Virus record (IMG/VR): IMGVR_UViG_3300028829_003112
Span: 1-41,780 of that record
Source: a virus
Direction: 5' to 3' (one strand)
DNA length: 41,780 nucleotides
Part shown: in pieces, positions 1-41,780 of the stretch
Layout of the letters: each line of letters starts with the position of its first letter
Position numbering within the stretch: position 1 is the stretch's first letter
Made by a program: the position numbers and the translations under genes
Notes under the pieces: model-generated
Told to the model about the DNA's origin: nothing
Seen by the model: the letters and a program-made list of their open reading frames with translations, nothing else
The model's database searches: none

Positions 1-144
1 ATGCGTTCCTGTACGGCGCAGGAGATGCGAAGATTGGGTCGATCGTTGGAGCGGGAGCTAAGGAGGGACGTGCTCTCAAGCTCCGCTTTCTTAAAGAACT
101 CCCAGCTCTACGAGCGCTCCGCGACGGAGTATCTGAGGCCGCTG
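1..144. repeat. Contig terminal repeat, left copy
   Basis: These 144 bases are identical to the last 144 bases of the window (41637-41780). The repeat lies inside the DNA polymerase frame, and joining the two copies restores one continuous frame. It is therefore most simply the overlap left when a circular assembly was cut open, not the physical end of the virion DNA. Confidence 0.93.
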
Positions 145-476
145 CTACTCGTGGGTATCTCAGAGGTCTTGACGGACGCCGTGTCCCAATACGATCCCCA
201 CACGCAGCCTTGAACACGTTGCTCCAAAGCGCTGGGGCAATCGTAATGAAACAGGCGTTGGTCCTTGCAGCTCGAGAGATCGAGACCTCAGGCCTAGACG
301 CAAAGTTCATCCTGAACTCCCACGATGAGATGCAGCTCGAGGTCCGCGAGTCGGACGTTGAGACCGTAGGTGCCCTAGTGCGCCGAAGCATCGTGGACGC
401 AGGGGAACATTTCAATCTTCGAATCCCACTAGACGGCGAAGCTAAAACTGGAAACACTTGGGCGGAGACGCACTGA
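1..476 (+). CDS. T7-type DNA polymerase, C-terminal part (continues from 40316)
   Basis: This is the 3' part of the DNA polymerase that starts at 40316 and crosses the contig joint. The coding frame begins at base 3. The segment carries the rest of the fingers region, with the LYGAGDAKIGSIVGAG stretch just after motif B, then a conserved SPHAALNTLLQSAGA stretch, and motif C as HDE at 321-329 (H548, D549, E550 of the joined protein), which supplies a catalytic metal-binding aspartate. It ends with a TGA at 474-476, one base of which is shared with the ATG of the next gene. The joined protein is 598 aa. An ATG-initiated frame at 210 is only an internal piece of this protein. Confidence 0.95.
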   Translation, partial: AFLYGAGDAKIGSIVGAGAKEGRALKLRFLKELPALRALRDGVSEAAATRGYLRGLDGRRVPIRSPHAALNTLLQSAGAIVMKQALVLAAREIETSGLDAKFILNSHDEMQLEVRESDVETVGALVRRSIVDAGEHFNLRIPLDGEAKTGNTWAETH

Positions 477-667
477 TGAGAACCCATCACTTCGTAACGG
501 TCGCTGAGGCTCAACGCCTCGGGGCCGCAGGGGCAGAGATGTTCCTACCGTGGACCGACCTGTACGTACGCATTGGCGGCTACAGACTCGGAGACCACGA
601 AGCGTATTTACTCAGCGAAGCAGCACTGCATAACCAGCTAGGAGAAACACTCGTACATCATGGTTAA
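476..667 (+). CDS. Small protein of unknown function downstream of DNA polymerase
   Basis: I do not recognise this 63-aa protein. The ATG at 476 overlaps the polymerase stop (ATGA) and has a GGCGGAG ribosome-binding sequence about ten bases upstream, so I prefer it to an in-frame ATG at 458 inside the polymerase gene. There is no membrane segment or cysteine motif. The middle contains a run of aromatic residues (FLPWTDLYVRIGGYRLG). It overlaps the following gene by eight bases, so it sits in a tightly coupled replication operon and is probably translated with the polymerase. Function is unknown. Confidence 0.7.
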   Translation: MRTHHFVTVAEAQRLGAAGAEMFLPWTDLYVRIGGYRLGDHEAYLLSEAALHNQLGETLVHHG

Positions 668-1307
668 ACCCCTAAGCATCCCTAACGGACCTACACGTCC
701 GTTCCTGGACTCTATTTGGAACCGCCTCATTAACATCCCTAGTGAGCGCGCTCAGGATATCGCTGAGGACATAGACGCTCACGTTGAGTGGCTTGATGAG
801 CAGCAAGAGCCTCCTGCGTCCGCACCAGTCCCTAAGCCTCCGAGTCCTCCGAGTCCGTTAGTGGACACAGAGGAACAAGAGGTTCCAGCAGCCTCACGTC
901 TCCCTCAGTCCTCCACCACAAACGAAACGTGGTCCACAGGGTCCCGTCGCGACTCTCGCCTCGGCAAAGGACGGTACGACCTCCTGTCCCCTATAGCCCT
1001 TCAACGTATCGCTAAGCGCCTTGAAGACGGCGCGGAGCACTACGGGGAGCGCAACTGGGAAAAAGGTCAGCCCCTCACTCGGTACATCGACTCAGCACTT
1101 CGACACATCTACGGACACCTCGAAGGCAAACGCGACGAGGACCACATGGCTGCTGCTGCGTGGAACCTGCACGCGTTCATGCACACCGAGGAGATGGTGA
1201 GGCGTAGAGGGTTGCCTGAGAGCCTCATGGACGGGATGCCTGACTACTCGCCCGTGTGCGTTCCTGGGTGTGAAGCCGAGGGGGAGGTGTGTTGTTGTGA
1301 CTCCTGA
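660..1307 (+). CDS. dATP/dGTP diphosphohydrolase-like protein (DUF5664 type)
   Basis: The 215-aa product has a low-complexity proline-rich N-terminal half (roughly residues 40-85) and a conserved C-terminal domain. That domain begins with GKGRYDLLSPIALQRIA, continues with GAEHYGERNWEKG, and then ALRHIYGHLEGKRDEDH, the pattern I associate with the phage family named dATP/dGTP diphosphohydrolase, N-terminal (all-alpha, MazG/HD-like nucleotide hydrolases that convert dGTP or dATP to the monophosphate). The Glu/Asp cluster in EGKRDEDH is the expected metal site. It lies between DNA polymerase and exonuclease, so nucleotide-pool management during replication is a sensible role. The characterised homologue MazZ works with PurZ in 2-aminoadenine phages, but no PurZ-like gene is present here. 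The last cysteines (CVPGCEAEGEVCCC) are unusual. The family call is fairly sure, the substrate is not. Confidence 0.72.
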   Translation: MVKPLSIPNGPTRPFLDSIWNRLINIPSERAQDIAEDIDAHVEWLDEQQEPPASAPVPKPPSPPSPLVDTEEQEVPAASRLPQSSTTNETWSTGSRRDSRLGKGRYDLLSPIALQRIAKRLEDGAEHYGERNWEKGQPLTRYIDSALRHIYGHLEGKRDEDHMAAAAWNLHAFMHTEEMVRRRGLPESLMDGMPDYSPVCVPGCEAEGEVCCCDS

Positions 1308-1629
1308 GATCGACTTACAGTACACACCAGGACCTTGGCACTGGGTAGACCCTGAGACAGATGAACCTACGGACTTGGTGGGGGAGGCAGAACTTAGTCA
1401 AGTAAGTCTCCGCACCACATACCACAACGTAGCGTGTAAATGGGGTGGTCCACCACTCCCTCACTTCATCACAGACACTGAGGATCTCATCAGAACTGCC
1501 GATGCGCGTCTGATTGCGAAAGCTCCTGAGATGTACGAAATGCTCGAGAGAGTGGTTCGGGACAGTAAAGCTCCTGCTCTCAAAGCAGAAATCAACTCGT
1601 TACTAAATGAGGCATCAGCGTACCTATGA
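1297..1629 (+). CDS. Unknown protein with TPGPWHW motif
   Basis: A 110-aa product starts at GTG 1297, which has a GGGGGAGG ribosome-binding sequence at 1280-1287. An in-frame GTG at 1270 lies upstream of that sequence and is less likely. The N-terminus YTPGPWHW resembles a short motif common at the start of uncharacterised phage proteins. The C-terminal part (DARLIAKAPEMYEMLERVV) is predicted to be helical and matches the usual ending of that group, where an aliphatic segment follows LI-ALAPEM. It overlaps both neighbours, the diphosphohydrolase and the exonuclease, so it belongs to the replication operon. Function is unknown. Confidence 0.75.
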   Translation: MTPEIDLQYTPGPWHWVDPETDEPTDLVGEAELSQVSLRTTYHNVACKWGGPPLPHFITDTEDLIRTADARLIAKAPEMYEMLERVVRDSKAPALKAEINSLLNEASAYL

Positions 1630-2426
1630 AAGAATCCCTAGGCACAGCCCTAATCGACGCGGACGTAATCTTGTACCGCGTAGCCCACAAGTTCACTCGA
1701 GAGTTCGACGGTTCCAAGTTCTTCAGTCCCGAGGACCTAGAGCCCGCTAAGCGTGAGTGCTCTAAGCTCATCGACGAGATCACTAGCGGCGCGTTGTGTA
1801 CCTCAACGATCCTAGCGTTCTCCAGCGCCCACAACTATCGCAAGATGGCAGTCCCCACGTACAAGAGCAACAGACGTAGCGGCCACAAGCCTGACTCTGT
1901 GCTCATGGGGGCACTTCGAGCGTACATGACATCTGAGTACGACACTCGAGTGTTCGCGTTGCTTGAAGCGGACGATGTCCTCGGGATCATTGGAACCAGT
2001 GACCCTAGCGCCCACGTGGTCCTGTGTACCATCGACAAAGACCTGGACACGATCCCTGGGCTCCACTTTCGGTGGCACCACCCAGAGTGGGGAGTGTTCG
2101 TTGTGGACCAAGAGGCCGCTGCGTACTCGTTGCGGTACCAGCTTCTTGTTGGCGACTCTACTGACGGGTTCCCTGGGATTCCTCGAGTAGGACCTAAGAC
2201 TGCCCACAAGATCCTAGAGGACCCTGAGTTCTCTAGCGTCCTGGACGAGTACTACAAGCGAGACCTTACGCTTCAGGACTTCGAGGCTACACACACCCAA
2301 GCTCGGATACTCCAGGCTACGGATGTGTACGTAGTGAACGGGACCGCTGAGGTCAAAACGTATCACGGCTCGTACCCTATTGGACGAGTTGATCTTAACA
2401 TTGAGGACGCAAGTAATGCCGCGTAG
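1626..2426 (+). CDS. 5'-3' exonuclease (T7 gp6-like, FEN family)
   Basis: This 266-aa protein is a flap-endonuclease-type 5'-3' exonuclease that in T7 removes RNA primers and degrades host DNA. Visible family features in order are the N-terminal ALIDADVILYRVAH with a metal-binding aspartate, the arch region with basic residues (YKSNRRSGHKP), the central LLEADDVLG acidic metal site, TIDKDLDTIPG, and the helix-hairpin-helix DNA-binding stretch GDSTDGFPGIPRVGPKTA. The length is a little under T7 gp6 (300 aa). It starts at ATG 1626, overlapping the preceding stop by four bases, and its end overlaps the next gene. The position between DNA polymerase and the structural genes matches T7 gene order. 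Confidence in function is high. Confidence 0.92.
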   Translation: MKESLGTALIDADVILYRVAHKFTREFDGSKFFSPEDLEPAKRECSKLIDEITSGALCTSTILAFSSAHNYRKMAVPTYKSNRRSGHKPDSVLMGALRAYMTSEYDTRVFALLEADDVLGIIGTSDPSAHVVLCTIDKDLDTIPGLHFRWHHPEWGVFVVDQEAAAYSLRYQLLVGDSTDGFPGIPRVGPKTAHKILEDPEFSSVLDEYYKRDLTLQDFEATHTQARILQATDVYVVNGTAEVKTYHGSYPIGRVDLNIEDASNAA

Positions 2427-2592
2427 CAAACCTAAAGCACCTGAGTCAAAAGCATGGACCGTAACTCCCGAACTCCGCGAGCGACTTCGTGTTGAACTCC
2501 CGCTCCTAATCCTTATGACTAACGGACGGACCCTCGCAGGTCGCCAAGTCCTCGAGGATCTCAAACACGTGCTTGAACTAGACATCAACTAA
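2416..2592 (+). CDS. Small basic protein of unknown function
   Basis: A 58-aa product begins at ATG 2416 inside the last codons of the exonuclease gene, with an AGGA-like sequence just upstream. An in-frame ATG at 2380 would overlap the exonuclease far more and lacks a good ribosome-binding site. The N-terminus is lysine-rich (MPRSKPKAPESKAW), followed by helices with alternating charged and leucine residues. The stop TAA shares its last base with the next ATG at 2592. It occupies the position of the small T7 gp6.x proteins, but I see no sequence reason to equate them. Function is unknown. Confidence 0.65.
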   Translation: MPRSKPKAPESKAWTVTPELRERLRVELPLLILMTNGRTLAGRQVLEDLKHVLELDIN

Positions 2593-2909
2593 TGATGACC
2601 CAAAATTTCGGAGAAACCACTGATGTGGAACTCCTAGGTGTGTACACCCAGGCTGCGCCTTTCTTGGCAATGCTTGGGGGTGCTCACCCGTTCCAAGTAC
2701 CTACCCCCGGCCAAGATCGGGACAAGATGTACTGGAACGCAGGTCAAGCTAGCCTAGTTCAACACCACCTCTCAGAAGCTGAGCGTCTCGGTGTGAAAAT
2801 CCCCCTCGACCCTCCAGTTTCCCAGAGGTACTTATGTGTCCCCCTCCCAAAGTCAAAGCCCCAAAGCCCCCTCCTCCAGCTCCTCCGCCGTTGCCTCCTA
2901 CTGAAGTAG
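2592..2909 (+). CDS. Unknown protein upstream of portal
   Basis: A 105-aa product starts at ATG 2592 (a second ATG follows directly at 2595). It has no recognisable domain. A hydrophobic stretch (LLGVYTQAAPFLAMLGGAHP) is too broken to be a convincing membrane helix. The last 25 residues are encoded in DNA shared with the next gene in another frame and are dominated by proline, serine and leucine, so that tail may reflect overlap constraints. It lies at the junction between replication and structural genes, where T7 carries gp6.7, gp7 and gp7.3-type virion proteins. A minor virion protein is possible but not shown. Confidence 0.6.
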   Translation: MMTQNFGETTDVELLGVYTQAAPFLAMLGGAHPFQVPTPGQDRDKMYWNAGQASLVQHHLSEAERLGVKIPLDPPVSQRYLCVPLPKSKPQSPLLQLLRRCLLLK

Positions 2910-3019
2910 AGTTTGGCAACCAAGACGTAGCTCGTAAGAAAAAGAAAGCCAAGGGTGGACGCAGTCCTCTCCAGGTCCCACTAGTCCGTAAGCCCAAGGT
3001 GGGCGTCGGTGGCATCTGA
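2834..3019 (+). CDS. Short proline-rich protein, possible minor virion protein
   Basis: The 61-aa product opens with MCPPPKVKAPKPPPPAPPP, then a basic patch (ARKKKKAKGGR), and ends in GRSPLQVPLVRKPKVGVGGI. Short proteins with this plan, a poly-proline head and a GR-S-L basic tail, are common just before the portal gene in T7-like phages and are usually annotated as minor head or tail proteins. The start is ATG 2834 with GAGG about six bases upstream. It overlaps the upstream gene by 76 bases and the portal start by 11 bases, so translation is probably coupled to the portal gene. The call rests on composition and position only. Confidence 0.65.
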   Translation: MCPPPKVKAPKPPPPAPPPLPPTEVEFGNQDVARKKKKAKGGRSPLQVPLVRKPKVGVGGI

Positions 3020-4619
3020 TGTCATTGAGGATCGTTCGACCGCCAGTAACGGCGCAGCAGAAACACGGTGGGAGAAGCTCCACTCAGAACGCCAAACGCA
3101 ACTCTCTAAGAAGCGTGCGTTGGCTGAGCTTACTCTACCTTACCTGTTACCCCCTGAAGGTCGATCCGCTGGAGACAACCTAGCTGATAGGTACTCTAGC
3201 GACGGAGCGCGAGGGTGCAGAACCCTGGCCTCTAAGCTCGTGCTTGCGATGTTCCCGAGCCAACAAGCGTTCTTTGATCTCGTGTTTGACGAAGCAGCCT
3301 TAAGTGTTGTAGAAGAGGACGCGAAACAGATGGCTCCTGACAGAGACATCCGCTCAGAGATCGCTGAGAAGCTACGACCCAACGTAGCCACGATCATGCA
3401 AGAGTTCGAGACAGCGAACATTCGCGGAGCCCTTATACGCCACGTCCTGTACCTCATTGTCACAGGAGACGGCTTAGGTATCTGGGAGTCCCTTGAGTCC
3501 CCTATGCGCATCATTCGGACCGACTCGTTCGTTGTGAGACGCAACGGTCGCGGCGAAGTGATCGAGCTGATTATCCGTGAGACTATCGGACTCGACTCGT
3601 TGCCTAAAGAGATCCAAGGTGTCGTAGCTGCTGAAGCTGGAGACACTGCTGACAAGGACGACCTCCCGTTGTTCACGTGGGTACGGAAACAAGGCGATGG
3701 CGGATACACCACGAACCAAGAGTGCTCTAAGGTAGAGTTCAACTTCGGATCGTTCGATGCGTGGGCTAAAAGTCCGTTCGTTGGTCCGCTACGTTGGCTC
3801 ACTATCGACGGAGAGAACTACGGGATCGGCCACGCTGAGGACAACGAAGGGTCGTTGCGTACCGTTGAAGGTATGTCACAACTGATTACCCAAGGGTCCG
3901 CAGCGCTCGCTAAGATCAATTGGCTCGTAGACAAAAGCGCAGGGCAGAACCTAGCTAAGCGCCTCACTGAGTCAGAGAACGGAGCGGTCCTTGCGGCCAC
4001 TCTGGGTGGCGGTGAACCCATCATCCCTGTGACAGCAGGTAACAAAGCTGTGGACTTCCAAGTGGTCCAAGCCCACCTCGGAGCTGAGCGAGCTGCGTTA
4101 CGTGCAGCGTTCCTTCAGACCGAGTCGATTCAACGAGACGCTGAGCGAGTCACTGCCGAAGAGATTCGGATGCTCGCTCAAGAACTCGAGAACGCTCTCG
4201 GGGGCGTGTACACCATGCTCTCCGAAGAGTTCCAGACTGCTGTTCTGAGTCGCCTCATTCACCTCATTAAGCAACAGAAGCCTGACGCGCTACCTCAGAT
4301 TGATGTAGACGGTGTCGAGACCTCGTTGCTGACTGGCCTCCCCGCTCTCGGAGCTGGGCACCAAGTCAACGCTATGCACCAGTTCATCACAGCAGCTACC
4401 CAGATCCCTGGAGCTGAACCGTGGATCAACGTTCAAGCAATCCTCAAGGTGTTCCAGAAGCACTTAGGGGTCGAAGCGAACGTTGTGAACTCTGAGGCCG
4501 CTGTGTCTCAGCAAGCTCAACAGGACCAACAAGCCTCGTTGATGCAAGGCGTAGCGCCTGGAGTAGCCCGAGAGGTCGCTAAGTCTGCGGCCTCTGGCGC
4601 TCCACCCCAAGAAGCCTGA
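3009..4619 (+). CDS. Portal (head-tail connector) protein, T7 gp8-like
   Basis: This 536-aa protein has the same length as T7 gp8 and forms the dodecameric ring through which DNA is packaged and ejected. N-terminal conserved stretches include RTLASKLVLAMFPSQQAFF (about residues 72-90), and the C-terminal part has the long helical clip/barrel segment RDAERVTAEEIRMLAQELE (about 375-395), which is characteristic of T7-type portals. The start is GTG 3009 with AAGGTGG six bases upstream; no ATG lies nearby in frame. The C-terminus is rich in Q, A and G (QQAQQDQQASLMQGVAPG), as is usual for the connector wing/barrel end. The scaffold gene follows after 25 bases. The assignment is secure. Confidence 0.95.
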   Translation: MASDVIEDRSTASNGAAETRWEKLHSERQTQLSKKRALAELTLPYLLPPEGRSAGDNLADRYSSDGARGCRTLASKLVLAMFPSQQAFFDLVFDEAALSVVEEDAKQMAPDRDIRSEIAEKLRPNVATIMQEFETANIRGALIRHVLYLIVTGDGLGIWESLESPMRIIRTDSFVVRRNGRGEVIELIIRETIGLDSLPKEIQGVVAAEAGDTADKDDLPLFTWVRKQGDGGYTTNQECSKVEFNFGSFDAWAKSPFVGPLRWLTIDGENYGIGHAEDNEGSLRTVEGMSQLITQGSAALAKINWLVDKSAGQNLAKRLTESENGAVLAATLGGGEPIIPVTAGNKAVDFQVVQAHLGAERAALRAAFLQTESIQRDAERVTAEEIRMLAQELENALGGVYTMLSEEFQTAVLSRLIHLIKQQKPDALPQIDVDGVETSLLTGLPALGAGHQVNAMHQFITAATQIPGAEPWINVQAILKVFQKHLGVEANVVNSEAAVSQQAQQDQQASLMQGVAPGVAREVAKSAASGAPPQEA

Positions 4620-4644
4620 ACAAAACTGATAGGGGCCATAACAC

Positions 4645-5391
4645 ATGCCTGAAATCGAAATGCAATCCTCTGAACCAGGGGCAGCACCTCCTGGAACAGG
4701 GACACCCGAGCCCGCCTCTGAGCTGCTCGCAGGAAAATACAAAGACACGGACGCTCTCGTAGCAGCGTACAAAGAACTCGAAGCTAAGCTCGGGGCTCCT
4801 AGTGCGCCTAGCGAACCTAAAGCTCCCGAGACTCCTGTCCCTGCTACTACTGAGCCGCTCACCAAAGTCCCTGAGCCCGCCGAAAGTACCCCTGAGGTAC
4901 CCGCAGGTCTCGACATGGACTCCCTTGCAAAGGAGTGGGCTGAGAACGACGGTAAGCTCACAGAGGCTACCCTGGCTAAGCACAACCTGAGTCCTGAAGT
5001 GGTCGCGCAGTACGCTGCGGGCCAAGAGGCCCTTGCGGCCATAGCGACTCAGAAGATGTACGAAGCTGTAGGCGGAGAGCAAAACGCTAACGCTATCCTC
5101 GAGTGGGCAGGTCCGAACCTCAGTGACTCTGAGCGTGAAGCTGTGAACTCTCAGCTCACGTCTAAGGACGTTGAGGTCCGAAAGCTCGCTATGCAAGCTC
5201 TCCAGTCACGGTACACCCAAGCCAACGGCTCTACGCCTCTGGTGAACGGAGTAGCTACTGGAGGGATCGCAGGGTTCCAAAGCAACGCAGAGATGCAAAG
5301 CGCTATGAAGGACCCGAGGTACGCAAAGGACCCAGCGTATCGTGACCAAGTCTCCCGTAAGATTGCGCTTATGGTCCAGCAAGGACTCTAA
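4645..5391 (+). CDS. Capsid scaffolding (assembly) protein, T7 gp9-like
   Basis: The 248-aa product is strongly acidic in its first half (many E, P, A and T residues between residues 1 and 95) with a short ordered motif GKYKDTDALVAAYKELEAKL, the pattern found near the N-terminus of phage scaffolds. The C-terminus is a basic, helical capsid-binding tail (DPRYAKDPAYRDQVSRKIA). It is expected to guide prohead assembly and then leave the head. It is somewhat shorter than T7 gp9 (307 aa). The ATG at 4645 follows AGGGG at 4632. It sits between portal and major capsid genes, exactly as in T7, which makes the call firm despite low sequence conservation in the family. Confidence 0.92.
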   Translation: MPEIEMQSSEPGAAPPGTGTPEPASELLAGKYKDTDALVAAYKELEAKLGAPSAPSEPKAPETPVPATTEPLTKVPEPAESTPEVPAGLDMDSLAKEWAENDGKLTEATLAKHNLSPEVVAQYAAGQEALAAIATQKMYEAVGGEQNANAILEWAGPNLSDSEREAVNSQLTSKDVEVRKLAMQALQSRYTQANGSTPLVNGVATGGIAGFQSNAEMQSAMKDPRYAKDPAYRDQVSRKIALMVQQGL

Positions 5392-5398
5392 GCCCTTA

Positions 5399-5455
5399 GA
5401 CACTCGCACAGGACTAGAACGGTCCACGCTACTCGCCTTGTTCTGTGCGGGTGTC
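5399..5455 (+). other. Long RNA hairpin, RNase III-site candidate
   Basis: Arms 5399-5411 (GACACTCGCACAG) and 5443-5455 (CTGTGCGGGTGTC) pair over 13 positions with a single G-U wobble and enclose a 31-base loop. There is no T-run after it, so it is not a typical terminator. T7 late transcripts are cut at comparable intergenic stems by RNase III. Confidence 0.6.
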
Positions 5456-5463
5456 GCAGGTCT

Positions 5464-5486
5464 GTACCGCGCCTTTGAAGCGGTAC
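5464..5486 (+). other. Perfect 7-bp hairpin in capsid leader
   Basis: GTACCGC at 5464-5470 and GCGGTAC at 5480-5486 are perfect complements around a 9-base loop. It immediately follows the longer hairpin and is followed by ATTCGTGTTTCTC, not a clean T-run. Role unknown. Confidence 0.5.
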
Positions 5487-5700
5487 GATTCGTGTTTCTC
5501 ACAACACACCACCACTAGCCACTAGCTGGCAAGTCCAAGATCACACCTAAGCCTCCATTGGATGCCCCGAGCGGGGGGACGTATGTCCCTAGACCGTGAC
5601 GACGGATACCACCCTTAGCGCGTGCCCAAGATGTGTGCCAAGCCGACTTAGCGCCCACCCGCTAACCAGCACCCCACACACCCTGTGAGAAACACAAAAC

Positions 5701-6729
5701 ATGGCAGATAACACAGCCGCACGGTTAGGCCAGATCAATCAATCTGGTGATACCGATGCAGTCTATTTGCGCACGTTTGGCGGCGAAGTCATTACGGCTT
5801 TCGATGTCGCCAACGTCATGCTCCCACGCACCTTCCAGAAGAAGGGCACCGGTAAGTCCGTACAGTTCCCCCGATTGGGCACTGCCTCGGCAGCTTACCA
5901 CACCGTAGGCACTGAGCTTACTGGTAACTCGTACAACGCTGCTGAACTGTTGGTCTCCCCTGACCCGCAGCTCGTGAGCAATTACTTCCTCGATAACTAC
6001 GATGAGGTCATCACTCACTTTGAAGAGCGTCAACCCATTGCTTACGCGATGGCTCAAGAACTGTCTACTATCTGTGACAAGCACGTTATCCACGAAGGCA
6101 TCGCAGGCTCGCGCCTGACTGCTGTTGGTTCCGAGCTACCCACAGGTACTAGCGTCAACGGTAACCTCACGTTCAACGCCAGCAACTCCCTGTTGCTCAC
6201 GACTGAACAGAGCGGTACCGGTGCTTCCACCACTGCTGCGAAAGCTCAGGCTTGGCTCGATGCTCTTCAGAAGTGCGCTCAGCGCATGGACGAACTCAAC
6301 GTTCCCAAGATGGGTCGCTTCGTGGTTGTCCGTCCTCGTGAAGTCTACCCCCTCATTGTTGCAGCTCAGACCTCGGGTCTCCAGCTCATCAACAAGGACA
6401 TTGGCGGCGTAGGCTCCATCTCGGAAGGCACCATTGGCAACGTCCTCGGGTTCGATATCATCAGCTCGAACAACTTGCCGTTGACCGACCTCAGTGCTGA
6501 CACTGGCGTGTACACGTACCACAAAGCCGACTACAGCGCGACCGTTGGTCTCGTTGGTGTCGATCGCTCTATCGCGGTTGCTAACTGGCGCGGTCTCACG
6601 ACCTCCGCTGATTACATCCCCGACAAGCTCGGTACTCTTCTGATCGCGCGTTACATCAAAGGTATTAAGTACCTTCGTCCTGAGGCTCTCATCGAGCTGA
6701 AGCTGGCGACTGGTACTGTTACTGCCTAA
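5701..6729 (+). CDS. Major capsid protein, T7 gp10-like
   Basis: This 342-aa protein matches T7 gp10A in length (345 aa) and composition and would build the icosahedral head with the HK97 fold. Visible features include the N-terminal AVYLRTFGGEVITAFDVANV, which corresponds to the conserved T7-group segment LALKVFGGEVLTAF, the P-domain region around KKGTGKSVQFPRLG, and the C-terminal LLIARYIKGIKYLRPEALIEL. Codon use is rich in frequently used codons compared with neighbours, as expected for the most expressed protein. The ribosome-binding site is weak (GTGAGAAAC). A strong terminator follows 17 bases after the stop. There is no sign of a gp10B-type frameshift extension, because no long open frame continues past the stop. 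Confidence 0.96.
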   Translation: MADNTAARLGQINQSGDTDAVYLRTFGGEVITAFDVANVMLPRTFQKKGTGKSVQFPRLGTASAAYHTVGTELTGNSYNAAELLVSPDPQLVSNYFLDNYDEVITHFEERQPIAYAMAQELSTICDKHVIHEGIAGSRLTAVGSELPTGTSVNGNLTFNASNSLLLTTEQSGTGASTTAAKAQAWLDALQKCAQRMDELNVPKMGRFVVVRPREVYPLIVAAQTSGLQLINKDIGGVGSISEGTIGNVLGFDIISSNNLPLTDLSADTGVYTYHKADYSATVGLVGVDRSIAVANWRGLTTSADYIPDKLGTLLIARYIKGIKYLRPEALIELKLATGTVTA

Positions 6730-6746
6730 TAAGTAACACCCCCCCT

Positions 6747-6802
6747 GGCCCCCTGTACCTCACGAGCCCTAAGTGGCGCTCTAGGTACAGGGGGCCTTTT
6801 TC
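6747..6802 (+). terminator. Strong rho-independent terminator after capsid gene
   Basis: A 14-bp perfect stem (6747-6760 GGCCCCCTGTACCT with 6783-6796 AGGTACAGGGGGCC) is followed directly by five T residues. It sits 17 bases after the capsid stop, the position of T-phi in T7, which terminates most phage RNA polymerase transcripts. Confidence 0.92.
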
Positions 6803-6806
6803 TGTT

Positions 6807-6880
6807 TGCGAAGTGATAGCAGCTGGTAGCTAGCAGGGCTCATAACCCTGAAGTCGGTGGTTCGAGTCCACCCTCCGCAA
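6807..6880 (+). tRNA. tRNA with CAU anticodon, initiator (fMet)-like
   Basis: The cloverleaf reads acceptor TGCGAAG (6807-6813) with CTCCGCA (6873-6879, one A-C mismatch), D stem TAGC/GCTA, anticodon stem CAGGG/CCCTG around loop CTCATAA, and T arm GGTGG-TTCGAGT-CCACC. The anticodon is CAU. Three consecutive G-C pairs at the bottom of the anticodon stem and an A11-U24 pair in the D stem are hallmarks of bacterial initiator tRNA, and the central region is close to that of E. coli tRNA-fMet. Unlike standard initiators, position 1 is U opposite A72 and can pair. The linker before the D stem has three bases in place of two. CCA is not encoded. It lies between two terminators behind the capsid gene. 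Elongator Met or Ile2 identity is the alternative. Confidence 0.85.
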
Positions 6881-6912
6881 CCCCCCTCCCCCTTTCCCTA
6901 AGTCCCCCGACT

Positions 6913-6970
6913 CCCCGTTCCAGGATTATATGCGCCCCTCTTTGTTCAGGCGTCCTGGGACGGGGTTTTT
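6913..6970 (+). terminator. Second rho-independent terminator, after the tRNA
   Basis: Arms 6913-6925 (CCCCGTTCCAGGA) and 6953-6965 (TCCTGGGACGGGG) form a 13-bp stem with one G-U pair, followed by five T residues. Together with the terminator at 6747 it brackets the tRNA gene. Confidence 0.85.
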
Positions 6971-6994
6971 AGGTTCCCCCTTTCAGTGGTGTGT

Positions 6995-7018
6995 GTAGGT
7001 TCGAATCCTACCCAAGGC
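6995..7018 (+). other. tRNA 3'-end-like fragment (T arm plus acceptor half), possible attP core
   Basis: GTAGG-TTCGAAT-CCTAC (6995-7011) is a perfect tRNA T arm and is followed by CCAAGGC, which could be the 3' acceptor half. No matching GCCTTGG acceptor half, D arm or anticodon arm exists upstream, because that space is filled by the terminator at 6913-6970. It is thus a tRNA end without a tRNA. Tyrosine integrases often use host tRNA 3' ends as attachment sites, and the phage encodes such an integrase at 32762, though far away on the map. A decayed phage tRNA is the alternative. Confidence 0.45.
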
Positions 7019-7090
7019 CCGTGCTGGGCTGCGGTAAGTCTCAACAGGCAGAGCTACCACGCTTTTTTATGAACACTCAAGGTCCACCCC

Positions 7091-7519
7091 ATGCCTCACC
7101 CAACAGACCCAACCGATACCTTCTGGGACTACGCGGCTCGCGGACGAGCCTCTGAGTTCCCTAGCTCCCTCGGCCCTTACAACTCGTTCCGCAACTACGT
7201 AGGCCCCCAATCTACACAATGGGTCCTTAAGAACATTACGCGCTACATATGGGGCGTTGACTTCAACAAGCCTGCGTATCGCCACGACTTCCACTACAGC
7301 GTGGGAGGCTCCAAGAGCGATAGGCTCGATGCGGACGCTACGTTCCTCAGGGAACTTAAGGCCGAGATACACAAGACTTACCCTAGCGGCTCAGGCCCTT
7401 GGGCCGCATTCAAACGCCTCGCAGCTCTCAGGGCTGCTCGAGAAGCGTGGGTGATGGTCCGCAAGAGTGGTGCTGCTTTCTATAACTTTACGACACCTAA
7501 GGAGGGACCCTCCGAATGA
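7091..7519 (+). CDS. Phospholipase A2-like protein (tentative)
   Basis: The 142-aa product carries FNKPAYRHDFHYSVGGS with H65-D66-x-x-Y69, which is the HDxxY catalytic signature of secreted and parvoviral phospholipases A2 (His as base, Asp binding calcium). A second aspartate segment, DADATFLREL (D80/D82), lies about 17 residues later, comparable with the spacing in the short viral enzymes. There is no signal peptide, and no disulfide-type cysteines are seen. It starts at ATG 7091 after AAGG and is coupled to the gp11-like gene by an ATGA overlap, so it is read with the tail proteins. A role in membrane passage during DNA entry or in lysis is conceivable. The canonical calcium-loop glycines are not obvious, so the call is provisional. 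Confidence 0.5.
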   Translation: MPHPTDPTDTFWDYAARGRASEFPSSLGPYNSFRNYVGPQSTQWVLKNITRYIWGVDFNKPAYRHDFHYSVGGSKSDRLDADATFLRELKAEIHKTYPSGSGPWAAFKRLAALRAAREAWVMVRKSGAAFYNFTTPKEGPSE

Positions 7520-8085
7520 CCGCACTTCAAGCTAACAACCGCATGTTGGCGTGGATCTCTGAGCAAGCAGTAGCTGCTGTAGGGGACATCCCTGCGTCCA
7601 CTCGAGCCCAAACAATGCTCGACACACACAGCACTCGCATCCAATCCAACGGGTTCTCCTCGAACAAACGGTGCAACGTAACGTACACCGCAGATGTCTC
7701 AGGGTACTACAACCTAGCGAGCACGATACTCCGAGCGGACCCTACGAGCCCTAACATTGGGTACATACAACGGGGTCTCAAGATGTACGACCCTAAGGAC
7801 GGAACGGACGTGTTCACCGTAGGCGCTACAATTAAGCTCGACACTGTTGAGGAACTGGATTGGACAGACCTACCTATCGCTGCCCAAGAGTTCATCCTTA
7901 TGTCCGCTACGCTCCCGTTCATTCTGCAAGAGACAGGTGACGACACCTCGTACTCCGCTGCTCGCGTTGAGTTCGACGCTGCGGAGCTGGCGTTCGCAGT
8001 ACACGAAGAGTCCGTAGACAACGCTAACATGGTGCACGATAACCACACTGTGAGCGCTGCGGGTAACCGGTGGTTCAATCCGTGA
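7516..8085 (+). CDS. Tail tubular protein A, T7 gp11-like
   Basis: The 189-aa protein is close in length to T7 gp11 (196 aa), the gatekeeper ring between portal and nozzle. Conserved features of the family include the N-terminal helical segment ending before a divergent loop, DVSGYYNLASTILRADP, the RGLKMYDPKDGTDVF stretch (T7-group pattern LYDRDN-TF), and LDWTDLPIAAQEFI close to the middle, matching the family DFEDLPEAFRRYI pattern. It starts at ATG 7516, nine bases after GGAGGG. The 3' end overlaps a 23-codon frame that encodes a membrane peptide. The function is confident from both sequence and order. Confidence 0.94.
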   Translation: MTALQANNRMLAWISEQAVAAVGDIPASTRAQTMLDTHSTRIQSNGFSSNKRCNVTYTADVSGYYNLASTILRADPTSPNIGYIQRGLKMYDPKDGTDVFTVGATIKLDTVEELDWTDLPIAAQEFILMSATLPFILQETGDDTSYSAARVEFDAAELAFAVHEESVDNANMVHDNHTVSAAGNRWFNP

Positions 8086-8153
8086 TTCTGTTTGGCGCAG
8101 GCTGTGTCACTGGGCTCCTTATCGCAATCCTTGTCTCTTTAGCTGTTGAGTAA
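8082..8153 (+). CDS. 23-residue single-helix membrane peptide
   Basis: GTG 8082 overlaps the gp11-like stop (GTGA) and opens a 23-codon frame ending at TAA 8151-8153. The product, VILFGAGCVTGLLIAILVSL followed by AVE, is almost entirely one hydrophobic segment with a GxxxG-like GAGCVTG motif. Stop-start overlap is the normal coupling mode in this genome, and the frame fills most of the 85-base gap between gp11 and gp12 genes. It could be a holin-type or modulator peptide. The frame is short enough to be chance, but the coupling and composition argue for translation. Confidence 0.5.
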   Translation: MILFGAGCVTGLLIAILVSLAVE

Positions 8154-8170
8154 CCCGGAGGTCCCCCCTA

Positions 8171-10561
8171 ATGCCTGAACACACTATCCACGGACTCCAC
8201 GGAGGTATCTCCCAGCAGTCCCCAGCCCTGCGACTCCCTTCGCAAACCGAAGACCAAACGAACGTACGGAACACAGTGGTCCGAGGGATCATGAAGCGCC
8301 CAGGTACAGTACACAAAGCCGTTGTGACCCCTCCGGTCTCTCAGAGCACGAGCACCAACGTAGAGCCTATGTCACACGCTATCAATCGTGACGCCTCCGA
8401 GCGGTACATGGTCTTGTTCTTTGATGACGCTACGGAACCTATCGTAGTCCTTGACGAGGACGGCACGAAGCAAACCGTGAACTACGGAGCTGCCGCTGAC
8501 AAGACGTACGTGCGGCACCAAGCCAAAGGGGACATAAAGGTCGCGACCCTTGATGATACCACTGTCATTGTGAACACTGGGGAGACCACGGCGCTTGTGT
8601 CCGCGGGGAATACCATTCAGCCCTATCAGAACCCGAAAGCTCTTCTGTGGTTCAAGCCTGGGTACAACAATCTACACCACACATATAATTTTGAAGTGGT
8701 GGACGGCATGCCTTGGCCTACGAATAGCTTCGATGCATACACCGGCAACGTGAACACACACCAAGCAGCTAAGGACTTCGTAACCAACTTCAACGCGACA
8801 GGCAACGCAGCGATTAATGGGTACATAACTGCTACGCAACTCTCCGCAAAGGGCAGCGTTGTTCTCCTAAACTCGCCTTTTTACCACTTCCGCCTTACTA
8901 CAGGAGACAGCTACGGAAACGGCGCTGTTAGTATAATCAAGGACGAAGTGGACAAAGTCTCCGATCTGCCTCCTGAAGCCCCTGACGGATTCACTGTGAC
9001 AGTCCGAGGCGAAGAGGATGTGCACTTCAAGTTTGACGCGTACTCTTCCAAGTGGGTAGAGACCATGGCTCCTGGAGTCAAGACTACTATCGACGGGGCT
9101 ACGATGCCTCGCAAGATGGTGCGGACTAGCCTAGGGGTCTTCGATGTCTCTGAGATCTCTTACGACCTTCGCACGGTTGGCGACGACACTACTACCCCGA
9201 TCCCTACGTTCATCGACAACACTATCTCGGACGTAACGTTCTACAAAGATCGCCTAGTGTTCCTTAGCGGCCAAAGCGTCATAGCGTCCCGCACCAACGA
9301 CCATTTCAATTTCTGGCCTCAGTCCGCAGCAGAGGCCCTAGACGATGACCCTATAGACGTTACAGCAGCGCACAGCTCCGTAGCGTTCCTCACAGGTCTC
9401 CTGCCTTTCGAGGACTCACTCCTCGTGTTCTCTGAGCGCCAAGTGTTCGTGCTGCACTCCGGAGACTCAGTGTTCTCCCCGAACCACATAGTGATGGACC
9501 AAGCAGCCTCCGCTGACTTCAACTCGAACGCACAGCCTGTGCTCGTAGGGTCCAACGCATACTTCGTAGGTGAGCAAAACAACGCCTCTACGGTCTGGGA
9601 GTACTTTGTGGACTCAGGGTCCGTTACCCAAGATGTGGTAGCAGTCACGTCCCACGTACCTGACCTAGTGCCTAAGGACCTCCAGCTCATCGCTGCGTCC
9701 AGCCTCCACGACACAGTGTTGTTCTATAGTCCTACTGAAGCTACTACGCTGTACGTGTACCAGTTCTTTTGGCAAGGCCCTGAGAAAGCTATGAGCGCTT
9801 GGACCAAGTGGACCCTTAGTGGTCCGTTGCAAGGCATGGAGTTCCTAGGGGACACATTGTACCTAGCACTCTGGGAAACCGAGTCAGGAGGATCTTACAC
9901 CAAGTTGCGTGTAGAGACCTTGGACCTGAACCCCACAGCGTACAGCGGAGACTTCTACTTCCAGGTTGCTGGGGACACTCAGATAGACGGAGACGATATC
10001 TCCAGTGGCGACGTAACGTACAACTCTGGACCTGACACCACAGAAATAGACCTAGGAGTCGATGTAGGCACAGGCACTTGGTACGGCATATGGAAAGTTC
10101 TCTCAGGCGTGATTGCGTGGAAGACATCCACCAGTGCCTCAGGGACCACCGTAACGTTCCCAGGGGACCTTAGGCAACTCGGAGACCCTTTCGAACCTAA
10201 CTGGACTAAAATGTGGTTTGTGCGTAGCAACACACACTCCACTACGCTAACTCCGTGGCTTCCTAGGGACCAGAACGGACGCGGCGCAGCTCAGCGGACC
10301 TTGAGAGCTAAAGGCCTCAGCGTGTCCGTGTACGAGAGCGGTTCGTATACCGTGACCGTAACACCTGACGGACGCTCAGCCCAAACGAACACAGTGACTC
10401 GCACGGACAGTGCTTCTCTCGTCTCAGACGCTAGACGCCACTCAGTGATGTGCGACCCTCAGACCTCTGTGACTACCATATCTGACAACGGCCCTATGCC
10501 TCTCAACGTGGACGTAATCACCTGGGACGGTCCAGTCACCAAACGGAGGTTGAACCCCTAA
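8171..10561 (+). CDS. Tail tubular protein B (nozzle), T7 gp12-like
   Basis: This 796-aa protein matches T7 gp12 in length (794 aa) and forms the six-subunit tail nozzle. The N-terminus HGLHGGISQQSPALRLPSQT is the typical opening of the family (T7: IKNLKQGISQQPD-LR), followed by N-rich segments and beta-propeller-like repeats. Another strongly conserved region is TFYKDRLVFLSGQSVIASRT, around residues 355-375, near the family pattern FRNRLGFLSGENVILSRT. The ATG at 8171 lies ten bases after GGAGG. The stop is fused to the next start (TAATG). The assignment is secure. Confidence 0.96.
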   Translation: MPEHTIHGLHGGISQQSPALRLPSQTEDQTNVRNTVVRGIMKRPGTVHKAVVTPPVSQSTSTNVEPMSHAINRDASERYMVLFFDDATEPIVVLDEDGTKQTVNYGAAADKTYVRHQAKGDIKVATLDDTTVIVNTGETTALVSAGNTIQPYQNPKALLWFKPGYNNLHHTYNFEVVDGMPWPTNSFDAYTGNVNTHQAAKDFVTNFNATGNAAINGYITATQLSAKGSVVLLNSPFYHFRLTTGDSYGNGAVSIIKDEVDKVSDLPPEAPDGFTVTVRGEEDVHFKFDAYSSKWVETMAPGVKTTIDGATMPRKMVRTSLGVFDVSEISYDLRTVGDDTTTPIPTFIDNTISDVTFYKDRLVFLSGQSVIASRTNDHFNFWPQSAAEALDDDPIDVTAAHSSVAFLTGLLPFEDSLLVFSERQVFVLHSGDSVFSPNHIVMDQAASADFNSNAQPVLVGSNAYFVGEQNNASTVWEYFVDSGSVTQDVVAVTSHVPDLVPKDLQLIAASSLHDTVLFYSPTEATTLYVYQFFWQGPEKAMSAWTKWTLSGPLQGMEFLGDTLYLALWETESGGSYTKLRVETLDLNPTAYSGDFYFQVAGDTQIDGDDISSGDVTYNSGPDTTEIDLGVDVGTGTWYGIWKVLSGVIAWKTSTSASGTTVTFPGDLRQLGDPFEPNWTKMWFVRSNTHSTTLTPWLPRDQNGRGAAQRTLRAKGLSVSVYESGSYTVTVTPDGRSAQTNTVTRTDSASLVSDARRHSVMCDPQTSVTTISDNGPMPLNVDVITWDGPVTKRRLNP

Positions 10562-11052
10562 TGTTTGCTGCTCGCACACCTGACGACTCTATCGACCCTA
10601 AGACCTCCATTGCTCTCCAGCCTTACGACCTCATAGAACTCAGCCTCTCTAACATGACCCTCGCTGAAGCTGTACGGTTCTCAGACAACACTGGGGTCTT
10701 GTATCTCAACGATGACCCCTCCGATGTCACAGGCTACTACGGCCTAGAGGTCGAGCACGGGTCCCCTGTGAGCTACGGGATTCCGTGGTTACTCAGCGAT
10801 GGCAGAGTGTTCAAGGAGTTCCCTAAGGCCGCTACGACCGCTGCGCTCCAGTGGGTCCACATGTGCCTTGAGCGAGTACACCTACTCACTAACGTGGTCC
10901 ACCAGGATCACAAGGTAGCCATTAGGTGGCTTCAGGCCCTAGGGTTCAGTATCGACCTTGACAACCCTATTCTAATTAACGGTGAACCTGTGTGCGTGTT
11001 CTGGCAATACAGCACGTACATCGCCCCAACTGGAGGATTTGCCAATGTGTAA
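10561..11052 (+). CDS. Internal virion protein, T7 gp13-like (GNAT-like fold)
   Basis: The 163-aa product occupies the position of T7 gp13 (138 aa), a small protein needed for assembly of infectious particles. The C-terminal half contains HLLTNVVHQDHKVAIRWLQA, then LGFSID, which resembles motif A/B of GCN5-type acetyltransferases (NVV-x-N-x-AI-WL-x-LGF), as described for several gp13 relatives. Whether it has acetyltransferase activity is unknown. Catalytic residues cannot be assigned from sequence alone. It starts at ATG 10561, sharing a base with the gp12 stop, with GGAGG 12 bases upstream. It overlaps the next start by eight bases. Confidence 0.8.
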   Translation: MFAARTPDDSIDPKTSIALQPYDLIELSLSNMTLAEAVRFSDNTGVLYLNDDPSDVTGYYGLEVEHGSPVSYGIPWLLSDGRVFKEFPKAATTAALQWVHMCLERVHLLTNVVHQDHKVAIRWLQALGFSIDLDNPILINGEPVCVFWQYSTYIAPTGGFANV

Positions 11053-11551
11053 CCCCGCGCTCATTATGGCAGGACTAGCAGCGGGTGCGCAGGTAGCGTC
11101 CCAGCACCAGGAAGCAGACGCAGCTCAGGCTACAGCAGATAACGCAGCCCAAGCGGCCCAAGTGCAACGCTCTGGCCTTATGGCCCGAGAGCTAGAGAAC
11201 AACATCCGCACCACTCAAGAGATGAGTGAGCGACAACGCCAGTACATGCGCACCCAGTCCTCGATCCGAGCAGCTACCGCTGAGTCAGGTCTAGCAGGAG
11301 TGTCGCCACTACGGAACCTCGTGGTCTCTAGCGTCAACGCTTCGTTGGACAACGACACTATCGCCCTGAACAACCAGTTCGGGGACTCTCAGGTCCGCAG
11401 AGACCTAGACACAGTCACTGCGCAACGCACTGCTCGCATAGACGCAGCTCTCGGTTCCGTACCAAGCGCGTTCGGCTCAGTACTCCAAGTAACCAACGCT
11501 GGGCTCCAAGGGTTCGCAGTAGGCGACGCTATCGAAGCTCGGAGGACCTAA
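11045..11551 (+). CDS. Internal virion protein B, T7 gp14-like
   Basis: A 168-aa product starts at ATG 11045, overlapping the upstream stop. Its opening MCNPALIMAGLAAGAQVAS parallels T7 gp14 (MCW followed by an alanine/glycine hydrophobic segment). In T7 this protein is ejected first and inserts in the outer membrane. After the hydrophobic segment comes a long alanine/glutamine-rich helical region with coiled-coil potential (residues about 25-110) and a conserved SSIRAATAESGLAGVSPLRN stretch typical of the family. An in-frame TTG at 10982 would extend it into the previous gene without a ribosome-binding site. The assignment is confident by order and N-terminal plan. Confidence 0.88.
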   Translation: MCNPALIMAGLAAGAQVASQHQEADAAQATADNAAQAAQVQRSGLMARELENNIRTTQEMSERQRQYMRTQSSIRAATAESGLAGVSPLRNLVVSSVNASLDNDTIALNNQFGDSQVRRDLDTVTAQRTARIDAALGSVPSAFGSVLQVTNAGLQGFAVGDAIEARRT

Positions 11552-11554
11552 CGT

Positions 11555-14545
11555 ATGCCCAAGAACTCTGATAACCGCAGAGGCGCTGTGTCCCGAGTAA
11601 TCGACCAGCGCTCCACGTTTCGGTTCGCTCCACAGACTCGCCCCCAAGCTCGACCTAGCGACACGTTCAACCCTAACATTGGGCAACGTGCTGTACGGAG
11701 AGCTAGGGACCTTGAGGGCCTCATAGGCCTCACGACCAACGGCGTACGCGCTGGGGTCGGAGTGTTGGACGATAGGGACGCTAGGGCCGCTGAGCAACAA
11801 GCTCGCGCTACGGCTGCTGACCCTAGCCTCGAGAAACCCGAGGGGACCCCAGGGTTCTTTAACGACGTTCAAGCTCGCCAAGACGCTTGGGACGATGTGT
11901 CCGCTGAGCGTGACGCTGTGCAATACAAAGCAGATCTGGCCCAGCTCGAGAACGCTAACGCGTACCTTGAGGACGGTGAGTTCAACGCCAAGTTCGCTGA
12001 GATCACCAACGAGTTCCTGGCCGGTAAGTCTGAGCGGTACCTCTCTGTGTTCGCCCCTGAGGCGGCTAAGCACGAAGCCGCGATGCGTACTGTGCGTCGA
12101 GCCAAGATCCAGAAGCAAGTCATCACTGAAGCGAAAGACGCTGCGAGCACAGTGTTCCGAGACAGCGTCTCCGGTGCGTTCGCTACAGTCCTTGGCAAGA
12201 CCGGAGAGTTCGAGACAGACCTTAAGCTCCAGCAAGAACTCAGTGAGTCCGAGCCTAGTGACGCAGTAGTAGCTAATGTAGCAGCGGCCCTCAAAAAGGG
12301 TGCAGCAACTATTGTGGCCCAAGGGGGCTCTAAGGCCGAAGCCTCGTCCAACATGATCCAATCTATTGGGCTCCTCGCAGTGCGTACGAAGCAGCCTTGG
12401 TTGCTCGATGCCTTGGATGTCCCTAACAAGGACGACAACGGACTTAAGCTCTCAGATCTCCCGCAGTTCCGAGCTGTTATCGACACGTACCGCGCGCAAG
12501 CTGTGGTAGCTCGTGATAGACTCGAGGACGACCTTGAGCGTGAGGACGAGGAAGCTACTCGTGACGCGATCAACGCAGCTACAGGAGAGTTCAACAACGA
12601 CCTCTTAGACCTCAAGAGAGGGATGAGCAGATTCCTCGATGAAGGACACTCCCCTACTGAAGTAGCCTCCCAGTTCTCTAAGGACATTGAGGGCCTTGAG
12701 AAACGCTTGGACACGTTCCGTCACATGTACGAAGGTGACGTGAACTTCGCGTTCGTAGAGCGGTTCCAAGACAACCTCAACAGTTTGTTCTCTAGGACTA
12801 CAGGTCAGGACACCACGGGTGACCAAGAAGTCTTAGACAAGTCCTTGTACCTTCTCCGCACCAAAGGTCCTGGAGATCCTGATTTCGATGCGTGGTTCGA
12901 CCTGAACCGTCACATGGACGAAGATTACGGACGCATCTCTGAAAAGGTTCGAAAGTTCTTCTCGAATACGTTAGGAGACATAGCGGCCACTAAGGCCGGA
13001 AACGCCTCAGAGCAACAGAAAGCGCATATCGCGAGTCTCAAGGCAGCAGCCGGGTGGTTTAAGAACCGTATGGGAGGCGCGAGCGGAGCTAACGACGGGG
13101 TTCCTGGTTTCCCAGGACTAGACCTAGGTGACGGCGCAAAGACCCCTGAGCAGATTAGCGCAGGGATCATGCACAACCGTGTACTAGAGCTGGTCTCTTT
13201 GGGTGAAGTAAGTCCTGACATGCACGCGGCTCTCGAGACGGAGTACCAACAGATTCTTGAGCCTCTAAAGCAGGAACAAGCTGCTGCGGAAATTCAGGAT
13301 AACTTGGTGAAATCGGGGGCGGAACAAGCTGTACTTGAGAAGGTCGATCAGTTCCACAAGTCCCCGCTACACGCTCAGCTCCGCCGCTCAAAGCAGTACT
13401 CCGATTTCACACCTCAGGAGCAGTCCCAGTACATCCGCAGCATAGTCAACCTACCCGTCACACCTGCTACTCAAATACAAATCCTCAAGAACCTTGATCT
13501 TCCTTATGAAGAGAAGCGGCTAATGGAGGTTGAGTACCAGAAGCAGTTGGCGATAAAGAAACAACAGGATGCCCTCAGGGAGCAACAAGCGCTAGAAGGA
13601 GACGAAACACTGAGTGCCCTCTCCGCTGCGCTTATTGATGACTTCGCGGAGTTTCTCTATAATGAGACTGCGAACCCCATGTTCGGAACCAACGGCGGAA
13701 CTGTAGGAGCCCAAGCGTTCTTTGGCCAGGGCGGGATACAACCTCAAGGAATAAACGAGCTGCGGCCTGAATTTGACAACGCTCCTTTAGAAGCCCTTCA
13801 AGATATCCTGCTCAACCCTTCGGAAGCTAAAGATAAGGGTGGAGCTGCGTTCCTCGGACAAGGAGGACTAAACCAACCCGAGATCTCTCTGGAAGGAGAG
13901 GGTGTAGCTGAAGTACCTAACGAAATGAAGGACGCCTTCAAGACACTACTCAAGGCTTTCGCGAAGGCTCCTGAGGATTGGGAAAAAGCTGGCGCAGCGT
14001 TCCGAGAATCCGCAGCACGTGGCCGAGAACGTAAGACACCTAACCAGGACTTGCTCCCCGAAGCCTTAAACAGGGCTATACAGAGTACATCCAGCGAGTT
14101 AGGCGGAGCCTTAAAGACTCTCCATAAAGCCATTAAGGATGCTCCTGAGGATTGGGAAAAAGCTGGCGCAGCGTTCCGAGAATCTGCGGCACGTGGTCGA
14201 GAACGTTCGGTGCCTAATGAAGACTTGATCCCCGAAGCCTTAGACAAGGCGATAGAAGTCTTAGACAAGGCAGTGCCTAGTGATTTGAGAGAAGCCTTAA
14301 AGACTCTTCGTAAAGCCGTTAAGGATGCTCCTGAGGATTGGGAAAAAGCGGGTACAGCGTTCCGAGAATCCGCAACACGCGGTCGAGCACGTAAACCCTC
14401 TAAGCCAGACTTAATCAAGCAGCTTACTCCCGAAGCCTTAGACAAGGCAATACAAGATACACCGGGCGAGCTACGAGAAGCTCTCGAGGCTCTTCGTGAA
14501 GCTATCAAGACTGCCCCTAAAAACTGGCAGGACGCTAGTGGGTAA
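11555..14545 (+). CDS. Internal core protein, T7 gp15-like, with C-terminal tandem repeats
   Basis: The 996-aa product lies where T7 encodes gp15 (747 aa), a core protein that forms the periplasmic ejection tunnel. It is highly charged and almost entirely predicted helical, with long alanine/glutamate/glutamine runs compatible with helical bundles and no membrane segment. The start ATG 11555 follows GGAGG by ten bases. The extra length compared with T7 lies largely in the C-terminal 200 residues, which hold four related units of about 58-62 aa containing APEDWEKAGAAFRESAARGR (encoded at 13937-14545). Homology to gp15 is inferred mainly from position, size and composition. Confidence 0.85.
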   Translation: MPKNSDNRRGAVSRVIDQRSTFRFAPQTRPQARPSDTFNPNIGQRAVRRARDLEGLIGLTTNGVRAGVGVLDDRDARAAEQQARATAADPSLEKPEGTPGFFNDVQARQDAWDDVSAERDAVQYKADLAQLENANAYLEDGEFNAKFAEITNEFLAGKSERYLSVFAPEAAKHEAAMRTVRRAKIQKQVITEAKDAASTVFRDSVSGAFATVLGKTGEFETDLKLQQELSESEPSDAVVANVAAALKKGAATIVAQGGSKAEASSNMIQSIGLLAVRTKQPWLLDALDVPNKDDNGLKLSDLPQFRAVIDTYRAQAVVARDRLEDDLEREDEEATRDAINAATGEFNNDLLDLKRGMSRFLDEGHSPTEVASQFSKDIEGLEKRLDTFRHMYEGDVNFAFVERFQDNLNSLFSRTTGQDTTGDQEVLDKSLYLLRTKGPGDPDFDAWFDLNRHMDEDYGRISEKVRKFFSNTLGDIAATKAGNASEQQKAHIASLKAAAGWFKNRMGGASGANDGVPGFPGLDLGDGAKTPEQISAGIMHNRVLELVSLGEVSPDMHAALETEYQQILEPLKQEQAAAEIQDNLVKSGAEQAVLEKVDQFHKSPLHAQLRRSKQYSDFTPQEQSQYIRSIVNLPVTPATQIQILKNLDLPYEEKRLMEVEYQKQLAIKKQQDALREQQALEGDETLSALSAALIDDFAEFLYNETANPMFGTNGGTVGAQAFFGQGGIQPQGINELRPEFDNAPLEALQDILLNPSEAKDKGGAAFLGQGGLNQPEISLEGEGVAEVPNEMKDAFKTLLKAFAKAPEDWEKAGAAFRESAARGRERKTPNQDLLPEALNRAIQSTSSELGGALKTLHKAIKDAPEDWEKAGAAFRESAARGRERSVPNEDLIPEALDKAIEVLDKAVPSDLREALKTLRKAVKDAPEDWEKAGTAFRESATRGRARKPSKPDLIKQLTPEALDKAIQDTPGELREALEALREAIKTAPKNWQDASG
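13937..14545 (+). repeat. Four in-frame protein repeats at the end of the gp15-like gene
   Basis: Units whose conserved DNA core starts at 13967, 14141, 14327 and (degenerate) 14513 are spaced by 174, 186 and 186 bases, i.e. 58, 62 and 62 codons. The first three share the APEDWEKAG-AFRESA-RGR core nearly identically at DNA level; the fourth decays to APKNWQDASG at the C-terminus. Consensus units include an EAL-KAI helix, a proline, and the amphipathic DWEKAG helix. Confidence 0.93.
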
Positions 14546-14584
14546 CGCCTTAACAACGCGCGTAACACAAGGAGGGGAACTTAG

Positions 14585-17500
14585 ATGCCTACCGATACCG
14601 ATGACCAGTCAGACCCGTTTGACTCACTTCTGACGCTACATACCCCTGTGGACTCTAAGCGCCCCAAACAGTCCACATTGAACTCAACGCTCCACGGAGC
14701 CTCTCAAGCCCCTGCCGAGATGTGGAACGACCTTGTTCAGACAGGTGAGGCTATGCTGAACGAGTTCGGTAACGACGTAGACTTCCAGCAGTATCAGTTC
14801 GATCTGAACGACCCAGGTCCCGCAGGTAACCTCACTCGTGAAATGGGGGGGTTCCTCGGGACAATGGCAGGAGCCACGAAGTTCCTTAAAGGGTTCTCGT
14901 GGTTTGCCCGGTTAGCTGGTGCAGGGAAAGTAGGACGAATAGCCGCAGGCACCGTCGCTGGTGTTCCTGCGGACATCGTCTCTACACCTGTGGACACTCC
15001 GAACCTCTCGAACTTCCTTCGGGACTTAGGAATACAGAACGAGGTCACAGAGTACCTTGCGTTCGACCCTGAGCGAGACGACTCCCACCTTGAGCAACGC
15101 ATCAAGGCTGCAATCGAGGGTGGTGTCTTAGGTACTGTAGCAGAGGCTGCTCTCATTCCTGTGCTGCGGCACCTTAGGTCCGTTAAGCACGCAGAGAACC
15201 CTCTCGGTGAAGAAGTCTTTGGCGAGACTCTCACAGGTGTCCGCCCTGACGCTCCCACAGCGGGCCTCAACCCTGAGCAGCTTCAAGACGCTGCGTCCCG
15301 TGGAGTCCTTCACGAGGTCACTACGTCCGCTGACAGATCGAAGCTCGTCGCTGAGATGATCGAGAACGTGACCAAGCAGAAGCAAGGCAAAGTCACTCTC
15401 GAAGAGATCTCAGAGCACATTGTGAACCAAGGGTTTAACGGAGCAGGTGCTACCCTGGACATGATTAACATCGCGTCCAAAACGCTGCGTGACTCTGGCG
15501 ACCTAGCAGCAGTCGGTAAAGCTCCTGTTTCTATCGTAGAGTCCCAGCGCTTAGCACGGGCCGCAGCCGAAGAGATCGTAGACGCTCCTGACGAAGCTAT
15601 TGCTCGCGCCCAAGAACTGTGGAAAAGCACAGAGAACATACACGTCGAGATGACGATGCTCCGTGCCACGATGCAGAACTATGCCAAACGGACTGACGAT
15701 CTACTCGAGCGTCTCGCAGCAGGCAGTGCTTCTGAAGCTGACAAGCTGAACGCTATCGGTGAGATCACCCGGCTCCTAGACCTAGAGACACACGTCATAG
15801 GTACAGGTACCAACCTAGGCCGAGGGCTTCGCTCTATGGGCGCTACAGTGGACGGAAGCGCGTTCGCTCTGGGTTCCCTTACTGACGACGCACTCCGCAA
15901 CGCTGACGACGCTGGCAAACAGCAACTGAGAGATCTCCTCGAGCAATTCGGCGGGGACGACATCCAAGCTATAGCCAAGAAGTACATCAAGCTCCGTGGC
16001 TCAGGCAAGAGCGTGAAGGACACGCTGAAAGCCCTTAAGAAGACTCGAAGCAAAGAGTGGAAAGACGCGATCCTTGAGTACCGTGTAATCAACATGCTCA
16101 GCGGCCCTGCGACTCCCACGATGGCCCTTATAGGCAACTCGATGGCTTTCTTTAACCAGCATCTCCTCGAGCCATTCGTGGCTGCTGGGATCTCTAGGGT
16201 ACGCGGTGTGTTCGGCGGGTCTCAAGCAGTTACCACCAAAGAGATCGCTACCCGCATGACCGGGACTCGCTTAGCCATCAACGATCTGTTCAAAGGACCT
16301 GACGGTCTCCTAGGGCAGATCAAGACCAAGAAGGGTGAGTTCAGTCTCACAGACTTCATGGCTGAGAAGTCCATAGACCCTCGGACCCGTGCGTCCCTTG
16401 AGGGCATCACAGAGGGTAAAGCTGCCGCAGCGATGCGTGGCCTCCCCGTGGCTCAGCTTCCTGTAGCTCGTGGTGTAGTCGAAGGCGCAGCACGCTTGAC
16501 AGAGTTCGGCAGACACATCTCCGTTACGCCCCTTAACGCCCTCGACACCGTGTTCAAGAACGCGTCGTACAGGGCTGAGATCATGGCTGCTGCACATCGT
16601 GTTACTGCTAGGGGTGTTCCTGACAACCCCCAGTTAGCAGGGAAGCAAGCAGGCGAGTTGATCGAGGACCTCCTCCAGTACGCCAAGAACGGGAACGCTG
16701 AGTTCCTTGTGGCTCAAGGGTACAAAGGGACTGCTCTGCGGCAACGCGCCAAGACCCTCGCTAAGATGCACGACAGGGCTCTTAAGGCCTCAAGGGACAC
16801 AGTGTTCCAAGGACAGCTCTCGAAGTCGTTCGAGGACTTCGGTAACGCCTTGAACAAGGACACTCGGTTCGCGTTCATGGCTCGACTACTGATCCCGTTC
16901 TATAGGACTCCTATGAACCTTCTGAAGTTCGTAGGACAACGAACCCCAGGGCTCCACAAGTTCTCAGACGAGATGACTGAGATGCTTAACGGTTCTCGAG
17001 GTGCTCACGCCAAAGCTATGGCTGAGGCTCGCCTTGTAGTAGGTGGAGGCTTGTACATCGCGGGAATGAATCTCGTAGGTGCTGGCCTCATCACTGGACG
17101 ACACGAAGCGTCCGAACGCAACGATAAGCTCGCTGCTGGAATCCCTGAGTACTCTATTCTCATAGGCAACAGGTTCGTCAAGTACAACCGACTCGACCCT
17201 GTAGCCATGTTCTTTGGGATTGTAGCTGACCTACACACAGCCTCTGCGCACCTTGAGGACGGACAGTTCCGTGAAGCTCTCGGTGCGGTGTGGCTCGGAG
17301 TTGTAGAGCAGACTGCGAACAAGACGTGGATGCAAAGCGTAGGTAAAGCGTTCCAAGCGCTGCACAACCCTGACATGGCTTTGGACCTGTTGGTTGACGC
17401 AGCGCGCCCCAGCGTAGGTCTCCCTCCCGCAGCAGCGTTCCGTACGTTCAACACAGTCACTGACGGACACCTACGGGAAGTCCGTACGTTCATGGACAAG

Positions 17501-18046
17501 TTCCTGCAAGACCTCCCAGGAGGCTCGCGCCAGAACAACGTCCGCACAGATGTCCTAGGCAACGAGGTTAAAGTACCTCGGACCATGATCGACGTGATCT
17601 CCCAAGGCCTAGGGTTCCGCACCTCAAAGCTCTCCGAGTCCCCCGCAATGCGCGAGATGGCTCGACTAGACGCTCTCAACGTAGACAGGGACCCAACGAT
17701 CCTCGGAGTAGAACTGACGAGGTCTGAGACTCAGGCCTGGAAGAAGATCCTCCGAGAGGACGTGAAAGCCCGCGATGTCCTGGACAGAGTAGTCTCGAGT
17801 TCACAGTACAAGAGCCTTAGCGCTGCCCACAAAAAGAAAGTCTTAGGGGCTGTTCAACGTCGCATCCGAAAGGTTGCGCGAACGCTCCTCCTACGCAACG
17901 ACCCCAAGCTACGCGCCCAGATCACTGAGCGACGTAAGCACCTCCTCCAGCTCCTAGAGACCTCAGGGACCGATAAGCCCGCTGAGTCGTTCCAGGAGAT
18001 CATGGATTTCAACGCACGGTTCGATTTTGATCGTACTGACCAATAA
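14585..18046 (+). CDS. Large internal core protein, T7 gp16-like, no transglycosylase motif seen
   Basis: This 1153-aa protein is in the position of T7 gp16 (1318 aa), the largest core protein, which escorts DNA into the cell. Segments with transmembrane or amphipathic character occur near residues 85-140 (GGFLGTMAGATKFLKGF, then AGAGKVGRIAAGTVAGVPAD) and near residues 820-840 (VVGGGLYIAGMNLVGAGLIT). The N-terminal lytic transglycosylase domain that T7 gp16 carries is not recognisable: I see no E-S-x-x-x-P-x-A-x-S type motif. The ATG at 14585 follows AGGAGGGG closely. The missing enzyme domain explains the smaller size. The C-terminus is lysine/arginine-rich (HKKKVLGAVQRRIRKVARTL). Confidence 0.88.
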   Translation: MPTDTDDQSDPFDSLLTLHTPVDSKRPKQSTLNSTLHGASQAPAEMWNDLVQTGEAMLNEFGNDVDFQQYQFDLNDPGPAGNLTREMGGFLGTMAGATKFLKGFSWFARLAGAGKVGRIAAGTVAGVPADIVSTPVDTPNLSNFLRDLGIQNEVTEYLAFDPERDDSHLEQRIKAAIEGGVLGTVAEAALIPVLRHLRSVKHAENPLGEEVFGETLTGVRPDAPTAGLNPEQLQDAASRGVLHEVTTSADRSKLVAEMIENVTKQKQGKVTLEEISEHIVNQGFNGAGATLDMINIASKTLRDSGDLAAVGKAPVSIVESQRLARAAAEEIVDAPDEAIARAQELWKSTENIHVEMTMLRATMQNYAKRTDDLLERLAAGSASEADKLNAIGEITRLLDLETHVIGTGTNLGRGLRSMGATVDGSAFALGSLTDDALRNADDAGKQQLRDLLEQFGGDDIQAIAKKYIKLRGSGKSVKDTLKALKKTRSKEWKDAILEYRVINMLSGPATPTMALIGNSMAFFNQHLLEPFVAAGISRVRGVFGGSQAVTTKEIATRMTGTRLAINDLFKGPDGLLGQIKTKKGEFSLTDFMAEKSIDPRTRASLEGITEGKAAAAMRGLPVAQLPVARGVVEGAARLTEFGRHISVTPLNALDTVFKNASYRAEIMAAAHRVTARGVPDNPQLAGKQAGELIEDLLQYAKNGNAEFLVAQGYKGTALRQRAKTLAKMHDRALKASRDTVFQGQLSKSFEDFGNALNKDTRFAFMARLLIPFYRTPMNLLKFVGQRTPGLHKFSDEMTEMLNGSRGAHAKAMAEARLVVGGGLYIAGMNLVGAGLITGRHEASERNDKLAAGIPEYSILIGNRFVKYNRLDPVAMFFGIVADLHTASAHLEDGQFREALGAVWLGVVEQTANKTWMQSVGKAFQALHNPDMALDLLVDAARPSVGLPPAAAFRTFNTVTDGHLREVRTFMDKFLQDLPGGSRQNNVRTDVLGNEVKVPRTMIDVISQGLGFRTSKLSESPAMREMARLDALNVDRDPTILGVELTRSETQAWKKILREDVKARDVLDRVVSSSQYKSLSAAHKKKVLGAVQRRIRKVARTLLLRNDPKLRAQITERRKHLLQLLETSGTDKPAESFQEIMDFNARFDFDRTDQ

Positions 18047-18068
18047 TAACAAGGAGATCTACGCTATC

Positions 18069-18365
18069 ATGAATGTAGTCCCTACTAAACTCATAGAGGC
18101 CGCTGGGTTCCACCGAGTCTCTGGCACCAGCTCGGACACTTGGGCAGGAGAAGCCCTTTCGATCTCCGCGTTCCTTACGCTCACTAACAACTCTAGCGTC
18201 CCCGTGAAGTATCAGATCGGCGGCACAGCCACCCCCACAGACGGACCTACCATCGAAGTAGGCGGGTTCCGCTCGTTCTCAGGCATCACACTCGACACAG
18301 GTGGTAAGGTCTGGTGGGCAGGTACTGGCGGAGTCGCTGACGACCTGGAGGTTCACTATGCCTAG
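18069..18365 (+). CDS. Unknown small protein in the tail-fibre cluster
   Basis: The 98-aa product starts at ATG 18069, preceded by AAGGAG at 18051-18056. An in-frame start at 18027 would lie inside the gp16-like gene. It is rich in glycine, threonine, serine and valine, with short beta-strand-like segments (FLTLTNNSSVPVKYQIGG and WWAGTGG), suggesting a small beta-sandwich. The stop overlaps the next start by eight bases, and the next gene encodes a LamG-type adhesin, so this may be a small accessory of the host-recognition apparatus. I do not recognise a family. Confidence 0.7.
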   Translation: MNVVPTKLIEAAGFHRVSGTSSDTWAGEALSISAFLTLTNNSSVPVKYQIGGTATPTDGPTIEVGGFRSFSGITLDTGGKVWWAGTGGVADDLEVHYA

Positions 18366-19560
18366 TGACGTATCTGTGGGCGGGAGCGTAGCAAGTAGCG
18401 GAGGTGCGGGTCTTTCGGACCTTCAGACCTCTAAGCTCAGCGCGCTCCCCGTCCCACTAGTGTACGATGACGAGCGGCCCCTTACGGCTCGCTCTAAGTC
18501 CGCGTTGAGTGCTGACGTAGTCCTGGCCACAGACGCTGGGACAGACGTGTCCACAACGCCTCACACGTTGACCCTAGCGGGCTCAGCGTCCCTTGACACC
18601 ACGGAGTCGTGGTCAGGTTCCTCGTCCCTCCTGTTCACAGGCACAGACGGAGACCTGTACTCAGCTCCCCAAAGCACTGACTTTGACTTCGGAGCTGGTG
18701 AGTTCGATGTGCGATTCGCAGGGTTCTGGACAGGCTCTACTCCAGCAGAAGGACACGCCATTGGTAAATGGGACGGATCTCCTCTGCGCGGGTGGCAGTT
18801 CGGTCTGCGATCTAGTGGAGGCAGCACTCTACTCCAGTTCGCGTACTCCACTGTAGGCTCCGATGAGGTCGGTGTAGCTATCGACATCTCCGCTGAGTTC
18901 ACTACAGATGCGTGGCACCATTACCGTGCTTGTCGCGTAGGTGACACCTTGAAGCTGTACATGGACGAGAAGCTGATGCACACAGCGGACCTTACGGGCG
19001 TTACGTTCGCTACGGTCTCTACGCCTCTCAAAGTAGGAGACAACGGTGACACTGTACCCACTTGGGACGGTAACCTGGACGCTCTGTTCGTTCAGAAGGC
19101 TGGGACCATTGAGGGCGACGAGTACCACGTGTGCCGCACTCCGTACACGAACGCAGCAGGAGTTGTGTACCAACCGGAGCGGGACGTTACCCCTCTCACG
19201 CTCAAAGCGTTCGGGCCTACCACAGACGTAGTCACCCACGCTTCAGACCTTGTGTTCTCGTACGAGGTCCCTGCGAAGCTCAACGGTAAACGCATCTATA
19301 ACGTAAGTGCTCGTCACGACGTTGTAGGCAGCGGAGGCACAGCCTCAAACGTAAAGATCAACATAGGGGCCACAGCGGTCCTGTCCACAGATCTTACCAT
19401 TGACTCAGGTGAGCTTAACTCGAGCACAGCAGTAACCGCTGCGGTCATTGACCTCGCTGAGAACACCCTAGCAACCGGGGACGTACTTAAGTTCCTGTTG
19501 ACTGCTGCTGACACTTCAACTGTACCCAAAGGCCTCGACATCACAGTCGGGCTGTACTAA
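18358..19560 (+). CDS. LamG/concanavalin A-like tail-fibre or adhesin protein
   Basis: A 400-aa product starts at ATG 18358, overlapping the previous stop. From about residue 75 to 260 it shows a LamG-type beta-sandwich pattern: SWSGSSSLLFTGTDGDL, FDFGAGEFDVRFAGFW, WQFGLRSSGGSTLLQF, AWHHYRACRVGDTLKLYMDE and VGDNGDTVPTWDGNLDALFV. These are typical of Laminin_G_3 domains that bind carbohydrate. The rest forms a second beta-rich domain. It sits after the ejection-core genes where T7 encodes gp17, so host recognition is the likely role. The T7 gp17 N-terminal anchoring domain is not visible, so attachment to the tail may differ or depend on a neighbour. Confidence 0.78.
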   Translation: MPSDVSVGGSVASSGGAGLSDLQTSKLSALPVPLVYDDERPLTARSKSALSADVVLATDAGTDVSTTPHTLTLAGSASLDTTESWSGSSSLLFTGTDGDLYSAPQSTDFDFGAGEFDVRFAGFWTGSTPAEGHAIGKWDGSPLRGWQFGLRSSGGSTLLQFAYSTVGSDEVGVAIDISAEFTTDAWHHYRACRVGDTLKLYMDEKLMHTADLTGVTFATVSTPLKVGDNGDTVPTWDGNLDALFVQKAGTIEGDEYHVCRTPYTNAAGVVYQPERDVTPLTLKAFGPTTDVVTHASDLVFSYEVPAKLNGKRIYNVSARHDVVGSGGTASNVKINIGATAVLSTDLTIDSGELNSSTAVTAAVIDLAENTLATGDVLKFLLTAADTSTVPKGLDITVGLY

Positions 19561-19572
19561 GAGACACACACT

Positions 19573-20028
19573 ATGACAAAAGACGAAATCATTGCTGCTA
19601 TCACAGCTAACACTGAGGGCATCCTTGCACCCGCTAAAAAGGTGAAAGATTACCCTTCTGGTCGAGAGCTTTGGGCTGCTGGTGTAACCGTTACAACCGC
19701 TGACCCAGACACCTTGAACAACGCTACTCAAGAGTTCTACTGGGACCCTGAGACCGATAGCGCCAAGTGGGCTGGAGTGGTCCGAAAGAACTATGAGGCC
19801 CCGGAGGCCCCTGTGCCTGAACCTACTGCCATCGAGAAAGCTGAGATTGCTCTTAACGGGGCCCTTGGTGCTGGTAAATGGAAGTTCGTGAGTATCGACG
19901 ATGGGCCCCACGGAACAGTAGCCAAGATTCGCGCCAAGGCAGACAACACCGGTGACTATCCTGCGGACATGCTGTTGGCTGTGAGTATGGCAGCTAATGG
20001 CACGCCCATCGTAGTTGAGTCCGAGTAA
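19573..20028 (+). CDS. Unknown acidic protein between two adhesin genes
   Basis: The 151-aa product has an N-terminal KDEIIAAITANTEGILAPA helix, a middle part with many acidic and aromatic residues (FYWDPETDSAKWAGVV), a proline linker (EAPEAPVPEPTAIEK) and a C-terminal compact region. No family is recognised. It starts at ATG 19573, twelve bases after the first LamG gene, with only a weak ribosome-binding site. Its position between two predicted host-recognition proteins suggests a tail-fibre adaptor, chaperone or assembly factor, but this is inference from position. Confidence 0.72.
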   Translation: MTKDEIIAAITANTEGILAPAKKVKDYPSGRELWAAGVTVTTADPDTLNNATQEFYWDPETDSAKWAGVVRKNYEAPEAPVPEPTAIEKAEIALNGALGAGKWKFVSIDDGPHGTVAKIRAKADNTGDYPADMLLAVSMAANGTPIVVESE

Positions 20029-20044
20029 CCGATAGGAGGTATCC

Positions 20045-21166
20045 GTGGCTTGGTACGACACTGATTGGTCCAATGCGTTCGAAGTAACCACGGACCCCGC
20101 TGAAATCCCTAGCTCCCAAACTGACTTTCCGGTGCACGTTGACCTGAGTCAGCTTGGGGGCGCTCATGCGTTCTGGACTACTGTCAAGAGCGATGGGGGA
20201 GATCTTCGCGTAACAAAGAGTGACGGGACCACTGAGGTCCCTATGGAGCTAGTGTTCATCGACACTACCGCTAAGACTGGAGTGCTCTACTTCAGCAGTG
20301 ACGGGACGTTGGACGCTGTGAGCGCTGACACGTTCCGAGTGTACTATGGGAACTCAGGTGTGTCGTTGCCCGCAGCGTCCGCAACGTACGGTTCCCAGAA
20401 CGTGTGGGACGCTAACTTTGCTATGGTCCACCACATGGACGGGGCTGCGTACACAGACCTCGATGACTCTACGAGTAACGGTAACGATTGTACGGCCAAG
20501 TTCTGGTCCCCAGCGTTCAACCAAACAGGTAAGTCTGGAAAAGCTGTACGTCTCTCCAATTCCCCTGACTCCCTTACTATGGGATCGGACGCATCCATCG
20601 ACTTCGATGGTACAGACTCGTTCACTGTATCGTGCTGGGCGCGGATAGACGGAGGCTCAGGCACTGACCGAGTGATGGTAGAACGTTACTACAGCGGTAG
20701 TACTTACCCGTACAATCTGCGGATACACAGCAGCAACAAAGCGTACCTTGCTATATGGGACGGCACTTATGCCCCCATCGCGTGGGCAGACAACACTGTC
20801 GACAGTTCGTGGCATTATTACAGCGGTGTACGGCACGTCGCAGACGATAAGCTGTACTTGTACATTGATGCCTCTCTACAAGGATCAGGAACCACAGACA
20901 CTACAACAGGCTCGATCTCGAACAGTGGGAGCAGTGTTGGGGTAGGCAACCAGGTAGGCACCTCCAAGAGTGTACGAGGCCCTATGGATGAGGTGCGTAT
21001 ATCCAACGTAGCTCGCTCTGCTGATTGGACTACCGTTGAGTACAACACTATCAACGACGCTACGTTCCTCTCGTACGGTGCGGAACTAAGCGCTCCTAGC
21101 GCAGGCGACGACCCTAGCGCAGGCGGCGACCCTACACCTTGCCAAGCTATCCTGGTGCTCCTGTAA
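20045..21166 (+). CDS. DUF2341 plus LamG adhesin, tail-fibre position
   Basis: A 373-aa product starts at GTG 20045, five bases after a perfect AGGAGG. Residues 1-110 match the DUF2341 pattern: DTDWSNAFEVTTD, FPVHVDLSQL, SDGGDLRVTKSDGTTEVPME, and the hallmark FRVYYGNSG. Residues about 125-345 form a LamG/concanavalin A-like domain, with FTVSCWARIDGGSGTDRVMV, DSSWHYYSGVRHVADDKLYL and GPMDEVRISNVARSADWTTV. DUF2341 and LamG are often found together in surface and carbohydrate-binding proteins. It is the second such protein in the cluster and the more likely distal receptor-binding protein. A short GDDPSAGGDPTP tail duplicates a few residues at the end. Confidence 0.82.
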   Translation: MAWYDTDWSNAFEVTTDPAEIPSSQTDFPVHVDLSQLGGAHAFWTTVKSDGGDLRVTKSDGTTEVPMELVFIDTTAKTGVLYFSSDGTLDAVSADTFRVYYGNSGVSLPAASATYGSQNVWDANFAMVHHMDGAAYTDLDDSTSNGNDCTAKFWSPAFNQTGKSGKAVRLSNSPDSLTMGSDASIDFDGTDSFTVSCWARIDGGSGTDRVMVERYYSGSTYPYNLRIHSSNKAYLAIWDGTYAPIAWADNTVDSSWHYYSGVRHVADDKLYLYIDASLQGSGTTDTTTGSISNSGSSVGVGNQVGTSKSVRGPMDEVRISNVARSADWTTVEYNTINDATFLSYGAELSAPSAGDDPSAGGDPTPCQAILVLL

Positions 21167-21504
21167 TGCTGGTCACTGGGTTCATATTCGCTATGGGCGT
21201 AGCTACTGTAGCGCTGTCCATCGTAGCGTCCCTAAAGTTCAACAAGTACCGCAAGAACGCAATCACATCCGCTAGTTCAGGGTTATCTCGCGCCATTAGC
21301 TGGCAACTTGCTGGAGAAGCCGTGATAGGCTTAGGGACCCTTGTGTTCGCGTACGCGGCTCACATAGGCGTCCTCGACACGTGGTCCGATGCCCTTCAGA
21401 GTTCCGTTAGGTTCATCATGTTCGGCGCTACCTCAGCGACCACGTGGCACCTGTACACAACCCTTAAGCGCTTAGACCGTGGAATCAATCTTAGCAGCCG
21501 TTGA
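21166..21504 (+). CDS. Small membrane protein, holin candidate
   Basis: A 112-aa product starts at ATG 21166, sharing a base with the previous stop. It has about three hydrophobic segments: residues 1-20 (MLVTGFIFAMGVATVALSIV), about 48-68 (AGEAVIGLGTLVFAYAAHIG) and a weaker one near 84-98 (RFIMFGATSATTW), separated by short charged loops (KFNKYRKN). A small multi-helix membrane protein between the adhesin and terminase genes fits a holin, which T7 carries (gp17.5) at this very place. No holin family is recognised from sequence, so the call rests on topology and order. It overlaps the next gene by 26 bases. Confidence 0.6.
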   Translation: MLVTGFIFAMGVATVALSIVASLKFNKYRKNAITSASSGLSRAISWQLAGEAVIGLGTLVFAYAAHIGVLDTWSDALQSSVRFIMFGATSATTWHLYTTLKRLDRGINLSSR

Positions 21505-21802
21505 GACCCTAGGGGTCCCCGCAGCGTTCGTGGGTGTGATGGTTTGGCTGTTCATTAACGCAGACAAGCGACACACTCGCGAACGCTCCGAGTGGCGCGC
21601 AGATGCCACGAAGCTCCACGAGAGCACTAACAGTGCGCTAAGATCCACTGAGAGCGCCCTTCAAGACTTGGCACACGCCATCGAACTTAGCAGCACGTTA
21701 CGAGGAGGACATCCCGTAGACCCCTATGAAGACACAAGCACCAATCGCGTTAGGCGAGCGACTAAACGCGCTTCAGGATGGAGTGATCCGACTTCTCACT
21801 GA
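21479..21802 (+). CDS. One-helix membrane protein with coiled coil (BhlA-like holin or inner spanin candidate)
   Basis: The 107-aa product starts at GTG 21479. One hydrophobic segment (LGVPAAFVGVMVWLFIN, residues about 11-27) is followed by a strongly charged helical stretch (DKRHTRERSEWRADATKLHE) with coiled-coil potential through residue 70. This plan fits two lysis classes: BhlA/UviB-type holins and Rz-type inner-membrane spanins. T7 places holin gp17.5 before and spanin gp18.5 after the small terminase gene, so position does not decide. The 3' end overlaps the small terminase gene by 77 bases. Confidence 0.6.
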   Translation: MESILAAVETLGVPAAFVGVMVWLFINADKRHTRERSEWRADATKLHESTNSALRSTESALQDLAHAIELSSTLRGGHPVDPYEDTSTNRVRRATKRASGWSDPTSH

Positions 21803-21983
21803 GCGTATCGAATCGGGAGAAGCGTCCCCAGGGGACCTGTCCACTGCTGTAAGGCTCCTTAAGGACCACGGGGTCTCCTCGGAAGTATCGGGGAACGATG
21901 AGTTCCAGAGACTCATGGACACGATGGGGCCGAGCGACACCGTGAGCGCTGAGGCCCTTGTTGAAGAGATGCGGGACCTCTAA
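21726..21983 (+). CDS. Small terminase subunit, T7 gp18-like
   Basis: The 85-aa product is close to T7 gp18 (89 aa) and would recognise concatemeric DNA for packaging. It contains LNALQDGVIRLLTERIESGE, then ASPGDLSTAVRLLKDHGV, the family pattern, and an acidic C-terminal tail (DTVSAEALVEEMRDL). The start is ATG 21726, seven bases after AGGAGG at 21713-21718. It lies directly upstream of the large terminase with a two-base gap, and the 5' end overlaps the lysis candidate gene. Assignment is confident from sequence and context. Confidence 0.88.
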   Translation: MKTQAPIALGERLNALQDGVIRLLTERIESGEASPGDLSTAVRLLKDHGVSSEVSGNDEFQRLMDTMGPSDTVSAEALVEEMRDL

Positions 21984-21985
21984 GA

Positions 21986-23767
21986 GTGGGCACAGTGGTT
22001 GCTGCTGAAGCCAAGAGGTTAGCAGCTAAGATTCGCTCAGACTTCCCTACGCTCCTGAAGCTCGTGTGGAGGTCTGTGGGTCTCCCCGACCCTACCCCTG
22101 TGCAACAGGACATTGCTACGTTTCTTAGTGACGAGCGGTACAACCGTAAGATCATCCAAGGGTTCCGAGGGGTCGCTAAGACCTGGACGACCGCAGCGTT
22201 CGTTGTGTGGTGTCTTCGGCGGGATCGACACACTCGTATCCTTGTTGTGTCCAAGTCCAAGTCTAAAGCTGATGAGATCTCCGAGTTCTGCCAAAAGATC
22301 ATTCTGAGTACTCCTGGGTTGTCCGACCTAATACCACAGAGTCGCGAAGACTCGAATTGGTCTAGGGTCAGGTTCACAGTCCGAGGAGCAAAGAGTGACG
22401 TAGCAGCTTCGGTTACGTCCCACGGTGTAGAAGGACAGATCACTGGGTGCCGCGCTGACATCATTGTCGCAGATGACATTGAGACCCCAGGGAACACAGC
22501 GACCCAAGAGCAACGTGAGAAACTGTTGCGGTCTGTAGGTGAGTTCGGGTCGATCCTGAAAGAAGACTCAAAGTACGCTCAGATCATTTATCTGGGGACT
22601 CCTCACAGCGCTGATAGTCTGTACAACCACCTTCGTGAGCGAGGGTACGAGACTCGTATCTGGCCCGCTCAGATCCCTGAGGACCTAGGGTTGTACCACG
22701 GGTGCCTCGGACCTCTGATTCACAAGATGATAGAGAATGGGGCTAAGCCTGGAGATCCTGTAGAGCCCTCTCGGTTCTCGTTAGAGGTCCTAGAGACCAA
22801 AGCGATCATGGACTACGGAGGGACCCAGACTGCTGGGTACAGGCTCCAGTTCATGTTGGACACTAGCTTGAGTGACCTGGACAAGTACCCACTCAAGACT
22901 TGCGACCTAATCGCTATGAGCCTTGACGGGGAACGAGGTCCTGTTGCTGTGGCTTATGCTAACGACCCAGACCGTGTGATCCGAGACATCCCTAACGTAG
23001 GGTTCAGTGGTGACCGCATAGTGCGGCCCCTGAGTATCTCCTCCGATTGGACACCGTACGAGTCCACTGTTGCGTTCATTGACCCTAGTGGACGAGGCAA
23101 AGACGAGACAGCTATCGCAGTGGTCTCAGGGTTGCACGGGTGGCTTTATGTCCGTGAGGTCCGAGGGTGGAAAGGAGGGTACGAAGAGGCGACTCTAATT
23201 GAGATCGCCCACGTGTGTAAACGATGCGGGGTTGACCTGTGCCTCATAGAGCCGAACTACGGCGGAGGCATGTTCACGCAACTCCTGCGTCCAATGATGG
23301 GGGAGATCAGCCCTGGCACTACCCTAGTGGACGATAAGCACGCTACGGTCCAAAAGGAACAACGGATCTGTGATGTCCTCGAGCCAGTCCTTGGACGCCA
23401 CAGGCTTGTCATAGATGAGCGAGTGATTCGAGACGATGTACTCAAGGCTTGCGGCCCCAAGAACGGGGACGGGACAATGCCGTTGCACTACTCCCTTGCT
23501 TACCAGCTTACCCACATCACTAGAGAACGTGGAGCCCTTAAACACGACGATAGACTCGATGCCCTAGCTGGTGCCGTGGAATGGTGGTCAACTAAGTTAA
23601 GCCGAAACACCAAAGAGGCTGAGCAGTCGTTTAAAGATGCTCAAGCTGAGCAACTGATCGAGGAGTACCTAGAGTGGTGCGACGAACTCGACGGTAGACT
23701 CACAGGAACTAGGAGTAGACGAAGCAACCGAGGAGTTGGGTTAAACCTAGCTGTTCGGGGATTCTAG
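21986..23767 (+). CDS. Large terminase subunit, T7 gp19-like
   Basis: This 593-aa protein (T7 gp19: 586 aa) is the packaging ATPase and nuclease. The ATPase domain shows Walker A GFRGVAKT at residues 59-66, a SKSKADEISEF stretch, and Walker B DIIVADDIE at about 158-166. The C-terminal nuclease domain shows the first catalytic aspartate in AFIDPSGRGKDE (about residue 365) and the last in KHDDRLDALAGAVEWW (about 520). The start is GTG 21986; a second in-frame GTG follows at 21995. It is followed by a C-rich spacer and small zinc proteins, not by the minor genes of T7. Confidence 0.95.
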   Translation: MGTVVAAEAKRLAAKIRSDFPTLLKLVWRSVGLPDPTPVQQDIATFLSDERYNRKIIQGFRGVAKTWTTAAFVVWCLRRDRHTRILVVSKSKSKADEISEFCQKIILSTPGLSDLIPQSREDSNWSRVRFTVRGAKSDVAASVTSHGVEGQITGCRADIIVADDIETPGNTATQEQREKLLRSVGEFGSILKEDSKYAQIIYLGTPHSADSLYNHLRERGYETRIWPAQIPEDLGLYHGCLGPLIHKMIENGAKPGDPVEPSRFSLEVLETKAIMDYGGTQTAGYRLQFMLDTSLSDLDKYPLKTCDLIAMSLDGERGPVAVAYANDPDRVIRDIPNVGFSGDRIVRPLSISSDWTPYESTVAFIDPSGRGKDETAIAVVSGLHGWLYVREVRGWKGGYEEATLIEIAHVCKRCGVDLCLIEPNYGGGMFTQLLRPMMGEISPGTTLVDDKHATVQKEQRICDVLEPVLGRHRLVIDERVIRDDVLKACGPKNGDGTMPLHYSLAYQLTHITRERGALKHDDRLDALAGAVEWWSTKLSRNTKEAEQSFKDAQAEQLIEEYLEWCDELDGRLTGTRSRRSNRGVGLNLAVRGF

Positions 23768-23788
23768 CGGACCTAAGGGGGGGACATT

Positions 23789-23983
23789 ATGAGTACCACT
23801 GAGCACCCTAAGAAGCCTCGCAAAGGGGACACGTGTATCATGTGCCACGAGGCAAAGTACACCGAGACCACCATCCACGATGACTGGGACGGGGTGTATC
23901 ATTGCCCTAAGTGTGGAGCTTCCACGAACCACAGACCGCCTCAGCACAGCAGAGCGTGGCACGGGTTCATGTGTCGGAGCTAG
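23789..23983 (+). CDS. Small zinc-ribbon protein
   Basis: The 64-aa product contains CIMCHEAKY at residues 16-19 and CPKCGA about 20 residues later, two CxxC knuckles consistent with one zinc ribbon, and a histidine-rich C-terminal part (NHRPPQHSRAWHGF) ending in a lone cysteine. It starts at ATG 23789 after a run of G residues that acts as the ribosome-binding site. It overlaps the next gene, which encodes another two-CxxC protein, so the pair may have arisen by duplication. Function is unknown; DNA- or protein-binding is typical of such ribbons. Confidence 0.7.
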   Translation: MSTTEHPKKPRKGDTCIMCHEAKYTETTIHDDWDGVYHCPKCGASTNHRPPQHSRAWHGFMCRS

Positions 23984-24237
23984 ACACGGAGGAACCTCAA
24001 GGGGACCTTAGGTCCTGCCCTGTGTGCAGAGAGTCCCGATACACCCCAAAGGTCCTAATAGTAACCAACGGGTTCCGAGTGGCTTGCACTAACCACAGGT
24101 GCGAGTTCGGGACTGAACGAACGCTACACCCTAAGGTCCCGCTGAGTGCTTACTCTGGGACCAAGTTCGGGTACAAGACACCAGCTTTAGCGAGGGCAGA
24201 ATGGAACAGATGTACAGAGCAACCCTTGGGCTCCTAG
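23971..24237 (+). CDS. Lar-like restriction-alleviation family protein (tentative)
   Basis: The 88-aa product starts at GTG 23971 inside the end of the previous gene; GTG 23956 is an alternative, and an ATG-like start at 23911 would overlap much further. It has the order CPVC near the N-terminus, VACTNHRCEFG in the middle, and a C-terminal LARAEWNRC. This CPxC ... VxCxxxxCxxG ... AxAEWNR plan is that of Lar restriction-alleviation proteins found in many phages and prophages, whose prototype modulates type I restriction-modification. Its right-end location differs from the T7 ocr gene at the left end. Function is inferred from the motif plan only. Confidence 0.6.
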   Translation: MSELDTEEPQGDLRSCPVCRESRYTPKVLIVTNGFRVACTNHRCEFGTERTLHPKVPLSAYSGTKFGYKTPALARAEWNRCTEQPLGS

Positions 24238-24536
24238 CGGCCCTCTTGGTAGGATGCGTGTCGTACACGGACACCGAGAGTGGCCTAGAGATCCGCAGAG
24301 TGGGTCTTAGGTCCTCGGTGGTCATTGAGAGTACCGTGAGTCCACTTGGAGTGACCACGACCACGAACGTGACCGGGGGAGTCCCTGAGTCGGCGTACGA
24401 GGGGGTCATTCGGGAACTGAGGGATGTCCTTGTGGGACCTAAGGTCCGTACGGCGGAGCCGAACGAGGGGCGGAGCCGAACGAGGGGCGGAGCCGAACGA
24501 GGGGCGGAGCCGAACGAGGGGCGGAGCCCCGAGTGA
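24201..24536 (+). CDS. Lipoprotein, possible outer-membrane spanin, with repeat-encoded tail
   Basis: The 111-aa product begins MEQMYRATLGLLAALLVGC: a short basic N-region, a hydrophobic core and the lipobox LVGC, so it should be cleaved and lipidated at C19. ATG 24210 is an equally good start. The mature part is polar and threonine/valine-rich. The last 27 residues are read through four tandem 17-bp DNA repeats, so successive copies are read in successive frames and the tail is arginine/glutamate/glycine-rich. A small lipoprotein near the terminase genes of a T7-like phage suggests an o-spanin (Rz1-like), though it lacks the proline richness of typical Rz1. It overlaps the Lar-like gene by 37 bases. 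Confidence 0.62.
   Translation: MEQMYRATLGLLAALLVGCVSYTDTESGLEIRRVGLRSSVVIESTVSPLGVTTTTNVTGGVPESAYEGVIRELRDVLVGPKVRTAEPNEGRSRTRGGAERGAEPNEGRSPE
24454..24528 (+). repeat. 17-bp tandem repeat, 4.4 copies, inside the lipoprotein gene
   Basis: Units CGGAGCCGAACGAGGGG occur at 24454, 24471, 24488 and 24505, all identical, followed by a partial CGGAGCC at 24522. Because 17 is not a multiple of three, any gain or loss of one unit shifts the frame of the downstream codons and moves the stop. Confidence 0.97.
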
Positions 24537-24636
24537 TCCTTAAGGGGCCCTAAGGTCCCCCTCAAAAATTCCTTAAAAATCCGTACGCCTATACGTCTAT
24601 CCCAAGAGCCCAGGTTCCCCCCGTCCCCCTCGCGCG

Positions 24637-24654
24637 CGTAGACACTATAACACG
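24637..24654 (+). promoter_or_regulatory. Putative phage RNA polymerase promoter, copy 1
   Basis: CGTAGACACTATAACACG contains CACTATA, the same core as T7, SP6 and K11 promoters; the upstream GTAGACACTATA is especially like SP6 GGTGACACTATA. By alignment, initiation would be near A24650. It lies downstream of terminase and lipoprotein genes, as phiOR does in T7. Confidence 0.7.
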
Positions 24655-24666
24655 TGCGCGGGCACA

Positions 24667-24684
24667 CGTAGACACTACAACGCG
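24667..24684 (+). promoter_or_regulatory. Putative phage RNA polymerase promoter, copy 2
   Basis: CGTAGACACTACAACGCG repeats copy 1 exactly 30 bp downstream with differences only at the TATA position and near the start site. The conserved part (CGTAGACACTA) is upstream of the melting region, where polymerase specificity contacts lie. Confidence 0.65.
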
Positions 24685-24793
24685 AGTAGGTCAACGGCGC
24701 GTCGAGCTACTACATAAGGCGCTACAGCAGGCGAAGCTAAGCGGTAACGCGGGGGATTGATGGTCACCCGTTGAGGTGAGTGAGGTAGTACAT

Positions 24794-24862
24794 AGGGCAA
24801 CCAGCATAGAGCCTGGGGTGTCAACTTAGGTTGACGCTCGCAGTTTCTTTGTTGGTTGCCCT
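24794..24862. other. Nested inverted repeats (10-bp outer, 6-bp inner)
   Basis: AGGGCAACCA (24794-24803) pairs with TGGTTGCCCT (24853-24862), and between them GTCAAC-TTAG-GTTGAC (24820-24835) is a perfect hairpin. The 3' arm is followed by CTTTCGTCCCTTT. Downstream of the last late gene this may be a terminator, or a structure tied to genome-end processing. Confidence 0.7.
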
Positions 24863-24905
24863 CTTTCGTCCCTTTGCGTCATTGTGACACTAAGCCTCGG
24901 AAAGA

Positions 24906-24974
24906 TCCGCGCAAGCTCCCCAAGAATCACAGGTTGCGGAGCGAATCCGCGCAGTTGCGGAGAGTTTTCCGCAA
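24906..24974. promoter_or_regulatory. Operator-like cluster of TTGCGGA half-sites
   Basis: Five half-sites occur within 69 bp: TCCGCGCAA (24906), TTGCGGA (24934), TCCGCGCA (24946), TTGCGGA (24955) and TCCGCAA (24968). The last two make a perfect inverted pair with a six-base spacer. The cluster lies between the phage promoters and the first early gene, next to an AT-rich CTATAAAGTTTAT at 24993-25005. A repressor-binding region is the simplest reading. Confidence 0.6.
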
Positions 24975-25111
24975 GCACGCACTATCAACTCTCTATAAAG
25001 TTTATCGCTTAGCCCATTCCTGAATCTGTGTGGATTCCTTGAACTCCGCCCAACCTTGGGCACAGTACCGACATGCCGAACGACACTCACAACCAAACAA
25101 GGGGCCAGAAC

Positions 25112-25327
25112 ATGTACTACTACACTTTCCACGCAGTCAACGCTCACACCGGCGAACTCTCACACCGCGAAGAGTTGAACTTTGACGAACTCGATAGCTT
25201 CATGCTAGGAGCGCGCCGCCGCCACGCGGCTTGCAGGGTGCGGCGCAACGATGGTCGTACCGTCTGGTACGATGACAACGGGACCGATTGGGTACGGGTA
25301 GGTGCCCCCGTGGCGGTGGTAGCGTAG
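25112..25327 (+). CDS. First early gene, small protein of unknown function
   Basis: The 71-aa product starts at ATG 25112, eight bases after AAGGGG at 25099-25104; an upstream in-frame ATG at 25073 lacks a ribosome-binding site. The sequence MYYYTFHAVNAHTGELSHRE and the basic middle ARRRHAACRVRRNDGRTVWY suggest a small mixed fold with a possible nucleic-acid-binding face. It is the first credible gene after the operator-like cluster and so is probably immediate early. No family is recognised. Confidence 0.62.
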   Translation: MYYYTFHAVNAHTGELSHREELNFDELDSFMLGARRRHAACRVRRNDGRTVWYDDNGTDWVRVGAPVAVVA

Positions 25328-25880
25328 TAAGTCGAAACGCCCACTACTGGGCGTCCGTGGGAACCTAGCCGAACCTACGCTGATGAGACACGGCTAACAA
25401 TCTAACCGATAAGGACACCCTGAAACTTAGACTTGACAAGTAGGCCCCGTCGCGACTCGCGGCCACTCCTACCGCCAGCCAAGCTAAGCATGAGTAACAC
25501 AGCAGGCACTCACCGCGACCGAGTGCAGCTAGGCCCGCCACAGCCTACTATCCGCCCAACTAGGGGGCGCACGCTGAGGGAGTCGGATCGACCCCAGCTA
25601 AAACCATACCCTTCTTTCATATGCGAGAGGGAGTTAGGGGGAAAGCATCCCCTACACGGACCGACTACAACGGCACACCGTTAGACACTCCGAGGCCTCT
25701 AAGGTTCTCGAAAGACTTCCAAGGTGCTTGGCTTGCGCCAGTCAAACAAGGTGTAGCTAACGGAAGCTCCCTCCTTTCTTCCCTCTCGCTCCTACTAACT
25801 AACGCCAGTTGTGCGTTGGTCCCAGGGGTTGCCTATTGTGCAACCTTTGCGACCACTACACAACTACAAGGAAACACACC
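25328..25880 (+). other. Long spacer without a convincing gene
   Basis: This 553-base stretch has two open frames (from 25490 and 25621), but neither has a ribosome-binding site and their products look like random low-complexity translation. Visible structures are a hairpin TAGGGG (25635-25640) with CCCCTA (25649-25654), and another, GGTTGC (25827-25832) with GCAACC (25840-25845), followed by TTT, which resembles a weak terminator or leader stem just before the next gene. A TTGACA occurs at 25433-25438 without a -10 partner. It may encode a small RNA or leader; nothing firmer can be said. Confidence 0.5.
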
Positions 25881-26021
25881 ATGAACATGTACTCCGAACG
25901 TACACACCTGCTCACTGCGCTATATCACCACGAGTCTGAGCAATCCGCCAAACGCGTACTACTTGATACGTTTCTGACTTGCGTGGTTCTGCTGCCCGTC
26001 TGCGCTCTCATTATCCTTTAA
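25881..26021 (+). CDS. Small single-helix membrane protein
   Basis: The 46-aa product begins MNMYSERTHLLTALYHHESE and ends with the hydrophobic segment TFLTCVVLLPVCALIIL, predicting a C-terminal transmembrane helix with the N-terminus in the cytoplasm. The ATG at 25881 is eight bases after CAAGGAAA. The A/C-rich leader with AAGGA is shared with the next genes, which supports real translation. Function unknown; small C-terminally anchored early proteins of phages often target host membrane or exclusion functions, but nothing here identifies which. Confidence 0.62.
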   Translation: MNMYSERTHLLTALYHHESEQSAKRVLLDTFLTCVVLLPVCALIIL

Positions 26022-26050
26022 CCACAACCAAACACAAGGAACCCCAAACC

Positions 26051-26815
26051 ATGAACTACCAAACCGCACTCAAGTACACCCGTTACAACTCTGGAACTCA
26101 CTTTCTGGACTCCGGTGGGGCGTACGGTCGCACGTGGCAAACACCACCACCCGAACCCGAACCACTCCAGATCCCGCCCGACAACTCCGAGTGGCTGCAT
26201 GACGTCTCGATCAACGTTACACACATGCTCGCTACTCACTTCACACCCGAACCAATCCATTATGCGAACATGCAACGCGTACCAGGATTCACTACGGACG
26301 ATCTGGCCAACACAAGCTGGTTTGAGCACACGCAACTATATCTGGAGTCTCGCGGGTACGAACAACTCACACGGGACAATACGTTCCACTCCGAGAATGA
26401 CTTTGACCAGGACTTCATTTTCGAAATCTGGCAACGTCCGCACTGCTCAGTAGATGATTGGGCCTATGCGGACTCCAGCGAAGTTCTTATCGTCCTTTAC
26501 ATACACACAGGCTGCGACATTCGTGGCGGGTACTCCAAACCGTTGTTCGGTAACTTTGATCTGTACGATTATTGCATGCCACTCGACTGGACAGTTCAAT
26601 GGCACATTGAAGCCAATTCAGCAGCTACGGACGATGAAGCCGCGCAAGTAGACTCCTGGAACGACTCTGGCGAGTTCGGTACAGGGTACAGTTCTAACCC
26701 TACTTACCACCTTTCTGAGACAATCGGAACGGATGAAGGGACGTGGAAAGACGGTCAATTCCACTTCAAAAGTCTACCGTTCATCGCTACACCCAGCCAA
26801 CCATACTGGGACTAA
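26051..26815 (+). CDS. Conserved phage protein of unknown function (NSGTHFLDSGGAYGR motif)
   Basis: The 254-aa product begins MNYQTALKYTRYNSGTHFLD, then SGGAYGRTWQ. The NSGTHFLDSGGAYGR opening occurs in uncharacterised proteins of unrelated large and actinobacterial phages, so this is a mobile phage family of unknown role. The rest is acidic and unusually rich in aromatic residues, with DDWAYADSSEVLIVLYIHTG, then a stretch with GYSKPLFG-F-LYDYC. No enzyme motif is identified. It starts at ATG 26051 after CAAGGAACC and ends before a hairpin at 26835. Codon choice differs from the structural genes (more AAC/CAC-type codons), hinting at a different history. Confidence 0.75.
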   Translation: MNYQTALKYTRYNSGTHFLDSGGAYGRTWQTPPPEPEPLQIPPDNSEWLHDVSINVTHMLATHFTPEPIHYANMQRVPGFTTDDLANTSWFEHTQLYLESRGYEQLTRDNTFHSENDFDQDFIFEIWQRPHCSVDDWAYADSSEVLIVLYIHTGCDIRGGYSKPLFGNFDLYDYCMPLDWTVQWHIEANSAATDDEAAQVDSWNDSGEFGTGYSSNPTYHLSETIGTDEGTWKDGQFHFKSLPFIATPSQPYWD

Positions 26816-26834
26816 TCCTGTTTAACCTCTGATC

Positions 26835-26860
26835 AGGTCCGCTCAATCTTGGGCGGACCT
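26835..26860 (+). terminator. Hairpin after the 254-aa gene
   Basis: AGGTCCGC (26835-26842) and GCGGACCT (26853-26860) form a perfect 8-bp stem with a 10-base loop, 20 bases after the stop codon. It is followed by TGTC, not a T-run, so termination or mRNA 3'-end protection is possible but not certain. Confidence 0.55.
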
Positions 26861-26901
26861 TGTCAAACGCTAAGCTAAACCCAAACCACAAGGGACACCA
26901 C

Positions 26902-27030
26902 ATGCACCCAACAACACCCCCAACACACTCCGAACTCCGCGACCTTATCGAGATCGCTGAGATCTGCGGGGACCGCGAGACCGCCAGACGCCTTGCGCGT
27001 CAAATGATTAACCTGTACTTGGAGGGCTAA
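26902..27030 (+). CDS. Small 42-aa protein, unknown function
   Basis: ATG 26902 follows CAAGGGACACCAC, the A/C-rich leader type of this region. The product MHPTTPPTHSELRDLIEIAE continues with two amphipathic helices (ICGDRETARRLARQMINLYL) and ends EG. The GGAGGG within its last codons serves as ribosome-binding site for the next gene at 27032, so translation of the two is coupled. No family is recognised. Confidence 0.6.
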   Translation: MHPTTPPTHSELRDLIEIAEICGDRETARRLARQMINLYLEG

Positions 27031-27031
27031 A

Positions 27032-27544
27032 ATGGTACTCACTGAATCACAACTACTGGTGGACGGGTGTCACGGTCACTACGTGTCGTCTCGTTTCATG
27101 GCGAACTATCCTGAGATAGTAGCGCAACTCAACCTACCCACAGAGGAACTCGAAATCCTAAGGGACCACGAACACGAGTACCATGATGAAGCGTGGTCAG
27201 ATCTGCTCTCTTGGGGCTACACGTTCAAGGACCAACACGGCAACGAATGGACCTTGGAACAAATCGAAGGGGACCTATTCGCCTGCCGCTACGTAGAACC
27301 AGACGGATGGTGTTGCGTCGATTGCGTCCAGATGATAGCCAACAGCGAGTTGCCGCCAGATTGCACGGACGAACACGCAGAACAACTAGGCGAGATCTCC
27401 ACAGAGTGGTGTGTACTGGGTGACGTGGGCGACGGGTCGAGCGTTGATTCGTTTAGCTGGCAATCGTGCGACACGTGCAACAGCAGCTTAGGCGGTGAAC
27501 GTCACGCCCTAGCGTTCATCCCAAGAGAGGAGCCCTCCAAGTGA
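27032..27544 (+). CDS. Conserved phage protein with cysteine motifs, unknown function
   Basis: The 170-aa product starts at ATG 27032, five bases after GGAGGG. It is acidic, with the central WCCVDCVQMIAN cysteine group and a C-terminal SFSWQSCDTCNSSLGGERHA segment. The CDTC-SLGGERH ending recurs in unannotated proteins of diverse phages, and the two cysteine groups could bind one metal ion. No catalytic motif is evident. It ends with a GTGA overlap into a short membrane peptide gene. Function unknown. Confidence 0.75.
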   Translation: MVLTESQLLVDGCHGHYVSSRFMANYPEIVAQLNLPTEELEILRDHEHEYHDEAWSDLLSWGYTFKDQHGNEWTLEQIEGDLFACRYVEPDGWCCVDCVQMIANSELPPDCTDEHAEQLGEISTEWCVLGDVGDGSSVDSFSWQSCDTCNSSLGGERHALAFIPREEPSK

Positions 27545-27648
27545 TAACCTCAACCTCATCCCTACTCGGCTCACTTCTCCTTCTCACGCCCATAGCCCTC
27601 GCGCTACTCCTGGCAATCCTGCCGCTAGATCCTCCTGGGGGCGCGTAG
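27541..27648 (+). CDS. 35-aa hydrophobic membrane peptide
   Basis: GTG 27541 overlaps the upstream stop (GTGA), as for several coupled genes here. The product is VITSTSSLLGSLLLLTPIAL followed by ALLLAILPLDPPGGA, dominated by one long leucine/alanine membrane helix. The next small membrane-protein gene begins four bases after its stop, so these form a two-gene membrane cassette. Function unknown; short size leaves some doubt. Confidence 0.5.
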   Translation: MITSTSSLLGSLLLLTPIALALLLAILPLDPPGGA

Positions 27649-27652
27649 CCTC

Positions 27653-27772
27653 ATGGACACACAACAGACCCCACGAATTCTACTCGGACTGTTTGCGTTG
27701 TGGTACGCTGTGCTGCTCTTGGCGGCATGGTGTGACACAAGCGAGAGTGACCACAACAACGAGACCACCTAA
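27653..27772 (+). CDS. 39-aa single-helix membrane peptide
   Basis: ATG 27653 starts five bases after the preceding stop. The product MDTQQTPRILLGLFALWYAV continues LLLAAWCDTSESDHNNETT: a short polar N-terminus, one transmembrane helix (about residues 9-26) and an acidic/polar tail. Two adjacent frames each giving a clean helix make real coding more likely than chance. Function is unknown. Confidence 0.52.
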   Translation: MDTQQTPRILLGLFALWYAVLLLAAWCDTSESDHNNETT

Positions 27773-27786
27773 ACACCGCACCTACT

Positions 27787-27802
27787 CTAAACCCCGAACG
27801 GA
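27787..27802 (+). repeat. 16-bp direct repeat flanking the 149-aa gene (second copy 28258-28273)
   Basis: CTAAACCCCGAACGGA occurs identically at 27787-27802 and 28258-28273, immediately before the ribosome-binding region of the gene at 27812 and across its stop codon. The two copies bracket exactly one gene, the arrangement expected if that gene was inserted or can be excised by recombination. Confidence 0.85.
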
Positions 27803-27811
27803 ACCTCAAAA

Positions 27812-28261
27812 ATGACAGTAGCCGCAGCACTTAAAGAAGCACGCTCTTGCGTGTCTATGAATAAACTCGGAGACCAATGGCAAGTTTCCGTGTTCACGTC
27901 TCGCAACCTTTGGGAAGAAGGTAGCCCCAAAAGCTACTACGCAGCACTCCGAGAGAAACGCGGGGACATCGCAATGACCGCGCTCAGTCTGCTGTATCCG
28001 TTAGAGCAATACGAGTACGAAATCTCGAACTGGATTCACCACTACGATGATTCGCCCGCAGAAGAGATAGTGCGTAGCTTCTGCCGCAAGTTCTCAACCA
28101 CAATTCTCGTAGGCTACGACGCCATCGCGCACGCTGAGGCCACGGGTCTTAGTACCCTGGAAAAGTATACAGACCCCACGGAAGAAGCGCGCACAGTCAC
28201 AATCGAGGAAGCACGAGAGATTGCTAAAGAGGATCCCACTCTTATCTGGGTTACCGCCTAA
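27812..28261 (+). CDS. Unknown 149-aa protein bracketed by direct repeats
   Basis: The product begins MTVAAALKEARSCVSMNKLG and is mixed alpha/beta with an EYEISNWIHHYDDSPAEEIV stretch, a helical middle and an acidic C-terminal half (TIEEAREIAKEDPTLIWVTA). No family is recognised, and no membrane segment is present. It starts at ATG 27812, with CGGAACC upstream as a weak ribosome-binding site. It is the last plus-strand gene before a convergent minus-strand gene, and a hairpin lies just after its stop. The flanking 16-bp repeats mark it as a likely acquired unit. Confidence 0.7.
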   Translation: MTVAAALKEARSCVSMNKLGDQWQVSVFTSRNLWEEGSPKSYYAALREKRGDIAMTALSLLYPLEQYEYEISNWIHHYDDSPAEEIVRSFCRKFSTTILVGYDAIAHAEATGLSTLEKYTDPTEEARTVTIEEAREIAKEDPTLIWVTA

Positions 28262-28271
28262 ACCCCGAACG

Positions 28272-28307
28272 GAGCGCCCTAGCTACACCAAGTACCCTAG
28301 AGCGCTC
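28272..28307. terminator. Hairpin between convergent genes
   Basis: GAGCGC-C-CTAG (28272-28282) pairs with CTAG-A-GCGCTC (28297-28307), an 11-position stem with one mismatch and a 14-base loop. It sits between the stop of the plus-strand gene and the stop of the minus-strand gene, so it may terminate both. There are no long T-runs. Confidence 0.55.
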
Positions 28308-28317
28308 GATTCGAAGT

Positions 28318-28506
28318 TTAGCCTTGAGCCATCTGCTCCAGCCACTCCACCAACCCTACCAGCTCTCCCGCGTCCGTGCGGTTATCTGCGCGTACCTTGA
28401 ACTGGGTGCCGTCCGAGAGTTGAACGGTAGCCGCGATGGCTATAGGGTAACTGCTTGGGCTCGCGCCCTTTCCTGAGCGCGCATAAGCGCTTGATTGGGT
28501 AGACAT
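28318..28506 (-). CDS. Lone minus-strand gene, small protein of unknown function
   Basis: The 62-aa product MSTQSSAYARSGKGASPSSY continues with PIAIAATVQLSDGTQFKVRA and a helical end (TDAGELVGLVEWLEQMA). On the minus strand the ATG is preceded at a proper distance by a perfect AGGAGG (28513-28518 on the plus strand as CCTCCT), so this is a real gene. It is the only credible gene on this strand in the window. Opposed genes in temperate phages are often regulators, but no helix-turn-helix is apparent here. Family is not recognised. Confidence 0.75.
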   Translation of the reverse strand: MSTQSSAYARSGKGASPSSYPIAIAATVQLSDGTQFKVRADNRTDAGELVGLVEWLEQMAQG

Positions 28507-28542
28507 CTAGGTGCCTCCTATATCGGTTCTGTTGTGTGGTCC

Positions 28543-28592
28543 AGACTGCTCGTAACAGTCTGTAGACCCTGGGAGGGCGTTGAGCCCTCTTT
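28543..28592 (+). terminator. Two hairpins upstream of the minus-strand gene
   Basis: AGACTG-CTCGTAA-CAGTCT (28543-28561) is followed by GAGGGC-GTTGA-GCCCTC (28573-28589) and TTT. On the minus strand these lie in the 5' leader of the lone gene; on the plus strand the second resembles a terminator. Direction of action is undecided. Confidence 0.5.
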
Positions 28593-28700
28593 GCGCTCGT
28601 ACCCTAGGCCCTCCGCGAGCCTGCTTCAAGGCCCATTCCGAGATTTAATTCCACGGTCTTTCCGTGCCCTTTTCCGCGTGCCTCCCTGGCCACCGCTCCT

Positions 28701-28740
28701 GCCCGCTCCCGCCCGCTCCCACCCGCTCCCGCCCGCTCCC
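28701..28740 (+). repeat. 10-bp tandem repeat, four copies
   Basis: GCCCGCTCCC is repeated at 28701, 28711, 28721 (first base A) and 28731, in a strongly pyrimidine-rich plus strand. A degenerate copy precedes it at about 28692. Confidence 0.93.
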
Positions 28741-28760
28741 ACACACCCGCACGCGCCCCC

Positions 28761-28836
28761 TCGTTAGTCGTTGCGCTTTAGGAGCCCTTCGTTAGTCGTT
28801 GCGCTTTAGGAGCCCCTCGTTAGTCGTTGCTTTTTT
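28761..28836 (+). repeat. 28-bp tandem repeat, two and a half copies, ending in a T-run
   Basis: Units beginning TCGTTAGTCGTTGC start at 28761, 28789 and 28817. The first two are full 28-bp copies differing at one base; the third stops after 14 bases and runs into TTTTTT (28831-28836). With the 10-bp repeats just upstream, the 28507-28905 spacer of about 400 bases contains no gene. Confidence 0.93.
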
Positions 28837-28905
28837 CACCCACCCACAACCCCAAACCCGCCTAACCTTAGGCACACACCCAAAACCCAAAGGACCCCCC
28901 AAGCC

Positions 28906-28968
28906 ATGCTTAACCCCTACCTTCCTATCTCGTTCTTTCAGTACCCAAGCGGTCCCATCCGTTGCTAA
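28906..28968 (+). CDS. 20-aa leader-type peptide
   Basis: ATG 28906 follows AAAGGA with a C-rich spacer and encodes MLNPYLPISFFQYPSGPIRC. Its stop TAA (28966-28968) lies two bases beyond the TTG start of the next gene at 28962, so it could serve as a translational-coupling leader. It is very short and may simply be chance. Confidence 0.35.
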   Translation: MLNPYLPISFFQYPSGPIRC

Positions 28969-29345
28969 CTGACTTCTCGTTCAAACCCACACGCCCCCTT
29001 CGTAGAGGCCAACACCACACCTTGTACCAGTACTGGGACCACCGGGCAACCCCTAGCGGCTCCTTAGTAGCCCTTGACGCGTCACACCCTGAGCGCCAAG
29101 GTTCCCAAACCCTGAGTCCTCGCCTAGCCCTTATCCACTTCTACGAGATGCGTCCAGATGCGCTGTACGGGTGGCACCACACTAAGGCCGTAGAGGTTGA
29201 AGGACGACGCGGGGTAGTGGTACTCTTCAAAGCGAACCCCGAAGACCCGCCACGAGCAATAGGTGTGTTCATTGAGTCGCACCAGTACACACACGCTAAG
29301 CAGCGTATTGAGACACTAAAACTAACAGATGGAAACACTAAATAA
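28962..29345 (+). CDS. Unknown 127-aa protein
   Basis: The open frame starts at TTG 28962 (LTDFSFKPTRPLRRGQHHTL) without its own obvious ribosome-binding site; it may be coupled to the 20-codon frame that ends at 28968. ATG 29148 would lose half the protein. The product is basic in the first third and contains RLALIHFYEMRPDALYGWHH, then GVVVLFKANPEDPPRAIGVF. No family is recognised. It overlaps the next gene by one base (TAATG). Confidence 0.6.
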   Translation: MLTDFSFKPTRPLRRGQHHTLYQYWDHRATPSGSLVALDASHPERQGSQTLSPRLALIHFYEMRPDALYGWHHTKAVEVEGRRGVVVLFKANPEDPPRAIGVFIESHQYTHAKQRIETLKLTDGNTK

Positions 29346-30193
29346 TGCAACATTCAAACACTGAAACGTATGCACTTTCTAACTGCATGGATATGAACTC
29401 CGCATTGAGCGTGTGTCCTTATTGCGGTGGAGACTGTCTATTGTATCCTGATGATGGAGAAAGCGGCTGTGACGGGTATCTAGGCGACATTGATGGGCTA
29501 TTATCAGACCGAAAGCCAGATGATCGTCTTGAAGTACAAGGAAATTACGGAAATTCGTTTAACATTGGGGACCGCGTAGTTGTCCGTGACTCTGGCGAGA
29601 ACTGGTGCTCTGACGGATCCCTAGGGACCATAGAGAGCATCGAACACTTAACGGCTCACTACGCGGTAGTACGAATCGACAACGACTCCCGACCACCCAT
29701 AGGTCTGTTCATGTGGCGACTCGAACACGCCCCAAGCACCCTGGAACTCAACAAGTGGCACTCGCTTCCTGTAGCCCCTGAGGTCCTCAAGGGCCTCAAG
29801 GACAACCCTGAGTCGTTTGTGTTGTTGTGGGACCCTAAGGGCCTCGACGCTGCCGCTATGGACGGTGCTGAGCTGGACGAGGTGAACACGAAGTACTACT
29901 CCCACTACTTAGTCCCGTCTTTCGGAGCCCCTGAGCCCCCTAAGTCCCCCGAGCTACCGACACCGCACCCTACGGACCCAACTAAGTCCCCGGATGGGAC
30001 CATCTATAGACTGCTCGGCGGGCCGGACCTCCGATACGTGTCTTGGGACGGAGCTGGTACGGTGTACATGAGAGACCTCGCTTCGGACACGGCGTTCAAC
30101 AAGCGAGAGGCGGGGGACACGTTCCCAATGGACCAATACACCCTCGTACCTAACGTGCGTCACGTTCCACCCAACAACCCTGCAACCACCTAA
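29345..30193 (+). CDS. Unknown 282-aa protein with N-terminal cysteine knuckle
   Basis: The product begins MQHSNTETYALSNCMDMNSA; residues 24-31 (CPYCGGDC) form a CxxC knuckle that may bind zinc. A middle beta-rich part with FNIGDRVVVRDSGENWCSDG, then GTIESI, resembles a small SH3-like or KOW-like barrel (hydrophobic GDRVVV followed by GTI). The C-terminal part has a proline/threonine linker (PELPTPHPTDPTKSPDG) and a second beta-rich segment. I do not assign a function. Codon use shifts near 29560: the first 70 codons are more AT-rich than the rest, hinting at a mosaic join. It starts at ATG 29345 directly on the previous stop. Confidence 0.7.
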   Translation: MQHSNTETYALSNCMDMNSALSVCPYCGGDCLLYPDDGESGCDGYLGDIDGLLSDRKPDDRLEVQGNYGNSFNIGDRVVVRDSGENWCSDGSLGTIESIEHLTAHYAVVRIDNDSRPPIGLFMWRLEHAPSTLELNKWHSLPVAPEVLKGLKDNPESFVLLWDPKGLDAAAMDGAELDEVNTKYYSHYLVPSFGAPEPPKSPELPTPHPTDPTKSPDGTIYRLLGGPDLRYVSWDGAGTVYMRDLASDTAFNKREAGDTFPMDQYTLVPNVRHVPPNNPATT

Positions 30194-30199
30194 AACCTC

Positions 30200-30286
30200 T
30201 TCTAAGGGGCCTTAAAGCCCTCTAATCCCTAAATGCGGGTACGCGCTCAGGTCCGACCCCTCGCGTCCGCTTAAGGCCCCTTAGAA
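30200..30286. repeat. 16-bp perfect inverted repeat with 55-bp loop
   Basis: TTCTAAGGGGCCTTAA (30200-30215) and TTAAGGCCCCTTAGAA (30271-30286) are exact reverse complements. The structure starts seven bases after the 282-aa gene and precedes the next gene. No T-run follows. Its arms carry the CTTAAGG-type sequence that recurs at 30.95-31.1 kb. Confidence 0.93.
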
Positions 30287-30339
30287 CGCCTCCTAGGCCC
30301 ATAATTACCCCAATTCAAAGTCACCCAAGGTACACCCAC

Positions 30340-30636
30340 GTGTTTACTGCTGCTGAGACCTCCGACCTTAGTTCCCCGCCAACCCTGCTTAAGGCCACTG
30401 AGCGCATCGGCTTCGGCGTCATTCGACCCTCCCCGACCCCTGCGTCCCCGTGGACCCCTCCCGACCCTAACCGCCACCCCAAAGCTGAGCCAGATGGGAC
30501 CCTCGTGATCCCTGAGACTCACATCCTCCCGTACAGGGTCTCGGACTTCATCCGCTCTGAGGTTCCTGAGTTGGAGGACACTCCCGATAAGGACCTCCCT
30601 CGTGGGTGGTTGAAGAAGTGGTTTGGGAGACTCTAG
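30340..30636 (+). CDS. Proline-rich small protein, unknown function
   Basis: The 98-aa frame opens at GTG 30340 (FTAAETSDLSSPPTLLKATE) and is rich in proline through the middle (PSPTPASPWTPPDPNRHP), ending in a basic amphipathic segment (LPRGWLKKWFGRL) that could bind membranes or nucleic acid. AAGG about ten bases upstream is a weak ribosome-binding site. The next gene starts three bases after its stop. Unknown family; moderate doubt about the start. Confidence 0.55.
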   Translation: MFTAAETSDLSSPPTLLKATERIGFGVIRPSPTPASPWTPPDPNRHPKAEPDGTLVIPETHILPYRVSDFIRSEVPELEDTPDKDLPRGWLKKWFGRL

Positions 30637-30638
30637 GC

Positions 30639-30857
30639 ATGCACGGACACCTACACACAGCCGTGACCCCTGCGCTCTCCCCTCCCAGCTCACCTCTGCT
30701 GGTCCTAGCCGAGACCATCCTGAACCAGCACTCTGAGATCTTGGCGATGAACGCGACGCTCTTGGAGACCCTGGCCCAGCCCAACTATGGGGTGATCCAA
30801 TATCCTCCAACCCTAGATCCTGCCACACCCACCACCAAGACCTCCCTCAAGGTCTAG
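30639..30857 (+). CDS. Unknown 72-aa protein
   Basis: ATG 30639 lies just after the previous stop. The product MHGHLHTAVTPALSPPSSPL continues with a heptad-like helix (LLVLAETILNQHSEILAMNA, then TLLETLAQ) that could dimerise as a short coiled coil, and a proline-rich tail. It has no recognised family. The leucine-periodic helix and tight coupling with the gene at 30340 suggest the two are co-expressed and may interact. Confidence 0.52.
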   Translation: MHGHLHTAVTPALSPPSSPLLVLAETILNQHSEILAMNATLLETLAQPNYGVIQYPPTLDPATPTTKTSLKV

Positions 30858-31287
30858 GGCGGCTCTAGGGCGACGCAGCGCTCCTCCCCCCGCTACGTGT
30901 ACGTGTGTACACATGCCCGCACACACCCGGAGCGCACACGCCTCTTTAAGAGACCTTAAGGTATCCTTTAGGTTTATCCTTAGGAAGGGTAGTTATGTAT
31001 CTTTAGAAAGTAGTTACCTTAAGGACCCTTAAGACCTAAAGGTTCGCTAAAGGACCTTAAGGGCTCCTAGAGGTTCCCTTAAGTAGAGGAGTCTTGGAAC
31101 ATAGGTCTATCCCCTTAAACACCCCTCGTAACAGATTCTTAAAAGATCCACCGTTAGGTCTTTCTTCTTTAAGGTCCGTTACGAGAGGAACTTGGGAACC
31201 CCTTGAATTATTTGAGTCCCCAACTAAATTAGGAGAGCAGCACCCCTTAGAGCCCCTAAACCCAACCTTGAGTCCCCCTGCCCCCAA
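30858..31287. other. 430-bp gene-free region rich in CTTAAGG-type elements
   Basis: Between 30949 and 31085 there are many copies of CTTAAG/CCTTAAGG/CCTAAAGG variants (for example ACCTTAAGG near 30957, 31017 and 31051). A palindromic TGTGTACACA lies at 30904-30913. The appearance recalls the short CCTAAAG repeat arrays beside the terminal repeats of T7 DNA. Open frames here on either strand are short, overlap the repeats and have no ribosome-binding sites. Confidence 0.6.
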
Positions 31288-31686
31288 ATGAGTGAGTCGT
31301 CCCCTAAGAATTCCCAAAGTACCCCCAAAGCCCTCACCAACTCGTTAATGCTCGACTTCTTTCGGAGAGCAGCCCGAAGCTGGACCACAGTGTCCCCTGC
31401 CGGCACAGTAGAGACGTTTGAAGCGTTCCTAGTTGTGTCGCACCTAGAGGCCACTAGAGATTGTAGTCTCGAGCCTATCACTACCTCAGAGGCTCACGGA
31501 CTCATCCCTGGGTCTACGATGAACAGCCTGAGAAGGCACGTGTCGTTGATGTGTGAGGGCCCGAGTGATCCTGAGAGACCTGTGTTGCTCGAGAAGCGTC
31601 ACAACTCTCGGATACCTATGGGATGGGCTATTCATTTAGGGCCTGACGGGTACGAGTTCTGGAAAGCCTTGGGGATGGAACTCTAA
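31288..31686 (+). CDS. MarR-like winged-helix regulator (tentative)
   Basis: The 132-aa product has the order of a winged helix-turn-helix: a helix (FEAFLVVSHLEATRDCSLEP), a turn-helix with TTSEAHGLI, a recognition-helix-like GSTMNSLRRHVSLMCEG, and a beta wing (VLLEKRHNSRIPMGWAIHLG) followed by PDGYEFWKAL. MarR-type proteins end their wing with R-x-x-x-x-L-T-x-G in the same way. The ATG at 31288 follows a weak CCCCAAATG context without a clear ribosome-binding site. It lies in the early region upstream of the integrase gene, so control of early transcription or lysogeny is plausible. The fold is likely, its targets unknown. Confidence 0.6.
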   Translation: MSESSPKNSQSTPKALTNSLMLDFFRRAARSWTTVSPAGTVETFEAFLVVSHLEATRDCSLEPITTSEAHGLIPGSTMNSLRRHVSLMCEGPSDPERPVLLEKRHNSRIPMGWAIHLGPDGYEFWKALGMEL

Positions 31687-31808
31687 GTACCCCTCCTAGA
31701 CCTTGAGTCTCACTTAAGGCACCCCCTCGAGACACAACGTCTCTTGTGACTCACTGCTGAGCCACTAAATCCTTTTTCGACCAACACCAAACCACAGGAT
31801 ACCTGTAC

Positions 31809-32126
31809 ATGAACACACCCAAATCTAAGCGCGCATCTAAGCGCTCCCGCTCGTCCAACTCTAGTCGCCCGTCCGTTCGATTGATAGGCGTAGCTAGGCT
31901 CCACACTGAACTAGAGATCTTTGAGGCCCTTGAGGTCGCGCTTGGCTACGCTCCGTACTCGGTACATCGCCCGAGTGACCCTGAGACCCCTGAGTGCCCA
32001 GGGCACGTAACGATTGTCAAGTTGCCGCACGGTGACTCCGTTGCCCAGGTACAAGCTACTCTCGAGGACCGACTCAAGGGTCTCGAGCCGAGTAGTGCGC
32101 ACCGGTCTGTTCGGGTTTGTGTGTAG
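31809..32126 (+). CDS. Unknown protein with very basic N-terminus
   Basis: The 105-aa product begins MNTPKSKRASKRSRSSNSSR, a strongly basic disordered tail that may bind nucleic acid, then a compact domain (RLIGVARLHTELEIFEALEV ... VTIVKLPHGDSVAQVQATLE) of alternating strand and helix. The ATG at 31809 is about 12 bases after CAGGAT. The 122-base gap upstream contains only a short GAGAC/GTCTC stem (31729-31743). No family is recognised. Confidence 0.65.
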   Translation: MNTPKSKRASKRSRSSNSSRPSVRLIGVARLHTELEIFEALEVALGYAPYSVHRPSDPETPECPGHVTIVKLPHGDSVAQVQATLEDRLKGLEPSSAHRSVRVCV

Positions 32127-32133
32127 AGACCTT

Positions 32134-32328
32134 ATGATCCCACTAATCCAAACTTCACCCGTGTACAAGAACCTAATGAAAATTGATGTTCGAAACGCGC
32201 TTAATTCACGACTCTCTGCTGGCGAAAGATCACACATTTATCGAGTGTTCTGGGACGAGACTGAGAGTCCTAGTAGTCCTGAGACCTTAAGGGTCCTTGA
32301 GAAACTCAGACCGTACTTGGAGGACTGA
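32134..32328 (+). CDS. Unknown 64-aa protein
   Basis: ATG 32134 lies eight bases after the previous stop; an upstream in-frame ATG at 32014 would overlap that gene by over 100 bases. The product MIPLIQTSPVYKNLMKIDVR continues with helices containing LNSRLSAGERSHIYRVFWDE and ends in an acidic helix. It has no recognised family. Base composition in the first half is lower in GC than in flanking genes. Confidence 0.55.
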   Translation: MIPLIQTSPVYKNLMKIDVRNALNSRLSAGERSHIYRVFWDETESPSSPETLRVLEKLRPYLED

Positions 32329-32333
32329 GAGAG

Positions 32334-32429
32334 ATGGAGAGACACAATGATAACACGCCTCAGAATCAAGGTGACAGAGGGATGGTGATCATTGACAAGT
32401 ATAACGCGGAGGTCAGCCATGAGCGATAG
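32334..32429 (+). CDS. 31-aa small frame upstream of zinc-ribbon gene
   Basis: ATG 32334 has GGAGGAC 14 bases upstream and encodes MERHNDNTPQNQGDRGMVII, then DKYNAEVSHER. Its end overlaps the start of the next gene at 32419 by 11 bases. Coupled translation is possible. The peptide is polar and featureless, so coding is uncertain. Confidence 0.35.
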   Translation: MERHNDNTPQNQGDRGMVIIDKYNAEVSHER

Positions 32430-32754
32430 CGAGCTGGCTGCACCGGATGGTTATGCGGGGCATGGTGCCAAAGAACAATTTGCGATGTGCCAATCAATTG
32501 GCTGGCGACAAGCATTCCCTCCAGAAGAATGGACTCGATCCTTTATTCTCCCATGCAGACATTGTGGTTACACAGGCAAAAAGATCTTTATGATGGTTGA
32601 CCCCAATCGCACAGGAATACTTTGCATGTGCAAATACTGCGGCACTGAGAATGGCCCAAGGGCGCGCATTGGGTTCCTTCTCAACGAGATAAACGGGAAC
32701 GAGGAACGGGATCTTGCTCGATTCCATAACAACCGGATATCAGAACAGGAGTAA
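32419..32754 (+). CDS. Zinc-ribbon protein of distinct codon use
   Basis: The 111-aa product starts at ATG 32419, eight bases after GGAGG. It contains CRHCGYTGKKIFMM and, about 20 residues later, CMCKYCGTENGP, giving a four-cysteine zinc ribbon, with a helical C-terminal tail (NGNEERDLARFHNNRISEQE). Codon usage (many A/T third positions, few of the CCT/GAC-type codons seen elsewhere) differs from neighbours and suggests recent acquisition. It lies directly before the integrase gene. A DNA-binding or recombination-directionality role is conceivable, but the sequence does not identify one. Confidence 0.68.
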   Translation: MSDSELAAPDGYAGHGAKEQFAMCQSIGWRQAFPPEEWTRSFILPCRHCGYTGKKIFMMVDPNRTGILCMCKYCGTENGPRARIGFLLNEINGNEERDLARFHNNRISEQE

Positions 32755-32761
32755 CCCCCAC

Positions 32762-33796
32762 ATGAAAACCAAGAAACCCCCACTCTCAGTGTACCTGCGC
32801 GGGTCCACATACTGGGGATCTTTCACTATCAACGGCACCAAAACACAGGTGTCCCTGAAAACAACGGACAAACGCACGGCCCAGCGGACCCTAGCGGCCC
32901 TAAAGGACAAAGCGCTCGCTGAGGCTCTCCTAGGGGTTCCTAATGAACCTAAGAGTACCTCTGAGGCCCCTAAGATGACCCTGGCCCAAGCACGAGACCG
33001 TATGTACTCCGAGGTGTGGTCCTCGAACCGCACAGGTCTCAAGTCTAAGCGAAACTTCGAGTGCGTGATGTACAATGCGTTCACGCCAGACACACTCATC
33101 GCGGACATCACGAGCGCTAAGATGGTTACGGCTCGACAAGTCCTCACTACGGACACTCGAGGTCCTAGCACAGTGAACAGGTTGTTCGCTGCGTTCAAGA
33201 CTGTGCTTAATAGGGCACACAAGGTCTGGGAGGTAATAGACAAAGTGCCTCGTATCGAGATGTCTCGGGAACCCGAAGGTCGCCAACGGTTCTTTAGCGC
33301 TGAGGAGGAGCGAGACCTGCTAAGGCACCTAAACGACCACGATGTCCACGCAGCGCTTCTGTGCGCGGTAATGATCGACACAGGGCTCCGGGTCTCCGAG
33401 GCCCTTGGGATAGGCCTAGGGACCTCTGTGGACCTGGACGCTCGCACTGTGACTGTGTCTGCACGGACTGCGAAGTCCAAGAAGTCTCGGACTATCCCTA
33501 TGACCCAGCGAGTGTTCGCGATACTCAGCCAAGACCCTGAGCTAGGGTTGCGGTTGTACGAGTCGAAACTTCGAGGAGCGTGGAAAGGCGCAAGGGACGC
33601 TATGGGCTTAGGGGATGACCTTGAGTTCGTGCCTCACGCACTGAGACACACGTTCTGCTCGCGCTTGGTGCAACGGAACGTGAACCTAGCGGTCGTGCAG
33701 AAGCTCGCAGGGCACGCGGACATTAGTACTACGATGCGGTACGTGCATTTACAGGATGAGGACTTAAGGATGGCTATAAAGGAGCTTGAGCTATAA
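32762..33796 (+). CDS. int: Tyrosine-family integrase
   Basis: A 344-aa site-specific recombinase starts at ATG 32762, nine bases after AGGAG; upstream in-frame starts lie inside the preceding gene. It has an N-terminal arm-binding region (SVYLRGSTYWGSFTINGTKT), a core-binding helical domain (about residues 75-165), and a complete catalytic set: R210 in TGLRVSEALG, H292 and R295 in HALRHTF, H318 in LAGHADISTT and nucleophile Y327 in MRYVHL. All six positions expected for activity (including a lysine in AKSKKSRTIPM) are present. No tRNA-like attachment site lies next to the gene; the only tRNA-end-like sequence is at 6995. The next gene starts on its stop codon. Confidence 0.95.
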   Translation: MKTKKPPLSVYLRGSTYWGSFTINGTKTQVSLKTTDKRTAQRTLAALKDKALAEALLGVPNEPKSTSEAPKMTLAQARDRMYSEVWSSNRTGLKSKRNFECVMYNAFTPDTLIADITSAKMVTARQVLTTDTRGPSTVNRLFAAFKTVLNRAHKVWEVIDKVPRIEMSREPEGRQRFFSAEEERDLLRHLNDHDVHAALLCAVMIDTGLRVSEALGIGLGTSVDLDARTVTVSARTAKSKKSRTIPMTQRVFAILSQDPELGLRLYESKLRGAWKGARDAMGLGDDLEFVPHALRHTFCSRLVQRNVNLAVVQKLAGHADISTTMRYVHLQDEDLRMAIKELEL

Positions 33797-34212
33797 TGAG
33801 AAAACTAGCAATACACAAGGAAGGACATCTTCCTGAGCTTTGGATTACGGAGCAACAGTTCGACGGTTGGGTTGACGCGTTGCGGTCTGGGCAGTACGAA
33901 CAGACCCAAGAGAGGTTGAGACACGCTGACGCGTTCTGTTGCCTTGGGGTCCTGTGTGAAACTGTGGACCCCAATGCCTGGAGTGAGACGCGGCAGTACG
34001 AAGATGTTTTGTGGGGGGAGGAGGGTTACCTAGCTTGGCCTTGCTCCGACTCCAGAGAAGACACCCTTGAGTGGGTGAGGCACCTCTCGGAGTGGAACGA
34101 CCACAGCGGCCGAGATGCGGAGGGCGTTTGGGTTTCGCAAGGACCTACGTTCGACCTTATCGCTGATTGGCTCGAGGAGAACAAAGAGTACCTTGAGTGG
34201 CTCGAAGCGTGA
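33796..34212 (+). CDS. Conserved phage protein, unknown function (FCCLGVLC motif)
   Basis: The 138-aa product shares a recurring phage motif: W-VDALRSGQYEQTQERLRH, then ADAFCCLGVLCETV. Proteins with LRSG-Y-Q-L--------FCCLGVL are widespread in phages of many hosts, usually small and uncharacterised. The C-terminal half is acidic and tryptophan-rich (EWVRHLSEWNDHSG and DWLEENKEYLEWLEA). It starts at ATG 33796 overlapping the integrase stop and ends with a GTGA overlap into a small zinc protein gene, so all three form one operon. Confidence 0.72.
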   Translation: MRKLAIHKEGHLPELWITEQQFDGWVDALRSGQYEQTQERLRHADAFCCLGVLCETVDPNAWSETRQYEDVLWGEEGYLAWPCSDSREDTLEWVRHLSEWNDHSGRDAEGVWVSQGPTFDLIADWLEENKEYLEWLEA

Positions 34213-34409
34213 CCCTGCGCACCAACAACGTCCGCTCGTGTCCTGACTGTCTCAAGTTCGGTCCGCAGTACTCAGCGTGTCCGTACTGCTCTGAGACCCC
34301 TGAGGAACGCAGAGAGCGTCTCGAGGCTGAACTCGAGGACAACATTGAGGCGTACCTTGAGTTCCTTGGGGACCTTGAGCCTCCTCCGAGTCCAATCATC
34401 ACTTTTTGA
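34209..34409 (+). CDS. Small zinc-knuckle protein
   Basis: GTG 34209 overlaps the previous stop and opens a 66-aa frame. Residues 10-24 contain CPDCLKFGPQYSACPYC, two CxxC pairs that would bind one zinc ion, followed by a long acidic helix (EERRERLEAELEDNIEAYLE). An in-frame ATG at 34197 is possible but would overlap more and lacks a better ribosome-binding site. Function unknown; the plan is shared with several other small zinc proteins in this genome. Confidence 0.65.
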   Translation: MTLRTNNVRSCPDCLKFGPQYSACPYCSETPEERRERLEAELEDNIEAYLEFLGDLEPPPSPIITF

Positions 34410-34478
34410 CACGCTATCGTCAACTCTTGACACTCGCCCCAGCACCCCCAACCTAAACCCTTATCCGTTGCAACTCGG

Positions 34479-34508
34479 TTGGCACAAACCCTGCTACCCG
34501 AGTATAAA
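34479..34508 (+). promoter_or_regulatory. Sigma70-like promoter upstream of the RNA polymerase operon
   Basis: TTGGCA (34479-34484) and TATAAA (34503-34508) are separated by 18 bases, a good match to the bacterial housekeeping promoter. It sits in the spacer before the 91-aa gene that precedes the phage RNA polymerase gene, the expected place for host-driven early transcription. Confidence 0.6.
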
Positions 34509-34541
34509 TGTACCTTAGACCACCAAATACAAAGGAGCCAA

Positions 34542-34817
34542 ATGACCCAACAGACGACTGACCTAAGCTCTGAGACCCTCCCTGAAACGTTTACTCTCAC
34601 CCTGGATTTCGGGCGGTATCATCGAGTCCTCGAGATAGATAAGCGAGGTGCGAAGCTGTACCTTAGGTCTGAGAAACACCGAGGCGACGTACTGGATTAC
34701 GAGGACATCCCAGCCCAAGATGGGCTCGAGGATTTTGTAGCAACCCTGGACCCCCTAATCGAGGACCTCCAGGACCTAGTACACGAGTACGTTTCTGTCC
34801 TAGCCCCCTCAAAATAA
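34542..34817 (+). CDS. Unknown acidic protein upstream of RNA polymerase
   Basis: ATG 34542 follows AAAGGAG by four bases and encodes a 91-aa acidic protein (MTQQTTDLSSETLPETFTLT, then a GRYHRVLEIDKRGAKLYLRS segment and an acidic helical end). No family is recognised. As a small acidic protein directly downstream of a sigma70-like promoter and before the RNA polymerase gene, it may act on host functions early in infection, but nothing in the sequence identifies a target. Confidence 0.68.
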   Translation: MTQQTTDLSSETLPETFTLTLDFGRYHRVLEIDKRGAKLYLRSEKHRGDVLDYEDIPAQDGLEDFVATLDPLIEDLQDLVHEYVSVLAPSK

Positions 34818-34909
34818 GGGACTTAGAGTACACGCCTCAGTCATCAAGTATTGATAGGGGCGAGTCCGAGTCCCCACCCTGTACCACTTAAAAACCCCCT
34901 CCAAACCCC

Positions 34910-34951
34910 CTAGTGTAGCAAGAAACGTAGCAAAACACGTAGCTACACTAG
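34910..34951 (+). other. 10-bp perfect inverted repeat in the RNA polymerase leader
   Basis: CTAGTGTAGC (34910-34919) and GCTACACTAG (34942-34951) enclose 22 bases that contain another ACGTAGC. It lies 30 bases upstream of the RNA polymerase start. T7 has an RNase III site just before gene 1, and a repressor operator is the other possibility. Confidence 0.75.
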
Positions 34952-34980
34952 GTCCACATTACGCCCCTCAGGAGGCCCAT

Positions 34981-37500
34981 TTGAACGACATAAGCCCAAT
35001 GCTACACGGTGTAGCACTATACGCACACACACCCAACTCTGAGCGCCAGCTCGAGATTGAGCGTCTCGGGTGTGAGACCGCACAACAACAGTTCGCAAGG
35101 ACGTGTGTAGGGACTGAACGTGACCCTGCGTTGCTGAAGGTCCTTAAGACCGCTGTGGGCCGCATGGCTCCCGAGTTCGATAGACTCATTACCCCCAAGT
35201 ACGCACACCGCGAACACAAGCGCAGAGGACGCGAACTACTCCAAGAACTTGTGGCTCGAACCAAAGGTGGCCCATCAAAACTTAACGGTGAGACCGTGGC
35301 GTGGGTCAGTGCGTCCACAGTTCTCGCAGCGTGTCGTGAGGTGGCTGCGAAAGCGTCTGTGCCTCACGCCACGCTGTGTAGACGCATCACTAAGCAGCTC
35401 CTGTGCTACGCTCAGATAGGAGACTACGCTCAGGCCGAAGGCGAGTCTGGACGCTTGTACCTGCGCAACATGATGAGGGACTTCGATACTCGCAGTGAGG
35501 GTACGGAGGCTCGGAAGACGTTGCTGCGTAGGTTCGTCACAGAGAGTAGCGGTATCAGCGTGGACGACGTGAACCCAGCGTCCGCTGTGCACCTCGGAGG
35601 CCTGTGTCTCGGAGTGGTCCTTAAGCTCGGAGGGTTCGCTGAGTCCGTGTGTATCCAAGAGTCGAAGCGTAAGCGCACGAGCAGGTACCAGATGCTCCCA
35701 GAAGTAGCGAACTGGATCACGGACGTACAAGACGCAATCCTCCAGTTCAAAGCAATGCGGTTGCCTATGGTAGTGGAGCCTGTGCCTTGGAACTCTAGGT
35801 GGTCCAACGGTCCTTACGCCCTCAAGGCTAACGCTGTGAAGTTCGTAAGGACCAAAACCTGGGAGTCAGTGTGTAGAGACCAACTCATCCCTGAGGACGC
35901 GGACTGGTCCCAGTCTTTGGACGCGTGTACGAGGCTAGGCTCAGTCCCGTACCGTGTACACGAACGAGTCCTGGACACCCTAGCGTGGGTCCTCGAGGAC
36001 AACGGAGGAGGGTTAGCTGGGTTGCCTACCACATCGCACCCTGAGTTACCTCCGAAGCTCCCTGAGGACTCGGACCCTGAGCTACTCAAAGCTCGCGCCA
36101 GGGACGTAGCCATGATCCTCATTCAACACAGACGCGACAAGTCCAAGGCGTACCGAGCTATCGCTCAGTTGCTGTGGGCCAGACGGTTCCGCAACGACCC
36201 TAAGCTCTACTTTCCGCACAACGTGGACACTAGAGGTCGAGTGTACCAGATCCCGTATCAGTGGGGTCCCCAGACTGATGACGTAGGAAAGGCTCTCGTT
36301 ACGTTTGCGCACGGGAAACGCTTAGGGGCTTCAGGTCTCAGGTGGTGGAAGATCCACGGAGCTAACGTGTGGGGAGCAGACAAGTTGCCCCTTGACGAGC
36401 GTGTGGCCTGGGTAGACGAGAACGCAGCTATGATCCGTGAGACGTGCTTAGACCCGCGAGGGTCCACAGCGTGGCACGATGCGGACAAGCCGTGGCAGTT
36501 CTTGGCTTGGGCGTCCGAGTGGGAGCACGTAGCTGAGCACGGACCTGAGGCTGTGTCTCGGATTCCTGTGGCACTCGATGCGACTTGTAGTGGGCTCCAA
36601 CATTTCTCAGCGTTACTCAGGGACCGCGTAGGTGCCACAGCAACGAACCTGTGCGACGAACCCCAGCACGATATCTACACTGAGGTACTCGGGGTTACTA
36701 AAGGACTCCTTGAGGACGGCCTGTCCAAGTCCGAGTGGGCAGGCCCGTGGTTGCGGTGTGTCGATAGGTCTGTGGTGAAGCAACCTACGATGACGACGCC
36801 CTATGGGGTTACGCATTACGGAATTCGAGAACAAATATACCATAAAGTTAGAACGGACCCTAAGAAGTACTGGTTCAAAGAGAACGCTACCAAGACGGAC
36901 CTGGGCATGGCTTCTGCGTACCTAGCGAACGTAGTGACCGAGGCGATCGGTACTGTGGTCAAGGCGAGCACTGAGGCCAAAGCGTGGCTCGATGAGTGCG
37001 CGTTGATCCTCGCGGAACACAACGCTCCTATAGTGTGGACAACTCCTAGCGGGTTCACGTGGGTGCAAGAGTACCGTAAGGTCAACACGGACAAGATGCT
37101 GCGGGTGCGGCTGCTTGGGCGAGAGCGCGACCTGTGCGTCAAGTACTCGGACCCTCAGCCTAGCGACCCTATCCACAAGAGCCGAACGAGGTCTGGGATC
37201 TCACCCAACTTTATCCACAGCCTCGACGCTGCACACCTTACGCTCGCTGTGAACCAAGCGGCCCAAGGCACGGACCTAGCGGTTGTCCACGATAGCTTCG
37301 GCACCCACGCGTGTGACGCTGAGGCGTTACGGGACGTGCTGAGGAGCGTGTTCGTTGAGGTGTACGACAGGGATCTCCTGGGGGACCTAAGAGCCTCGTT
37401 CCAGGCTAGGGTGCCGAGAGGCGTTGAGATCCCTGAGCCCCCTGAGTTGGGTGCTTGGGACCTTAAGGAGTGCCTCGGTTCGAGCTATATGTTCAACTAG
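34981..37500 (+). CDS. T7-type single-subunit RNA polymerase
   Basis: This 839-aa enzyme (T7: 883 aa) transcribes phage class II/III genes. Catalytic motifs are complete: D533 in LDATCSGLQHFSALL (T7 D537), K600 and Y608 in VVKQPTMTTPYG (T7 K631 and Y639), and H770-D771 in VVHDSFGT (T7 H811-D812). The promoter-specificity loop region corresponds to RVRLLGRERDLCVKY, different from T7, as expected for a different promoter set. The start is TTG 34981, five bases after AGGAGG; ATG 34999 is the nearest alternative and lacks a ribosome-binding site. The C-terminus YMFN replaces the T7 FAFA end. Its likely targets are CACTATA-type sites such as those at 24637 and 24667. Confidence 0.97.
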   Translation: MNDISPMLHGVALYAHTPNSERQLEIERLGCETAQQQFARTCVGTERDPALLKVLKTAVGRMAPEFDRLITPKYAHREHKRRGRELLQELVARTKGGPSKLNGETVAWVSASTVLAACREVAAKASVPHATLCRRITKQLLCYAQIGDYAQAEGESGRLYLRNMMRDFDTRSEGTEARKTLLRRFVTESSGISVDDVNPASAVHLGGLCLGVVLKLGGFAESVCIQESKRKRTSRYQMLPEVANWITDVQDAILQFKAMRLPMVVEPVPWNSRWSNGPYALKANAVKFVRTKTWESVCRDQLIPEDADWSQSLDACTRLGSVPYRVHERVLDTLAWVLEDNGGGLAGLPTTSHPELPPKLPEDSDPELLKARARDVAMILIQHRRDKSKAYRAIAQLLWARRFRNDPKLYFPHNVDTRGRVYQIPYQWGPQTDDVGKALVTFAHGKRLGASGLRWWKIHGANVWGADKLPLDERVAWVDENAAMIRETCLDPRGSTAWHDADKPWQFLAWASEWEHVAEHGPEAVSRIPVALDATCSGLQHFSALLRDRVGATATNLCDEPQHDIYTEVLGVTKGLLEDGLSKSEWAGPWLRCVDRSVVKQPTMTTPYGVTHYGIREQIYHKVRTDPKKYWFKENATKTDLGMASAYLANVVTEAIGTVVKASTEAKAWLDECALILAEHNAPIVWTTPSGFTWVQEYRKVNTDKMLRVRLLGRERDLCVKYSDPQPSDPIHKSRTRSGISPNFIHSLDAAHLTLAVNQAAQGTDLAVVHDSFGTHACDAEALRDVLRSVFVEVYDRDLLGDLRASFQARVPRGVEIPEPPELGAWDLKECLGSSYMFN

Positions 37501-37556
37501 CGATCACCTATTTGCGACGAAACCCCCACACCATCACCATTCAAGAGTAGCTCACA

Positions 37557-37727
37557 ATGAGTCATAATAATAGCACCAACTCCCCTATGTCCGAGCAAGA
37601 ACGCAAAGACCGCAGGGCTAGCCTAGATCACCAAGACCGAGGACGCGCACTAGGAACCACGTGGGGTAACCCAGTGCTGACTACTAGCATCCTCAAAGCA
37701 ACACAACACAAAGGAACCCACCACTAA
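37557..37727 (+). CDS. Small 56-aa protein between RNA polymerase and SSB
   Basis: ATG 37557 opens a frame encoding MSHNNSTNSPMSEQERKDRR, then ASLDHQDRGRALGTTWGNPV and LTTSILKATQHKGTHH. It is hydrophilic and charged. Its last codons contain the AAGGAACC that serves the ssDNA-binding protein gene, whose ATG begins two bases after this stop, so the two are coupled. T7 encodes its host RNA polymerase inhibitor gp2 near this position, but no similarity is visible. Function unknown. Confidence 0.55.
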   Translation: MSHNNSTNSPMSEQERKDRRASLDHQDRGRALGTTWGNPVLTTSILKATQHKGTHH

Positions 37728-37728
37728 C

Positions 37729-38322
37729 ATGATTACACCAATTGGCACCGCCCTGTGGGCACACCTCGATGAGATTAAAGTCTCTGATTACAACGCTGAC
37801 AAGTACGAGATCTCCTTGGTCCTTAACGAACAGGACGCCGCGACGTTACGCGGACAAATGGAGCCGAGTCTCGAGGAAGCGTTCAAGACCCTTGCAAGCA
37901 TGGGTAAAGAAGGTGGCGACATCTCCAAGATTCGCGCCAAGGTACACCAGTACGGACGCCCGCACCTGGACAAGGACGGACAAGACTCTGGGGCTGTACG
38001 GTTCACGTTCAAGACCAAGATCCAGCCTACGTTGATCGACGCAGGTCGCAACCCTATCCCGATCTCCACTAAGATCGGTAACGGCTCTCAGATCCGTCTG
38101 AAGCTCGGCACAGGCAAACGTCCTTGGGGACCCACTGGCGGCAAGTACGGCGCTAGCTTCTATCCGAACATCGTTCAGATCACTAAGTTGGTTGAAGGGT
38201 TCGGAGACACCTCAGAGTTCGATGATGTCGAAGGAGGGTTCGAGTTCACGCCAGGGGCTGGGGAGTTCGCGGACGCACCTGCTGCCTCTGAGTCCCCCAG
38301 CAACGGTACTGGGGACTACTAA
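37729..38322 (+). CDS. Single-stranded DNA-binding protein, T7 gp2.5-like
   Basis: The 197-aa product matches the T7 gp2.5 group in place and plan: a basic beta-rich OB-fold core (KYEISLVLNEQDAATLRGQM, FTFKTKIQPTLIDAGRNPIP, GNGSQIRLKLGTGKRPW) and a disordered acidic C-terminal tail (from about residue 160) that ends in an aromatic residue, DY (T7: DEDF). In T7 that tail contacts DNA polymerase and helicase. It starts at ATG 37729 with AAGGAACC upstream. Its stop TAA overlaps the presumed ATC start of the endonuclease/primase frame. Confidence 0.92.
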   Translation: MITPIGTALWAHLDEIKVSDYNADKYEISLVLNEQDAATLRGQMEPSLEEAFKTLASMGKEGGDISKIRAKVHQYGRPHLDKDGQDSGAVRFTFKTKIQPTLIDAGRNPIPISTKIGNGSQIRLKLGTGKRPWGPTGGKYGASFYPNIVQITKLVEGFGDTSEFDDVEGGFEFTPGAGEFADAPAASESPSNGTGDY

Positions 38323-40319
38323 TCCGCAGATACCACACCTACTCCGCCTCACGCCCTACCGGTCGCTATCGGTCAGGGTTTGAGGCGGAGATCGCAGCAG
38401 AACTAGATGTTGCGGGGATCAAGTACGAGTACGAGACTCGCAAGATAAAGTACGAGATTCCAGCCAAGAGCGCTACGTACACCCCAGACTTTATACTTCC
38501 TAACGGTATCATCGTGGAAGCTAAGGGTCGCTGGGACGTAGCGGATCGACGCAAACACAAGCTCATCCAGGAGCAGCAACCGGACCTAGACATTCGGTTC
38601 GTGTTTCAAAGGGCTAACTCAAAGATCCGAAAGGGGTCCAAGACTAGCTATGCAAGGTACGCTGAGAAGCTAGGGATACCTTGGGCTCAAGGACGGATAC
38701 CTAAGGAGTGGCTGCACTGTACGTCCTCTGACGGGTATCACGAGTACTCTGACGGACACGGGTATTGCTTCTCGTGTGAAGCGTACGACCACGGGGACAA
38801 GGACAACGGAGAACCCAGCGACTCTCTAGGCACCCTCCGTGTCAACCCCAGCGCACCGCTACGTCACCGAGGCTCGTACCAGCGCTTACTCAAACGCAGG
38901 CTTGATGAAACCACGTGCAAGAAGTTCGAGTACAAGATCACCGAGGATGGACTCCACGCCTCTCCGTACTACCGAGACGGAGTCCTCGTGGCAGTACACT
39001 ACCGTAACGCTTCCAAAAGTTTCTGGTGGGACGGCGACTCGAGTAACGTCGAGTTGTTCGGACAACACCTGTGGCCGAGTACTGGGCGCAACGTCATTGT
39101 CACGGAAGGGGAGCTGGATTGTCTCTCGTACGCCCAGGCGCAACGGCTTAAGTGGCCTGTGGTCTCGGTACCTAGCGGAGCACAAAGTGCCCTCAAAGCA
39201 GTAAAGCGGAACCTTGAGTGGCTCAGCGGGTACACCGAGATCGTCATTGCGTTCGACGCAGACGAGCCTGGACGCAAAGCTGCTGAGGAAGTCGCAGCTA
39301 TCCTCGAGCCTGGAAAGGCCAAGATAGTCTCGTGGCCTACAGGCATGAAAGATGCGTCCGATGTCCTCACTAAAGGCGGAGGCGAGGACCAACTCCGCAA
39401 GCTCATGTGGGACGCCCCTGTGTGGCGACCTGACGGCATCGTGGGTGGCGAGGACCTTTGGGGTCACGTCGAAGAGTTCTGGGCTCGCAAGCCCTCTGAG
39501 GAGACTACACCGTGGCCTGGACTCACTAAGCTCACGTTCGGTCTAAGACCTAAGGAGGTGTGGACTTGGACCGCTGGCACAGGAGTAGGGAAATCCACTG
39601 CTGTACACGAGGTTATGTTCCATAACTTGAACGAGAACCCTGAGGCCAAATGGGGCGTTGTGGCCCTTGAGGAATCCACAGGCCAAAGTGTCATTCGTAC
39701 ACTAAGCATGGCACACAACAGGCTCCTTCACCTGGATCGAGACGGCATGGACATCAACGATGTACGCGCTGCGTTCGACAAGTACGTAAAGGACCGAGTG
39801 GTTTTCTACGACCACTGGGGCGCTACGGACTCAGGGGACCTGCTAGGCAAAGTGCGGTACATGGCTGCTGCCCTAGGTGTCACGTACGTCCTGTTCGACC
39901 ACGTGTCCATCGCTGTGACGGACGCCGAGGATGAGCGCCGAGAGATCGACTCCCTGATGACCAAGCTCCGCACGATCTGCGAGAACACTGGGGTCGGTGT
40001 GCATTGCGTGTGTCACCTGAAGCGAGTGAACAGCCAGAGCGGAAAAGGCCACGAGGACGGACAACAAGTGAGACTAGGACACCTTCGAGGTTCTGGGTCT
40101 ATTGCCCAGATCTCGGACACGGTCTTGGCACTCGAGCGGGACCTACAAGATGGCTTGGACTTCACCAAGGTCCGAGTCCTCAAGTGTAGGTTCACCGGAA
40201 AGACTGGGTTGGCCACGAGGCTCCAGTACAACGAAGACACAGGGAGGTTAACGGACGCTGGGCTTGAAGATGAGCTAGCGGGGTTCGGAGATCTTCCTCC
40301 AAAAAGTGAGGACTATTGA
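38322..40319 (+). CDS. Endonuclease I fused to primase/helicase (T7 gp3-gp4 fusion), non-ATG start
   Basis: One open frame of 665 codons joins two T7 genes. Residues 1-130 are endonuclease I, the Holliday-junction resolvase, with all four catalytic residues: E21 in YRSGFEAEI, D56 in YTPDFILPNG, E66 and K68 in VEAKG (T7: E20, D55, E65, K67). It runs from IPKEWL straight into the primase zinc domain (HCTSSDGYHEYSDGHGYCFSC), TOPRIM TEGELDC and FDADEPGRKA, and the helicase with Walker A GTGVGKST at residues 419-426 and a C-terminal acidic tail ending SEDY. The frame is open from 38292 and has no ATG, GTG or TTG before 38514, which is inside the endonuclease. ATC 38322, overlapping the SSB stop and six bases after TGGGGA, is the best start candidate. 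The first zinc-ligand CxxC has only one cysteine. Confidence 0.88.
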   Translation: MRRYHTYSASRPTGRYRSGFEAEIAAELDVAGIKYEYETRKIKYEIPAKSATYTPDFILPNGIIVEAKGRWDVADRRKHKLIQEQQPDLDIRFVFQRANSKIRKGSKTSYARYAEKLGIPWAQGRIPKEWLHCTSSDGYHEYSDGHGYCFSCEAYDHGDKDNGEPSDSLGTLRVNPSAPLRHRGSYQRLLKRRLDETTCKKFEYKITEDGLHASPYYRDGVLVAVHYRNASKSFWWDGDSSNVELFGQHLWPSTGRNVIVTEGELDCLSYAQAQRLKWPVVSVPSGAQSALKAVKRNLEWLSGYTEIVIAFDADEPGRKAAEEVAAILEPGKAKIVSWPTGMKDASDVLTKGGGEDQLRKLMWDAPVWRPDGIVGGEDLWGHVEEFWARKPSEETTPWPGLTKLTFGLRPKEVWTWTAGTGVGKSTAVHEVMFHNLNENPEAKWGVVALEESTGQSVIRTLSMAHNRLLHLDRDGMDINDVRAAFDKYVKDRVVFYDHWGATDSGDLLGKVRYMAAALGVTYVLFDHVSIAVTDAEDERREIDSLMTKLRTICENTGVGVHCVCHLKRVNSQSGKGHEDGQQVRLGHLRGSGSIAQISDTVLALERDLQDGLDFTKVRVLKCRFTGKTGLATRLQYNEDTGRLTDAGLEDELAGFGDLPPKSEDY

Positions 40320-41780
40320 AAACGTACATCCTCGACATCGAGGGTAACGACCTCCTCCGTAACGTCACAACGATCCATTGCGCAGTAGCTACGAACGTAG
40401 CGGACCCAACGGATATCCTTGTGGCTCAACCGGGGGAGGTCGAGTACCTCATCGAGTACCTTATAGTCACTGAAGCAACAGTAGTCGGCCACAACATGAT
40501 CGGCTACGATGCCCCAGCGATCCTTAAGGTTCTCGGACTAGAGATAGATCGGTCCCAAATAAGAGACACGCTACTTATAGCTCGTCTGGTCCACCCTGAC
40601 ATAGGGCGGCGAGACGCAGAAATAGCGAAGATCAGACACGAACGAAACCAAACAGCCCTAATGCCTACACGGCTCCACGGGTCCCACTCCCTCGAAGCCT
40701 GGGGGTACCGCTTAGGGATCCACAAGACCGAGTACGATGGCGGCTGGGACACGTACTCAGACACGATGCTCGCGTATTGTGTGGACGACACACTGAGTAC
40801 CCTTGCACTGTGGAACCACGTGATGTCCAAGGAGCCTAGCGCTGAGAGTCTAAGGCTAGAGCACGAGGTCGCTTGGATCATCGAGGCTCAAACGAACCAC
40901 GGGGTTCTCTTTGATGTACCTGCTGCCGAGACTCTACTGGACACGTTACGTGCCCGCCGTTGGGAACTGGACGAGCAACTAGCTCTAGCGTTCCCTACTG
41001 AGCAGTACGTTCACAAGCGGTTTACACCTAAGGTGAACAACAAGACTCGCGGGTACGTGAAAGGCGTTGAGACTGTCGTGTACAAACAACGGGAGTTCAA
41101 CCCAGCGTCTCGAGACCAGATCGCTGCGCGGCTAGCCGCTAAGTACGGGTGGGTCCCTAAGGCCCAAACGGACACGGGGAAGCCTAAGGTAGACGAGACG
41201 GTCTTAGCGGCCCTTGTGTACCCTGAGGCCGAGCTGTTGGCTGAGCGGATGCTCATAGGCAAACGCCTAGGGCAACTGGCTGAAGGTCGCCAAGCGTGGC
41301 TCAAGTGTGTTGATGACGAGACCTCTCGGATTCACGGACGCCTTAACACGAACGGGGCAGTAACAGGGCGTATGACGCACTACAGCCCTAACATGTCCCA
41401 GGTGCCTGCGGTGAGATCCAAGTACGGAACTCAGATGCGAGCGCTGTTCACGGTGCCTAAGGGCTACAAGATCGTAGGGTGTGATGCTTCAGGCCTCGAG
41501 CTGCGGATGCTCGCACACTACTTAACAATACACGACGGAGGCGCTTATGCTGCCGAGGTACTTGAAGGTGACGTTCATAGTCACAATCAACGCGCTGCTG
41601 GACTCCCTACTCGGGATGCTGCAAAAACATTCATCTATGCGTTCCTGTACGGCGCAGGAGATGCGAAGATTGGGTCGATCGTTGGAGCGGGAGCTAAGGA
41701 GGGACGTGCTCTCAAGCTCCGCTTTCTTAAAGAACTCCCAGCTCTACGAGCGCTCCGCGACGGAGTATCTGAGGCCGCTG
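40316..41780 (+). CDS. T7-type DNA polymerase, N-terminal part (continues at position 1)
   Basis: The gene starts at TTG 40316, overlapping the primase/helicase stop (TTGA), and crosses the contig joint to end at 476, giving 598 aa (T7 gp5: 704). Visible motifs are Exo I YILDIEGNDLL (D7, E9), Exo II VGHNMIGYDAP, Exo III YCVDDT, polymerase motif A DASGLELRMLAHY (D390), and motif B RDAAKTFIYAFLYG (R433, K437, Y441). Tyrosine at the T7 Y526 position predicts low discrimination against dideoxynucleotides. The region where T7 carries the 76-aa thioredoxin-binding insertion (between the AFPTEQ and FNPASRD segments) is only about 35 aa long here, so the processivity clamp is largely missing. No thioredoxin gene was found in the window. 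Confidence 0.95.
   Translation, partial: MKTYILDIEGNDLLRNVTTIHCAVATNVADPTDILVAQPGEVEYLIEYLIVTEATVVGHNMIGYDAPAILKVLGLEIDRSQIRDTLLIARLVHPDIGRRDAEIAKIRHERNQTALMPTRLHGSHSLEAWGYRLGIHKTEYDGGWDTYSDTMLAYCVDDTLSTLALWNHVMSKEPSAESLRLEHEVAWIIEAQTNHGVLFDVPAAETLLDTLRARRWELDEQLALAFPTEQYVHKRFTPKVNNKTRGYVKGVETVVYKQREFNPASRDQIAARLAAKYGWVPKAQTDTGKPKVDETVLAALVYPEAELLAERMLIGKRLGQLAEGRQAWLKCVDDETSRIHGRLNTNGAVTGRMTHYSPNMSQVPAVRSKYGTQMRALFTVPKGYKIVGCDASGLELRMLAHYLTIHDGGAYAAEVLEGDVHSHNQRAAGLPTRDAAKTFIYAFLYGAGDAKIGSIVGAGAKEGRALKLRFLKELPALRALRDGVSEAA
41637..41780. repeat. Contig terminal repeat, right copy
   Basis: Identical to positions 1-144. Merging the two copies gives an unbroken polymerase frame and a circular map of about 41,636 bp. 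Confidence 0.93.

Follow-up and report, generated by a model that had tools for sequence, protein, structure and literature searches.

Bacterial initiator tRNA is excluded from elongation by its unpaired 1:72 end, which is its hallmark, and the same mismatch is the main determinant of formylation. Behind its capsid gene, a phage carries a tRNA(CAU) gene that combines features of an initiator with a closed 1:72 end. What kind of tRNA does this gene encode, does the combination occur elsewhere, and what could a phage gain from it?

The tRNA gene and its surroundings

The window, by which we mean the whole stretch of DNA analysed, is a 41,780-base virus record. The 144 bases at its start are repeated exactly at its end, so the record represents a complete genome, about 41.6 kb long. 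By gene content, the carrier is a small temperate T7-like phage: it encodes T7-type portal, scaffold, capsid, tail tube, nozzle and terminase proteins (Pfam, PHROG) and also a single-subunit RNA polymerase, a tyrosine integrase, a primase-helicase and a family A DNA polymerase. Other temperate T7-like phages have a tRNA or T arm beside the integrase gene; next to the integrase gene of the window (32714-33796), a pattern script found no recognisable tRNA or T arm. The genome also contains repeats, namely short tandem arrays with units of 17 (~5 copies), 10 and 28 bases in the terminase-to-early-gene region (24452-24536 and 28693-28840) and a 147-base repeat present three times inside the internal virion protein gene (13934-14440).

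ARAGORN, applied to the whole window, reports a single tRNA with a CAU anticodon (6806-6883, plus strand), in agreement with the initial annotation, and the Rfam tRNA model RF00005 matches 6808-6879 with 44.1 bits (cut-off 29; E = 2.8e-6). The tRNA gene is real, and its body spans 6807-6880 when counted to A73. The features of the locus are collected in Table 1.

Table 1. Coordinates of the tRNA, its parts and neighbouring or related features in the window
Feature	Position	Strand	Evidence
Major capsid protein gene (Gp10A-like), upstream of tRNA	5701..6729	+	Pfam PF21703, PHROG 267
Terminator-like hairpin behind capsid gene, 14-bp perfect arms (6747-6760/6783-6796), then TTTTT	6747..6801	+	Inverted repeat search, terminator scan
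tRNA(CAU) assigned to the initiator class, positions 1-73	6807..6880	+	ARAGORN, Rfam, class profiles
Acceptor strands TGCGAAG/CTCCGCA	6807-6813/6873-6879
Acceptor mismatch A5.C68	6811/6875
Linker before D stem, UGA (three bases)	6814-6816
D stem UAGC/GCUA	6817-6820/6829-6832
Anticodon stem CAGGG/CCCUG	6834-6838/6846-6850
Three G-C pairs 29:41, 30:40, 31:39 (GGG/CCC)	6836-6838/6846-6848
Anticodon CAU	6841..6843	+	ARAGORN, sequence reading
Discriminator A73	6880
Second terminator-like hairpin, past tRNA, 13-nt arms (6913-6925/6953-6965), then TTTTT	6913..6970	+	Inverted repeat search, terminator scan
Isolated T-arm-like sequence GTAGG TTCGAAT CCTAC, then CCAAGGC, rest of tRNA absent	6995..7011	+	Pattern script; Rfam tRNA 14.4 bits, sub-threshold
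Endonuclease I domain fused to primase-helicase, one ORF	38322-40319

The tRNA begins 77 bases behind the capsid stop codon and is flanked by both terminator hairpins. A scan for promoters of the sigma-70 type detected none between the first terminator and the tRNA. The isolated T arm, 115 bases downstream of the tRNA, may be a remnant of a second tRNA or possibly a (divergent) attachment site; a 24-mer of it that includes the acceptor strand has no exact match in GTDB genomes. A permuted or split tRNA assembled from this T arm and the hairpin following it was rejected on reading, as D arm and acceptor partner are missing, and region 6966-7068 folds no better than shuffled sequences. Further downstream, 7091-7519 encodes a 142-amino-acid protein with a conserved YRHDxHY motif, for which no match was found in Pfam, PHROG or annotated phages.

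The closest relative found is a 4.8-kb contig (L129), with 61% identity in the capsid protein, 42% in the product of the next gene (the syntenic homologue of the 142-amino-acid protein) and a terminator-like hairpin as well; a second scan with a capsid profile revealed no better one. Its syntenic gap behind the capsid gene contains no tRNA. In a set of 87 T7-like capsid loci, a tRNA lies close to the capsid gene in five, in no case with a CAU anticodon. In the temperate T7-like phages LUZ100 and RHEph21, a tRNA-Asn likewise lies in the gap adjoining the capsid gene, in LUZ100 between terminators, which marks the capsid region as a place where such phages carry tRNAs. Both differ from the tRNA of the window in being specific for Asn and located upstream rather than downstream of the capsid gene.

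Class of the tRNA and start codon usage

Reading of the sequence bore out the structural description given initially, that is, three G-C pairs in the anticodon stem, A11-U24, U1-A72 and a three-base linker before the D stem. That description contained neither the acceptor mismatch A5.C68 nor two further features, the unencoded CCA and a U10-A25 pair. The anticodon loop (CUCAUAA) is canonical, the T stem reads GGUGG/CCACC, and CCA is not encoded, the 3′ end reading ACCC. Because the mismatch at 1:72 that is standard for tRNA-fMet is missing, we refer to the tRNA as an initiator-class variant. After the linker gained one base, a U10-A25 pair closes the shifted D stem and restores its four pairs. 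None of the sequences compared has U-A here: the pair is always G-C or G-U in the 95 bacterial initiators, and in the 100 phage tRNAs U.C and U.U occur besides these two. Positions required for the tertiary fold (U8, A14, G15-C48, G18G19, U33, U54U55C56, A58) are intact by reading. With regard to decay into a pseudogene, the sequence shows one acceptor mismatch and a compensated shift of the D stem, with everything else intact. The cloverleaf has an energy of –22.3 kcal/mol, and all 127 bacterial initiators compared are stronger; the minimum-energy fold differs from the cloverleaf, and its z score of –0.99 is uninformative as evidence.

For class assignment, we built profiles from one half of each of three sets of fetched bacterial loci (102 initiators, 24 elongator tRNA-Met, 15 tRNA-Ile2) and scored the other half. 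The phage tRNA scores 52.5 bits with the initiator profile, compared with 31.3 bits for elongator tRNA-Met and 24.2 bits for tRNA-Ile2. All 51 held-out bacterial initiators score best as initiators, with margins of 38 to 56 bits (minimum +37.7), and the elongator and Ile2 controls prefer the non-initiator profiles by 28 to 57 bits. BLAST searches of 12 whole bacterial genomes gave one to four matches each, and all matches that could be classed, by comparison with loci already fetched, are initiator genes. The known determinants of initiator tRNA (PMC9976931, PMC11231383) include the minor ones for formylation, G2-C71, C3-G70, G4-C69, A73 and A11-U24, all of which are present. An elongator-type D arm (AGCUCAG...AGAGC) is absent and the GGG/CCC stem present; the pairs C4-G69/C5-G68 of tRNA-Ile2 are replaced by G4-C69 and A5.C68. 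Based on these profiles and positions, the tRNA is clearly assigned to the initiator class, as initially proposed, although its margin of +21 bits over the other classes lies below that of every bacterial initiator tested.

Compared with the E. coli-type tRNA-fMet, the phage tRNA shares the CAU anticodon and its loop, the GGG/CCC stem, A11-U24, the three acceptor pairs 2:71 to 4:69 and A73. It differs in U1-A72 instead of C1.A72, in A5.C68, in the three-base linker with U10-A25, in the unencoded CCA and in its weaker cloverleaf. As judged from sequence, the identity features needed by MetRS, the formylase and the ribosomal P site are retained, except for the 1:72 mismatch. The identical U1-A72 end exists in a laboratory mutant of E. 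coli tRNA-fMet (C1 to U1), which, in contrast to the phage tRNA, was engineered. This mutant reportedly goes back to Seong and RajBhandary in 1987 (cited in PMC9976931), whose title is said to credit a single base change with making the initiator active as an elongator in vitro.

The initial annotation had noted many non-ATG starts in this genome and suggested a link between them and the altered initiator. Shine-Dalgarno sites support the GTG or TTG starts of the portal and both polymerase genes, with strong sites at the TTG of the RNA polymerase and the GTG codons of the portal gene and a fibre gene. In the integrase and several other genes, a better ATG start lies inside. Overall, the choice of start codons does not clearly stand out: by reading, non-ATG codons open about 8 of 28 genes, compared with 7 of 55 annotated in LUZ100, which is not decisive. 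The ATC start described for the resolvase/primase, that is, the endonuclease I-primase ORF, is plausible and the only plausible one as far as the sequence indicates. From the stop codon that precedes the ORF (38289) up to position 38514 there is no ATG, GTG or TTG, and the ATC at 38322 overlaps the TAA of the SSB gene (TAATC), where LUZ100 has an overlapping ATG (TGATG). No mechanism connects the tRNA with this codon: its CAU anticodon is unchanged and would mispair at the third base, for which an altered acceptor end would be of no help. The suggested link is thus left unsupported: anticodon loop and stem are canonical, the counts are indecisive, and the capsid gene of the closest relative begins with GTG in the absence of the tRNA.

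Closed 1:72 ends in phages and bacteria

As a class, phage tRNAs with initiator features are not rare, contrary to the initial annotation: more than 120 IMG/VR contigs match one strict initiator pattern. With a limit of E = 0.1, matches were also obtained in 269 annotated phage records, though these make up only ~0.5% of 50,697 records. Shigella phages, in comparison, mostly avoid tRNA-fMet (PMC10264068); the phage initiator tRNAs qualify the statement that phages avoid it, which was derived from phages of one host.

We then applied one identical pattern, reaching from the D loop to the anticodon stem, to IMG/VR and GTDB genomes. A U-A pair at 1:72 occurs in 15 of the 100 distinct viral sequences but in only 1 of the 95 from bacteria (Fisher p = 3e-4), in collections that are sampled differently and with viral contigs that are not independent. 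The contrast persists when sequences within four edits are collapsed (p = 0.036) and loses significance at coarser clustering, which leaves just 13 clusters of bacterial sequences. In an enlarged search for complete initiators with either U1...A72 or C1...A72, 41 viral contigs of IMG/VR have U1-A72 and 97 have C1.A72, some of the latter probably being host copies at prophage ends. The 41 contigs represent 21 sequence clusters with GC contents of 0.30-0.68, and 33 of these viral stretches contain no other tRNA, like the window. The tRNA of the window itself misses the strict pattern owing to its D arm and therefore counts as a further case. Among bacterial genomes, drawn evenly within three phyla, only 3 of 695 have U1-A72: none of 398 in the phylum of a Marinobacterium, 1 of 148, namely the seed genome, in that of a Flavobacteriales MAG, and 2 of 149 in that of a Streptomyces. 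As a control, C1.A72 was recovered from 31 of 60 genomes of the Marinobacterium-phylum set. Two other initiator features are widely kept in the phage clusters, with A-U at 11-24 in 96 of 96, although the search pattern left position 11 free, and G-C at 2:71 in 92%.

Cultured phages of unrelated groups carry U1-A72 as well (CBB, XbC2, GAP32, RcXuper). The initiator-like tRNA-Met of Mimasvirus jumbo phages (Pectobacterium CBB, Xanthomonas XbC2, Cronobacter GAP32) has ~80-84% identity to the tRNA of the window over positions 1-73, with U1-A72 in common, but differs in U73, in A-U at 29:41 and in the presence of other tRNA genes alongside. CBB and XbC2, unlike the phage of the window, have a second tRNA-Met close by. 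In the cultured phages L341-L347 (CBB, XbC2, GAP32, Elanor, RcXuper, phi4:1), pair 29:41 is A-U or U-A and not G-C, and the initiator-like copy of Xanthomonas phage Elanor is unannotated. Another viral family of initiator-type tRNAs (L007, L076, L019, L091), with the acceptor strands TTCAGGG (TTCAAGG in L019) and CCCTGCA, combines a paired U1-A72 with a mismatched U2.C71 and with U73 or C73 in place of A73; its determinants of formylation and charging are thus broken, whereas its anticodon arm is kept.

Taken together, U1-A72 initiators recur in phages and are nearly absent from bacteria, which was unexpected. The tRNA class is already known; the closed end is a variant of it that recurs in phages, of which we found no description in the literature searched.

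Possible function and origin

We lean towards the view that the gene encodes a phage-borne initiator-class tRNA-Met, adapted to the phage, that would supply or replace the host initiator late in infection and possibly serve elongation too. Late transcription would reach it by reading through the terminator that follows the capsid gene; RNase P and 3′ nucleases of the host would trim the transcript, and the host would add CCA. MetRS could charge it via CAU and A73. Formylation is expected to be at least partial, since G2-C71, C3-G70, G4-C69 and A11-U24 are kept and the U1-A72 pair is weak. The three G-C pairs would direct it to the P site, where it may supplement or replace the host initiator, and the U1-A72 closure probably permits some binding of EF-Tu, so that one gene might serve initiation and, weakly, elongation. 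Points against this view are A5.C68 with the weak cloverleaf, the low class margin, the gap without a tRNA in the closest relative and the negative scan for sigma-70-type promoters in front of the gene.

The main rival is decay: a host initiator gene, captured through imprecise excision or recombination, is losing its function in the absence of selection, with U1-A72, A5.C68 and the inserted linker base as its first lesions. The acceptor mismatch and the weak cloverleaf would agree with this, as would the absence of the gene from the nearest relative, the T-arm fragment of another tRNA nearby and the presence of an integrase. Yet the linker shift is compensated by U10-A25 and a shorter D loop, identity and tertiary positions beyond the acceptor end are all intact, and U1-A72 recurs in other phage initiators, whereas random decay should yield other changes just as readily. 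We regard decay as rather unlikely. The integrase and the use of tRNA pieces for integration, frequent among temperate T7-like phages (PMC8776855, PMC10134795), could also point to the tRNA as (part of) the phage attachment site. Known sites, however, adjoin the integrase gene, whereas here a whole tRNA lies at 6.8 kb, ~15 kb from it round the circle; no T arm adjoins the integrase gene, and the exact 24-mer of the downstream T arm occurs in no GTDB genome. Moreover, LUZ100 and RHEph21 keep their tRNA-Asn in the capsid region, that of LUZ100 being separate from its integrase tRNA-Leu. An integration relic is thus very improbable.

A spare initiator could also resist host toxins aimed at initiator tRNA. 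The acetyltransferase AtaT depends on an uninterrupted series of G-C pairs in the lower part of the acceptor stem of tRNA-fMet (PMC7595197), and with A5.C68 and A6-U67 the run 4-69, 5-68, 6-67 is broken, which would make the phage tRNA a poor substrate for enzymes of this type. Of the 96 phage clusters, 49 have retained GGG/CCC at positions 4-6, compared with 48 of 63 bacterial clusters (p = 0.0016), and phage tRNAs are known to counter tRNA-cutting toxins (PMC10264068). Nevertheless, this explanation appears improbable: relaxed constraint accounts equally well for the acceptor changes, the anticodon arm, at which VapC acts, has a canonical loop and stem, and the Shigella phages of PMC10264068 mostly avoid tRNA-fMet. 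Finally, the CAU anticodon and a 1:72 end paired as in elongators would suit an elongator tRNA-Met or a lysidine-modified tRNA-Ile2. The class scores, the GGG/CCC stem, A11-U24 in an initiator-type D stem and, for Ile2, G4-C69 in place of the typical C4-G69/C5-G68 make this barely credible.

The initiator-class reading of this single gene invites a wider and more tentative one, which we consider rather unlikely: that phages repeatedly turn captured initiator tRNAs into dual-use Met tRNAs by closing 1:72 to U1-A72, a change that bacteria avoid. If this were true, a single phage gene would both start proteins and feed methionine into elongation. Natural initiator-type tRNAs with a paired end would be suitable material for probing how sharply initiation and elongation are kept apart, and whether phages benefit from blurring the boundary.

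Follow-up and report, generated by a model that had tools for sequence, protein, structure and literature searches.

Genome and locus

The window, meaning the whole 41,780-bp stretch of DNA analysed here, is an entire virus record with an exact 144-nt terminal repeat, so that the contig ends overlap, and its DNA polymerase frame runs on over the junction of last and first base. The genome is complete and T7-like. PHROG matches revealed a gene set of Autographiviridae type, with a single-subunit RNA polymerase (RNAP), a gp2.5-type single-stranded DNA-binding protein (SSB), a T7-type portal, capsid, tail and terminase. The replication locus contains the following features:

37729–38322, plus strand: gp2.5-like SSB gene with an ordinary ATG start (PHROG 112, E 9e-22); its stop overlaps ATC 38322
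38322–40319, plus strand: fused ORF of endonuclease I and primase-helicase, 665 codons plus stop
38322–38714, plus strand: endonuclease I domain, residues 1–131 (PF05367), with catalytic E21, E36, D56, E66 and K68
39096–39368, plus strand: primase Toprim domain, residues 259–349 (PF13155, E 7e-14)
39519–40238, plus strand: DnaB_C / T7 helicase domain, residues 400–639, Walker A GTGVGKST (PF03796, E 4e-13)
40316–41780, plus strand: DNA polymerase gene, with a TTG start overlapping the TGA of the fused ORF and running over the contig ends (frame analysis, PHROG search)

Endonuclease I and primase-helicase share one reading frame

An earlier note on this DNA had described the resolvase and the primase-helicase as one continuous protein. 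Translation of the window confirmed a single frame from 38322 to 40319, without an internal stop, encoding a product of 74.7 kDa, close to the ~74 kDa predicted there. The Pfam family PF05367 (Phage_endo_I) matched the fused ORF from residue 10 to residues 131–135 (E about 2e-47 to 2e-48), with a score of 164 bits against a curated cut-off of 29.1, as expected for a phage endonuclease I core. The PD-(D/E)xK active site is complete: the earlier note had counted four catalytic residues, and all five of the T7 type were found, with T7 E20, E35, D55, E65 and K67 corresponding to E21, E36, D56, E66 and K68. The T7 gene 3 endonuclease I (PDB 1M0D/1FZR/2PFJ; PF05367) aligns over its whole core up to residue 131 and occupies the same place in the order SSB – nuclease – primase. 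Unlike T7 gene 3, however, the window nuclease lacks a stop and a C-terminal tail of its own, has ATC, not ATG, as its apparent start and runs into the primase.

The remainder of the ORF, residues 133–665, is a T7 gp4-type primase-helicase (structure match to 6n7i, E 2e-89), with the PHROG 239 primase/helicase profile covering residues 122–647 (E 3e-160). Like T7 gene 4 (PDB 6N7I, 5IKN, 1NUI), it has an SDGHxxCxxC zinc motif, a Toprim core, a DnaB-like helicase with a Walker A motif and an acidic C-terminal tail with an aromatic end (PPKSEDY; EDY in the primase of L324, the closest relative found). It differs from T7 gene 4 in that the start region and the first zinc cysteine (C17 in T7) are missing and a resolvase forms the N-terminus. 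In addition, no ATG, GTG or TTG occurs from the joint to residue 223, and no equivalent of the start of the short T7 gp4B was seen.

In comparison with solved structures, the alignment to T7 endonuclease I stops and the alignment to T7 gp4 begins at residue 132. Chance read-through between neighbouring genes was ruled out, since there is no linker and the homologies of the two sides meet within one residue. The locus is thus a fusion of a resolvase ORF with a primase-helicase ORF.

The joint lacks the first zinc cysteine

The joint reads ...IPKEWLHCTSSDGY... in the fused ORF, exactly as previously reported. The features around it are:

38702–38708, plus strand: TAAGGAG, resembling a Shine-Dalgarno (SD) sequence, made by Pro-Lys-Glu codons (9 copies in the window, 5.2 expected)
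38708–38710, plus strand: GTG one base ahead of the Trp codon, opening only 7 codons; the primase start position in 93 of 132 close relatives
38709–38720, plus strand: joint Trp130-Leu-His-Cys133, from the last conserved nuclease residue to the second zinc cysteine of gp4, with the first cysteine missing
38718–38777, plus strand: remaining zinc-binding domain with Cys133, Cys149 and Cys152, motif SDGHGYCFSC (alignment)
38719–38829, plus strand: +1 frame, open as far as TAG 38827–38829; the frame of the primase-overlapping nuclease tail in the L165–L201 group

WLHC replaces the CxxC that opens the zinc domain, and the nuclease Trp130 stands at the position of the first zinc cysteine. The window primase therefore has three of the four cysteines of the N-terminal zinc site, a loss that the earlier note had missed. 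CxxC was present in 298 of 308 primases, and the exceptions that were inspected had a cysteine nearby, the window excepted. A separate variation was seen in the primase of locus L085 (1490–3181), which has CxC in place of CxxC at the first zinc pair; this part of the zinc site is therefore not fixed in the primase family.

The earlier note had also stated that the resolvase runs into the primase zinc domain without an internal ATG, GTG or TTG. Two in-frame GTG codons lie within the nuclease, at 38514 and 38601, but the statement holds for 38604–38987, which leaves the primase portion without a standard start codon of its own. An ordinary primase N-terminus, with its own start and first cysteine, was found in none of the three frames at the joint. 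This rules out a single-base sequencing error. Nor would simply overlooking an indel or a stop at 38700–38720, the stretch on which the earlier note had let its reading depend, account for the joint.

A larger error would be the absence from the contig of some 26–41 nt with the primase start and the first cysteine, in a phage whose genes normally overlap. Such an assembly or consensus error would account for every anomaly of the joint by one lost stretch, and no more than one contig shows the fusion. Yet losing tens of bases in unique sequence is not usual for short-read assembly, a repeat search found only short, imperfect repeats around the joint, and restoring one base gives back no primase N-terminus. 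The other anomaly of this ORF, its ATC start, was moreover found again in an independent contig (see below). We consider an error of this kind distinctly unlikely.

The strongest rival to a single product is independent initiation at the joint: the ORF would be continuous, but the primase-helicase would be made mainly as a separate protein from an internal non-standard start such as CTG 38712, downstream of TAAGGAG. The position is suggestive, because 93 of the 132 close relatives begin the primase exactly there, one base before the Trp codon, and a separate start for the helicase would make physiological sense given the weak ATC of the nuclease. TAAGGAG, however, arises from the Pro-Lys-Glu codons, and chance alone predicts about five copies in each genome. 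A similar string, GAGGAG, occupies this place in L324 too, where the primase start is about 600 nt distant. Only 3 nt separate TAAGGAG from CTG, which is itself a poor start, and a primase begun anywhere at the joint would still miss the first cysteine. A conserved SD sequence for an internal primase start was not supported. We regard initiation at the joint as unlikely, if deserving of serious weight.

It is very improbable that translation begins instead at GTG 38708 and shifts by +1 into the primase frame at CTC-TGA-C (38726–38732). This GTG coincides with the ancestral start, and the 7 codons that it opens run up to CTC TGA C, which we take to resemble the RF2 frameshift site. Nevertheless, no SD-like element stands at RF2 spacing, the second zinc cysteine would be lost from the product as well, and conservation of the arrangement was not seen.

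Fused and separate genes among relatives

We compared 298 loci with both genes, the window included, drawn from eight IMG/VR scans, two GTDB genome scans and INPHARED. The fusion was present at one of these 298 loci, that of the window, and endonuclease I and gp4 were separate genes in all 297 others, many of which are closely akin to one another and do not amount to independent trials. With a 103-aa query spanning the joint, none of the 40 best INPHARED records, including all 30 with a coverage of at least 80%, matched in one piece, and the exact-spacing pattern WxxC...SSD...SDGH had no matches in IMG/VR. The fusion is thus not one already known from other phages in these sets, and no report of a resolvase/primase-helicase fusion was found in the set of open-access papers searched. 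A terminase scan and a GTDB scan with the P0001 pattern yielded no relatives; near-identical records may be left out of the scanned sets.

Of the 132 other close pairs, 93 have their primase start one base ahead of the nuclease Trp codon and in another frame, the ATG being formed by the preceding base and the TG of the invariant Trp codon (A|TGG) in the nuclease IPxxW motif (L005, L008, L010, L165–L201 and others). As in the window, the nuclease adjoins the primase in the L165–L201 group and in phages of the L005/L008/L010 type, and the start position precedes the Trp codon by one base. In contrast to the window, their genes overlap by 13–127 nt in different frames (124–127 nt in the L165–L201 group), and their primases have an ATG and CxxC. 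The window departs from this out-of-frame overlap: its primase shares the nuclease frame, and its Trp codon lies 9 nt from the second zinc cysteine, compared with at least 35 nt in the 132 other close pairs.

L324 (IMGVR_UViG_3300000117_005309) is 49% identical to the window in RNAP, 69% in the nuclease and 53% in the primase. It has the same ATC nuclease start in the context TAATCCG, but its nuclease and primase are separate, with an ORF of about 200 aa between them, and its primase keeps CxxC. This intervening ORF (L324:7020–7628) has an HPPCTYL motif and appears methyltransferase-like by eye, with no Pfam match.

The nuclease probably starts at ATC

Candidate starts of the nuclease in the window are:

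38322–38324, plus strand: ATC, the sole near-cognate start, overlapping the SSB stop TAA 38320–38322 (TAATC); same ATC in L324
38514–38516, plus strand: in-frame GTG within the nuclease, without a visible purine-rich SD sequence; the probable gene-finder start
38601–38603, plus strand: second in-frame GTG within the nuclease (frame scan)

From the in-frame stop upstream to the nuclease core there is no ATG, GTG or TTG. The only near-cognate codon is ATC 38322, whose A is also the final base of the SSB stop TAA. In L324, ATC (about 6632–6634) is likewise the only possible start, again within TAATCCG; the ORF upstream of it is a 31-aa reading frame, not an SSB gene. This non-canonical start, common to the window and its closest relative, had escaped the earlier note. 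The same ATC in two independent contigs makes a sequencing error there unlikely and supports AUC reinitiation after UAA. The ATC start of the window nuclease is therefore probably real; its conservation is better supported than the fusion and perhaps the more general point.

Three of the 340 nuclease ORFs whose 5' end could be read lacked an ATG, GTG or TTG start: the window, L324 and L303. In L303, the apparent start is CTG in a CTGA overlap. The DNA polymerase of the window starts at TTG 40316–40318 in a TTGA overlap with the stop of the fused ORF, which places weak starts on consecutive replication genes. AUU, CUG and AUC are among annotated prokaryotic starts, with a variable, low incidence (PMC9845219). 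The ATC shared by the window and L324 would show near-cognate initiation occurring naturally where a stop and a start overlap as TAATC; both nucleases would come out truncated from a gene finder limited to ATG, GTG and TTG.

Origin and possible function of the fusion

The two genes were probably fused naturally in a single phage lineage; the parts are known, and the fusion is unique in this sample. The distance of 9 nt compared with at least 35 nt, together with the still recognisable ancestral start site (GTG 38708), means that one out-of-frame deletion would explain the fusion, the lost start and the lost cysteine. Such a deletion, small and of a length not divisible by three (26–41 nt when compared with relatives), would have joined the two genes, removing the primase start region, the first zinc cysteine and the nuclease stop and leaving both genes in one frame. 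Ribosomes ending the SSB gene would then reinitiate at AUC 38322 in the TAATC overlap and read on to 40319. The product of about 75 kDa would comprise an N-terminal resolvase, a zinc domain with three of four cysteines, a Toprim primase and a ring helicase.

The nuclease may be attached to the helicase ring on its flexible side, that of the zinc domain, and junction cutting would then move with the replisome; a hexamer could carry up to three nuclease dimers. In T7, a flexible linker connects the zinc domain with the primase core, and the domain is able to act in trans (PMC10557236), which makes an N-terminal cargo sterically plausible. From the sequence we infer a deletion event, use of the ATC, a single product and a tethered function, and we hold this combined reading, with termination-reinitiation at the ATC, to be somewhat better than an even prospect. 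Of the earlier interpretation, the ORF fusion itself stands, the contig being complete with overlapping ends and no other relative examined having it; the single tethered protein is kept here as a prediction.

Several observations weigh against this explanation. The fusion is found in one genome and in no close relative, and the nearest, L324, has another ORF between the two genes. The main doubt is physiological. AUC is a weak bacterial start, and an AUC mutant of Bacillus subtilis rny had much lower expression (PMC10303841); synthesis of the replicative helicase would thus hinge on an inefficient codon.

Judging by T7 gp4, the loss of one of the four zinc cysteines should impair sequence-specific priming. 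The deletion may be real but recent and damaging, in which case the genome would represent a variant that is defective or in the minority, or else a phage dependent on its host for priming. The lost cysteine, the absence of another fused relative and the isolated position of the window among the 308 primases, the only one without a cysteine at or near the first position where exceptions were inspected, point in this direction. All other motifs are intact, however, and the zinc domain (55% identity to L324) is no more diverged than the RPD (50%) or the helicase (57%). Most T7 template-contact positions (D31, H33, aromatics; PMC10557236) are kept in the window primase, which, together with the intact tail (SEDY), suggests a working enzyme. 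We consider a damaging deletion improbable.

If the fusion is functional, junction resolution would be physically coupled to the fork, and the protein would test the tolerance of the T7 zinc site for the loss of a ligand. In its most specific form, this would be a Holliday-junction resolvase tethered to the replisome. A single protein, translated from an AUC that a small lineage has retained, would unwind DNA, prime with an altered, three-cysteine zinc site and cleave branched DNA at the fork. This full picture we put forward tentatively and hold to be doubtful.

Other features of the genome

A tyrosine integrase gene is located at 32714–33796, upstream of the RNA polymerase gene, from which the phage is probably a temperate T7-like phage. 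A tRNA-Met(CAT) gene at 6806–6883 has three G:C pairs as in the anticodon stem of an initiator and is nearer to Escherichia coli tRNA-fMet than to elongator tRNA-Met; its 3' end reads CCC, not CCA. It lies after the capsid gene, distant from the integrase.
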